Shown one piece after another: positions 1 to 64,000 of a stretch of DNA of 64,000 bases. The number at the start of each line of letters is the position of its first letter. Position 1 is the stretch's first letter. The position numbers and the translations under genes are program-made. Where the stretch lies: assembly GCA_032358165.1 (NCBI GenBank), contig JAALGY010000043.1, positions 1 to 64,000 on the forward strand. The letters run 5' to 3'. The stretch comes from Diplosphaera chodatii. Lineage: Eukaryota; Chlorophyta; Trebouxiophyceae; Prasiolales; Stichococcaceae. The notes below the pieces were generated by a model, which worked only from the letters and a program-made list of their open reading frames with translations, was not told where the DNA came from and ran no database searches.

Positions 1-1560
1 GCAGTGTTAATGGCACGAAAGGGTGCTAAGAACATGGCAGCTACCACCACAGCTCGCATGATCTTCGGAGGACTCCGGGCTGACGCCACCACTCACATCT
101 GCCCAAAGGCGCGCCTGCGGCACCCACAGCATGCCCTCATGCCATGCCCTACACTGTGCCAGCTCGTTGCAGCTGCAACAGTGGCACGATACAGTGCTGG
201 AACGATGGCAGGCACGAGCACAGCCCGCACGATCCTCTCCAAACCGGCCTACCTCCGCCGCTGCTGTGGCGGTGCTGAACACACACCTGCGGCACCCACA
301 GAACACCCTGATGCCAGGTCTGAAGCCATGCCAACTCTTCACAGCTGCAACAGTGGCACGACACGGTGCTAGGACAATGGCAAGTGCCACCACCGCTTGC
401 ATGATCTTCACCGTACTGGGGCACCGCCGCGCCTGCTGCTGCTGTGCAGGTACTGAAATGCAAGGCCTGCAGGAGCAACACAACACGCTGACGCCAGGCC
501 TGCAGCCATACCAGCTCGCTGCAGCTGCAAAGGCGACACGACACGGTGCCAGAACGATGCCAGACACGTGCACAGCTGATGTGATCTTCCTGGGACGCTG
601 AGCGGGCGCCGCCACTGAGATCTGCCCAAAGGCGCGCCTGCGGCACCCACAGCATGCCCTCATGCCATGCCCTACACTATGCCAGGTCGCTGCCGCTGCA
701 GCAGTGGCACGATACAGTGCCAGAACGATGGCAGACAGGAGCACAGCTCGCATGATCCTGTTCAAAGCGGCCCGCCGCCGTTGCTGCTGTGCGGGCGCTG
801 AAATTACAGCCTGCGGGACGCACAGAACACCCTGATGCCAGGGCTGCAGCCGTGTTAACTCTTTCCAGCAGCAACAGTGACACAGAAGGGTGCCAGGACG
901 ATGACAGGCACGAGCACAGCTCCCATGATCTTCCTGGGATGCCGGGCTGACGCCGTTGCTGATATCTGCCCAAGAATGCACGCCTGTGTGACACACAGAA
1001 CACCCTGACGCCAGGGCTGCAGCCATGCCAGCTCGCTGCAGCTGCAAGGGCGACACGAAAGGGTGCCAGAACGATGGCGGACGTGAGCACAGCTCGTGTG
1101 ATCTTCCTGGAAATGCCGGGCGGGCCCCGTTGCTGAAATCTGCTGAAAAGCGCGTCTGCGGGAGCAAGAGGAACACCCTGACGCCAGGGTTGCTGCCATG
1201 CTAGCTCATCACAGCAGCAACAGTGGCACGAAACGGTGCTATGACAATGGCAACTGCCACCACAGCTCGCATGATCTTCGGAGGACGCCGGGCGGGCGCT
1301 GACACTAAGACCTGCCGAAAGGCGCTGCCTGCGGGACACATACAATGCCATGACGCCATGCCCCACACTACGACAGCTCGTCACAGCTGCAACAGTGACA
1401 CGAAAAGGTGCCAGACCGATGACACCTGCCAGCATAGCCTGCACGATCTTCGGAGGACGCCAGGCGGACGCCGACACCGACATCTGCCCAAAAGCGCACC
1501 TACTGCATGCCAGAATTGGGCGCCTGCCGAGCCCTGCAGCCACCACCACGCCATAGCTCA
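1..1560. repeat. Tandem satellite array, monomer about 172 bp, roughly 9 copies
   Basis: A landmark resembling 'gctcgcatgatcttc' recurs near positions 51, 223, 391, 571, 743, 915, 1096, 1261 and 1431, a spacing of about 167-180 bp. Other blocks recur in the same order: 'ctgcagctgcaacagtggca', 'acggtgccagaacgatggca', 'ctgcccaaaggcgcgcctgc' and 'acaccctgatgccagg'. Copies differ by point changes and small indels. The array begins before position 1. Open frames across it, up to about 390 codons on the minus strand, follow from the repeat and carry no recognisable domain. A centromeric, subtelomeric or dispersed role cannot be decided here. Confidence 0.9.
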
Positions 1561-4324
1561 CACTGTGCCCATATGTTCCAGCAGCAAGGGTGCCTTGAGC
1601 CGATGCAAATCCGTAAATCCGAGGGCAGGTGCCCGCACAACCAACCCGACCCTCCTGCTGCGCCATGCTTGGTATAATAGTCGTTGACGCCCACAGCCTG
1701 AGACGCATAACAAGCCATGTTTGAGGGTTGCACGCGCTGACACAACCCCACGCGTCAGGAGACAGGAGAGCAAGATGGGGCAGGTTAATGATCTGATGAA
1801 CGGGGAGTTTTCCAACCACGGTCTGAACACGCTTGCCTGAGCAGTACTGACCTTATTTGCGCAGAACGAGAAGTGCTCAGCTGAGGCCCAACTAAGACCA
1901 TAATCTGGCGACCCACCAAGCGAGTCGCAGCTGAAGTGGGTTCACGCCTGCCGTGGCACAAGAGATCAAATCAGCCGTGCACGCAGACACGGCATGCCGC
2001 TAGGCTGTGAATGCGCTCTGAACATGTGCACAGAAGAGTCACAGGTAGGTGTTGAGCCAGCCCGCCCGCCATGCCGACCTGAGGGTTGGGTGGGGTCCGG
2101 CCACCGTGGGTTGACCCGGGCCGTGTGCTGCCCAGATGCACACCAGAACTGCAGCCGTGCCAAGTCACCACTGCGCTGGCTGCGCTCGGCAGCTGCGCTG
2201 GCCCGGGGCGGCGCCGGTGATGTCACTGGACGGCCGCACCAAGTCACCCTGCAATCAGTGGATGCCACAGGCTCGGTGTCCCCTACGCAAGCTGCTCGCC
2301 GCAGGCATGTTGGTCTGCATGCCAGAAGGAGTGCTGGGCAGGACTCACCATACTGCTGACAGTATGCTGTGGAGCGGCTGCCATCCCTGATGAGGTCAGC
2401 CCGACACGTCAGAGCAGGGCCGCCCTGTGTGCAGATGTGTTGTTCCGCGATCAGAAAGGCTCGCGGCAAGCTGCCAGCTGCATGGCCGGCATCACAGATC
2501 TGTCACACGTGGTGCATGCGCCAGTCCGGTCGGCATGAAAGAAACCACAGCAAACATGGGAGAGGCTTCAAGGCCCACCTCGGTCCGCGGCCGCAGGCCG
2601 GTCAACGGCCCTGGTGCGCTGCTCTAACTCCGTCATCACCTCTGCTCTAATGCTCTTGTAGAACAAAGCAACCTGGCAGCCCATGTAGTACCCCTGCAGC
2701 TGGCGTCAGGGCGTCAGAAGCATGCACATCTGGCATATACCACGTGCACAGGCTGGTCTGCTGCTGAGCATGCCTGTCCACCAATGATCTGATCGTCTGA
2801 GACCACGACACAGGCATTCACCTGTAGTGTTTGGTTGCAGAAGGACGTGGCTGCAAATCAGGCAGAAATTGCCGCCACCCTGCACCCGTGAGCCCAGTCC
2901 CTGTTGAAGCGCCCTGACGCTGCAGAGCGTGTTGCAAGGTTCCCTGAAATCGTTGTCAAATGTGGATGCAGCCACCCACCGATGCAAAGCTTGAAGGTGC
3001 TCAGCTGCACGCAGGCCTGGCAGCCCAGATAGGAGGCAGTGCGTGCAGAAGCCAGTGGGCGTCCCGAGGGACCGTCACGCACTCGCTTGGCGCTGAGTCC
3101 ACCTGCAGCTAGCTGCACAAGCCACGCAGAACCGAGTCAGTTTCAAACCGTGACCACCCAGCAGACGCAAGCGCCAGCAGCGAGACCCAGTCCTGTTAGG
3201 TACTGGAGGTCTGCATGCGCGGCTGCGGGACTGGCCAGGCGCTGCAGCACAGTTCAGTATGCAAACGACAAAGCAGAGCAGGTCGGAATGAAGACGATGC
3301 CGATCAGCAGCCCCACCTGCCCAGTGAGCAAGGCACCGTATTCAAGCAAGGCATCTGCTGTACTTGGCACACACAAGCGAGGGTGGGCGTTGCAACCGTG
3401 CTTCATATGTATGGCATGCAACAGGGAACACGCCACTCATCACAACGGTGGGCAGGACAGGGCAGCAGTCTGTATTAGTCTAGGCCCTGTTTGAGCTCAC
3501 GCAGTGAATTTCAGCTCTGTTCAGGGCCTCTGGTGCCGTGAAGTGGTGCCGGATCTGCGACTGCAAGTTATGCACGTGCCCGCCGCACCATTGGTCGGCG
3601 GGCGGGTTTACTCCAACCCAAAGCGGAAGGCAAACGAAGCTGTAGTGGTTCGGTGCAACATCTTTTTCACGACATGCAGCCATGCTACATGCACTAGCGA
3701 TGGACGTACTGGGCCTCCATGGTTGTTTGCATTTCGTCAAACGTTGCGGTGGTTCGTTCTCCTCAATCATAAACCCGAACACAATATAGAGTTGGTGAGC
3801 TTCAACTAAACAAACTCAGAACCGACACCGACACGCTGACTAGTCACACACGTCCCGCATCTCGGCAAGCTGCTCAGCACCCGGGTTCTTGCTGTTGACC
3901 GGGTCGCCTGCCACCAGGTCCTTGAACACTGAAGCCTGCAACCGAAGCCTTGAACAGTGAAGGCTGAAACCTTGATAGTGCATGATGCTATGCAGATGCG
4001 CCGGCAAGTGTCATCTGCCAGTGGGTGCTGCACACGGTGCCAGATGTAAAGTCAGTGGGGTAAGTTCATACATGTGCCTGAGCAGCAGGCCGTTGGCGCG
4101 TGTGCAGCGCGCGAACAGGGTGCTGGCAGATGACCAGCAGCTCCCTGCGCAAACGCGGGGAACAGCAGAGCAGAGTGCTGCTGCCAAACCTGCTCCCCCG
4201 CCTGCTGACGGCCCTGCAACCAGCAGCCGTACAGGATCACACATGAAAGGAAGGAGTCTGTTGAGCAGACGACGGCTGTCAGTGCGGTCTGTCTCATTTT
4301 TGGCGCCTGCCAAATTTGACAGCA
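1561..4324. other. Stretch without a supported gene
   Basis: No pair of reading frames joined by plausible splice sites and no recognisable domain was found on either strand. A somewhat AT-richer part around 3,480-3,800 has overlapping open frames of about 100 codons on both strands, with no family signature. The last few hundred bases are probably 3' untranslated sequence of the minus-strand gene that ends at 4,325. Confidence 0.4.
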
Positions 4325-4938
4325 CTACATGACGGCGAGTACCTGCGGCACAGGAGACACCTTGCTGCCCTGAGCGTCACGCCAGGGCCATCCCCCCCAG
4401 GACAAGGGACGCCGTGTCAGAGCTTACAGCCGCGTCCTTGCCACCATGAGAGTCGTCCGCCCCGCTGAGCCCGACCTGCAGCGCCACAGCCTGGATGTGC
4501 GGCAGGGTCTGCGGCAGGATCTCACCGCAAGGGCCTCGCGGACGCAGATGTCCAGCGCAGCGAGGGCTGCTGCGCCGAGCCGCAGATCCCAATCCAGCGC
4601 GTCCAGCAAGTGGCGCACCTCGCTGTCACGTATGTATTCTCGCCCCAACTGCGCTTCATACCTGTGAGCACATGCACATTTCCTCACGTCGCTGGCATCG
4701 GGAGCTTGGCATGCGTCAACAGTGATGCGTATGCAGGATTTGAGCTTGGCAGATCTCGAACATCTGACACCTTTCTGCACTCCGTTCGTGCAGTTGCCGC
4801 AGCCCAGATCGCAGGCTGCCCGGCGTCAACTCCGCATAGTTTAGCTCCTTGAGGAATTGCGGCTCCAGCTCGTTGCAGAGCGCAGCTCTTTCCTCGCGGG
4901 TCATTCCGGTGACAGGGATCGCCGATTGCCATCTGCCG
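4325..4938 (-). CDS. Unidentified protein, C-terminal part (three exons)
   Basis: Three minus-strand exons fit in phase. The first, 4,771-4,938, encodes residues around MTREERAALCNELEPQF and a helical Leu/Glu-rich stretch. It splices (phase 2, AAAG|gtgtca to ctcacag|GTATG) to 4,526-4,661, which encodes YEAQLGREYIRDSEVRHLL and an amphipathic Ala/Leu helix. That exon ends at a gtgaga donor and joins a tiny 18-nt last exon, 4,325-4,342, ending VLAVM-stop. The joined C-terminus is charged and helical. I do not recognise the family. A second open frame after the gtgagat donor (starting EILPQTLPHIQ) would need a 17-nt intron or an indel, so I treat it as intronic. The 5' part is uncertain; the exon at 5,802-5,909 may belong here. 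Confidence 0.5.
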
Positions 4939-5801
4939 CTGTGGAGTTCTCAGGAGAGGGCAGCATGCTGGGGTGCCGCGGCCGCTGCATGTGCTCATGT
5001 GCAGGCTTGATAGCAGACTTGCGTGCGCCTCACCAGGCCTGCATGGCATTCCTGAGTCGCATTGGACATGCTGCTGATCGGTGCAAATGGCAAGCTGGCA
5101 AGCTGGCAACCTGGTATGCATTCGGAGATGTTGCCTTCTGGGTCAGTCTGACATGTCAGACAGGGCACATTGCGAGCAGTTGGCATGGTGTCAGGAGGCA
5201 TCGATACGCCGATGGCAACAGGTTGCGTGTCAGCCACGTGGTCATTGCAAGCACAACTGCATCTTGGGTGACAGACAGCCAAACGGCCTTGCGTCCCCCA
5301 GCGGTGTTGTCATGCACCATGTGCGCCGCATGCAGCGTGTCTCATGCTGATGGCTCCACCTGTGTCTATATGAAGCTGCTGCAAGCGGCTCACATACAAA
5401 GCAAGCAAATATGGCATATGACTCGATTCGGAATTTGGAGCTGTACTCACACCCAGACAGCGCTCCTATCCAGCGTCTGCACATCGAAACGTCGTGAAAC
5501 CGCCGCCCAGTATCAGACCCACCCTGGCATGCTCTCAGGTCCCCCTCCAAGCGGCCGTTGCACCCGACGCTTGACGGATTGCCACCCACAGGCAGGTGGG
5601 TATGCGGCACCCTGCCCTGCGGCCCTGGCGTGGCTGGGGCTGCTCAGCACCGCTGGGTGCACAGGCCCTGCTGGCGCTGCGGCTGCTGTGGCCCGCCCTC
5701 TCCTGCCGCACGCATGAGAATCTAAGGTGTACTGCCAGGATGTGCCCCACCGCAGGCGCCGTCGTCACGCACACTGTACAGCAACGCCATGTGGCCTGCA
5801 C

Positions 5802-5909
5802 CCAGCAGGTGATATCAAACTTCAGCCATTGCATGTGCTTTGGCACTTTGTCTCGCACATAGCGCCCATCCACGCCAGCTGCCATGCGATCTGGGTGCCT
5901 GAGCTCCAC
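5802..5909 (-). CDS. Isolated coding-like exon, possible 5' exon of the gene ending at 4,325
   Basis: A minus-strand frame bounded by an acceptor (gcagcag|GTGGAG) and a donor (TGCTGG|gtgcag) encodes a charged segment containing VDGRYVRDKVPKHMQWLKF. Composition and splice sites look like coding sequence, and an in-frame ATG at 5,885 in a reasonable context could be a start. It lies between the stop of the U-box gene at 6,272 and the exons at 4,325-4,938, on the same strand. The continuation after the donor is unclear: a frame at about 5,600-5,700 is open but low in information. Family not recognised. Confidence 0.35.
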
Positions 5910-6271
5910 CTGCTGCTGCTTGTGCCTCCTCCTGCCTCGCTGCGCACCCTGTCATTCTGCCAGTTGCGCTGCTGCCTCAGCTGCAGTGTCGCCAGCTGCC
6001 CATTCGACGCCCGCTGCAGAGGACATTAGCACAGACGTCAGCATCGTTGAGGTGAGGTGCCAAAGGGCAGGGTTCCTGCACTGCAACGTCGGCCACACAC
6101 CCGTCTGCTCAAATATGGGGTGCACATGGCCATTCAGCTGCCGGGAGCTGAAGCAGAGAAACTTATGCTCACCTGGATCCCGACGCCAGGAGACGTCGGG
6201 TCAGTCACAGCCGTAACTACAGGTGCGTCAGCTGCCAGCGACATCCAGTCATTGACTCAAACTGCACGGTC

Positions 6272-9200
6272 TCAGGTGCGCCCCGCGGCCTGGATCAGCT
6301 GCCGCAGGGCGTGGTTCGGCAGCAGGTCGGTGGTCGCCAGCGCTGCCCTGGTGACCGGTGATGTGCTGTGGCTGTGCAGCCACTGAGTGATCGCCGACAG
6401 CTCGTAGCTGTGGCCGTCGCCGACACACAGGGTTGGCTGCACCATGACTTCCTGCGGAAGCACCAGGAGCTGGCCAAGGTCACGCCTGCTGATTGATATG
6501 TCTAGCCAAGTGCTGAGACGTCAATGCTCTGCCGATGCAACAGAGCAATACAAGGTGTCTGCACCATACTACCCTGCGAAAGTCACCTTGGTGATGGGGC
6601 ACAGCATCCAGGGTGGAGCCGGCTGCGGATGCTGCTGCCCATTGGCTGCTGGCGCCGCTGCAGGACTGAGTGCCTTCCCTGCCGTGCTCCTGGCTGCAGG
6701 GCCTCCCTGCACAGCCGCGCCGTCCGCCAGGCTCATGTGCTGCAAGTCGGCAGCAGCTGCATCTGCAGCAGCAGGCGCGCTTCCGCCCGCTGCCCTGCTG
6801 CTGGTCTGGTCGTGGTCGGGCAGCCCTGCGACCGCGGGCTGCGGTGCAGCAGCAGCCGCGGAAGCTGCTGCAGCCCTGGCGGCGGCCCTCTTGCGGGCGC
6901 GCTTTTCGGCTGCCCTGCTGGTCGCCGCTGCCGCTGCTTTGTGCCGCTCCTCAGCAGCCTGCAGGGGTGCGCAGCACCAGTGGGTCACAGTGGTCTGCAG
7001 GACGGTGGTGCTGATGATTGCGTGCATGCAGACACCGGCGGACAAGGGTGGTGTGCGTCATGCTGGATACATGGCATGTGCCACAACCGCAATAGCAACC
7101 CCCAGCGCAGCAACAACGACGTTGACACTACTCCCAGAGCTGCATCAGCGACATAACTGCACGCCTCTGCAGAGTCCTTGCCAGAAGCTCCCGCATGGCG
7201 GCATCGGAGGCAGCCTGCTTCTGCACCGCCGCTTCACTGCTGCTTTCAGGAGCCTGGGCGGCATGTTCAGCGGCCGCAGCTGGCTGGGACACGGCTGCCA
7301 GGGCGTCACTGACTTCATGCGTGCCCTTGACAAGCAGCTGCCGCAGCATCGGTGTTGCCTTGAGGGTCTGTACTCCTTGCAGGCATTGCAGCGGTATGTT
7401 TAACCAGTAGGTCAAAATTGGGAGCATGGCTGCAGAGCTTGTCAAGATTTCTGCAAGCTGTGGTCAAGGCAACATCTGCACAGCAGTCAGACACTGCATG
7501 CTTTTACGCTGATGCTATGCTACGCTATCACGAACTGGGCTGTCCTGATCTGCATTCACACTTCTTGCTGCATGGGAATACATACCAGCAGACTGCCGGC
7601 CAAAGCATGCCAGCAATATGCAGCTCCAGGCACAAGCCTGCCAGGTACATACCTTCGTGATGTCGCTGAAGAGCTGTGCCCATCGCCGAAGCTCATTGCG
7701 CGGCCAGCCTGCAGTGGCTGCTGCCTGTTCCGGGTTGGGGTGGCAGGGACCCCGCAGCAGCGCCGCCGCCGCTCGCAGCATGGCGAGAAGTGGCTGCACC
7801 GCTGGCGTCGGCAGCCGCCTGTGTGACATGCAGCAGGCCACACTGCATCATTTCTTGAGGTGTAGCTGGTGCCCAAAACAACGTCTTGAGACAGCAGCAA
7901 CAGCGTACATGTGTGTAATAATGAGGGATCACAGTCAGCACGTGCGGACGGGTGGTTGAGCATGACGGAGCGCACTGCAGCCGTGACAAGTCCTCAGCGA
8001 GCCGCAGCAGGTTGCCAACTGTAGCGCAGGCCATCCGCCCTGGCGCGGCAAAGCCGCGGGTGCGCGCCAGCCTGGCCGCCAGCTCAGCGCGGCCCTGCAC
8101 GGGCACCCAGCAGCTGTGGCTTGACGACTGACAGCTCAGGGCATCAAGGTGTGAACTACAGCAACTACACAAGGCCACAGCAGCTGCGCCGGCTGCAGTA
8201 GCAGAGGCGCATGCTGCCGCGGCTTGGCTGGCAGCCTGAAGCTGCAGACTGAGCCGTAGCCCAGCCCTCCACATGATAGACACGCACTGAAAACCCGCCC
8301 GGCAGACAATACACGTATATCTCATGCCGGATTGTAGCGCCAGCTGCGGTCCTTCACCTGAAGCACACCCAGAGGCACCTCGGCATTCGCGACCGCGTGC
8401 TCGCAGCGATGCACATCCCCAACTCGCCAAACTGCCACATCTGCAACCAGCGCAGAAGCACTGGCTTTCGTATGTTCCTGTCACTAACGAGATGCCACTG
8501 CATTCATCAGCGCAAACTACTTGTGACCAGCCGCAGCAGATCTGCGGGTGCTGCACATCCCCTGTAGCACACGCACTGCACCCACCCAGCAGCGCACAGA
8601 CCGCCTCGCAGCACGCGCCAAGCAGCTCCTGCGACGGCCGCCGCTGCGTCGGCTTCTCGGCAGCCGCAGCAACCGTCCTGGCTGCTGCCTCCAGCACCAC
8701 TGCTGCCATGCGCAGCTGGTGTATGCAGTCCGCCCGCACTGCCTTGACATCTTCAGGGGTGTCTTGGCAGCGGTCCTGCCAACAAGCTTGCACGAACTCA
8801 GTGACTGCCTGCGTGCCTTGTAGTTCCCAGGCACATGCAAGTGCACATCTGTGTCGTGAGCAGACTTCAATAGTGCTCATTGCGCATTATGACCAAGTAA
8901 GGTCCAGCACCTGCACATGGGACTCCACTGCTCGCCAATCGATGCGGCTGTGTGCTGCGATGCTGGTGAGCAGGCGGCGCACTGGCTGCCGCTCCAGGGC
9001 CGCCAGGCTGTCTGTGGCAGGAGTTTGAAGCAGCAGCAGCGCGGCCGCCGCCAGGCTGAACGCCGCATCGTGCATGCACTGCTGCTGCAGCTGCCGCCGC
9101 AGCCCCTGCTTCTGCCCGGCGTCGCTCCTGCTCCCGACGCCGCCTCCGCAGCCACTGCAGCTCGTGGCAGCATGTTGGCGCCACTGCCGCTGGGCCAGGC

Positions 9201-11666
9201 GGGCCGCGGCTGACAGCCCCGCCGCCAGCGCCCCGGCCCATGCGTCCCACACGGCCGCCTCCACAAGCAGGCAGCCGTGGCGCTCCGCACTTTCAGCTGC
9301 ATACTTGGCCAGCCTGCCCAGCCGCATCAGCGCCGCCGCCTTGCAGGGACGTGAGCAGGGACATCAGCTGCGGCATGTGCGACGATATCGAGTCATGACC
9401 GTTGCATGTCGAAAGTGCTGCCGCAAAATTGAGGTGTATACTAGCTTCAGAGACGCAGTACCTGTGGTGCGACGTGCAAGTCGCCGTCCGCCTCTTCCGG
9501 CAGCTGCTGCACCACGCCATGCAGAGCTGCTGCCAGGCAGTCGACTGTCGCGTGCCACACTGGCGCCGCGGCCATCCGTACCGGGGCCAGCAGCGCTGCA
9601 CACGTTATGGAGCTGCAGCAGGCACCACAGCATCAGAGGCGATCTTTGGAGTCGCCAAAGCACCTGAGTGATTCCCTGAATACCGTGGCAGGTTGCAGCT
9701 TGCATAAGATAGCATAGCGCCACCACGAGGCAGCACTGAAGATGCATGCTTTCACCAAGGCGACACAACATCGTGCGCGGCGGTGGTCCAGCGTGCGCGG
9801 CGGTGGTGCAAAGGGTCTGGCCCAGAGGCGCGCGTGCCTCTGGCAGCGCTCACCTGGTGCGGACCATCCCCAGCTGCGGGGCCGCCTCGTGGGCCAGGAG
9901 CGCCCGCACGCCTGCGGCGTAGGCGGCGGCCGCGGCCGGCGACACCGCTGCGGGCAGCTCCCTGGGCGGCGGGGGCAGCCCAATACCCTCGGATGGGTCC
10001 GGCCCTAGGTAGACCATCGCCAGCGCCTGCGAAGCATACAGGCGTTGCTAAGGATGGACGTCAGGTTATGCATCCGACCGCAAGCTGCCACATCTGTTGG
10101 GTTTGCTGCTATCAAGATTGCAGGTGTGCAGTACAGTACCCACCTGCAAAGCCACCGTCAGAGCGAGCGCCCAGTAAGACTTCCACTGCTGCTCCTCACC
10201 ATCCTGCGGACGCTGCTCCGGCGCATGTCCAGCTGCCAGCTGCCCAGGTGGCTGCGCACAAGCGGCGTGCGGAGAACTGCAAGCCGAGGCTGGCGCCTGT
10301 GTCGATGCCGTGCTGCCCTGCCCGCCAGCGGCAACTGTTCAGCACTCCAAGCCGTCAGCTGCTGAGGCTGCAGCTGGCTCTGCCTCTGTGCATGCTGCGC
10401 GTCTCGCGCCGCCAGCTGTGTGAAGGAAACGTCTTTGGTCGCGGGCGTTGGCCGCAGGAGGAACGCTGAGACTTCAGCGCTGAGAGTGGCGCTGCAGTGG
10501 TGTACCAGCTCAACGAGGGGCGCCTCGTCATCGAGGTCGCCGGCATAGCAGCACAATCTGGCCAGCTGGGCAGCGTACAACGCGGGCTCGTCCGCCGAAA
10601 ACAGCGGAATGGCACCGCCCTTGGCAGCAAACCTGCGGAGAAGAGGCGCATGCGATTGCCTGGGATCCGCAGCGGACCGAGCAGCCCAGACTGACGAACA
10701 GTTTAGCACGACTTGTCAACTGTATGTTCTTGCATCAATCATTCTCACTCAAGTAACGGATTGCAGCCCGACTGCACACACCAGGACATTGGACACATCA
10801 GGTGTGTCCATCCAAAGACTGTCATTTGACCAGCATCCACACCTGAGGCATGCTGTTGTTGCCGGCAGGAAGTGGTGGTGCAGCTCGTCTTCCGGTCTGG
10901 TGGCAAAGCAGGCCGCCATGTCCGTGGCCAGCGTCAGGAGGCACAGGGTGGGGACGGCGTCAGGGTCCCAGGCTGTCGCCTCGGCCACCATGCCTGGCCG
11001 CCGAAGCGCTCGGGCAAGTGCCTGGTGCCCAGCAGCGGAGCGCCAGGATATCAGGCGGCGGGCCGTCCAGCCGTCGGCCCTGCGAGACAGGGAGCTTCCT
11101 TCAACCTTCCAGGTTTGAGAGACAATGTTCACGGCCAATTGCAGACCAATGCGGGCAGGGCGCAGCAGTAGAAGGGCTGCCGGAGCACTGGCAGCCTCCT
11201 AAATCTGACGTTGAGTAACGTTGATGCAGTAGTGCCAATGCTGTACTGGACATCCGCCAAATGTGTGTCGCATGCACACGACATTTGCAATGCCGAGGGC
11301 AGGAAGTGCGTCGCACCGCAAGGACGTCTTGGATGCAGAGCTTCAGCGCAGCCATGGCTGTTGCTGCGGGCCTCATGTTCAGCTGCGTCAGCATTGCCAG
11401 CAGCAAGCAGCAGGCCTGCATCTCGGGTCTGCGGCCAACCCCTGGTTCGCACCTGCAAGCATAGTTGTGTGCTGATGCTGATGGGCACAGCTTTCATGCA
11501 GGGCCCCAGTGCAGGGCTACGCACTTCTAACAAGAGTGGTGAGTCTGTCGCCAACTGAGGCTTGCCTTGCAACGTAGCGCCAGACAATACACAGCATGCT
11601 GCCCGGCGTCATGTCCGGGCTGTTCAGATATCTGAACAACTGCGGTGCCAGACCGTCTGAATTCAT
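6272..11666 (-). CDS. Large helical protein with C-terminal U-box (putative E3 ubiquitin ligase)
   Basis: The last two exons join in phase: 6,587-6,958 ends MLCPITK|gtgact and 6,272-6,451 starts EVM. Together they give a U-box: CPI...VM, DGHSYELSAITQWL, TSPVT, L.PNHALRQLI, with the stop four residues later. U-boxes recruit E2 enzymes without zinc. Just upstream is a basic Ala/Arg coiled-coil stretch (EERHKAAAAATSRAAEKRARK). The N-terminal region is long, Ala/Leu-rich and helical, resembling HEAT/ARM-type solenoids, though no repeat could be assigned. Exons with good splice sites: 11,532-11,666 (start MNSDGLAPQLFRYL), 11,317-11,415, 10,843-11,105, about 10,385-10,632, 10,144-about 10,310, 9,854-10,026, 9,462-9,612, about 8,897-9,339, about 8,530-8,830, about 7,990-8,110, about 7,640-7,820, about 7,150-7,350. 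A split into two genes between 8 and 9 kb cannot be excluded. U-box certain; full model moderate. Confidence 0.75.
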
Positions 11667-12260
11667 GCCCTCGGCTGTCATCAAAGCTGAGCGCTGATCT
11701 CATCACGAGGCAATGTCATCCTGGGATGCAGCGCACGCTGCGCATGTGTGTGCAGGCCGCTTGGCAGCCTGACACACGCCTCGTATAGCCCAGCCGGCGA
11801 GCATCAAGGTCAATCAACCATGCGTAGCAGAGGAAATGGCCAGCAACTTCGAGTCGGCAATGGTTGGCTTCTGGGACCCACTGGGGTCCGACCCAGAATC
11901 AGGGTGTCTGACTTCTGTCTGACACGGTACTATTGAAAGGATTACATGCCTCCAGCCAACACTTTCATGGTGTCGTGGAATTTGGAACAACATTTGGAAG
12001 ATAGAAATGTTCCGGCTGAGAAGCAAACAAAGCTGAACATGTCTATCTTCTACTATCATTTCATCATTTAATTTAGCAAGTGCGCGTCATCCTTTTTCCC
12101 CCTTGTGGACTCTCGTTAAAGCCAGGCCCACCAGCCTTCTAGCAGCTGCACGTGGGCTTGCTATGACTTCAGCCACTTTTGAAATGTCAATAATATTGTA
12201 GCATGCACCTTCATGTACTCAATTATCGTAGTACAGTTGTCTCAAGTGAGCAACCCGCCC

Positions 12261-12708
12261 TCAACCAACGCAGCAGAGGACACTGCCATCTTGCAAGGCA
12301 ATATCGACTTTGCGACCGCTAGGTAGCTCAAACACAGGTTGCCAGTACATTTCGTCAGGCCTGCCTTCCCCTATCAGGATGATGCCGCGGTTCGGGGCAT
12401 CCGCACCCATGCCGTCATCTTCCGCTTTGGTATTCTGCCCAAACGCCTGCGTGTGCAGAAAGCGCTCGTCAACATGCGCTCGCATCGTACCAACTGCTTG
12501 CTTAGCGCATTTGATAATAGTTTTTGGACATCGTATTGGAAGCATGGCTGAAAGGATATGCCTTCTTCGTGTTGATTTCCACCTTTGCAGCTTTTGGCGC
12601 CCCGGGCTGCTTGATGACAATGGTCGCATTGTCCAACTTTTGACACCTTAAATTGTGGATCAGGGTGCCGTCCTGGGCAAGAAGTGCATAATCTCTGCCG
12701 ATATTCAA
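12261..12708 (-). pseudogene. Broken coding-like sequence in the AT-richer island
   Basis: Two overlapping minus-strand frames look like protein but lie in different registers. The upstream one, about 12,502-12,708, contains DYALLAQDGTLIHNL and IVIKQPGAPKAAKVEI. The downstream one, about 12,261-12,540, contains RAHVDERFLHTQAFGQ, PNRGIILIGEGRPDEMYW and ELPSGRKVDIALQDGS before a stop. Many codons end in A or T, unlike the neighbouring genes. Either a frameshift has broken one gene or short introns (for example TTTAAG|gtgtca) separate exons. I do not recognise the family. A decayed mobile-element or transferred gene is an inference from composition only. Confidence 0.4.
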
Positions 12709-13042
12709 CGTGCAGGCTGCACACAGCTGCGAATTGGGACTACGTTGAACATGGTGGTATATATGCTTCAGGGGTCAGAAGGGATTTGGAGTCGCACCGG
12801 CTGTGTCACACCATTTGCAGCTTGTAATGCCACATAGGCAGACCAGATTGCCCCCGGTTGCAGGGTGTCCACGTCCTGTTCGGTCCAGCGCACCGAATCT
12901 GGGTCCCAGCTGCCTGCAAGCAACACACCATCTACAGCAAACAAGCGAATGACAATTCAAGGGTGACATTTCAAGATCGTGCTGTATGGCCTACACAAAT
13001 GTGGAGTTTCAGTGGCCGGGCCTGCGCCAGGCGGGGGCTCAC

Positions 13043-13141
13043 CTCGCTCTGTGCTGTTCCAGCGGCCGCAGGCAGCGACATACTCCCGCAGAGAACTTGA
13101 CACAATCGTGGGCCGCCTCATATTCCCTGCCGACTTGACAT
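13043..13141 (-). CDS. Isolated exon-like segment
   Basis: Minus-strand segment between an acceptor (gaacagtgcag) and a canonical donor (GAGCGAG|gtgagc). It encodes KSAGNMRRPTIVSSSLREY followed by a short basic/aromatic stretch. It could be a 5' exon of the coding-like sequence at 12,261-12,708, but the phase of a direct join does not fit. No family recognised. Confidence 0.3.
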
Positions 13142-13965
13142 CTGCACTGTTCACGTGTGACTTTGAACAGGCTTTGCACCGGTCAGCAGCTTGCTGTCTC
13201 ATACCGAAGAGTATTTGAAAAGCAACCGATGCAATTCAACTACTGCAACATTGGGGTGAATGTGTTGCTTGCATGCGATGTGCAGATTTGATGACGGTCA
13301 TCCACTACTAGCAGCAACCATAGCTCATCATCGGGTTGACTACACCAATCACAGTTGCGCACCTATGCTTAGACACGCCGCTGCGCGGTTCATCGCATCA
13401 GCGCCTGCCTCTTGGGTGCGCAGCCTGAAGCACAGCATGCCCAGCCTGATGCGTGATGTGGCTGCGCCCAGGCAGCTGTTTGCTCTGCTGCTGATGCCGC
13501 CCTTGCGCCTGCTGGGACCTGTTCCTGCCACCTGCCGCGAATCAGGCCGCTGATAAAAAAGCCCTCTTTCGCACAGTTCTAAGCAATGCGTGCCAGCAAT
13601 TCGTTGGAGGCCATTTGAAGCCGGTACCTTGCCTTCCTGACTGTGCTGCTGTTCAAAGACATTGCTGACATGCAGGCCTGCGAGCGCAAGGACACCAGAT
13701 GAGCCTAAAATGTGTCTTTGGTGATGCTTCAGCTGTGCAGCATTATTAGAGCAAAGAAAGTACCTGTTGTATGTGATGCAGCAGCTATGGCACCCATCCA
13801 GCAGGCTGGCCGCCAATATCGGTGCCCTTTAAGAAACTCCTGCTTAACAGCAGATGTGCGCATGTGCCTGACCACAGCAGCGTGAACGGCAATATACACG
13901 AATGTATCTGTGCAAGATGCATCTGACGGAAAACACAATTGAAATCAGCTCATCTGAAACCTTAC

Positions 13966-15955
13966 ATAGCGGGTTGCCATGCGCTGCACTGCTGAAATGG
14001 TCTTTTCCAACTGTTGGTGGCTGAGAAACAGTGGCGTGAAGCGCACGTCGCCCCGCTGCGATGGCAGGACAACATGCACGCCGGGCACCGTAAAGACAGG
14101 CAAACCCCTGTGGCGAGTGGGTAGGTTATTGGGATGGGAAACAGAAATCCTCATTATAAAATCCTTAAAACCACAGACACGCTGGTGTGTTTTTATTTTA
14201 CTCAGAAGTGCTAAGCATGATTGGCACCTGAGGGGCTCAGGGAGGGCACCAGTTGCCTTGGCGCTGCGCAACTTCTCTGCCTGTGTTACCTGCACGTTGG
14301 GGTATGAGTACGTAGCCGATGCAACTGAGCACCTATATCTCGCAGCAGACGGCGGGTCACCACACTATGCTGTCACAGTCACATGCGTCAGTCGGGTCAC
14401 ACCTGCTGTGGGTCCGGCTGCAGGAAGGCATGTCTTGGAAAGTTCCCCAGCACTGAGAGCGCTAGATTCCAGGGCACTGGCCTGATATCAACGTCACCCT
14501 CCTCACATCGTACCCTGGCGGCGGCAGCTCAGGCGAGCCATTTCGCCACCATGATTGGCTGCTGAGTGCTGCTGGCTGAGGACTGCTGCTGATGATCGAA
14601 TGTCCATCCCCAGAAACGCTCTGAAGACCCTTGCTGCTACAGGGCTGTGCAACTTTGGACTGCTGCCGCCGCCACACCCGCCACCACGGCCACGCCTGCC
14701 ACCACGGCGCGCCGGAGGTACTGCAATCTGAGCTTGCCGCCTGCTGCTGCTGCCTGCTGACTGCTGCTGCTGCAGATTGCACGGCGCCGCGGTACGCCAA
14801 CAGGCGGCGGCCCTGCTCTGCCATGGCGTGCAGGGGGCGGGCCTCGTCGAAAGGCGGCGGATCAAACAGCTGACGCCCGTGACTCGCCAGCTCCCGCAGA
14901 CTGAGACCAGCCAGCGCTGCATCGTGGCTGGTGTGCATGGCCACCCGCTCATCTGCTGATGCTGGAACGCACAGCTGCACGGAGTCCCGCAGCTCCGGTG
15001 GCACTTGCAGCGCATCTGCCACGTGCTCTGCTGCGGCGCTGCTGCACGCCCCGGTGGCCAGGAGGCTGTCGAACAGGGCTGAGCTGCAGCGCAGCACAGC
15101 GTGATTACCATGCACATCGCAGATAGCACCACCATGGTGGCTGTAGGGTGCCGTACGAGAGCAGCAGCGATGCGCTCGCAAGTACATACGTTCAGAAGTG
15201 CACAGCTGCTTGGTGTTCAACAACACATCAAGCCAACCTGCGGCCGAACATGAACACATCGCCCACGAACAAGGTGGGCACGATGCCGACCCCACGCCTG
15301 AGTGCTGCAGGAGAAAAGGCGGCTGCCCTCTGCTGTGCCTACATGCAGGAAGAGGAAACACGTGTCGTCGCCATGTGCACGCTGGATACATGGTGACACT
15401 GCGCGCACAGAATGTGTCCGGTGTGCTGCAACATATCAGAGAAGCTAGACCTGACTCGACCCTGCTATTGCATCACGCATGTCAGTTTGCCAGCAAGCTG
15501 CACTTGTCGGAAGCCTCTCACCAAAGGTTTGCCGCCGACAACAATGCCGGCTGCTGCTCTTGGTGGCAGCTGGGGCGCTGCCGCCGCTCTTGCAGCTGAT
15601 AAAAGCACGCCTCAAGGTTGGCGGACCTCCTGCTGTGGGTTCCTTCTTGATGCAGTTGCTTGTCGGACCCATTGTCTTCCAATACACTGGTGCTGCTGCT
15701 GCCATTGCTTCTGCTGTCTGCTGCCTGCGCTGCTGCATTCTGAACTGAAGCTGCTGCTTCCGAAGCGGTTTTGCGCTTGACATTCAGGTCGCTGGGCGCT
15801 GCAAGTGCCATGCCTTTGAACGAAACAGCGCGGCAGGCTGGCGCTGTTGCTGGCCAGGCCTGCAGGGCATGCTGTCGCGAACCGCGTACAAGCAACCGCT
15901 GACCAGCTGCTCCTATGATCACGTCGCGCTGCAACCTCCAGCAGTCAAACTGCAT
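13966..15955 (-). CDS. Unidentified multi-exon protein, possibly membrane or organelle associated
   Basis: Supported exons: 15,238-15,304 encodes RRGVGIVPTLFVGDVFMFGR and splices in phase 2 to an exon whose 5' end is 15,084 (SALFDSLLATG, helical, Pro/Asp motif PPPFDEARP, a Trp-rich stretch APWWQAWPWWRVW, then a Ser/Gln-rich tail to about 14,480). A third exon, 13,966-14,107, encodes GLPVFTVPGVHVVLPS and TPLFLSHQQLEKTISAVQ and ends at Y|gtaagg. Upstream frames at 15,620-15,955 start with an ATG at 15,955 (MQFDCWRLQRD) and are Ala/Ser-rich. The G.PVFTV...PLF.S motif in the last exon faintly recalls Tic22 plastid import proteins, which is a weak resemblance only. The final exon and stop were not located. 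Confidence 0.45.
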
Positions 15956-16075
15956 CTTGAGGTGTTGGGCTGTCTGTCAAGGGTCATCAGCGGGGCGGCA
16001 TTACGGCAATCATGGCGCACCGGGTGCTTGCAGTCCTTTCCTGCAGCATGATGCAACCAGGATCTGCGTGAAATT

Positions 16076-16080
16076 TTACA
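16076..16080 (-). terminator. Possible TGTAA poly(A) signal for the cyclase-family gene
   Basis: TTACA on the plus strand is TGTAA on the minus strand, the usual chlorophyte near-upstream element. It lies about 810 bases past the stop at 16,892, which makes a long 3' UTR. The stretch 16,081-16,891 otherwise shows only low-information open frames. Confidence 0.3.
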
Positions 16081-16891
16081 CTCTTCAGCACTGCCAGGTT
16101 TCCATTTGCACACTGCGGCAGTGTGATTGGACTGCCAGCCTTGGGCCTCACCGGTGTCCCGGAGGCAGAAACCCTCAAGTCACGTGTAGTTCGCGAACCG
16201 GGTTTCAAATCAGTAAAAACTGACACCTGCGCCGGCTCAGCGTGGATTGAAACACTTTGGAACGCATGCAGAGTATTTGCAGACAAGATGTGTGCCATTC
16301 AGAAAGATGCAGCAAGGGAATCTCTCAGTAACGCCATACCGGGGATGCTGCAACGCAACAGTACTATGCATGCAAGCGTTTGGCTTCTGACATGGCCTCG
16401 TTGTGCTGATGACTCGTATGTCGGGGTTGCACCTCGGCTGTTCGATTGCTGTTGGTACGGCATGTACTGAGATGGGAGATCCTACACTGCATGTCTGTGT
16501 TCCAGGCGACAAGCAGCCAGATGTTTGCATGGGCCTTCCTTCACCACACGAGCGCGAGCGATGTACAAGGAGGTCATCATCGTTGGTTGCGGCAGAAGTC
16601 CTTTGGATTTCAAAGTGTCACACTTGACGGCACATCCACTGGCCAAAGAGGAGCTGGAAATCGCGCCGCAGGCAGCAATGGACACAAACCCACAACGAAG
16701 TCTGCACGTGAAGCTGGGCTGAGACGGCTACGTGGGCACGAGGTCCAGGCAGCAGCCCCGTGAGTGTCAACCGCACGCAGCGGATGGTGCAGTCTGAGCA
16801 GCGGTAGCTTAAAAAGCTCTATGACTACCCTGTGCTGAGGTCCCTCGCAAATACAATTCACCCTGCTCAGTGTTGCCAGCGGGTCGTCCAG

Positions 16892-19098
16892 CTACCCGAT
16901 CGTGATGCACCGCACAGGCGCGCCGTCGCTGCCCTGCAGCTTCACGGGCAGGCAGTGCAGCTGGTGCAGCCCGGGGGCGAGCTGCCCAAGGTCCAGCCCC
17001 TCCACCGCGATCACACCCTGCAGCACAAATATGCAAATCAGATCACGTCAGCTCCAATGGACATCTTCAGCAGTGCACACCAGGGTGCAGCACGATGTTT
17101 ACTTCGGAGCAGAGGCACGGGCCTGTCACATCAGAAATCCGACAACAGCGGCGCACAGCAGCATGCAGCGTCACAGCATCTTGACACGATTCAAAGGACG
17201 GCCTACCTTGCCCAGCAGGGCCTCGTGCGGCGCGGACAGGTCGGCGTACGTCGCCACCGTCAGGTAGTCGATGCCCACCAGCTGCACGTCCGGGCGGTGC
17301 GCGACCAGCCAGGCGGCGCCCCCGGCGTCGAAGGCCGTGTAGTCTGTCGAGAAGCCGCGCCGACCCATTAGCCGCCTGCGCTGGGCAGGGGGAGGAATCT
17401 GTCCAAGGGACTGTGTGCTGGCCAGCTGCGGTACCAAGGCAGCACTAGGCAGAGCATCCAACAGCGTCTGCGCGTGTAAAGCTGCCAGACATGGTCTGGT
17501 GTGCGCGTGTTCAGCGCCCTGCTGAAGAGCAGCAAGGGATGGACAGGGGTGAATGGCAAGCCAGGCTGACATGTCGAGGCGGTGGCGACAGCCCACTGGC
17601 ACGCACCGCTTGGTGTTGAGCGTCTTGAACAGCAGCCGCGCCACGCCCCGCGGTATCTGCAGCGCCTCCAGCGCCGCCGCTGCACAGCAGCAAAAGCACA
17701 CTCAGCACGCCTGCACAAACCTGGCGTTGGGCTGCCGCTGCACGCTGTTGCACCGTACATCTGCTTCGTAAGGCCACTCAAGCACAATGCTGGCTGCGCG
17801 CGACCTGCGTGTCTCAGCATCATGCGTGTTGCAGTCTGATGGTGGGCCAGAACCAGGGCGCAAGGGTGGTGTGCAGAAAACCCTCAAACAGCTGCGCACC
17901 TGTGATGTTGGTGCTGTCCGGCACCTCCACCAGCAGCGCGGGACCTGCACGCCCCGGAACAGCCAAATCGCTCCAGAGCAATATGCCTGAGCTGCTGATA
18001 GCGCTGCATCTGTGCCATTCGGCCGCTTTGCACAGTCCTGGATGACCGAGCCGTTGGCTTCGCCGAATGGAACTCCAACTGGATTACAACTGCTGGACAG
18101 CAGATATACTCTCAGGTCATGTTACGGATCCTCCCATACCGTTCAAAATCTGCAGGCTGAGGCTCTCCACCCCCCGGCCGTCCTTGAACGCTGCGTCGCT
18201 GCGACAAGGATATGCATATGGTGACATTCCTAGCGCTGGCACTGGGTTCAGCAGACACCCTGAAAACGGGATGAGGAACACAGAGCACAAGGTCTGATAG
18301 AATGAGCGCTGCCGCCGCTTACCTGAAGTGGCTAGGCGCATCCAGGTGCGTGCCTGCAGCGGGCAGGACATGAGCCTCAGCATGCAGCGCAGCAGCAGCC
18401 TGTGGCCTCGCCATTGAGGTGGCACCGTGCACGTCAGGAGCCAGTAGTGGCGCTGCCAGCGGGCAGCGCTCTGCAGGCAGCAGGTATCCGCAGGCAGCAA
18501 TTTCAGCACCAGCGATTTCGCACCAGTGTGCGCGCTGGGCAGCCGCAGCCAGGACTGGTTGCAGATGTCGCCCCTGCCACCATCATACAGTGCCATGAGA
18601 CACTCACTGTTCTGCTGCCATGAGGCGCTCACCATTCCAGAACTCCTCTCACCCAGCTCAGCCGATTGGTGTACCAGCCACTCACCTGTCGCGCCGCTCG
18701 AACGGCTGGCAGATGTCGGCGGGCAGGCCCTCGTGCGACTGGAACATGTGTGCGCCCGGCGCGATGGCATAGCTCAGATCGATTATGGCGCCGCCGGCGC
18801 TGCCACCATCGCTGCTGCTGCTGGTGGTGGAGACCGGCGGCCGATATGCCGCGCTGTAGTCCCTGCCGCGCTGTTGATCTGTGCGCAGCCAAGATGGCGA
18901 TCAGCGGCTCTGCCTGTAGCCAACGCTCCTATAGCATGCACGCCGGCATGCGTCAGGCTCGGCACCTGCAGAAATCAGTCCCGACTTGCCTGCATTGTCG
19001 CAAATCTGCGCAGTAGGTTCACTGACTGGCGCGGCGGCAGGACAGCGGGCTGCGGGGCCGCACAGCAGCGCGACCAGCACCGCCGCCCACCACCGCAT
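16892..19098 (-). CDS. Secreted or ER-lumen kynurenine formamidase-like (cyclase family) metalloenzyme
   Basis: Nine exons close in phase to a 269-residue protein: 19,027-19,098; 18,686-18,870; 18,524-18,573; 18,323-18,353; 18,140-18,198; 17,900-17,944; 17,607-17,679; 17,207-17,375; 16,892-17,017. The first exon is a signal peptide (MRWWAAVLVALLCGPAARC). The body matches the cyclase/arylformamidase family: IIDLSYAIAPG near the start, then the metal-binding signature HTGTHLDAPSHF, LLFKTLNTKR, FSTDYTAF, VGIDYLTV and C-terminal VIAVEGLDLGQL...LPVKLQGSDGAPVR. Known relatives hydrolyse N-formyl-kynurenine or related amides using Mn/Zn. Length is normal for the family (about 210-270). The signature is split: HTG ends one exon and the rest comes from a 31-nt microexon. 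The leader implies secretion or an endomembrane location. The true substrate is unknown. Confidence 0.92.
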
Positions 19099-20268
19099 AC
19101 TGTGGCAGCCGGTGACAGGCTTCTGGGGCTAGTCCTGTGATGTCAGAGGTGCGCCAAGCACGTCGAGGTCTGTGATGTGCTTGCGCAGTTCCAGATCACT
19201 CCCAGATTAGTTGGGATGAGCAGGTGTACAGCCCCTTCAAGGCAGGCCCGAGGCGATGTCGCGCCGGCAACGATCGGAGGTGCAGCAGCTGGTTGCTGTC
19301 GGACACTTGAAAAGTGAAAATACGACGCAAAGCGCCTCGGCCTGGATTGAGTAAACCAGCAGGCATCCAAATTTTCCACAATTCTGATGCTCATGTGATT
19401 GCATGGCTGAGGGTGCAGGGGGCCACTCTTGCGCTTGCGGAGTAGTCACAGCAATATCAACCTTTGCTCAATGCACGGTTCGCACGTTCTGTGCATCAGG
19501 CCTGCTGCTATGAGGTTGTGGCATGTCGCCAGCGGCAAAGTGGCATCGGATGCCGCGCGCACAGCAGCGGCCATCACGACGCCGGAACGCGGTCTCGGAC
19601 TGCAGTTCACGGTCTGCTGGAACGGTGCTGAGATGCCAACGGAAGCTGATCAGGTATGCAGTCGTGCTGCAGACCGGTGCTGCAGCCCAAGTGCACCTCT
19701 GCGGCAGGGACAGCTGCGTCCGAGCAGCGGCTGTGGGTGATGACGTCCAGCTGAATGAGGTGCAGGCACTCCCGGCTACCTGCTCAATTACCAACCAACA
19801 GTATTATCACCTCGACTTGAGTCCGGTGGTGACCTGTGCGCGCCTGAATGCGGCAATGCCTGTCAGCAGGCAAGGTGTAGGCCTGACCCATGTGAACTGC
19901 GTCGAAGTGCATGCCAGAATCTGCTTCGGCACCAGTGCCGCGGCGGCATGGCACACCAGAGGCCCCGATCAGCTGCGATCTGGCTCCTGCTGCTGCAGAT
20001 GCGACATGCGCCAGCGTTCTCAGCCACCAGTGGCGCTCGACAAGCGGCGCTCTCAGCGCAGCCGGCTGGCGCAGTGCCTGGCATGCGGGCCGGCGGCTGC
20101 AGCGCTGCCAGCGCACCCGCGGCCGCCGCTGCGGCGCGCTGTGCGGCGCGGCTGGACCCCGCAGGCAGCCGGCCCGCCCCTCGCCCTGGGACCGGTGCGT
20201 GCCGCCCGCTGGGGCCGAGGAGTGCTGCTGTTGCGCTTTCAGTCATATGCCAAGCCACCACACCTCAC
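19099..20268. other. Stretch without a firmly supported gene
   Basis: Contains the upstream region of the minus-strand cyclase-family gene. At 20,090-20,250 an Ala/Pro/Arg-rich minus-strand frame could be a second exon of the gene starting at 20,552, but no reading frame is clearly favoured. Nothing else recognisable. Confidence 0.35.
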
Positions 20269-20552
20269 CTGCAGCGGCTGAGCACCTCGTCAGCTGCCTG
20301 CTGCATGGGGGATACGTCGATGCCCGCAGCTGGGCAGTCGTCGTGACGCGGCGGATGCAGCAGCTTGTCCGCCTGCCGGCAGGTGCCGGGGGGGCGGCGC
20401 GGCCGCAGGGCTGCGAACGGCGCGGGGCGCAGCAGCGGCCCCGTCAGCAGCACGGTGCACACCAGCAGAGCCCGACGGCATGCTGCAGGGGGCACTGCCT
20501 CGGCGCCAGCACCATTTGCGGACGCATGCCGCTGCAATGCGGCCCGGCGCAT
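20269..20552 (-). CDS. First exon of a possible organelle- or lumen-targeted protein
   Basis: Starts MRRAALQRHASANGAG and runs to a canonical donor (CGCTGCAG|gtgagg). The N-terminus is Ala/Arg-rich with no acidic residues at first, followed by RRALLVCTVLLTGPLL, a basic/Pro spacer, and a mature-looking segment with ADKLLHPPRHDDCPAAGIDV. This layout resembles a plastid transit peptide followed by a hydrophobic lumen-targeting or membrane segment. The downstream exons could not be fixed, so no function is proposed. Confidence 0.35.
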
Positions 20553-22335
20553 ACCTCAGCTCTGTCCGTCAAAGTCTGGTGAGCCTGGCGATCGTTGTAC
20601 GCAGCATCTGCACGGGCGGACGCGCAGCAACAGCGTCCTGCGGGCTGTGCGGATGCCTCCGCTGATGCTGATAGCACGTTCTGGACATGCAGGTTTTGTA
20701 GGAATTCCTGAGCAGCGCGCTGCAGTGTACAGGCCCAAGCCAAGCGCCAGACGCGGGTGCAGGCGGCTCAGGGAGCATCTGCGCTGCAGGTGCCTGCTCG
20801 CGCTGACGTCGTGAGTGCACTGTGCACCTTCTTGCCATGCAGAGACACATGAGCGCTGCTGGTGCCGTTGCTGCCACAGGGAAAATGCTAATGGGTTTGG
20901 CGAAATGCAGGTGATCCTGCGCAGGCAGCACGGCGGCCAGCGGCGCACCAGGACGCCGGCTGCGCAGCGCACCAGCAGCGCGCCGGCAGCAGCGAGCAGC
21001 CTGCAGCCAGACATCTGCAAAGCGGAGCATGACGGTGCGCGTGGGTCGGCTGTCGAGGGTCGGCTGCCAGGGTGCCGCGAGTTCAGGCACCAGACCGGAG
21101 CCGTGCCCGCAGCACATATTCGAGCAGCTGCAGGGCAGGCCGCTCCGTTTGTTAGTGAGTGCACCGCCTATTGTCAGGCTGCACCACTGCTGTGCCACAA
21201 ATGGCTCCTGGTTAGCCTGTATCCTGGTGCTTTGCCGACCCCAGATCGGCTGCGGCACGACTGGGGTTGTGAAGCGGCTCACGCCGTCGGTGAGGCCATG
21301 CAGCTGACAATGTTTTGACGTCAGCAAGCGCTCGCGTGACGCGGGATCGTAACATCAGAAACCGCGGGAGCTGACTCACCACCGTACTGATTTCCCGGGC
21401 ACCGCGAACTTTGGCACAAGTCACCGGCCCGCATTCCTGCAACACACTCACAAGTTGCACGACTCAGCCGGCTCTTGCGATAGCTTCATACAGTTCTGCC
21501 GAGAAGAAGACAGCAGAGCTCAACGGCGGCGTGGGTCAAGCCATCACCGGCCGACACTGACAGTGAAATCACGGACGGCTGGTGCAGCCTCAGCATTTAC
21601 TCCACAGGTGGGCTGCTGCTGCTGATAGGCTCTCGTAGAGTATACGCTGGGTGCATACCGGGGGGCCGCTGGCGGTATACATGCGGCCGGCCGCATGCTG
21701 ACCGGCGCGTCTTGGCCAAAGCCGCAGCCCGCGCCCAATACTGCACCCTGATCCTTGGCAAATTCGCGGCCTATCGCTGCCCTGTGTGCATCGCAGCTGC
21801 CTGCTGTGAGTATTGGACTGCAATCACACGCTGTCGTGTGGTTGCGGCGGTGCCTGCCCGCGGCTGGCTTGCCCTTAGGTTCAAGACATCCGGGATCGTT
21901 CCCCCCGATCGTGATTGGTGTGACTGTGGCCAGCCCGGCGCTGGAACACGCCTGCACTCCTCCCATTGAAGGCTGCAGACGACTTCGTGCTATACGTAGT
22001 GTCGATCGGGGCTTCTGCGGCCGCAGTCGGGTCACAGTACAGGCCAGCTGTGTTACTGCAGCGCTGCATCAGAACTGGCAGCCGAACATTCGATCATCCA
22101 ATATGCCGTGCAGCAGCAGCCCCACTGGAGCAGAATGGTAAAAAGTACTGTCCGTACCTGTTACAACCCTTACAAGCTGCGATGGGACCACTGCATGGGT
22201 GCCAGGACAGCCGGGGACGCCACCGATTAGTCATTCTGCAATGCCGCACCCAGCTGAGGCTGAAAACGCATATCAAGGTCTGAAACCGAACACGAGTCCT
22301 GATCTTCCTGCAGGGGTCCAGTTCGCGGAGCCGCC
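20553..22335. other. Stretch without a firmly supported gene; one possible minus-strand exon
   Basis: Most frames here are low in information. A minus-strand frame at 21,544-21,778 (contains EFAKDQGAVLGAGCGFGQ and a Pro/Ala-rich end, stop at 21,544) has a composition that could be protein, but splice partners were not found. The last few hundred bases are the likely promoter and 5' UTR of the LPMO gene. Confidence 0.3.
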
Positions 22336-25300
22336 ATGAGGGTGACCGCACCGCAGGCGCTGCTGCTGCTGGCGGCGGGCCTCACGCTCGCGGCGCTGCC
22401 CGGCTGCCATGGCCACGCCTACCTCATGGTGCGGCGCTGTGCGACGCCGAATCCAGCTGTGGCGCTCGTGCCAGCAGCTGTGCAGAGTCTTTTAGGCCAT
22501 AGTCTCTCAGGGCAGAGTCGTGTAGGGCAGCTGCCGGGCGGCAGTAGCAGCAGTACGCGGTAGCGCTGCAGGCATGGCTCACGCTGGGCTTTTGGCTGCC
22601 AATGGAGCGCTGCGGTCATGCCGCCTGCCCTATCTCCGGTCTGTGCTCACGCCTACCCGCCTGCCGTAGCGGCAGCCGCTGCTGCGCGCCGCTCCAGTGG
22701 CGGTCTGCAACCGCTGTCCGGGTGTCGGGTCTGCAGCGCCAAGATGCGTTTCTGGCTACCAGCGTGGAACTGCAGCAGCAGACTGACGCTTGGCACTCCT
22801 GTGTTTCCGCCCCAGGAGCCCGCGGCGCGCAACTGGCTGTACGCGCACACGCAGAACTTCTACGACGAGATGAGCCTCAACTCCATCGGTGCGCGCGTCT
22901 GACGCAGCCCAGCAGCACGTGTTCAGCGACGCACTGTGGTCGAACCAGCCCCACATCCGATCTGAGAGTGCGCCTGACGAGAGCGCTGGTGTCGCAGTGA
23001 GGCAGCTGGTGATCAGTCCGAACAACTGGCTGATGGCATCTCCGCAGGCACCGGGCTGTGCGGCGGGCAGCAGCCGACGGACGCGCGGTTCCAGGTGGCG
23101 CCGCTGAACCCCACGTCGCCGGACCAGGCAAGCGCGCCCCACCCTGTAGTCAACATGCACAGGCAGCTGCTCCTCACAGCATACAGATGCTGTAGCACAG
23201 AAGCATCATCATCACTGGTTCCCCAAATTCACAGCAGCGTGCTGCCGTCCGCTGCAGGGCATCTTCGCGCGCGGCCAGATCACCGCTACATACAACGAGG
23301 TCAGCCCCTGGCACAGATGTGCATGAAAGCTCCGTGTCCAGGCTGTTGGTCTATGACCTGCAACAGCTCTGCAAGTCGGAAACAGCCAGCCGCCTCTGAC
23401 TGCCCTTGTCACCTCTGCTTTGGGGCCAGACACCACGTCTGACCGCCGTTGCCACCTGTGCTGCAGGGCCAGACCATCCCAATCCGCATCCACATGTCCA
23501 CCGCGCACTGGGGGCGCTTCGAGCTGCGGCTGTGCCCCCTGTCCGACCCCTCCCTGGTGCGCAGTCTTCAAGCTCCGATGAGGACAGCAGCACTCGATCG
23601 CCAGCAGATCTGGCCGCCTGCCCAGCCCAGTCTCAGGCGCCTGGGATGCAGGCCAGCAGCGGCAGCGCTGCGCTGCTGCAATGGGCTGTCAGGGATTGGC
23701 TAGTCAGTTGCACGCCTGTGCTGTTGACCACAGCCCGGGCGGTAGGCAGTGTATGGCGCCTGCTGCACTTGTACCATGCTCCATGCATGTGACTGTGCAG
23801 GTCACAGAGAACGCTGAGCTGACGGACGGCTGCCTGTCGGCGCACCAGCTGTACCTGGCGGCAGAGTCCCTGCAGCCTGGTATGTGCAGAGACAGAAGCT
23901 CAGATGTGATCCGAAGGTGTTTTGAGCCCTGTGCTGCATGGTGCATGGTAGTAGTGAGCATTGTGAGTGGCTCTGAGTGGACAGACACTCATGTTAGACT
24001 GACACATCAGCCGCGTCTGCGTCCCCGCAGGCATCTCCAACCCCATTGACGGCAAGGAAAAGGTGGGCACTCTATCCTGAAGAGTGCCCTACTTCATCGC
24101 TGGGGCTGACCCTCGGTCCCAGACAGCTGCATCAGCGTTGGCGGCCGTACAACTTCGCGCTAGAAAGCAGCATCCTACAGACTGCGCAACCCTTTCCCCT
24201 GCAGTACTACTACTTCACGCGCGCCGACCAAACCGCGCCCGACGTGTACGCCAAGTTCGTGCTGCCGCCGGGCGTGTCCTGCGCGCGCTGCGTGATGCAG
24301 TTCCGCTGGGTCACCGGCAACTCCTGCTGGGGTGCGCACAGCTGTTCGTCCTCTGTGTGAATCAGGTGGACAGCCGCCGTGTTGGTGCCGGCTGCAAACA
24401 GCGGCGGCCAAAGCCTCTGGCACGGCGCACGCCGCTGCAGGCCACGAAGCATCTGCTTCGGTGCCAGATTCTGATTTGCAACAGTAAAGTGCGCCATCAT
24501 CTTGGTCCTGGACACGCTGCCCTCGCCTGACGCTTCTGCTGTGTGCCACCCTGCAGCGCCGGGCACCAACTACACGTGGCAGATGTCCATCACGCCCAAC
24601 CTGCCCGCCTGCGACCCCGCCACGTACCTGGACCCCAACCAGCGGCCGCCCGAGAAATTGTGAGGGCGGCTCAGCGCCTTGTGTACTGTATGAACACTGA
24701 TTGTGAAGGCTTTGATTGCGCCTGCGGACTGGCAACTAAACCTGCAGCTCGTCATGCCTGCGGTCATGACTATGGCTGCACAGCAGCTGCACGCAGCTAG
24801 CAGTCTGGAGCTCCTTTGAGTAGACGGAACTCCAACCAGCACAGCACAGCAACCACTCTTTTAGAGTTCAGTCAGCGCTGAGGTGCTCGAGCTCTGTGCC
24901 GCGCTGCAGCTGGAACTGCGCGGACGTCCGGATCAACAACCTGTCGGGCCCCTCGCCGCCGCCGCCGCCCAGCCCGCCGCCCAGGCCGCCGTCGCCGCCG
25001 CCGCGCGTGTCGCCGCCGCCCGCGCCCCCCGCAGTAGAGGTGAGGCGCTGGCAAGGCCTTGAGCTGCATGCCGTGTCATGTGGGGCGACGGCTTCAGCTG
25101 GTGCCGTGGCCAGCTGCCATGCTATTAGCTGTGCTATCCGCCACCCCTGGTGCTGATGGGCACATTCTTTTGATAAAGATGTATAGCCTGCAGCCTCTGG
25201 ACTCTGCCATTGTCCAAGCCCAGCGAGATCCCAGCTGCTAGACCGCCCAGGTCTCACTCACCCTGAGGGACCCCTCTCATTACTCAGCACAATATTTCGA

Positions 25301-28300
25301 GGCGCCAGTCACCACCAGCCTGTCCTGGGTGCAGCCGCCGAGCCCGCCGGCGCCGCCGCCGCTGCCGCCGCGCGCGCCCCAGACCTTTGCGCCCTTCACC
25401 GAGCCGCTGTTCCTGTCGCCGCCGCCCGGCGCCGTGAAGGTCGTGGGGTCATGGGGCCAGTGCGGTGAGCCCACGATGAAGTATACACCAATTCTGCCGT
25501 TCGCTGTGGGATTGCCAGTGCGAGGCTGTCACTCACTGTGTGCTGCCGAGCTCACAAGCTGCCATCAAGGTGTCGCATGGCATGCTGCAAGGGAAGGCGA
25601 GTCTGTCAGAGCCGCTCATCTGACTGTGCCTGACATTCCGACGGTCGTGACGCTGCAGGGGGGCGCTGGGGAAATCCTGCCTACCAGCTCCAAGACATCG
25701 CGTGGCCCGACACCGCATGCCTGGACGGCAACGGCTGCGTGCGCGGCTCCAGCGACTACTGGTCAGCTTCCTGGCCGCCTGTGTGCCCGTGAATGCAGTC
25801 GGAAAAGCTGTTGTGTGCTGCGGTTGGGCAAAGTGTCGTGTGAAACACACCAGGGCGCAGCTGGCAGCAGGGTTACATCGCACCGTGCAGCCGTGCGCAC
25901 GTGCACGGCGTTTGCACGCGTTTGCGCGGCTGCACGGCAGTTGTTGGACGTGCGCACGGCTGTCGGGCAGCGTCAGACAATCTGATCTGCAGGGATTGCA
26001 AGTGCAAACTTATTTTTGCGGTCTGTTTAAGGGCCTGCAAGCTTGCAGGACGCCTAATAGTGCTTGATGGACATGTTTGTGAGTGTTGCACAGTCCGGAC
26101 GCGGCGAATTCAGCCCGGTTTGATGCATCTAGCTGAGCTGGACTTAGTCATCAGGTCGCTGACGTCAACCAAGATCCTTGCACGCTGCCCGGCAGGCCGT
26201 TTCTCGTGCCGTTTCTCGTAGCCCTGGCTGGCAGCTGTGCATGGTGGTTGGCCAGCTGTCTAGGTCGATGCACCTGGCAGCTGAGACCCCGCTGCTGAGC
26301 CGCGGGCACTGGGCCGCTGAGCTGCCGGCCCTGCTGCCGGCTGCAGCGTGGACCCAACCGCCTGTTTCCCACCGTCTGCACACCCCTCCCTCCTTGAACG
26401 CACGTGTCAGCATCGGTATTGCTGGGCTGCAGGCAGTGCCGCCCTGGAGAGCGCCCCACGCTGCCGGCGACGCCGACGGCGCCGACCGCTGCTCCCACTG
26501 CAGCGCCCGCCGCTGCAGGGCTGCCAACGGCGGGCCCGACCGCTGCAGGGCCGCCGACCGCGGCGCCGGCGGCCGCCAACCTGCGGGTCGTGGGGTCCTG
26601 GGCCCAGTGCGGTGAGCACGTTTTTTGAACCCCCAAGTGGCCCCAGATTGTGTGCAGCAACCGGCGGGTTCAGCGCTGCGGTCGAGTCGAGCAACCCCTG
26701 CCAAGGCTCGAGCGTTCTTGATCGCGTTGGGGCGTGTGCTGTCACAAACTGACAGCGGCCCTGCCGTCTCAGTTCTCACCAGCACAGGGCCCTCTGCCTG
26801 TAGGCAGCTCCTAAGGCAGTCGTGCAATCCTGCTCTTCATAGCTTGCAATATATAATCACACCTGCTGCCGCCGTGCAGGCGGGAAATGGGGGAACGATA
26901 AATATATCCTGCAAGATATTGCGTGGCCCGACACCGTCTGCGCCGCAGGCAACGGCTGCGTGCGAGGAAGCGAAGCTTGGTGGTGAGCCGCCGCCCTTGC
27001 CGTGCCGCGCTTGCTGTGACATTTGACAGTACGTCACATGCGTGTTCCACTTCTGCAACACACATTCTCGCTGCGCCAATTGGTGCAAGCCATTTCATTT
27101 GTCGGCACGTTGGGCCAAACTGCCAGCCTGAAACCTCTCCTGCCAAGCCGTCAAAGCACGTGCAAGGCCATCACCAACAGTGCACTTTTTGAGCAGGGCA
27201 ATGTTCTGCACCCTGCAGGCAGTGCCGCCCGGGGGAGCAGTCCACAGTCCCCGCAGCCCCCACCGCCGCCCCCACCCGGGTTCCAATGGCGGCCCCCACC
27301 GCGGCCCCCTCGGCAGCCCCCACGGCCGCCCCAGCCGGCTCCGACCCCAGGGCGCCGCCGGCCGCCGCCGCCGAAGCGCCGCCGCCGCTGTTCGGCGGGC
27401 AGCCGCCGCCGCGTCCCACCGAGGCCCCCGCCACGGCAGCCCCCACGGCGCAGCCGACCGCCGTCCCGAGCGCCGGGCCCCAAGTCCGGACCGTCGGCGC
27501 CTGGTCCCAGTGCGGTGAGGGCTGGATGCCGTCCAAGTGTCCAAACACATACAGATGAACTAACCATGAAGGGGGGGCGCCAGTGGCAGACCAGCAGGTA
27601 AGCGTCTTGGGCGGAGCTGTGGGGGGCGTCGGTGTTGCTGTGATGGGCCCAGCTGTGATGGGCCGGAGACGATGTCCTTCAGCTGCCCTACTGCCGAATC
27701 ACCGAGAGGACCTTGCATTGCTGATGTCTAGTTGAATCTGTACATACTGTTGCTGTGTAGGAGGGAAATGGGGCAATGATTTATACGCGCTCCAGGACAT
27801 CGCGTGGCCGGACACCGCGTGCGCCGCCGGCAGCGGCTGCGTGAGGGGAAGCTGGTGATTTTTCTGCAAATGTTTTTCATGCCGATGCATTGCCGGGCGG
27901 TCAGTGGTCATGACCTGCTGTGACCTGTGGCTGCTGTTGCAGACATTGCAAAATAGCAGCAGGCAGGACTGCCGCACTGCAGTATGGCAGCATGTCCACG
28001 GCGCCTGTCAAGAACCAGCAGCTTACATCGTGGTGATGCAGATATGCGAGTTCGTCATGTTGCAGGCAGTGCCGCCCTGGAGAGGCCCCCACCACGCCTG
28101 TAGCCACACCCGCACCCTCTGCAGCCCCGACCACGCCCATCCAGGAGGGGACTCCCAGCCGGACGCCGGCGGGACCCGAGCCGACCGCTGCGCCGACCGC
28201 GCCAACCCAGCTCGCAAACATGTGGTCGCAGTGCGGTGAGCCTCTCAAATGCGCCAGCCCACTGGCCTGTGGTGCCGGCAGCGCACTCTGCTGGGTGCTG

Positions 28301-30010
28301 GTGTGGAACGCACAAAGATCAACCTGTGTCATGACGTGCCATGAATGTCTGCAGGGGGGCGGTGGGGCAACGCAAAGTTCCCGCTCCTCGATGCCGCCTG
28401 GCCCGACACCGCCTGCATCGACGGCAGCGCCTGCACCCGGCTGTCAGCCGATTTTTGGTGAGCACAAAAGCACGGACCCTACATCAACAGCTGCAATGAG
28501 CGTGTGCAGGCGCCTGTGCGTACCAGCATACCATACATCAGCGGCAGCCACGTGACATCGTGCCTGCTACCCTAACGCCTGCAGCTGGACATGTGAACAG
28601 ACCGTTGCATGCTGATGTTACTTTGTCACAGGTGTTGTGGTTGTTGCCGCCGCGCCACGGCTGGAAGCCACCTTCACAAGCACAACCCTGCCCCCTGCTG
28701 CCGCCACGAGCTGCTGTGCATGTCACCCCGCAGGCAGTGCCGGCCGCTGCCGCCGACGGCGGCGCCGACGGCGGTGCCCACTCGCGCACCCACGGCCGCC
28801 CCGACGTCCGAGCTGCCGACCCAGGCGCCCACCTCGGCCGCCCCCACCGCAGGTGTGTCGAGCCACCGCCTCCTGCCCGGCCAACCGCACCACACATGCT
28901 TGGAATGGGTGCTCCCACCACCCCCGCTGCCAGCCTCGCAGGGACTGCTGAGCTGCCCAGGTGTTGCGGCCGTCTGCCAGAGTGTCATGCGGCCCCTTTG
29001 CGCACCCTGCCAGCGGATGCTACCTTGAAGCAGCGGCCGCATGCCAGCTCCGGCCTTGATCACGCTCGGCGCTCTGCCCTGCAGTGCCGGCGCCCCCCCC
29101 TGGAGCCGGCGGCCTGCCCACCTACGCCTCGCGGCCGACCGCCCCAGCGGCGCAGCCGTCACCTGCGACCGAGGCCCCCACCGCCGCACCCACAGACGCC
29201 GCCGCGTCCCCGCCGCCGGCGACGGCGGAAGACGCCCCGTCCGACCCGCCGCCGCCGCCGCCGCTGCCGCAGGTCACCCGCATGAAGCTGGCCGGCGCCT
29301 GGGGGCAGTGCGGTGCGCATCTCCCTGTCGGAGTGAAAGTGGTCGGAACATCTGCTGTATCACCACAGCTGCTGTATGATGCAACACCCTGCGCTACCTG
29401 TATACTGTATTCAGTCGCGCAGCTCGCTTGTTCCCAAGTGTCTGCCTGTGGTGCCACGCGGCGGTGCCAGTGTGCGCCGGCCGCCGCGAGCATGTGCGTC
29501 TGACGATCGCGTGATCCTGCCTGACGGCCACCGCTGCGCTGCAGGGGGGCTGTGGGGCAACGCGGCGTACCCCACGGACGCGCAGTGGCGCGACACCGTC
29601 TGCTCCTCCGGCACGACCTGTACTCGCCTCAGCATCGACTACTGGTGCGCGGCAGCCTGTATGCCTGTCTACCCTGAATCCGCTACCCCCTTGAATCCCT
29701 GAAATCAAAATGCGCAAACACCCCGTGCTCAGCCAGCCTACCCTGCATCTCGCTCAGCGCACTCACTGGTGCGCAGCAGCCGCTGATCGGACCGTGATGC
29801 ATGTCTGCCTATGCAAAACCACTGAAGAAAAGGATCCCACAGCTGCTGCGCACTGTGGTGGTCGTATCCGATGGTGCCCTACACCAGGCATCCAGATTCA
29901 ATCAAGATTGCTTCCACAACCCCGCCACTGCCCACAGCACCTGGTGTCCACAAGGTGACAGCACTTTGACGACATGTTTCCTGCTTGTGCGCAGGCAGTG
30001 CCGACCTTGA
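22336..30010 (+). CDS. Secreted AA15/AA10-like lytic polysaccharide monooxygenase with five CBM1-like cellulose-binding modules
   Basis: Twenty-two exons close in phase to 829 residues: 22,336-22,428; 22,816-22,888; 23,048-23,127; 23,258-23,299; 23,467-23,556; 23,801-23,879; 24,031-24,062; 24,205-24,331; 24,557-24,659; 24,910-25,039; 25,335-25,464; 25,659-25,761; 26,433-26,611; 26,880-26,982; 27,219-27,514; 27,761-27,854; 28,066-28,235; 28,355-28,457; 28,734-28,852; 29,085-29,312; 29,545-29,644; 29,995-30,010. A signal peptide would leave His27 (HAYLMEPAARNW) as the N-terminal copper ligand; His110 (STAHWGRFELRLCP) is the second brace histidine. CVMQFRWVTGNSCW and FWNCADVRI complete the chitin-binding type 4/LPMO_10 fold; the HAYLMEP.AR start resembles AA15. 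Residues 250-322 are an SPPP linker. Five modules of the form W.QCGG.WGN...DT.C..G.C.R.S..YWQCRP follow, near 322, 416, 549, 637 and 787. Family members oxidise cellulose or chitin; the substrate here is inferred. The third intron is GC-AG. Confidence 0.93.
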
Positions 30011-30516
30011 GGAGCGCACCACCTGCTACACATCATTGGTTCAGGCCACCCCCGCAAGTATTTGCGGCGCAAGCTCGCGTGGCACCGTGCGCAGGCTCGG
30101 CTTTCGGCACATGGGATCAGCAGGACTACGAAGCGCACAGATGAAATGGCCACCCTTCAGTTTCCAGCAGAGCATACAAGCGCGCTGTTATTTGTTGCAG
30201 CGTTTGTCGGTAGATCTTTTGCAGGCGGGCGGCCTAATTGGGCCGCACCGCACCTTTGGTAGACTTCAGTCTTGCATGTCTTCCAGCTTTGTTCGCCGAG
30301 GTAGATGTTCAGGCAATACGTCAGGTCGTCAGGCGAGCTGTTCTCATTCGTGCCCATGCCCCCATTGATTGCTGGGGTGCATGCGTGTTGTGTCAGTGCA
30401 GTTGACAGGCAGGTTGATTCAAGATAGCTGTAGTCGGCGGTTGCAGAATTGCAATTGCATCGGTGCGCAAACAGTATGGTAGCTTGTATTCTGCATGTGT
30501 GCATGGCCTGATCAAT

Positions 30517-30521
30517 TGTAA
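30517..30521 (+). terminator. TGTAA poly(A) signal of the LPMO gene
   Basis: TGTAA lies about 510 bases after the stop at 30,008-30,010. The stretch 30,011-31,404 contains no supported gene: it holds the 3' UTR of this gene and the 3' flank of the convergent minus-strand kinase gene. Confidence 0.5.
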
Positions 30522-31404
30522 AGCACAGTAAGCATGCTAGCTAGGCCTATAGGCAGGCAGGCAGTCATTTCAAAGCTCGTACACTCATCGCTGTGATGTG
30601 CACTTGTGCTGTACCACATGTGCACTCCTCTGACAAAAGCGCTTTGGACTAAACCTCACTACCAACAGCATTTCACTGCTGACCAACCTGCTGCTCCACA
30701 TGTTTGACATGTCGGCCTGTCGTGAACAGGCGAAAATCGAACCCCTATACGAGGTTCAAAGCTACAGACACAAGCACCAATCGACCGCACACACATGTAC
30801 ACTCCATGCCTGAAACGCAGTAGATACATCCCTTCGACAGCTCTGTCGCATGCCCGCGGGCAAACAGTACTGAGCACGCAAAAGCACACGTTCAACGTGC
30901 AGGCCAAAGGCACTGCAACCTTCACAACCGACATGTCTACAGCATACAGTACCCGCAATGGCAGGTCCAGCCACGGCAGAATTGGCAACTCACAGCGCCC
31001 TGCATGTAATTGCTGTAAGTGTTGCAGTGGTCAATGTTCGCGATGAGCCTTTCCCAAGGCACAACCTCTGGTGGCCGTTTGCTGCAGCATGGTCACTTCC
31101 GCTTGTATACTATAACGAAAGCGCGGCCCCTCTCATGTTTTATATCTGTTCAGGTGCACAATCACCGAGGTTAGACCGGCGGCAGGGCTGCTGCATGGGC
31201 GGGGATGCAGTGAAGCCGTCTGCCGCTGTCGGCCGAGTAGTTGCTGATTTTCTGCTTTGGAGATTGGCGGCTTTGAGCTGCCAGACTGCTGTTTTTGCTG
31301 CCGCCTGGGCGGCACGCCGATGCTGACGAAACCCTGCAGCGCCCAAAACACCCTGCGAGGCCTCAGGCAGGGCGCAGGGTCGCTGAGACCAGCATGGCCG
31401 CTGT

Positions 31405-34400
31405 TCAGGCGGCGCCCGTGGCAGCTGCCGCCGGCGGTTCACAACTGTCTGTGCTGCCCTGCAGCGCCTCGCGAGCCGGCGGCGGTGGTCCGGGTTCTGA
31501 GCTGCCCTGCAGCGCCTCGAGCGCCGCCACGAGCTGCGGCGCCGTCGGCCGCGCCGCCACGTCCCGGGACAGGCAGGCCTCGATGAGCGCCGCCGCCGCG
31601 TCGCAGCACTCGACGCCCACCTCGATGCCCCTGCAGCCAGCGGCAGTTCAGGGTTGAGCCTGCTAGGACGGCAGCTGTCGTGGTGTGCAGAGCAGTGCCG
31701 GTCATTTGACGCTGCGCAAGCTGATGTCTGGTGCTAGCGAGCTACCGACACGAAAGCGCTTACACAGTCTCCAGGTTTATGGTTTGGGGCGTGTTCAGCC
31801 ACCACGCATGACGCACCGCATCCGGGCCCGGACGGGCAGCTCCCCGGTGACCAGCTCCCACAGCACCACGCCAAACGCGTAGCAGTCCCCTGCCTGCGCA
31901 TGCGGCCGGAACGACTGGGAGGATGAGATCCATTAGCAGACAGCCATGTGGCCAGGTCCTGCAGTGCCGTGGCAGGGCTGCGAGGCTGTGCGGAGTGGCA
32001 AGCTGGCGCAGAGGGGCTTCGCACCTGCGCTGCCGTGCCGGCTGCCGCCGCGTCGTCGCAGGGGCTGGTCTGCATCAGAACCTCCGGCGGCAGGTACACC
32101 TGCAGCGTGATCACACAGGGTGTCCCGCTGACGGACAGCCTGACTGAAAGCCCCGGCGCCAGGCGCTGGGCGATGCCGCCGCGAGGGCTCTGCAGTGCCC
32201 GCCAGCTGTCGGCCGCCGAAACGGGGTGTCAGGATGTGGACAGGGAGTGACAGTTCAGCGGGCTGTCAGGTTCCACTCACGAAGGTGCCCTCCGGGGCGT
32301 TCAGCCCCACGGTGTTGAGGTGGCAGGCCAGGCCCACGTCCGCGACCTTGGCGCGCCCCGAGCCGTCCAGCAGGATGTTGCTGGACTTGATGTCCCTGCG
32401 GCGCGGTGCCCAGGCTGGGAAGCAGGCAAGTAAGTGAGGCCGCGTGCCAGGGCGGAGCTCACAGACCTGCGCGGGCGCCGGCGGCCGCCCCGCTCCTGCA
32501 AAACGGCTGTGGGCTGCTACGTCTTGCTAAAAACCCTGGCACCGACAATTACTGTGCAATCAGCAGGGGCGCCTTTTGTAGGGTTTTGCGAGCCGCCGGC
32601 AGCGAAAGCCAGGCTCCCACCTGTGCACGACGCCGCAGGCGTGCAGGTAGGCCAGGCCGCGCGCGGCGTCCAGCGCGACGCCGCGGCCGGCGCCGCGCCA
32701 CAGCAGCGGCGGCCCCCGCGCCGGGTCGCTCAGCAGCCGCCGCAGGTTGCCGCCGGCGCAGTACCTGCGACCGGGGAACGGCGGCTCAGGCGCCGTGACA
32801 CGCGACAGGCTGCGCCGCCGTTGAGTCTGCCAGCATGTTTCTTGTGGCAATCGTCTGACTTGCTGGCTGGACCTCCAGAGGCATTGAGCCAAACGACGAC
32901 AGGCAGCCGAGCTCACATACGCCGGTGCTGCAGAGCCCGTCGTAATTGACACGCAAAACAGACACTCAAACAGACACTCAAACACAGGCCAGAAAGGCGC
33001 GCACTCCATGACGAGCACGGCGTCGGCGGCGTGCTGCAGGCTGGCGCCGTAAAACTGCACCACGTTGGCGTCGCGCGACACGCGGCGCATCACCCCCACC
33101 TCCTGCCGCAGCCTGCGGACGTGTCACGATCGGAAAATGAGACGCAGCGCCATGCGCATTGCTGGTGAGCACATGGTAGCTGCTGTACACCCAGGGGCGC
33201 CAAGGCTGCGAGGCGGCGGCAGCCTCGGAGCCGCCCGCTGGCATGCAGCCCAGCAACCAGCCTGTCACGTGCAGGCAGCCACACAGAGCAAAGCCCCGAG
33301 GAACGTTTGTATTGCAGAAGAAACTGGAGATGTGAATTCATCGGCACCTGGCCAGCGTGGCAGGCTGCGCCGCCGCCGCCGCGGACAGCACCTTCAGCGC
33401 CACCTTCTGCCCGCCAGACTCCCGCTGCCCCAGGTACACCTGCGGTGTACACCCAAACAGGTTTGCATCCATCTCGGTGCTGTGATTTGTACATCACATG
33501 GGCCATTGTGGTGGTCCAGTCGGAAGCAGTGAGCGAGCGGCAGCAGCTGCAGGTTCAAAACGTTGGGGAGCGTTAGAGATACCAGCAGAAAGCAATGTGC
33601 AGGAAGCGCAGCTGCACTGGGATCAGCCGGCTGCACCAGTGCCGCAGCAGCGCACGGCGCCGGAGGCCGACTGACGCGCCTGATGCCGACCCTCCACAAG
33701 CAACGGTCGCAGACAGCAGGGCAGAAGTTCCAGGCGCACGCCGACCTCGGGATAGAGATTCAAGGGGTAGTTAAAGAATGAAGTTCTTTAACTACCCCTA
33801 GAGATTCCAAAAGCACGCCCACCTCGGAGGAGGCGCCCCGGCCGACCAGCATGCGCCGCCCCGCGGCGCCGGCGACGAAGCGCACCCAGCAGCCGTCGGC
33901 GCCGTCCTGGACGAACAGGCGCCCGGCGCCCGGGCCGCCGGCCGCGCACGCGCCCCCCTGCAGCCAGGCGGCCGCCTTCTGGTGCGCGGCGCTCCCCCGC
34001 GGCCGCCGCTGCCGCCGCACGTGCGCCCGGCCCGCGACTGCAGGGTGGTCACGAGCGCTGAGCCGGGGGCTGCACCTGCTGTGGATCCAGGTCTGCAGAC
34101 AGCCTCTTGCCAAGGGGTGCACTGTGCCCATACGTCGTCAGGCGTGAGCTTGAGGGTCTGCTTGATCGGTTGCGAGGCACAGCGGAGCGCACCCAACATA
34201 GCCGCCAGCACGGCGAGAGCCACGACCGCCAGGGCAGTCGCCACGCCGATCTTGGTCTTTGAACACGCTGGCCTCCTGCGGCCGTCCATAGAGTAACTGA
34301 AATGTTCAGCCCTAATGCGATGGTTGTGATGGGTACAGCGCCTCAATGCAGCCATGCACGTGCAATACCTGGTACAGGAAAGAGCGGTTTCAGTGGACAT

Positions 34401-36612
34401 TGTGGCACAAAGGCGTGCTCGCACCGCTGAACGTCGCTGGTTGCCACAGCTGCAGGCGCAGCCTGCGAGCTGATGCCGACCACCGTGCCATTTGCCATGG
34501 CCTGCAAGAATGCAAGAAAGCGTGAGGCAGGCATGCCAGTCGTCCTGAGGCTGGGCGCAGGCTGCGGCCTGCAGCCGACGGCCAGCAGGGCGGCAGCTGG
34601 GAGGATCCCGCACCACTCACCAGGCTGGTGGACGACTGGAGGAGGCTCAAAACCGTCAGCCGGTACCCGTGCTGGGCTGTGGCTGCTGGGAGCAGCGGCA
34701 TGACCTGCGAAGCGGCAGCATGTCACAACACCGCACGGTTTCCTTGCAGCTCTATTCCATCATCCCTGCAGTGGCACACGTGCCAGCAGCGCATCCACTG
34801 TGGCAGGGGGTCAAGATGCGGCGATCGGTTGCGAGGCAGCTGGAATGTCGCACCGCTGGCCAGACCACATTCGGTGAGGCTGCAGGCGCGCTGCCCTCGT
34901 ACTGGTACCAGACATCAGCGATGCCGCCGGCTGAGTCTGCTGATGTCCCCCTACAGAGAAGATACTGCGGGATGTGGCCTCGGTCGCTCTTGTGCCTGCC
35001 AATGAGATGCTCTGAATGCTCTCAACGAGATGCCAGCGCCACAAGGTGATGCACAGGCATAGGTGCTGGTGGTACGTAGCCGGCCGTTTTCACGATCATG
35101 CTCTGTAACTCGACTTCAGACTCTCCACTTCGGAACCCTGACAGCTCACCCGGAGTCTGCTGGTGCCCGTCTCCAGGCGGAGACGTTTGCTGCCAGAATG
35201 TCCACTGGGAGGCCGGCCTGCGCCGCCGCATCCGCAAACCCCAGCAGAAAGCCGGTCTGCGCTGCGTCGCTGGTCAGCAGCGGCTGCTTGCCCACCGAAG
35301 TGATCTGCATGGCAGCGCTGGAGGCTCTCAGCCGCAAGCATGGCCACTGATGGCAACACTGCGCGTCATCTTGTGCTTCCGCATAGTATTCGGCTCTTGA
35401 GACTGCAGGATCCATCGGTTTGCAGCAGCAGGACGGCCTCGCACCCTGACGACGCTGTGGCAGGCTACACTGAATACTGAAGGTGGGCGGGCCTGCGCTG
35501 CGCCCCCTGCCGCGAGCTGCACCTTGACGATCTCAGGCGCCGGAGCAGCGCGGGCGGAGAGCGCAAAGGTGGTGGCATACACGCCAGCCTGCGATCAGTG
35601 GCAAAAACGGTAATGCCTGGGTGGTTCGCCAGAGCGCACATGCAGGTGCTGCTGAGCGGTACAGGTGAGCTCAAGGATGCTCCACAGCCTTCTTGTCAGC
35701 AGATGCACTGAAATGTACCTGGCCGCCGAATGCCTTCTCGGTGGCAAGCAACCGCACAAGAGACTCGAACGTCAGCTGCGCCTGAGCTGTCTCGACGGCT
35801 GCCCTGATGTACACGACGGCCTCCTCATCCACCGACTCCAGCTGCTCCAGCCCTGTGGAGAAACTTCACCTGGTTGGCCTCCCTGCTCTTCAGACAGTGA
35901 GCGCGCACGGCCGCTTGTGAGCGGATGACATGCGCGGGCACAGGGGTTGCATTGTTCCGCAGGGCGCTCACCTGATGCGTTGGCGGGGTGCTCTGTGTAG
36001 CGCACGAACCGGATCGTGCACGCGCCTGGCTGGCTGTTCGTGACTTCCTGCAGATATGTGATGCTTGTCAGCAGCCATCATCAGCCAGCGCAGTGGGCCG
36101 CCGCCGACCATCAGCAGCAGCCAGCCAGCAGGCGCAGACTCAAGTACGATCTCGGGTCCAACGCGGGACGCGCCTGCTCCACGAAAGTGCGCCAGCCGGC
36201 CTCCAGAGCCGCCCGCTGCCGCACGATGCCGCGCCCCACCATGCGGAACACGCAGCGGTAGAGGGGCCTGCGCGCACCAGTGGTATATCAGAGCGCCCAG
36301 CGGATCAGGGGTACTCCTGCATGTGCTCAGTGCCCCATGGTGCAGCTGATCACTCTGAGGGCGTCATGTAGCAGGCTGCGCCATGTCATCTGCCGGAATT
36401 GGGATGCGGCACACTCACAGGTAGCCGGGCGGCAATGGCCATTGTGCAGGCGACATGACACCCTGGTTGGCTCCGCTGCTGCCCGCTGTGGCTGCCTGCC
36501 GCAGCCGTCTGGCAGACACGCCGTGACGCCGGCCGCTGTGCCGCTGACTGTCCGCCCCGGTTGCTGCCACAAATGCATGCACACATGCCAGCAGCAGCGC
36601 CCATCGTAGCAT
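31405..36612 (-). CDS. Receptor-like kinase: signal peptide, ectodomain, one TM segment, cytoplasmic kinase
   Basis: Signal peptide MLRWALLLACVHAFVAATG at 36,419-36,612. Ectodomain exons: 36,174-36,267; 35,972-36,047; 35,719-35,852; 35,469-35,588; 35,185-35,346; about 34,880-35,010; about 34,630-34,730; about 34,420-34,500. TM exon 34,134-34,275 (IGVATALAVVALAVLAAML). Kinase exons: 33,823-34,092; 33,348-33,439; 33,005-33,112; 32,621-32,764; 32,281-32,395; 32,025-32,099; 31,817-31,914; 31,405-31,630. Kinase motifs: GRGASSEVYLG loop split by an intron, VALKVL lysine, RQEVGVM helix C, LVMEYCAGGNL hinge, HRDIKSSNILLD, DVG in place of DFG, PPE in place of APE, FGVVLWELVTGE, and RDVAARPT. Its N-terminal partner is 1 kb away in the opposite direction and has the same domain order and intron phases. 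The ectodomain (for example IVRQRAALEAGW, TIRFVRYTEHPANASG) is unknown to me. The second intron appears to be GC-AG (GAGCAG|gcgcgt). Three middle ectodomain exons are approximate. Confidence 0.88.
33733..33829. repeat. Hairpin (foldback) element with flanking direct repeats, inside a kinase intron
   Basis: Perfect 16-bp inverted repeats AGGGGTAGTTAAAGAA at 33,763-33,778 and its complement at 33,784-33,799, with a 5-nt loop. The hairpin is flanked by the direct repeat agagattc at 33,754-33,761 and 33,800-33,807, as expected for an 8-bp target-site duplication. Outside that, gcacgcc(g/c)acctcgg occurs at about 33,735 and again at about 33,813, where it covers the splice donor of the adjacent exon. 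The element lies in the intron that interrupts the kinase glycine loop. Confidence 0.8.
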
Positions 36613-37616
36613 GTGGTAGCCACAGCCTGCTGCTTCCTTTCACATGAGTCAGGGTACCTCAGCAGGCCCCGTTCTCAGTGGTCAGCCGTGCGATGCCTGT
36701 GCTGAAGATCCAATACCGCAGCACAGGCAGCACAGCGCCAGCAGCGAGGGTGCGTGAGGGGCTATGTAGGAGCTGTGGTGAGCACCCTGAAGCTGTCCAG
36801 CGAGAAGAAGCGGGAAATCACAGCGATCCTGACAGGCTTGCAGGTGTCACATGACCACGCACCCTGGACCCAACGGGGCAAGATTTAACCTGGGCTGGGC
36901 AGAACTTGACTGTGCTGCTTCAAGAGACCGTCATGCACCGTGATACAGCCAGGCGTGCAAGGACGGCGCGTGATGCTGACTGGAGGCTTTCGTTGGCCAG
37001 CTGACCCGTGACGCAGCCAGGCAGCCTGCACGCAATGTGACACTAGAGTCTCACAACTGCGCTGTAACAGCTAGAATCTAGCCGTCAGCACTTCAGTAAC
37101 ATCGCATCGGCTATGCGATCTGGTGCGAAACGCGTGCAACAGAACCATTCATGCAGGCAACTCTTGACTGACAGTTTGTTGCCGTCGCACTGGATGCTGC
37201 TGTACATGTTGACCTGCAGCTGAGTGGCACTTCCCACGGGGGCAGCATGCCTGCAGTACGCCAAATGTTAGCTGGCTGACAGCCACCTTGGCTGACCAGG
37301 CAAACCCCAGAACCGGGCTCAAAGCTCACGTTGCAGGTGTGCACGCACTTTGATATGCTGCTTGAAGGCTCACAGTAGGATTTGATCGCCACCTTGGGCT
37401 AGGTCATCGAGGTCATGTCGAACATGCCTCAGGATGCAAGCCACAAACTTGTCTTGAACTTCAACGGCCAGCGTTGCAGCAGCAGCACCACCCCATTCTC
37501 GTCTGCCTGTGCTCACAGAAGTGTCGCACCCCTCAGATCACGGCTTGGCGCTGCTCCCGTCGCTGTACCTCCAAGGGGTAGTGTTGGTCCAGTGCAGATC
37601 TCCGCAGCGCAGCGGC
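36613..37616. promoter_or_regulatory. Shared intergenic region between divergent kinase genes
   Basis: About 1.0 kb between the start codons at 36,612 (minus) and 37,617 (plus). It must hold both promoters and 5' UTRs. No TATA-like or other element is convincing by eye. A minus-strand open frame at 37,111-37,392 is Cys-rich but has no splice support and no leader, and is probably chance. Confidence 0.5.
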
Positions 37617-40600
37617 ATGGCAGCAGGTCGTCAGCCACTCCTGCTGGTCTGCGTGGTCCTGCTGGCAGCATGGCTGCCGGCGGAGTGCGGCGCGGCTGTG
37701 AGGCTCGCCTACAATGCCACCGGCACCTCGACGCTCACGGCCGCGGCGAACCCGCTACCCCCCGGCAGCGTGTGAGTTCCTGCAGGCACACGGGCTGTCA
37801 GGCTCTCCGCAAAGCTCGCAGCCTTCTCTGCTGAGGGGGGCTATAGGGTTGACTTCAGTGTTTGGCGAGTTTGGCCGGTAACACACATGCGCCCCCCGCC
37901 GCACTGGACAGCATTACCCATTCCAACCGGCCCACTGCGCCTGGTGCCCCTGCGCAGGGCCGTCATACGCCTGAGGTTCCAGTTCATCGGCGCCGACGTC
38001 ATCTCCCGGCGCCTCGCGCTGGAGCCGGCCATCTCGTACGCGCTTGATGAGGTGAGCAGCTCTGCAGCACTGCTGCTTGTCCTGCGCCGTCCCCACCAGT
38101 CAGCAGCATGCGGCAACCTATGCAGCCTCTTTGACGTCGGCCAGCGCACAGCTCCGGTTGCAGTGCGCTTTTGCCGCCGTCGTTTGCTCACGGCTCAATC
38201 CCCCCGCCGCAGGCTGCGCCGCCTCAGATCGCGGTGCGCTGCACCAGTTACTACACGTACCCCGCCGGCGCTCCAGGTGGGTTCAGCGCCCTGCGTCGCC
38301 ACAGACAGAAGACTGCTGCGAATTGCACAGTGCCCTGGCGCCTGACAGCCAGACTGACACCTACGAGTCCCCCCACTCAGACCCGCTGAAACTTCCCCAA
38401 CTTCAGTTCCCCAATCCTCACTGCAGGGTGGTCAGCCTTCAACAGCATCGTGTACGACACGGACCTGTACTTCGTCGGCAGCGTGTACCCCGACGTGGCC
38501 GCGCTGGTCAGGCAGGACAAGAGCTCGCCGCCGCAGGCGACCTACGCCGCCGTGCAGCTCACGCAGCAGAACATCGTGTCCAAGGTAGCGCATTGCATGG
38601 CCCGGCACAAGCCGGAGCGTGATGGCTGAGCACCACACCATAGCCCGGTGCCCGCATGAGCTGGTGTTTCGCCAGCAGCAGCTGCTGCACACTCGCCAGG
38701 GAGACGTTGGTCATCAGCAGAAGTCGCGCCACACACAAGCCGGCTACTGATGTCAGCATGCCGCGCTGCCAGTGACTGGCGCGCATGCCTGGGTGCAGTT
38801 CGGCGGCAACCTCACGGCGATACTGACGCAGCGCACCTACTACCAGACAGCCCAGCAGCAGCGGGACCAGGCGGCCGACGCGACGCCCGCTGGGGCGCCC
38901 TTCAGAGCAGACACCCTGTCCCGCATCCAGGTACAGATTCCAAAGCGAAGATGCAGTCTTGATTGTGGCGCAAAGTGCTGGCGCTGTGCCGCACCACGCT
39001 TCGTATGTGGTGCCTGGCGGCCTGCGCATCCTGTCCCAACAAGGCGTGCCTTATGCGGCTAGCAGCTCCGTGCAACTGCTTCATGCGGTCCTGTATGAGG
39101 TGGCCATGTGAGTGCTGCGCCCGACCGCTGGTGGCCTCTCCGGCTGCAGCTCAGCGGGCCGGAGCTGCTCCCCTTCAGCGCCGGCAAGGCCGCGATGTTC
39201 TCCGCGGCGGTCTTCGCGGGGGGCAGCCAGCAGGTGTACGCGGTTAATGTGTCCGACTACACGGTGGTCAGCACCGGCGGCAGTACCAGGTGCAGCAGCC
39301 CCACCCTGGCTGCACTTGCGGCGCAGACTGCTGGGCATGCCGCGGCGCTTTGCATACCGAACGAGATGATCCTCTGCACGGCTCACCATGGCCATCGTGC
39401 ACCGGATGCAGGAAGCTGCTGGGTGCAGCCGCCCCCACAGTCATCCTGGACGTGTGGACCAACAGCTTTGCCACGGGCTTCACGCCGTCGGCGTTCTGGG
39501 CTGGCATCTTTGCGGGCGGCGCCCTGAAGTCACTGGGTGCCCGAAAAGCCAGCTGGACCGGCGTCTTCCTCAATGCAACCATGCACCTGGTGCGCTGACT
39601 GACTTCAGTGAGACTTCATCCGCCAGCACCTGCTGTTTCGGCATGTCGCGTGCTGTCGCCAGGTCGCGGCATGCTTGCAGTCCTGCAGACCGTCTGCAAC
39701 CATGTGTCTGCGCATGCTGCTGCAGAGGAACTTCAACGAGACGCCGGTGGGTACGGTGCGGGACCCGCCAGTCGCCAACACTACAGGGTGGGCCTCCTGC
39801 GGATGCTGAAAAGCTGCTGCTCAAAGCATGCCAGTAGTGGCGCAGGCAGCTGCTGCAGCCTGCGGTTGCAAGCCACATGCAGGCGACGCAGCACTGATGC
39901 CGGCTGCGCTCTCCTGCAGGGCAGCAGCGCCGCCTGGTGGCTCCGGCGGGCTGGCGGCGGGCGCCATCGCCGGCATTGCGATCGCGGCCGCGGTCGCCGC
40001 AGCTGCTGTGGTGGCAGGCGCGTCTGAAACATTTGTATTGGCAAAGACGCTGTTCCCCCGGGCACAGCCACCTGCGTCGCAGTGACAGCCGGGCGTAGGA
40101 AGCTTTCGGGCTGCAGAACCAGTGACAGCAGGGTCCTGCTGGCTGTAGCTCTGAGGCTGCAGTGACAGCTCGTGCCACGGTCTGCCGACACCCCGAACAC
40201 GTGTGGTTGTGCTGACCATGTCACGTATGTGGCGCAGTGGCCGCTGCGTTCCTCATTACGAGGAACAGACGAGCAGCAGAGCGGCGGGCCGTGCAGATCG
40301 CCGCTGCAGACAGCGAGTCGCCGAACAGCAGCGTCCACGGGAGTACTGACAAGGCGGCCGCCCTCTCGGTGCTGGAGTTTCCGGTGGCGGCGCACACGCA
40401 GCCGACCGCGGCCGGGGTCATCGAGCAGATGCTGGCAGCCGGCGCGGGCTGGCAGCCCCAGCTGCGCGCAGCCGACATCCGCTTCAGCGCCGACGCCGAC
40501 GGCCGGCGCGTCGTCCTGGGCGGCGGAGCCTTCGCCACGGTGACCAGCTGTGGACAGGCATGAACCCGGAAGACCGGCGGGTGTTGCAGGCGCAAGAGCT

Positions 40601-42594
40601 CACTCAACCGTGTGTGTGCCTGGTGTGGCCTCCAGAAGCTCAGTGTCATCTGTTGTCCCCGCCTGAGCAGCGGCACCCCATGCACGGATGGGCAACGCGG
40701 CGGCGCCCGCCTCACTGCGCCACTGCACTGGGCTCACGCATGTTGCTGAGGGGGTTGACATCGCCCTACGATCAGAGTCCCAAACTGCTGTGCGGGGGTT
40801 GCAGGTTTTCAGGCAAGGCCTTCATACTGCGATGGGGCTGATGGGGGTTGGCCTGGATCCAAGCTTCCGACTCGAGCTGCTGTGCGGGGCCTGCAGGTGT
40901 TCCAGGCGAGGCACCTGCACCGCGACGTGGCCGTCAAGGTCCTGCAGCTGGACGGCGACACGGCGCATGCTGTGCAGCGGGAGGTGCGGCGTGACCATAT
41001 GCATGTGTATGATGCGTCATGCGGGTAATGCATTGCCCAGTGATGTTGCAAGATTAAGGCAGTGCCAGCCACAGCAGGGGGTTACCAGATCTGCAGCCAG
41101 ATGTGCTATCTGCCCAGGCGGAGTGGGCCTCAATACAATACTCTGGCTGCACAGGTGCGGCTGGCGGAGCGTGTTAGCCGCGACGCCAACGTGGTGCAGG
41201 TGTACGGCGCCGCTGCAGCGCAGGACGCGGTGCTGCTGGTCATGGAGCTGATGCGGGTAAGGGGCCCGGCGGCTGACAGCTGCTTCCAGCTTCCAGCTGC
41301 CGGCTGCAGCGGCACTGTCCGCTGCAGCTGTCACTGCTGCCGCCGCCGATGGATGCCGAGCATCTGAGAATGCAACACGCCACAGTCTGCGGTGCTGCGC
41401 TCATCCCCTGGGCCGCTGCCCTGAGGCAGGCTCTGTTTGTCCATCCGCCTGTCACAGCAGTGCAGTGTGATCAACCCCTTATCAAATCTGCTGCAGGGTG
41501 GGGACCTGCGGGCAGCGCTGGACGGGCCGCAGGGCGCGCGGTACCTGTGGCGCGGCCGGGGCGCCGCCATTGCGGCCGACATCGCGCGCGGGCTGGCATA
41601 CATCCACACCACCGGCGTGGTGCACAGGTGGGCCTTTACATCAGATCCAGGTCAGCCTGAAGAAAACGTTGGCTGGTGAATTAGGTGGCACTGCCGAGCT
41701 CTATTGTACTCTGCCCGTCTGGTCTCTTGTGTCACCCCTCCACTTTCTGGCAGATGCCGGAAATGCTAGCAGCATTGTCGTGGCGAACCGTCAAACGTTC
41801 GTGTTCCCTGATTACTGATCATGTTGGTGATGTGGCAATGTTGGTGACCTGGCCAGATACTGGTCCCCGAGCTGGACACAAATTTAGCAGATGCGGATGC
41901 CCTGCAGGGACCTGAAGTCCAGCAACGTGCTGCTGTCCGCCGATGGCCGCGCGGCCAAGGTGGCGGACGTCGGCGCGGCGGCGATGATGGACGCGGAGTA
42001 CGTCTCGCGGCACTTTGGCACGCTGGCCTGGGCCGCGCCAGAGCTGCTGCTGGCCGACAGGGGCAGCCTACTCCTGGATGAGAAGGTGATCATGGGAATC
42101 ACCTTCATGCTGCACATGTTTCTCCTGAAAATGTAGGCTGCAGGCCTGTGCCGGCAAGCAGCTGCAACTTTGCATGGACTGGCGTCTGCATGGCCTGTAC
42201 CGAGGTGCAAATGACGAAGCTTTGCCTGTGTTCGTTGACAGCGTAACAACGTAGTTGCACCGGCATAAGAAGCCTGGAGGTGACTCAAGCTGCATCAGAA
42301 ACGCAGCTCCAGGATCTGAACTGAAGACCCGTCACGTTCACGACAGCTTGTACACCAGCAACCTGGCAGCAGCTGCGCCCGCTGCAGGCGGACAGCTACT
42401 CGCTGGGCGTGGTGCTGTGGGAGCTGGTGACCGGGGAGACTCCTGTGCGGGGCGGCATGCGGCCGCCGCGGGTGCCGGGGGAGTGCCCAGCGGCGGTGGC
42501 ACAGCTCATCCAGCGGTGCATGGCGGCGGCGCCGGCGGCCCGCCCCGACGCCGACCAGGTCAGCCGGCAGCTGCAGCGGCTGCGCGGCGGCTGA
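37617..42594 (+). CDS. Receptor-like kinase, paralogue of the divergent neighbour
   Basis: Fifteen exons close in phase to 709 residues: 37,617-37,771; 37,958-38,051; 38,213-38,276; 38,427-38,584; 38,757-38,930; 39,150-39,289; 39,412-39,589; 39,726-39,787; 39,920-40,017; 40,238-40,539; 40,897-40,983; 41,155-41,256; 41,497-41,627; 41,908-42,085; 42,388-42,594. Signal peptide QPLLLVCVVLLAAWLPAECG; ectodomain to about residue 345; TM segment GAIAGIAIAAAVAAAAVV followed by stop-transfer TRNRR. Kinase: LGGGAFATVF loop, VAVKVL with Lys489, HRDLKSSN (Asp583), DVG at 602-604 instead of DFG, AWAAPE, LGVVLWELVTGE, PAARPDADQV. All residues for phosphotransfer except the DFG Phe are present, so it is probably active and specific for Ser/Thr (HRDLKSSN). 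The ligand is unknown. The intron after the TM exon is GC-AG (GGCAG|gcgcgt). The start was chosen at the ATG directly before the hydrophobic leader. Confidence 0.93.
40770..40935 (+). repeat. Degenerate tandem duplication of a splice acceptor and exon start
   Basis: The segment gctgtgcgggggttgcaggt (from about 40,786) and what follows, ttttcaggcaaggcc, recur about 95-100 bases later as gctgtgcggggcctgcaggt plus gttccaggcgaggcac. The second copy is the real acceptor and start of the kinase exon at 40,897. The first copy carries substitutions and a one-base deletion that would shift the frame. Confidence 0.65.
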
Positions 42595-43427
42595 GGCGCC
42601 GCTGCGCAGGCCCCGCGCTTCGGCGAGGCCCCACCCTGCCGCCGAGCGAGGGGTGAGGCCTTGCGGATTGCATGGCGACTGACCCACAGTGACTGCTCAA
42701 GATGGCGGCGCCAGTAGGTGCTGCAAGCATCAAGTAGAACTGCTCTGCTGTCCCCGCCGGCTGCCTTGGGAGTTGGCCCGCGCAGTCCGGTTGGGACAGC
42801 CACATAGGAATAACCAGACCTCTTTGCCCTGTTGATCTGTGGTCTACAGAAATCGGCAGGGGAGGATAGCAGCGGGTAGTTCAGGGCAGCGATCTGCGCA
42901 TGGCAGCCGCTGGTCAGCTACAGTTTGCATGCAGCAAAGCTGCTTGGTACCGTGGGTGGTGTTGGTGGCATAGTGTTGCTCGTGTGAGCTTGGGCAGCTG
43001 GGAGAACCCTACCATCAGATCGACATGAAATGCTCTTAGCCTATGTGCCAAAGCATTGGGAGACACAGTCCTCTCTGTTGCCACTTTTGTGTTGTTGTTG
43101 GTGTTGTCAGTGTGTTTTGTTTTGGACCGCGTAGGCGTGCGTGCTTAAGAGATGCTGAGAAATTGGCATACTGTGCCATCATTGGGAGGCCGAAACCGCA
43201 TGCAAGTCATTACATCACCCACGGAAATCCCCCAACCACAGTTAACAGCTGCATGGTAGCAACTTCCCAAAAGCATGTCCAACATGCGTGTTGCTGTGGA
43301 AAGAGATATATAGCTGGATCATACGGCTCATGCCATCGCATCACGCTGACAATGCCATGCTCGCATGCTGTACCAGCGCATCGTCACATTCTTGTAGAGG
43401 CCAGGCAACACTCTCCTATCAAGCTGT
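42595..43427. other. Convergent intergenic stretch, no gene seen
   Basis: Lies between the stop of the plus-strand kinase and the 3' end of the minus-strand secreted-protein gene. It holds their 3' UTRs. A plus-strand open frame at 43,043-43,468 has no recognisable feature. Confidence 0.5.
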
Positions 43428-43432
43428 TTACA
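43428..43432 (-). terminator. TGTAA poly(A) signal of the secreted Pro-rich protein gene
   Basis: TTACA on the plus strand, about 260 bases past the minus-strand stop at 43,690. Position and sequence fit the chlorophyte TGTAA signal. Confidence 0.45.
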
Positions 43433-43689
43433 GCTATGGAGAGACCGGCAACATACAGTGAACTTTAAAATGCTCGTAATAAAGTTCTGGAGCAAAGCTC
43501 GCCCCGAACATATCAATGCCATCAATAGACAGATTAGGCTCAAAAGCAAGAAATGGGTACCCAAGTGTCGCCTGGCAGCTGCCCCTTCGTAGGTTGGTTT
43601 GACAACAACGAATACGCTCGGACAGTTGACGGCAGCGCCTTCTGGGGCGGTGTGCAAAGGCAGCTCTATGAGTCGTGTCGTGCGTGTGA

Positions 43690-46600
43690 TCACTCGCATG
43701 TACCGAAGCACCCGACCCCATCTTGATATGAGCAATATGAGCCTGCCGCAGGGCAGTCCGCCTGGGAGTTGCACACGGTGTAGGGAGCATAGAAATTGCC
43801 ATTGTGCGGGCGGCGGTGGCCATCTTGGTCCTGGGTGCAATATTGGCAGGCTCTGTCGGTGGTGTTTGCGTTGGTACCATAGCATGGGGTTTGCCCGCCG
43901 CCGGAACAGTATGCAATTACTGAGCCGATGCTGCAACTGCTCCGGCAGGTTCTGGGGATGCGCGTGTCGCACACACCGCTAGCGCAGTCGCCGTCGGCTC
44001 CGCACGGGGCCCCGATGCCTGCCGGCTCCGCCGGCGGGCTGCACACCATCCAGAACGAGAGGTGCCTTGCTTGCACCACTAGAGCTGGAGCACTTGACCA
44101 CTGCAGTGCTCGAGCTGCGCAGCCTCGCAGGCTGCCGGCACATCGCACTGCATCAGCTACATACGCGGAGGCGGCCATTCGTCGGACCTCACCTTGGAGG
44201 CGGTGCCGGTGGCGGGCTGGGGGGCGGGGCGGGCGGCGGGCTGGGGGGCGGCGCCGGAGGGGGGCTGGGGGGAGGCTGCGGTGGCGGTAACGGAGGTGGG
44301 TTGGGTGGAGGGTTGGGCGGCGGACTGGGCGGAGGGCTGCATGTGCACAAGAGCCAGGGATAGCATGTTTGCTCGAAGGTTGCCGGGCTGCGATGCCCGC
44401 AGCGAGGCGTGACGGCAGGATGACGGACTACATAAGCAGATACGCTGAGGCTTGCTCGCCATGTGGGAAGCCGCACACCTGGGTGGGGGCTGGGGCGGCG
44501 GGGACGGCGGCGGGCTGGGGGGAGGCGCCGGCGGTGGGCTGCAGACAGACACACACCTGGATGTGACGGAGCATAAAATGCCTGTTGTCAGCTACGCATT
44601 GCGCACACTAGCGCGGTGGTGGTGACACCCCACGGCCTCTACTGTTGCAGCGTGCTGTACATTGCACATCGTCTGTGATGCTGCATCACGGCTGGAAGTG
44701 TCCAGCCATTGGTTTCATTCAGTGCGAGCTGTAGATTGAAACATTGTGCAGACACAGCGTGTCGAAGTTGCAGTCGCATAAACAAACAGCTGCTGATGCC
44801 CCCGAAACGACACGCAGTCGTTGCGGAGGTCTGTCACCCCGCCCATGGTAGAGGAGTAGTAGTGGCAGAGTAGCACGGCACCTTGGAGGGGGTGCCGGCG
44901 GCGGGCTGGGTGGCGGCCCCGGTGGCGGAGAACTGGGGCTGCAGGCAACAGGCAGCGATTTAGTTCGGACATGCCAGTACCCCCTCTTAGTTTGCAATGC
45001 CAGCCATATGCATACAATCCTCATCACCAGCCAGCATCGCATAGCATGTCACCAGGGCAGATGCGCTGCAGACCTTTGGTGTTGAACGAGCGCAATGATA
45101 TTGCCAGCCGCCCGCACAATCCTACAACACAGCTACAAAGATATGAAACCATCCCGCAGGGGTGACGCTGTGCGCTACCACCTGTGCCTGACGAGAGATG
45201 AGGATTGACACAACAGGTTTTCTTCTGGACGGAACTCTCACCCACAGGTGCTGCCAGAGGCGGTGAGAAGCACCAGCTGGTTGTCAAGTGAGAAGGATGC
45301 CGCCGCTGACCGACCGTAAACGGTCGGTGCCACAGAGAACGGGGTACCACGCAGGTCGACCACACCTGCACATGTGCATACGGGCTGGGCGTTGTCTACA
45401 CTCGGAGGTACTCCAACCCGGACGCTCGCTTGGTAAAAGCCTCACGTCGAAGCACAGGGCATGGCATCGTCACGGCACCATGTGCCCGTGAACGTGCAAG
45501 CATCAATGACCAAAAGCAACGCACTTGATGACCACAGGTCTCACCTCTTCCGCCTGGCGTCGGCGTGCATGAGGCGGCCGTGCCGAAGGCGGCGGGAATG
45601 AAGCCCTTCATGTAGCCGGTGGCCAGCGCCGCAGCGTACTTCACGAGGTTGCCGTGCTGATTTTTGTCGAAGCTGCGCACTTTCGTCCGGGAGAAGCGCG
45701 TGTCGGAGGCGTCAATGCTGGCGGCGGCGCGAGCGGAAGAGGTCAGCCTGACCGCAGAGTAGGTGGACGTGGCCAGGTCGCTGAAGGTGAAGGTGTTGGC
45801 ACCCTGCACATCCCACACCAGCACACCGCTTTACAAACACACTTGCATGCTGTGAGTTCAAGCTGCAAGGCTATGATAACATCATCGCTGCAGCCATGCA
45901 TGACAGCCTAGAGTTGCCAACTTGGGAGTGTGCGACAGGTGCGTGTTGATGCTACATCTAAAATGGAGCAGGTGTCATTCTTTGGCACGAGCATCACTGT
46001 GACACACTTTTCAGAAGTAGAAACACATGTCGGACTCAGTCTGTGCACCTGTCCGGCGGTGGATGCGGTGCTGGGCAGCACCAGGTACGTTTTTCGTGGA
46101 GCCGCTCATGTCGCAGTAGACCGTTGCGGTGGTGCCGAAAAAGGGGGCGTCGTAGTATCCGTTCGCGGCCGGCTTCCTTGCAGGCGCCTTGGCAGCTTTG
46201 ATGCCGGCACAGCCGTCGTCATCGTCACCTTTTGCATTATTGAGGATAAGCAAATCGTTAGTTCAACGGCCTGGTTGCTCGACACAGTCTGGCCTGCCTC
46301 ATATGGAAAAGCAGCTGATTTTTGCAAATGTTTGCAAGTCAGCCAAAAGCTACAATTTGATGAGGCATGGCGCTACACTGCAGCCCTGCCAATCAGACCC
46401 TGAAATGGAAACAACAAGGCAGCCGACGGCCAGGACGCGAGACGCACGCACCAGCGCGCAGCAGGGCGCGGCGGCTGAAGTGCAGGTGCCCCCCGAGCGT
46501 CGCATTTGCCAAAGCCACGCCTGCGCATGCAGAATGCAAAAAATGCGGAATCATGATCCACACATGCATCATGACGCGCTGTCAGAAATCTGGCAGCACT

Positions 46601-46721
46601 GGGGGGACACCACACACACACAGTGCCTCATGTCACGGCATGGATTACCGTCTGGCTGCCCTGCCGCTGCTGCAGCGCCCGCAGCCGCCAGCAGCACGAG
46701 GCATGCCAGCGCCCGCGCCAT
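43690..46721 (-). CDS. Secreted wall-type glycoprotein: fibrinogen-like N-terminus, SPPP linkers, Cys-rich C-terminus
   Basis: Eight exons close in phase to 401 residues: 46,649-46,721; 46,089-46,228; 45,545-45,803; 45,242-45,365; 44,882-44,938; 44,479-44,538; 44,193-44,336; 43,690-44,038. Signal peptide MARALACLVLLAAAGAAAAA. Residues after DGDDDDGC resemble the start of fibrinogen-type and similar lectin domains (C.GIK, NGYYD, TATVYCDM). The next exons (FTFSDLATSTYSAVRL, VVDLRGTPFSVAP, LDNQLVLLTASGSTC) could be the rest of that domain. Three exons of pure PPSPPPAPPP type, all phase 2-2, form a linker typical of algal hydroxyproline-rich glycoproteins. The last exon has about 14 cysteines (GAPCGADGDCASGVCD, CQYCTQDQDGH, CNSQADCPAAGSYC) and resembles EGF/disintegrin-like knots. 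A cell-wall or extracellular adhesive role is inferred. The fibrinogen-like call is tentative. Confidence 0.85.
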
Positions 46722-48248
46722 CCTGCTGATGTATGTGCCGAAGCGCCGGCGCGGCTGACGTTGTGCACCGCACGGTGCCGTGCCTGCAGTCACAGAGGCA
46801 AGGCATGGTGTCAGCGTCAGGCTGATGCTGGCTGTCATTTTCAGCACACCAGCACACGCGCCACGTTCCCTCATCATCAGGTGCAAGCGAGAGTCGCTGT
46901 GCTGCGGACGTGCACGGCAGTTGGGGCATGCTGCAAGCTTGTGTGGGCTGGCCACCCTTTCAATCATGTCGACAAGGGACGTCCTTGATGCTGGGCTGTT
47001 GCCACGCAGGCTCTGACAGCGGGCACTGAGCAAAGTAGCCGGCGTGCACGACTCAGCAGCAGAAATCCTGCCAGACCGACAGGGTTATAGCAGAATTACA
47101 CCCGGAAGTACCTCGGCCTGGGGCGTGTCGCCACCGAGGCACATGGTACAGTTCAAAGAATTGTTCGCCCGGATCGCACTAGCTGCGTGGCTGGACACCA
47201 ATCCCACCCAGCTGAGTATAGCCGGACAGCGTAGCGATGTCACGACGCAGTCATGAAGCCCAAGTAGCGTGCCCATGACCCGAGCGCGTGACACCGCGGC
47301 CTGCGGTGCTGACGCAAAGGGAACGAGAAAGCAACAAGACCTACACGCGTTGGGGCTCAGATCAGGCGAGCGCCCGTCACGCAAAGCTAATATCTAGCCT
47401 CTGTACTCATGTGAAGGACTGACTGGAAGCTTTCCGCCATATGTGTGTCGCTCAAAGGGTCGTGTTGGGTGCATGCATGCGACGCTGCTACTACGTAGTG
47501 TAGTCACGTCAAGCGAGTCAACGTGACGACGAGCATCGGTTGTGCCGGCGTTCCGCGTGCTGGTTGAGATGCCTGCAGTAATCCTAGCAGCATCCGGATA
47601 GATCCCGAACACGCACGCCGCCGCCTTAGGCCTGCTAGGCTGCACATTGGCGCTACTGTACCAGAGGGCCCAATGAAACCTCAGTGCTGCAGCAGCAGCG
47701 AGCTTCCTGCCGAGGTGCAACGCCTCGATGGGAACGGATCCACCCAAGACGATGCATTAAACTCAGGCAGTGTCCTAGTCGGTCAGCAAGTGCCCTTGAG
47801 GTCGCGACGGAGCGTCCTTTTCGAGCAGCGAGATCTCAGCACAAGGACAACGGAATCCAGCCCGGTGTGGATCGGCCATCGATCGCGGAGAGTGGACGAG
47901 CGCACGTTCTCATGCATGCGCCGCTCAGTGTATGGGCTTAGCGCGCGCTAGCAAAGAAAGCGTCCTGGCAGCAAGCAGAAAGATGCATGCACAGAGGCAG
48001 CCTTGCTCACCTGATGCGATCGTTTGCCGCGGCACGCTGCGCACTTGTTTCGAGGGTGCAGTGGCTGGTAATCGAGCGTTGCACTTTGCACAATGAGTGT
48101 TGTGGTGTGCGCTGTGAGGTGCCCATCTACCACGGTAGTCCGTGCCTCCCGCCCGGAATCCCAGCTGAGTTTTTCCATAGGGTCTTCTCGAGAGGCAGCC
48201 AGGCTGAAAGTCTTGTACCCGCCTGACATAAGCACAGACTGCCTGCCC
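46722..48248. other. Stretch without a supported gene
   Basis: Lies between two minus-strand genes. Minus-strand open frames at 47,394-47,747 and 47,948-48,598 look partly protein-like; the second contains a hydrophobic run ILSVMLVVISWLQV. Neither has splice support, and the second overlaps the 3' UTR of the ALG3 gene. A decayed gene cannot be excluded. Confidence 0.35.
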
Positions 48249-48253
48249 TTACA
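48249..48253 (-). terminator. TGTAA poly(A) signal of the ALG3 gene
   Basis: TTACA on the plus strand, about 280 bases past the minus-strand stop at 48,531. Confidence 0.45.
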
Positions 48254-48530
48254 AGACACTTCTGAGCAGAAAGCGCTCGTGGGAGCCCGGCCTGCATCAC
48301 GACTGGCTTTGCAACCGTCTTGGTCATGTGTGGGCAGTGCAAAAGAACATTGACGGCTGGCGCCTTCAGACCACGGCCGAGGTGCAAAAGTAATCCCCAT
48401 GAACGCAGCTTTTGCGATGAGGCCTATCACAACGACTACACTAAAGCAGCGAACCTGGAGCCAGGATATCACAACCAGCATGACAGAAAGAATCAAGCAC
48501 AGAAAGATCTGCTCCATGGGTGTGGCAACC

Positions 48531-51500
48531 TCAGACACCAGAAGCTTGCAATGCAGTAGTTCTGATCCCCCGCCGCCACAGGGCTGCCAGAAGCACACAG
48601 TGGCAGCTCAGCAGCAGTACAGACGAGGCAGCTGTCGGCGGGTACACGTTCCACACCGCCTCTATGGCGACCCAGATGGCCAGCCGCTGCCATGTTCGCA
48701 GGTCCGTGCTCCACAGCAGGAGCGGCAGGCTGTGGTAGTACCAGCTGTAGAACTGGTAGTGCAGCGTCCGTGCGCACACGATGCCGATGAAGTTGCCGGT
48801 CCACACTATCCAGACCGCCTCTGCTGTCGTCATGCTGCTTCCTGCTGCCGCTCGTACAGCGCTCTTTGCAGCTCCGAAGGCAGCAGCAGCAGAGGCTTCG
48901 GCGCCGCCATTCCCAGCGGCGCTGTCTGCTACCGCCATCCTGCCATCCTGCTGCTGAATGAGAGCAGCGCTGCCGCTGGCTGCTGAGGGCGCGCCGCTGA
49001 GTTTGACGCCGCTGCCATCGGCGCCGCCGCCGCTCTCGCTGCCGCTGCTGCGCCGCCGCGCCCAGAAGCACCGCAGCACGTCCGCCAAACCCTGGCCGCC
49101 CGACCAGTGCCGCTGCGCGAAGGCCGCCAGCAGCAGCAGGTGCGCCGCCAGCAACCCCGCCGCCAGGCCGGGACTGCAGCACGGAAACGGATGATGGGCA
49201 TGGGTCGGGAAAAAGCCTTGTACTGTACAGCACGCTGATGCTCACTCAGCAAGCTGCCCAGCAGATGACATCACAGAGGTGCGTCGCATGAACAAAACTC
49301 CTGAAAATGTGGGAGCACAGGTCAAGCCAGCTATGGACAGGCATGGGCGGTGGCAAGAGTGCGTGCCCTATAGAGGTGCATAACATCACGCACAGTTGCC
49401 TACCTACCAAACACCCTGAGGCCTACTCTTGCAGCACCTCTGGAAGACGCCCTCCGGCAGGAACTTCAGGTTGACGGTCCAGCGGTGCAGGAACACGCGC
49501 GACAGCTCGAACGCTTTGCTGGCGTAGGACGCAGGCGCGGCCGCCAGGAAGGGCGCCGCCAGGGCACCCTGCAGCGCCGCGCCCGCGGAAACCCCGGCGC
49601 CCAGCTGCGCCGGTGTCGCCGTCTGCGCAGAAATTGAGGCTGCGGTGAGCACGGCTGCCACAAAGGAGTCGTTGTGTAGGTAAGGCTCTGATGCCGCTGC
49701 CAGATCAGACACCGGCATGGCACCCTGGAGCGCCATGTGGACCGCAGGCTCCGGGGGCAGCTGCCTTGGCGATCTGGGCTCACGCATCTAATTTTGCCCT
49801 GTAGGATGCCGCCATCTTGAGGCAGGGAGCCAGAAATGGAATTGAAACTGCGCTGACTGCAACCGCGCTACTGTGGTCGTGCATCAACAGTGCATGGTCA
49901 GGCGCGCACCCGCAGCAGCACCAACAGCACGGGCGGCGCCATGAGCAGCACGTTCATCTTCAGCGACACCGCCGCGCTGAACAGCGCCACCGCCGCCACC
50001 GGCCGCCCCTGCGTTCACCAACCAGCGGGTCAGCGCCCGGGCTGCTGCGGCGCCAGCGGCGCAGAGCAGAGCCCGCCGGCAGCAGGCGCACTGGGCGGCG
50101 CCTCGGCTGCCGCCATGTGCCCTGATAGGGGTAGTTGAAGAACTCCCTAAAGTTTTTCAACTTCCCCTAGTCCTGATGTGCAGCGCCGCCCCAGGCGCGA
50201 TGCTCCGCACAGCTGGCATTCAGATTGGGCGGGCGGCACCGGCGGCGGACGGTGGGCGGCCTCCGCAGCGTGCGGCGGCGCAGGTGCAGGCGCCCACATC
50301 AGATGCGGTCATGCTGGCAGCAGGAAGGTGCAGCCGCTGCCAGTTAGAGTTTAATCCGACCCTAACTCAAATACCCACCGCGACGGCCAGCGCCGCCAGC
50401 GCGGCGTGCGCGAGGCACATCGCGGCGCCGTCGTTGAACAGCCGCAGCAGGTAGATGGAGTGCAGCCGCCTGGAGGCCGCCAGCAGGGCGTACGCCCAGG
50501 GCGGCACCACCTGCATGTGTGTCAAACCCGACGCTGGGCGCATGACTGCAGCTCCTGCCGCTGATGAGTGTGAGGCCGCCGGCCTGTGCAGCCTGCCTCT
50601 GTCCGGCCAACAGGAGACGCGGGACAGGTATCAGCAGTTTTGAGCTCTTCAGTGGCATGTAGGAACGTTGCTGTTGATGACGGCAGCGGCAGCAGCAGCA
50701 GCGGCGGCGGCGGCGGCAGCAGCAGCGGGGCGGCGCTGATCACAAGCGCGCAGTACTGCAAGCTGTCTACTTCAGGTGACCTGGCCTGTGCCCACCTTCG
50801 ACCGCACATACAGCGCCAGCACCGCCGCCTGGGCCGCCAGATACATCGCTGCAAACACCGCCTGCACGCGCAGATTGAGCAGCCCTGGAGAACACGCCAC
50901 CGCATGGACAAGGCAGGCACGCTGCCAGGTGACTGTGTCCCATTCATGGAGGATCGTGGGGCTGATCGAGCAGGCTGTGCGGCCGAGCTGGCCGTCAGCA
51001 TTGCACCTGCGCCGCGGCGATGTCGCCGCCGCCGGTCGCCGCCCGCAGCCCCGAGAACAGGTACAGGAAGCCGGCGGGGTACACCAGCGGGCCGGTCCCG
51101 CCGCGGATGGCCTGGTAGTCCCGCTCGCCCTGCGCACGCGCCCCACACGTTGGCGTGGGCGGCACCTTGCGCTGGCCTGTCAGCGATGCCGCTGAGCAGT
51201 GTGACCTTGTGTCGGCAGGGGCTGTATCGAGACCACATCCCAAAGCGGGGAGGGAGCACACCTTCAGGAAGGTGGCTGTCTGCTCCATGTACGCTTGCCA
51301 GTCGATCTCCGTATCTGGCGCACATGTCAAGGACTCAGCATTGAAGACCTTCACATCTGCCGCCATGTACATGGGTCGTCATGATGGCTTTGATCATCAT
51401 ACAGCACTCGTGAGCGTGCTGCATGGTGTGCAGCGGTGCATTGGTCACGCATGTACCAGCAGCAAGGTGAGACTGCCAGGCGGCTCACATGGCACGGCCC

Positions 51501-51612
51501 ACACGATGAGCGGGCACAGCGCCGCCTCAGCCGTCAGAACCGCCAGCGCCGCCGCCGTTGCTGCAGCAACATCAGACGGGTCGCACATGCGGCGCATGGC
51601 ACGGCGCAGCAT
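48531..51612 (-). CDS. ALG3: ALG3, dolichyl-P-Man:Man5GlcNAc2-PP-dolichol alpha-1,3-mannosyltransferase
   Basis: Eight exons close in phase to 474 residues: 51,489-51,612; 51,262-51,314; 51,007-51,129; 50,796-50,861; 50,379-50,510; 49,910-50,008; 49,438-49,622; 48,531-49,173. The enzyme sits in the ER membrane and adds the first lumenal mannose to the lipid-linked N-glycan precursor, using dolichol-phosphate-mannose. Family motifs in order: YTEIDWQAYM (split by an intron), GTGPLVYPAGFLYLFS, RLHSIYLLRLFND, AVSLKMNVLLMAPP, SYASKAFELSRVFL, RWTVNLKFLPEGVF, NFIGIVCARTLHYQFYSWY, and NVYPPTAASS near the end, with hydrophobic segments between. About 80 low-complexity Ser/Gly/Ala residues are inserted in the last exon between the ...FAQRHW and FIGIVCAR segments, where yeast and animal proteins are shorter. 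Start taken at the first ATG (MLRRAMRRMCDPSD), which places basic residues before the first hydrophobic helix. One intron carries a hairpin element. Confidence 0.95.
50121..50177. repeat. Second copy of the AGGGGTAGTT hairpin element, in an ALG3 intron
   Basis: AGGGGTAGTTGAAGAACT at 50,127-50,144 pairs with its near complement at 50,151-50,168 (16 of 18 positions), with a 6-nt loop. The left arm matches the kinase-intron hairpin at 33,763 in 15 of 16 positions. The hexamer cctgat lies directly left at 50,121-50,126 and again at 50,172-50,177, close to the right end. Confidence 0.7.
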
Positions 51613-53133
51613 GCTTCTGGGGCGGGCGGGTCCACCGCCGTGCTGGCGTGGGGTCACTGCGCGCTCAGGGGCGGAGCTGCCTCAGCGCGCGGCATGCTGC
51701 GAGCCGCTGCCGCGGCCACAGCCGCCTGCGGCGCTGCTCGCCAGCACGGCAGGGGCGTGCATAATTGCGGGGCCCTCCCGGTGCGTGCGCTGCGAGGCAG
51801 CAGCCGGCTGTGCCAACAGCACCCCTGCTGCGGCCCAGCTGCGTTGTCAGCAGTCTGTGCTGAGGGAACGATGCTCAGAGGTTCTTCAAGCTAGGAGGCT
51901 GCCGTGACAGCCTGCCGACACAAGAACGCGACGCTGAGCTCTGTGAAGGATATCTGATGAAGCGTGCAGCTGTGCAGGAATGCTACATGACCCAGGCAAG
52001 CTGCACATCACTCTGTCAGTCACCCATGCAATTATTCCTCCCCTTTGCAAGGAGGATGCAAATGTCATGGGTGGCGAGGTGGAATCATCGACACATCGAG
52101 TGCACAGATGTCGGCATCACTCAGAGATGAGCTGGAGACTGAAACACCGTGCGGCAGCCCTGAAGTTACCGCCATGCCTGCTTGTGGTGCTGCTGCGCAG
52201 ACAGGATTTGAATCTCCAGTTAGGCGCATGCAGGTCATTCCGTCACCGCCGATCACCGCCTGATGGCTTAGCTGTTGATAAATCGCTACCCAGCTGTGAA
52301 GCTCGGTCTGCAGACATGAACACAGTGGAATTGGGGGCGTTGCACAACAGTATCATATCAGGTGATGGGCATATTATTCTGTGCGTGCAGTACCGCGTCC
52401 TGGAGTACGGGCAATCACGTGCAGCTTGCTGAATGCCTGACCCGTCTGCTTGGGACCACGCCCCAAATAGTTGGTGCTGGCCGCGCGAGAGGGCCAAACA
52501 CGCCAGCGACGCAGTGTCTGCTGCAAAGTGCGAAGCTGCCGCTCTGCAAACCAGGGCGCTCAGGCACGTCACTAGACAGTGTCTGGCCACACATATTCGT
52601 GCATGTACGCGTCCGTGTTGCTCTGACCTGGTCACCAGGGGCCAGACCACCTGACCATAGACATTCTGCGCTACTGAACCGGCTCGCGCACAGCTGTTGT
52701 CAGCGCAGCGATGGCTGGCGGCCAGTCATGCAGCGGGCAGCTCAGGCACCAGCAGATTGGGAGAATAGTACACGTTTCACAGCGCATCGGATGCAACCGA
52801 ACCCGTGATCACCCCATTGCAGCATAGCTCACCGCTGCATCTGCTGCCTGGTGTATCAGTGTACACTCTTGGGCCCACTCTCTGAGACAAAACGTGCTGT
52901 CCAAGCGTGATCGCTGATATGCTTCCCCTCGCGGAGCACTCCGCCGTTGCAGCAACCTGAGTGCTGCAAGCCAATGCCTAGCCTATGCATCGGCAAGCAC
53001 AATGTGCACATGCGGACGAATGCAAAGCTCAGCATGACTTCCATGCGGCGCTGCCGTACCAATAGTCGATGCTGGTTGTGAGGCTTGTCACACATCAGGG
53101 AGCGCATGGCATGTGCTACACTGCAGGCTGAAC
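51613..53133. other. Divergent intergenic stretch, no gene seen
   Basis: Separates the minus-strand ALG3 start from the plus-strand start of the small Cys-Pro-Lys protein, so it holds both promoters. Open frames here are low in information. A tRNA-like 'ttcaaatcc' on the minus strand near 52,205 was examined and rejected. Confidence 0.45.
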
Positions 53134-53895
53134 ATGAGGAGCCTCGTAGCGGCGCCGGTGCTGCTGCTGGCGTGCTTGCTGCTGGGTGCCGCTGCCGCTG
53201 CGGCAGATGCGGGCGACATCATGGCATGGACATCCTCTGTTGCAAAGGTGACAGGACGCAACCCAATGACTGCTGCTGTGCGGCTGTTCTGTATGTCATG
53301 GCTTAGTTTGCCCTGGCTGCAGCTGCTGGGCGTGCCTTCTTTGCGCCCATGGCCATGTATACACATTCGCAGACAAAGTTGACGGGCACATACAACTGGG
53401 CGGTTCATGGAAATGCAGGTGGGGGCTGCTGGTGTCGCGGCAGCGGGTGCCACCCAGCGCACCACCGCGTGCCCCAAGCCGAAGCCCTGCCCCAAGCCCA
53501 GGGCCTGCCCCAAGCCCAAGGCCTGCCCGCGCTGCAGCGGCATCACCTGCGCCAACTTCCGGGCGACCAAGGCCTGCAGGCCCTACAACACCGGCACCGT
53601 GGACGCGAGCGGCACGGCGTCGCGCGGCGAGCACCGGGCGTCCTACAACGCGAATGCGCCCGCCGGCGCCACCCTTGGCAACATCGCCAACTCCGTGGTG
53701 TTGCCCGGCAGCCTCGGGGTGTACGCCTTCGTGCCGGGCTACGACAGCCGGGGCCAGGTGTACGCCGTCACGGTCAGCAGCTCCGTGACCGCCGCGGGGT
53801 GCAAGATCGCGACGGCGGCCGCGTCGGTGTTCAACAACGCGCTGGTGCTGGATGTCACCGTCCGCTGCTCGGGGCGCTACCTGGTGGCGCCCTGA
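53134..53895 (+). CDS. Small secreted Cys-Pro-Lys repeat protein (copy 1)
   Basis: Two exons, 53,134-53,247 and 53,419-53,895, give 196 residues in phase. Signal peptide SLVAAPVLLLACLLLGAAAA. After a short spacer come tandem CPKPKPCPKPRACPKPKAC units, then CPRCSGITCANFRATKACRP, which is shared with the copy at 57.2 kb, and a C-terminal beta-rich-looking domain ending LVLDVTVRCSGRYLVAP. Nine or so cysteines suggest an oxidised extracellular protein. The regular Cys/Lys/Pro spacing could bind metal or polyanionic wall polymers, but no family is recognised. Compared with the paralogue, two introns in the second half are absent. Confidence 0.88.
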
Positions 53896-56800
53896 CCCCC
53901 GGGAATCTTTCAGATGCTGTGGTCGGTGCCATGCGATGCAATGCTTTGCACGCAGCTCGGAACAAGACCTCAGACGCCACTTCATTGACATGAACGTGAT
54001 TGCCTAGGCTGGTCGGCTGCTTGGCTGATGGACACTGAGTTTACCTTTCACCACCCAGCTTGGGTTGGCAGACCAGCTATGCGGTCAGAACTGAACAGCA
54101 GGACAATCATCAGACCAACTGCATCGTCTCTAAAGATAGCAGGTTTCAGAAGTTTGCAGTAGCACCAACACCACCATTGATGTCCTACAGCACAGCGAGC
54201 GGAGCCGTCAGAAATCTGTCATCAGCAGCACCACACAAGGCTGTCACCGGACGCAGCTGCTGCACCAGGCCCCACTACCACGCGCTGCCGCACCGCGCTG
54301 CCGGCAGTCGCAGCATTGTTGGAGCGCAGCGAGTCCGCGCAATGGCGGGGCACACCAGCAGCTCGCGGAAGCTCGCATCCTAGTTATCACCCACCCCACG
54401 CCGCTTCACCCTGCAGCAGCAGCAAGCAGGCTGGCACAGGGATGACCTGCCGGCGCCCATCATATGCAGTCCAGTGCCAGATGACCCTGAGGATTCACAG
54501 CAAGCCTATATGTGGGAACAGCTTCTCTCGATTGTCCCTCACCTGCGAGACACATTGTGCAGGATACTGGCCACTTGCACCTCATGCAGGCCCTTCAAGG
54601 TGTGCTGCTGCCATCAGTGGCAGCACTTGATAGGGTACGCCGCCACCTGCATCTGCAGGAAGACCGCTGGAAGTGTAAAACCCTCCCTTGCTTGGCGGCT
54701 GCCGAAAGCAATGGGTGGGCGCCCTATGCAACATGGGAATTGGAGACCAAATGTGTGCATCTTTTTGCTGTTGTCTGTGGGCAAACAACTGGGTAGCATC
54801 GCGCACCACCAGATGCGTTCAAGACCCTAGCCAACGACAGACCCACCAGGCTTGCTGTGCTACGCTGCAGCGCTCACACTGCATGGCCGCCTGGTGTTTG
54901 CCAAACTGCAGGCGTCAGCACCGCTGAGGTCGCCACCGCCGCATAGGATGTCGCCCTCCGAGCGATGCTGCACACTGCAGCACGGCCCGCTCACACGCCG
55001 CCGTGCGTGCCTGAGACAGCGCCTGCAAGCAGCTGGTGCTCCTGCTGCACAGAGTGCGTCAGCAGACAGCATGCTTCAGGCGCCTGCCAGCTGCAGCCAC
55101 ACCCGCAAAGCAGTTGTGCACTGGCGATGACACGCACCTCTGTTTGCTGGCATGCCAGACAGAGCACTGGTCAATGTCTACGGAATCGACTTGCAGTACC
55201 TGGTCTGGCGACCTTGCGAATGAGGGGCCATGAGCGAACGCGGCAGTCTCGGCAGTCTCGACATGACTTTGGCCCTGCCATAACAGAGGCACGCATGGTT
55301 TGTGCAGTGGCATTACCCATAACGCAGCTGCCTGCGTTTGCTCATCGTCATGTGTGAGCGTACGGTAGCAGCTGATCAGCACAAGGAGCGGCGCATTGCT
55401 TGCCTGGGGTTCCACTGACTGTGCCCCTCCTGCTCAATCGCCTTAGAACAGGACCGGCAGCTACACTGCCAGCAGTTTCAACAGCGTCTCGCAAAGCTAA
55501 CGCAATATCGCAGTGTTTGGAGTGGGTCCCAGACTAGATCAGCAAGCGTGCACATGTGGGGTGTCACAGCATAACCCCAGCACAGCAGCAGGCCGCTGAG
55601 CGCAGGCTGCAACTGTGCAGCCGTGCTGCAGCTCTCAAGGCGTTTCGGGTGTGGAACTGCGCTGGGTTTGTTGTCGTTTAATGCCTAAAAGAGATCCTCC
55701 CCTTTGCCGGGAAAACATGGACACGTCATGATGAGCGAGCATAGGGCATTCAGCAAATGCAACGTTTTGCCAACAGCATCTCTGAGTCGTCGCAGAGGTT
55801 CCCTGCAGCGGAGCAGTGTTATCAGTCCACATGATGGAGCACACGACCACGCAGCACACATTTCGCATGATCACCGCACTCGATTTGTGTAGTGGCTCAT
55901 GCCCGCCTGTCGTGCACAACCTCACGTCAAGTTCAAGGCCCCATGACCGGCCTCAGATCATGAGGACGTTGTATCCTCCGCAGAATTCCGCGGAGGGTGG
56001 TCGTTCACCACTAGGCTGGAAGCAAGTATGCTGGCCCGCCAGGCTAGCTGGCTGGTGTAATACTTTGACTAGAGTCCCATGTCCACACGCCACGTTGGAG
56101 CAGATACTTTTTGTGCGTGCATGCGCACGCGGCCCTTACAAGTTGAGGCCGGCCCATTCCGTCGCCTGTTGGATGTTTCACCGAGCAGCAGTGGTATATT
56201 AGCAGGCTTGTGTGTTGTTCGTACATCGGCATGCTGGTGTCGTCGACACTCGTGGTGCACGTGACCGACAGACCGTTGATATATCAGTACTCGAGTCCCT
56301 CTTGCACGAAAAGCTTGCAATGCAGATGGTTGCCGCTGCACCTGCATGCATGTCCATACAGGCAGCTGCCAGGTCGAAGAAAAGGCGGCCTGCATCGCCT
56401 GCGGCAAATTCATCTGCCATGCCTTTAATTTTGACGCACTATGTCAATGCAGATGTAGCAGGCGCTCCCCGCTCCGTAGACTGCCCGCCTGCGAGCCGGC
56501 ACACCACATGGAAGATCGACCCATGCAATGATCACAGAGCGAATTTCCTTGAACGTTTCATTATTAGTAATCAGCATGTGGGCGGCGAGCCAAGCGGTAC
56601 CCCGTCCGAGCGCCCAATCTTGATGCTCAAGACCCCAACTTTGAGCACATTGGCACCAGCCTGCTATTTTCGCATTACCAGTGGTCTCCAAGCTGTCCGT
56701 GGCCCTGTTTCCACCGAACAAGCAACTGGCAGCCTGAAACCCTTGCCCGTGCAGCGCCGTGTCCGGTGCGTCGAACCGCGTGGGAGGATCGACACGGTGC

Positions 56801-57202
56801 GTGTTGCCCTCCTGCACGCCTCTCAGCCTCCAATTGCCAGCCAGCAGCTGCAGCCGCATCTGCATGCGTGCCTGCTGGGTGCGAATCTGCGTGTCGAAGG
56901 CACGCCAGCTGCATTGCTGAAGTCGAGTGTCAGGGAGCTGTGGCGGCTGCATTCAGGCAAGCAGCATCTGTGTTTGCATGCAGCCGGCAGGTAGGTAGGT
57001 AGGTCCATGTCCAGATTTCCCGTAGCACAGCTGGACCAGGTCTTGACCCTGTGCACATGCACCTTGAGACTATGCTAGAGTACCGAGCTACTTTGCTGAT
57101 TTTGATCTGCAGGCTGCCGGCTGCCACAAGCTAACCTCACCTGACGCGTGTTGTGTGTGCTACGTTGCAGGTAGATTGCGGTCAGGAGTTCCTACTGCGG
57201 CC
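53896..57202. other. Stretch between the two paralogues, no firmly supported gene
   Basis: A plus-strand frame at about 54,470-54,600, after a possible acceptor (atatgcag), encodes PDDPEDSQQAYMWEQLLSIV and a short helical continuation. It looks like an exon, but no partners were found. Other open frames (54,850-55,130, 56,210-56,990) are low in information. A run of gtag repeats occurs at about 56,989-57,004. The last part is the upstream region of the gene at 57,203. Confidence 0.35.
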
Positions 57203-58448
57203 ATGGCACCTCTGACGCTGCTGCTGGCGTGCGCCCTGCTGAGCGGCGCTGCGACAGCGGCCGCGGGCAGCCTCGGGACCTCGACGACCTCCGTCCTGAA
57301 GGTGGGGTGGCAGCAGTAGCGTCGCCCTGCAACCGCTTCGTTTGCCTGGTGTCTGCTGCTGGCCATTGCTGCTGCTGCGGCTGCTGCTGCTCCTGTTGCT
57401 GTGCGGCTGTGCGGTCTGTTTCAGCCACCAGTCAAAACGTTCCTTTGCCGTTGCTGCGCGGTGTTCGATATGGTTAACATGCCACAGTCAAAGTCGTGTC
57501 AAATCGTTGCCACCGAGCTGTTGTGCTGGACCGCAGGTGGTTGGCACCGGCACTGGCGAATCGCCGGTGGGTGACACGCAGCGAGTCGCCGCCTGCATCA
57601 AGTGCAAGGCGTGCGCCAAGTGCAAGACGTGCCCGAAGCCGAAGGTCTGCCCGAAGCCCAAGGTCTGCCCCAGCCCCAAGGCCTGCCCGCGCTGCACCGG
57701 CATCACCTGCGCCAACTTCCGAGCGACGAAGGCCTGCAGGCCCTACAACTCTGGCACCCTCGACTCAACAAATGTGCGGCGCACTCTTATCGTGTTTTCG
57801 CACCCTCCAAGCTGCACTGCTGTCTCGAGGCCTGAAACTGAGGGTCAAGTTGCATACCCGCTTTCGAGGTAGCATACAGTAGAAGCTAGAAGCCTGTGCT
57901 GTTGACTAGCTTCACCTATTTTGGTGGCGTCTCGACACGATGGTGCATGACGACACAAACAGTCGATCCATGGTGACGATACCCAATGCTGACACAGGTG
58001 GTGGCGAAGGGCGTGTACAAGGACTTCGCCAAGGCTCCCGCGCCGGCGGGCGCCAAGTTCACCAACATCGCCAACGCGAAGGTGCTGCCGGGGGGCCTCG
58101 CGGCATACGCGGTAGGTTTTGCCCTGCAAACACTACTGCTTTACCCCGGGTGTCAATCCACCGGGTGTGGCAAAACGTAGCCCCTGGCGCTTTGTGTTCG
58201 AAATGGAAATGTCAGTCAAAAGTACTATACATCGATCTTTTCATAATTCACAAACACCGTCAAACGTTGGCAATCTGCAGTACACCCTGGCGTTTGACAC
58301 CCGGGGCTTCTCCTACGCCATCACCACCGCGTACGTGCTGAGCGCCGCCGGGTGCCGGATGCGCACCGCCGATGCCACCATCCGCAGCAACGTGATGGTG
58401 CTGGACGTTGTAGTGGACTGCTCGGGGAAGTATCTGGTGGCCCCCTGA
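57203..58448 (+). CDS. Small secreted Cys-Pro-Lys repeat protein (copy 2)
   Basis: Four exons, 57,203-57,301, 57,537-57,773, 57,998-58,111 and 58,281-58,448, all phase 0, give 205 residues. Signal peptide MAPLTLLLACALLSGAATAA. Repeats CIKCKACAKCKTCPKPKVC and CPKPKVCPSPKACPRC precede GITCANFRATKACRPYN, identical to copy 1 over 17 residues. The C-terminal domain (FTNIANAKVLPGGLAAYA, FDTRGFSYAITTAYVLSAAG, VLDVVVDCSGKYLVAP) aligns along its length with copy 1. The repeat here adds a CxxC-type CKxC block that copy 1 lacks. A secreted structural or metal-binding role is possible; no function is assigned. Confidence 0.88.
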
Positions 58449-59134
58449 GCTTGATCTCATCTGCAGAGGCGATGCTGCTTTGTGGTTGTTGCGAGTGTTT
58501 GCCGAGTGTGATGACACGAAGAAGTAGCGCGGCGCACATGCAGAGGATCAGACAGTCGTAGAGAGTGCTGTGAGCTTCAGCGAGGTTTGGACTCAGTAGA
58601 ATGGCCTACCTCCTGCTCGCTACATACCGGCTGCCAAAAGTTGTGTTGGCAACTGAGCTATTGAGGTCATCAGTCGAGATAGCTTGCATAGAAATCAAGA
58701 TTGCATGGTGTAGGCAGCAGTTTGACGCTTTGGACAGTGCGCTGCATACGCCTGGCGTGGCCTGGCCTTGCTGGCATGGCATATGCGCTGTCATGCAACT
58801 GCAGCATTGGTAAATCAAATGTCATTGCGAGCACAGCCGAGTCTGAAGTCCTGTGTCACCTCACTCTGCTGCTGGGAATTAGAGCACTGCTCCTCCTAAC
58901 TGTTGACTGCGCCTACCACATCGTGCACCAAGCCGCATGCACATCAGGCAGTGCATGGCTGCGGCAAGTCAGGCGAAAGTTACGAAAGTGCATCGCCCTT
59001 TGGAGCTTGGCTTCACGCTGGCTGCACGCTTCACGTGCTGCCATGCCCGGGCCCACTACCGCAGTCTTCACGTGTACTTTCAGCATGGTGGTGACATCGA
59101 CAGCGACGTTCTGCTGGGCCGCCTGGCCGCCCCG
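58449..59134. other. Convergent intergenic stretch, no gene seen
   Basis: Lies between the stop of the second Cys-Pro-Lys gene and the stop of the minus-strand coiled-coil gene. It holds 3' UTR sequence only, as far as can be seen. Confidence 0.5.
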
Positions 59135-62100
59135 TCAGCTGCCGCCGGGGGGCGGCCGCTGCTGCTGCGGCGGCGGCGCCCCGCTGGTGCCCAGGAGGCC
59201 CTGCAGCGCCTGCGCGATGACCGAGCCCCTGTCCAGCACCTGCGTGACCGAAAGCCAAGCCAAGATGGTCGCAGCTCCTTTCGGATTCCCAGAGACCAGG
59301 TGCTGCTCCGCGGCAAGTTGGGCATCATGCAGGGCTTTTTCTTTTTGTTGGTGTTGCGATGCAGCTCGAACTGTCGGCACATCCACACATATTGTTATGG
59401 TGACAGGTGCCCAATGTGTGCGTGCAGCTACTGCTGGGCGGCGGCCGGAACTGCTGGCAGAGCATTTGGCAGACCAGCCGTCCTTGGACACCTTGCCTTT
59501 GCCTGGCCAGCCCTCAAGAGGGCAGTTTTAGCCAATGGAAGCTCTGCCAGGGCTGTATTTGCTTGTATTTAAACGAGCTCAAATATTCGTGAATGGCTTA
59601 TTTTGTTGTACAAAATTTCTTCTTTCGCGCACCCGCGCCCTGAGGGCCTCCAGCTCGGCGCGCGCCTCCCCGGCGGCCGCCTCGGCCCGCCGCTGCGCGG
59701 CCTCGGCGGCGGCGCACAGCCCGGCGGCGGCGGCCCGGGCCGCCTCCCGCTCCGCTTCCAGCTGCCGCCGCTCCGCTTCCTGCTGCCGGCGGTCCGCTTC
59801 CCGCTGCCGCCGCTCCTCGTCCAGCCGCCGCTGCAGGGTGGCCGCCGCGTGGGCGGCGGCCCGTGCCTGCGCCCGCGCCTCGCCCAGCAGCTCCCGCAGC
59901 TGCGCGGCGCCCGCGGCGGGGGCCGCGGCGGCCTGCGGCAGGAGCAGCACAGCAAACGACATTTTTTCCCAGGTTGCAGGGAGCAAATACACATGCGATG
60001 CTCAGGCAGCTTGACTACCTGCAATGTGGCGCAGCTGCCTGCCTGGCATGACCCCGCGACCACCTGTCTGAGCCACGCCTGTGTATGACGCTGCAGACTG
60101 TGCAGTGTTTGCACATGTCACGAGCAGCAGCTACCACTTGTTGCTGTGCAACCATGCAAAGCAATAATGTAATAATATATACCAATCGCACTCTACCGAA
60201 ACCCCCGCCAGCGCTGACAAAAGCTTCCTCGAAAGCAGCCTGTCTTCACTTCCAGCACCAAAATCTGTAAAGTTGTGGACGTTTGGGGTTCAGGTTTGGA
60301 GCAGACTGCGAGTGCGCGCCTGCCCTGAAGAGAGCAGCCGCAGCTCGTCCAGCAGGATGGCCTCGTGGGGGCGGTGCCACGCCAGCCGCTCCCCGCGCTG
60401 CGCCTGCAGCGGCAGGGTTTAAGGGACACGCATCAGTGCGCCGGCAGCGGCAGGGTTTAAGGGACACGCATTAGTGGCGGCGGCGGTGTCACATAGGTAG
60501 GTTCTGGCGCACGGCAGGCTCAGGATGCGCGGCGCCCTGTGGGCCCGATCAACTGGGCAGCACGCTGCGACTGCGGACTACACTGCGATGCGCGCTGTCA
60601 GAGGGCTGCAACATCGTTGTAGGTGCCGCACAGCAGGCCCTCATGCGCACGCTGGCCCTGCCGGGAGGCGGCCGACAGGGTCGTCACAGCAGAGGAGGCG
60701 CCCGCGGCGCGGTGTGCACGACCCGCGTCGCCGCAGGGTGCCTGAACCTGGGCACGCTGGCAGCCACACCAAGGCTGCTAGATTTCTGAGCTAGAATCTG
60801 GCGACGCACCTGCACATCTGCAGCCCCTTGGGTAAACGCCGCCAGCGCCCCGCCCTGGCTGCCCTGCATGATGTGATCAGGCAAGATAAGCCCTCAACCC
60901 TGCTGTCTGCGTAGCAGCATTACGTGAAGGGCGACAGCTGCGCTCCGGCCCAGCAGGCCGGCTGCGGCTGGCTTTGGCAGGCGCCCTACCTGGCTTACAA
61001 ACAAGAGCCCTGGTGCTCTCAGCATGCTATGCGCCATGTCATTTGCAGGCAACAGCTGGTTCATGCAGACAAGAGCCGTTTTCCAGCAATGCATATGCTA
61101 CAGTCACTTAAAGACAGCAGCTGCAGGGGGAGGTACACACAGTTTTTCTGTGCCCAGCGGCGTCGTACCTGGGAGGGTGTCTGGGAGGCAAACGGCGCCG
61201 CCGGCCGCCCCAGCAGCAGCTGCCCGGCGGCTGCCCCGAGGCCGCTGCGGTCTGCATAGCTGCCATGGCCCGGAGAGATCTGGGCCGCCAGCTCCGCCGC
61301 CGCCGCCGCCATCGCCGCTGCAGGCGAAGCGTCCATCAGGCCGTCCGGCAGAGGGAGCCTGGTCGTGGCAGCGTGTCCAGGGTTTAGTCCAGCCCCTGCG
61401 CTGCTGCCGCTGCCGCGCTGCTGATGCCGCCAGCCCCCGCCTGCTGCCGGGGGTGCGCTCCCAAGTGTGGCCAGACCGCTGCCGCCTGCAGCAGCAGTCG
61501 CTGCTGCTGCCGCGGGCGCTGGCGAGCCGGTGGCGGGCAGCAGCGGCCGCGTCGCTGGTGCGGAGCCGGCCAGCCCCCCTGCAGCGGGCTCCGTTGCTCG
61601 GCGCGGCGATGCAGCTGCGTGTGAAGCAGCTGCAACTGGCGCCGACGCCGCCGCCTGCGACCCGCGCAGCAGCTGCAGCAGCATGACCGCCTGCGCCGCC
61701 GGGGGCGGCGGGGCGGCGGCCGCAGCGGGGGGCGCCGCCGGGAACGGGCCCGCCGGGAGCTGCGGGGGCGGGGTGCCAGCCGCCGGGCCGCGCGCCGCTG
61801 GGGCCGGGGCGGCTCGGGGCGCCAGGGGACTGAGGGCGTCCGAGCGGGGGGCTGTCAGACGTGGAGCCCCTACAAGATCAGGCACAAAGACACGTTTCGA
61901 AGCTCCCCTCGTTGTCATGCATTACCTTCCAACCTCCCACTCAACTATTATATACATACTTTCACGTACATATTCATATGCAAGCTTGATGTACACCGCC
62001 ACTGAAACATCACATGCATTGCCGAGGGCCAGCACCTGCTGGTGCCAGGCCGCCCGCGAGCTGGGCGTCCGGCCGCGACGCCGCACTCCCGTCGGCATGT

Positions 62101-64000
62101 GCCACGCCGTGGAGTACTCCAGGGTTTGCGGCATCAGCCAGCGCCGGCGGTGGCATGCCCGGCTGCCGGGGGCGCGCCGGCTGCCGGCCGGCCGCCGCGG
62201 CAAAGGCCGACGCCGCGTCCGCCGCCGCCGCCTGCGCCGTCGAGATCGCCGCGCCCGTCGCCGCCAGCGCGCCAGAGCCTGCTGCCGCCGCCGCTGCCGC
62301 CGCCGCCGCTGCCGCCGCCGCTGTGATGTCGGCCGCCGCCGCCGGCGTCAGGTCCCCGACGAGCTCCGCCACCGCGGCGCCCGCCGCCGCCGCCGCGGCC
62401 GCCGGCGGCCCGCCCGGCCGCGCCGGGCCGCCGCCGGACGACGCCGCGCCGCGGCCGCGCCCGCTGCCGCGCGTGCTCTCGGCACCGGCGCCGCCTGCGG
62501 GTGCAGCGATTACCTGTCCGACAATCTGATCTGCGTTGAGCCCGGAGATTGACGTGTCGGCACCCAGCCTGACCGGGCTGTGGGCCAAACCGGAATGAAG
62601 CAACCAACTGGCGATCAGTGCGGCTCAGGCTTGGGGGCTTATGATGTTTTGCAGCTTGCCAGATGTTCACAGTGTTGATGGGGATCCAGCCATCGAACTC
62701 ACCCGCAGGCTCCGGTGATGATGCCGAGGCAGCTGCAGTGGTTGAAGCCAGCTGCGCGCCATTTTGCCGCTTTGCTGCGGGCTCCTGAGCAGGACGCAGA
62801 CAGGCAGTCAGCTTTTGGTGCTCATGCACTGCAGCGGGATCACAGCAGTCACCCAAGTGGGAAGGTAGTCTGCTTTGATTGCTGCTTTGATTGCTGAAAC
62901 GCTCTCATGTCAGCGGGTTTGCTGAAGACTGTGTCATAAACGATGCATGCACCAATGAAGCTCAGTACTATAGAGACGACTCATGCACACAAGACTGCAC
63001 TGCACCATCAACACGTTCTCCATGCCATGCAGCTATGCCGTGTCAGTGGCAAGGTCCCACCTCGGCAGCAACAGAGGCGGCCTTGCGCTTGGCGGCGGCA
63101 TCCGTTGCGGCCCTGCCGCGGGTCTGCCGACCGAGGGAGTTGATCACCGCCGCATCCTGCCCCGGCGACTCGTTTCTGCCGCTGCCCCTGCTTCTGCCCC
63201 TGCCGCCAGCGCCACTGCTGCCGCCACGCTGACCCCGGCCCCGCCCGGGCAGCCTGATTCTGCCCCTGCCGCGGCCGCGGCCGCCGCCGGCAGCCTGCTG
63301 CGGCGCCGCCGCCTCGGCTGCTGCGCCGCCGCTGTGCTGTGCCGCATTCGCATCGCCATCTGCCGGGGGCGCCCCGCCAGTGGCTGCTGCGCTGTCGTCA
63401 GGTGGCTGCTGTGCCGCTGCATGCGAGGCCTGCACACGTTGTTGAGTTCAAACAGCTGGTCAGCGGCAAGTAGTCTTCGACTCAAATGCTTGCCCAGTGC
63501 ACCTGACCTGCGAGTGTCTCGGGCATGCTGAGGCCAGCGCAAGTGTGAAATGGGCTTGAAGCAGCGCTGAGGACCAAGCAGGCTTCCAGGCAGGAATGAC
63601 AGGAACGCAGCGGATCGCCAAAGCGAAGTGATGTAAACTCCCCCCACCTGCGGTGGATCGGCAGCCCCATTGGAAGGGTTTAGGGTTTGACCGTCCGGCT
63701 CGGCAGTCGCCAGGGTGGCAAGGTCCGCGAGGGCGCGCAGCGGCCGGCCGCGGCCGGCCGCCGCCTCCGAGCCGTCGTCCGGCAGCCGCCCGTTCGCCGC
63801 GAGCGTCGCGGCGAACCCCAAACCCTCCTTTTGCGAATGGCCGTCGACGGACGCCAGCAGCGCCCGCAGGCGCCGCGCGTGCGGCGGCTCGGGCCGCGCC
63901 GCCGCTGCCGCCGCCGCAGCCGGGGCAGGCGACGACGAAAGGGGTTCATGCGGCACGGGGCGTGTCGCTGCAGCTGCCGGTGCTGCTGGCGCCGCAGCAG
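59135..64000 (-). CDS. Ala-rich protein with RGG stretch and coiled coil, 5' end outside the window
   Basis: Minus-strand exons: 63,648 to the edge (ARRLRALLASVDGHSQKEG); 63,061-63,429 (GRGRGRGRIRLPGRGRGQ RGG-type stretch, then a basic KRKAAS segment); 62,703-62,784; 62,036-about 62,578 (poly-Ala, ADQIVGQVIAAP); 61,169-61,869 (Ala/Pro-rich, ending FASQTPSQ); 60,810-60,863; possibly about 60,620-60,670; about 60,315-60,403 (ERLAWHRPHEAILLDELRL); 59,633-59,932, an entirely helical Arg/Glu/Ala coiled coil (LDEERRQREADRRQQEAE); and a last exon, about 59,135-59,355 (HDAQLAAEQHLVSGNP, ending PPPGGS). The open frame of the first exon continues to position 64,000, so the start is missing. RGG boxes and basic stretches suggest an RNA-binding or nuclear protein, which is an inference. 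No enzyme domain is visible. Some joins are not proven in phase, and two genes are possible. Confidence 0.65.
60406..60476. repeat. 33-bp tandem duplication next to a splice acceptor
   Basis: The sequence from gcagcggcagggtttaaggg through gacacgcat(c/t)agtg occurs at 60,406-60,438 and again at 60,444-60,476, period 38, with one difference. On the minus strand the first copy overlaps the acceptor of the exon at about 60,315-60,403, and the second lies upstream in the intron. Confidence 0.85.

Follow-up and report, generated by a model that had tools for sequence, protein, structure and literature searches.

A putative AA15-type LPMO with five CBM1-related modules in the green alga Diplosphaera chodatii

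Introduction

Does a green alga encode an LPMO with five binding modules on one chain, and, if so, on which insoluble polysaccharide would such an enzyme be held? The question is raised by a gene of Diplosphaera chodatii lying in the window, by which we mean the whole 64,000-nucleotide stretch of DNA analysed here; an initial annotation had read this gene as an LPMO followed by five modules like fungal CBM1. How binding modules alter an LPMO is an open question, and because this genome encodes both single-module and five-module versions of the catalytic type, it allows a direct test of how module number matters. The enzyme would, moreover, extend oxidative wall remodelling or cellulose use to green algae.

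The enzyme type and its fusion to CBM1 are already known, and it is the five-module array that is unusual. AA15 proteins of Chlorophyta, and fusions that join AA15 to CBM1, CBM14, GH18 and GH19, were published in 2018 (PMC5823890, in the portion available), AA15-CBM1 proteins are described from Saprolegniales in the accessible sections of PMC8393829, and the excerpted text of PMC8615602 gives 18% as the share of AA15s with disordered tails that are multimodular. According to the available passages of PMC10154629, CBMs help an LPMO to bind and to oxidise its substrate repeatedly and locally, and an LPMO that loses them can become less stable; the same passages fit the annotation's premise that LPMOs usually carry none or one module, while naming exceptions such as AA10-CBM5-CBM73. 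The open-licence literature, as far as its accessible text extends, yielded no AA15 with several CBM1 modules and no tested green-algal AA15.

We interpret the gene as encoding a secreted AA15 copper monooxygenase held on insoluble polysaccharide by five CBM1-related modules, with cellulose as the likeliest target, and we give this whole reading a probability of roughly 0.6. Our confidence in the five-module AA15 architecture as such is very high, and that in the whole reading is lower because of the cellulose part.

Results and Discussion

The gene runs from 22336 to 30010 on the forward strand, the strand of all features given below. Twenty-two exons joined from the window splice, free of stops, into 829 residues followed by TGA, with the start codon within GCCGCCATGAGG. 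AG stands at all 21 acceptors and GT at 20 of the 21 donors; the remaining donor is the GC of intron 3 (23128..23257), a GC-AG intron whose donor is kept in a second, diverged copy of the gene. That copy, on contig C2 (the studied gene itself lies on contig C37), keeps the five modules in the same domain order and was modelled in 23 pieces. Re-splicing with the exon 11 acceptor common to both copies gives the count of 829 residues and 22 exons that the initial annotation had proposed. An earlier exon 11 acceptor, leading to 840 residues, was dropped. Comparison of the two copies gave dN/dS values of 0.093 for the AA15 domain, 0.134 for the modules and 0.349 for the linkers, and the gene is under purifying selection. 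Judged from its sequence, with this selection, a second genomic copy in the same domain order and an LPMO_10 match at E 3.6e-10, the gene is more than a product of chance.

The catalytic domain (residues 27-248, exons 1-10, 22414..24934) is supported as an AA15-type LPMO, for which copper-dependent oxidative cleavage is predicted. Residues 27-246 match Pfam LPMO_10 with 41.2 bits against a cut-off of 23, above threshold as the annotation had expected, and the AA15 resemblance it had noticed is borne out by the Thermobia AA15 enzyme 5MSZ, the sole sequence match in the PDB (E 2.1e-13), and by the AA15-type fold of the homologue P0001. An NCBIfam match stayed far under its cut-off (22.4 vs 75). 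A putative signal peptide, judged by eye, takes up residues 1-26 (22336..22413), and its cleavage would expose His27 (22414..22416), as had been claimed. This first brace histidine is the invariant H21 in 12 of 12 rows of alignment A2; the second, His110 (23506..23508), aligns with the 5MSZ histidine and is likewise invariant (H104, 12/12). His110, the CVMQFRWVTGNSCW core and the FWNCADVRI motif were all found as originally described. The codon of Phe240 (24658..24910, split by intron 9) occupies the axial position, opposite Tyr184 of TdAA15A (5MSZ; available part of PMC5823890), a pairing that lies in a very short second alignment stretch scoring -0.8 bits alone and anchored by NCAD. An axial Phe occurs in all 11 catalytic domains of this genome that entered our tree, which left out four loci on C17 and C45 and in which P0006, P0010 and P0013 were wrongly trimmed at their left ends. 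With TdAA15A and TdAA15B of Thermobia domestica the protein shares the AA15 sequence, the two brace histidines, the NCAD motif and an aromatic axial position, which holds Tyr in TdAA15A and Phe in TdAA15B as in the studied gene; unlike it, the Thermobia enzymes are without C-terminal modules in the account given by the accessible text of PMC5823890.

Beyond the catalytic part, a proline-rich linker (PPPPPSPPPRPPSPPP; 24935..25448, including intron 10) leads to five four-cysteine modules, the number the annotation had counted, within residues 322-829. Module 1 covers residues 322-365 (25449..26445), module 2 residues 416-459 (26596..27231), module 3 residues 549-589 (27499..28078; with three residues fewer than the equivalent module on C2), module 4 residues 637-680 (28220..28746) and module 5 residues 787-829 (29297..30007). 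Their cysteine gaps are 20-5-9, 20-5-9, 20-5-6, 20-5-9 and 19-5-9; set against the gaps of CBM1, near 10-5-9, the 5 and 9 recur in four of the five modules and the first gap is 19-20 in every one. The same two introns interrupt each module, one in phase 1 between CG and G and one in phase 2 between W and QCRP, and because both intron phases recur in all five, the array probably grew by copying of an exon unit with a phase 1 start and end. By eye, module 5 is nearest to the single modules of the paralogues; the trees, in which stars mark 1 of 13 and 10 of 20 inner branches, resolve neither the order of module duplication nor the affinity of module 5.

The fusion of catalytic domain and modules is real, because P0001, a predicted protein of 446 aa from a 2,070-base contig, carries the same catalytic domain together with one module. 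Its AA15 region is 70% identical, its linker is also proline-rich and its module is of the same type, although it has a single module where the studied gene has five. Named homologues come from Micractinium and Chlamydomonas only, and among the 14 proteins fetched a close module occurs in P0001 alone, P0007 having two more distant ones. The studied protein is not the only enzyme of this sort to bear more than one module, since P0009 (952 aa, jgi) carries LPMO_10, GH18 and two CBM1-type modules, with Pfam CBM_1 assigned by the database, on one chain. A protein search with the module alone as query gave no match among 100 candidates, a weak null because the same search also missed P0001.

Are the modules CBM1? 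None of the five window modules reaches the Pfam CBM_1 cut-off of 20.6 bits: no family is listed for modules 1 and 2, and modules 3, 4 and 5 score 9.8, 16.1 and 10.4 bits. Outside the window, paralogues with a single module reach 17.4 and 17.0 bits, and the module of P0001 reaches 13.1. We built a profile (A3) of 15 LPMO modules and judged its scores against 2000 decoys with fixed cysteines. In the PDB its first five rows are CBM1 domains of CBH I (E 0.0068-0.048), ahead of a first unrelated row at 0.14; the match covers 19 residues, in the second half of the module, and the QCGG half contributes 2.6 bits. On the modules of GH6 genes in the same genome the profile scores 40.1, 29.6 and 14.0 bits, values that none of the 2000 decoys attains, and all three GH6 modules pass CBM_1 (29.7, 27.3 and 21.7 bits, the last two being cut at an intron). 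A whole-genome search with a module query likewise matched the GH6 module on C21 (E 4.7e-4). The profile missed the two CBM1 modules of P0009, for which 1131 and 22 of 2000 decoys scored as high, and module 1 of P0007 (97/2000), and matched P0007 module 2 weakly (14.5 bits, 0/2000). In fold models the GH6 module alone formed three strands at a mean pLDDT of 56.6, and the module part of P0001 stayed below 60.

Because the scores fall below the cut-off, yet the profile finds GH6 modules that pass CBM_1, we name the window modules CBM1-related rather than CBM1: they are supported as relatives with a longer first cysteine gap, and cellulose binding is predicted. What had been called CBM1-like thus stands as kinship, by way of the same-genome GH6 modules, and falls by the annotation's own yardstick, a CBM1 HMM score above threshold, which 0 of 5 attain. 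With the CBM1 of fungal cellobiohydrolase I the modules share four cysteines, a second gap of 5 and, in all but module 3, a third gap of 9, a [WY]xQCGG start and a QC end; they differ in about 10 extra residues between Cys 1 and 2, with an invariant Trp there, in altered aromatics and in scores below the Pfam cut-off. The altered aromatics are those of the binding face, with Asp or Ala in several copies at a position where CBH I has Tyr, which weighs against our interpretation. The Saprolegniales fusions also place CBM1 after AA15, but the accessible sections of PMC8393829 speak of 'a' CBM1, where the studied gene has five modules with the longer first gap. The Cys-rich CBMs of volvocine GH9 cellulases, as the available text of PMC6032398 describes them, are likewise algal, Cys-rich and set in modular proteins with proline/serine-rich linkers, but they sit on GH9 and not on an LPMO, and the comparison is one of description, not of sequence.

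In the mechanism that we propose, removal of the signal peptide would leave His27 and His110 free to coordinate copper, which, once reduced and supplied with O2 or H2O2, would oxidise a glycosidic bond at the fibre surface. The five modules, on proline/threonine-rich linkers, would anchor the N-terminal catalytic domain to insoluble polysaccharide, and through avidity several modules might make the enzyme stay longer on the fibre and confine its cuts to a small area. The target would be cellulose, attacked jointly with GH6 and GH9 enzymes of the alga, either as the wall is turned over or when cellulose from outside is used.

This proposal presupposes one chain, and a catalytic one. Were the gene model in error, a neighbouring AA15 gene and a module-protein gene would have been wrongly fused, and the exon 10/11 junction is its least certain point; P0001, with AA15 and one module in one predicted protein, speaks against this, as does the order of AA15, proline-rich linker and module kept in the C2 copy and in four one-module paralogues (tandem pairs on C7 and C18), and we regard such an error as very improbable. 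The same order, in P0001 as in the C2 copy and the paralogues, argues that catalytic and module exons lie on one mRNA, as the annotation had supposed. A less far-fetched, if still improbable, view is that the product is mainly a structural wall glycoprotein, in which linkers and modules would knit the wall while the AA15 domain binds and oxidises little. Linkers do make up the largest share of the codons aligned between C37 and C2 (365, vs 224 in the catalytic domain and 216 in the modules), and they hold PPSPPP stretches, which we take to resemble wall proteins; both brace histidines are retained, however, and it is the catalytic domain that is best conserved, with its dN/dS far below that of the linkers.

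Another explanation keeps the architecture and changes the substrate: enzyme and modules alike would be directed at chitin or at a glucosamine polymer, whether this came from fungi, from animals or from a wall layer. Chitin is favoured because the axial position is Phe. Phe240 resembles the axial residue of the chitin-specific TdAA15B and AaAA15A, and in the accessible parts of PMC5823890 and PMC8393829 chitin activity accompanies an axial Phe among the AA15s studied, though this is a correlation and no rule. LPMO_10 relatives with PF01607 (P0006 and P0012), PF01476 (P0002) and PF00704 (P0009) point the same way, as do nine GH18 matches in the genome, on C36 and C8. Cellulose is favoured because related modules sit on GH6 genes, and an exon-by-exon search of the genome for Chitin_synth_2, the one chitin synthase family sought, gave no match. 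On this evidence cellulose seems the likelier substrate, and we consider the chitin reading unlikely.

Genome setting

One can picture a photosynthetic green alga whose equipment for degrading cellulose is almost as complete as that of a fungus (GH6-CBM1, many GH9, about 15 AA15 loci), topped by a five-module LPMO nearly fixed to the fibre, its modules being an algal CBM1 subtype common to hydrolases and LPMOs; we offer this tentatively, as possible rather than probable. A search of the genome with protein queries gave 63 exon-level matches, which make up about 15 AA15 loci on C37, C2, C7 (three), C18 (three), C17 (two), C45 (two), C50, C33 and C25. Searched with PF03067, the genome gave no match, probably because introns split the domain; the protein queries did find the loci. 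GH9 has 41 exon-level matches, and GH6 has 17 matches on C21, C35, C15 and C6.

Two of the AA15 genes, those at C7:709k and C18:766k, have a terminal tail with six Cys that looks ShK-like; the tail of the C7 gene matched no Pfam family. Just downstream of each tailed gene, on the same strand, lies a Cys-rich QCGG module (L044, C7:708000-713500; L045, C18:765000-770500), and that of L044 matches the LPMO-module profile at 29.6 bits (0/2000 decoys). Several QCGG-type Cys modules also occur at L055 (C45:1822500-1829000) and L058 (C10:1345000-1351500), the latter adjoining a GH5-like piece that scores under the cut-off (13.7 vs 23.5).

The GH6 catalytic domain on C21 (L051, C21:104000-110000) is one intronless open frame and is 91% identical (404/444) to that of L079 (C35:3398800-3404600), which our script split into ten exons; the C21 gene is perhaps a retrocopy. 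Positions 600-2300 of C6, a contig of 32.5 kb, repeat C15:3112000-3113800, and C6 may be an assembly duplicate of that stretch, because a 100-base piece of its GH6 stretch occurs in C15 too. The genome as a whole looks doubled, with C37/C2 and C7/C18 as pairs and perhaps C17/C45, C33/C50 and C32/C21. Across C37/C2 and three C7/C18 gene pairs the dS of the catalytic part ranges from about 0.2 to 0.53, and one flank of the studied gene, the downstream one, is collinear on C2. For C37/C2 and C7/C18 the sequences look like the result of a hybrid or an old duplication; the other pairs are recognised only by matching hits.

Around the gene, 20 of the 329 window frames of at least 100 residues were searched and matched no Pfam family at E <=0.01, and an Rfam search of the window returned nothing. 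A nuclear RbcS is present, its best PDB matches being chloroplast Rubisco small subunits, the top ones from Chlamydomonas. Of 15 contig ends sampled, 3 have TTTAGGG telomere repeats. Together with the named homologues, the RbcS gene and these repeats support a green-algal origin. A tandem repeat array, each unit about 173 bases long, occupies positions 114-1495 of the window.
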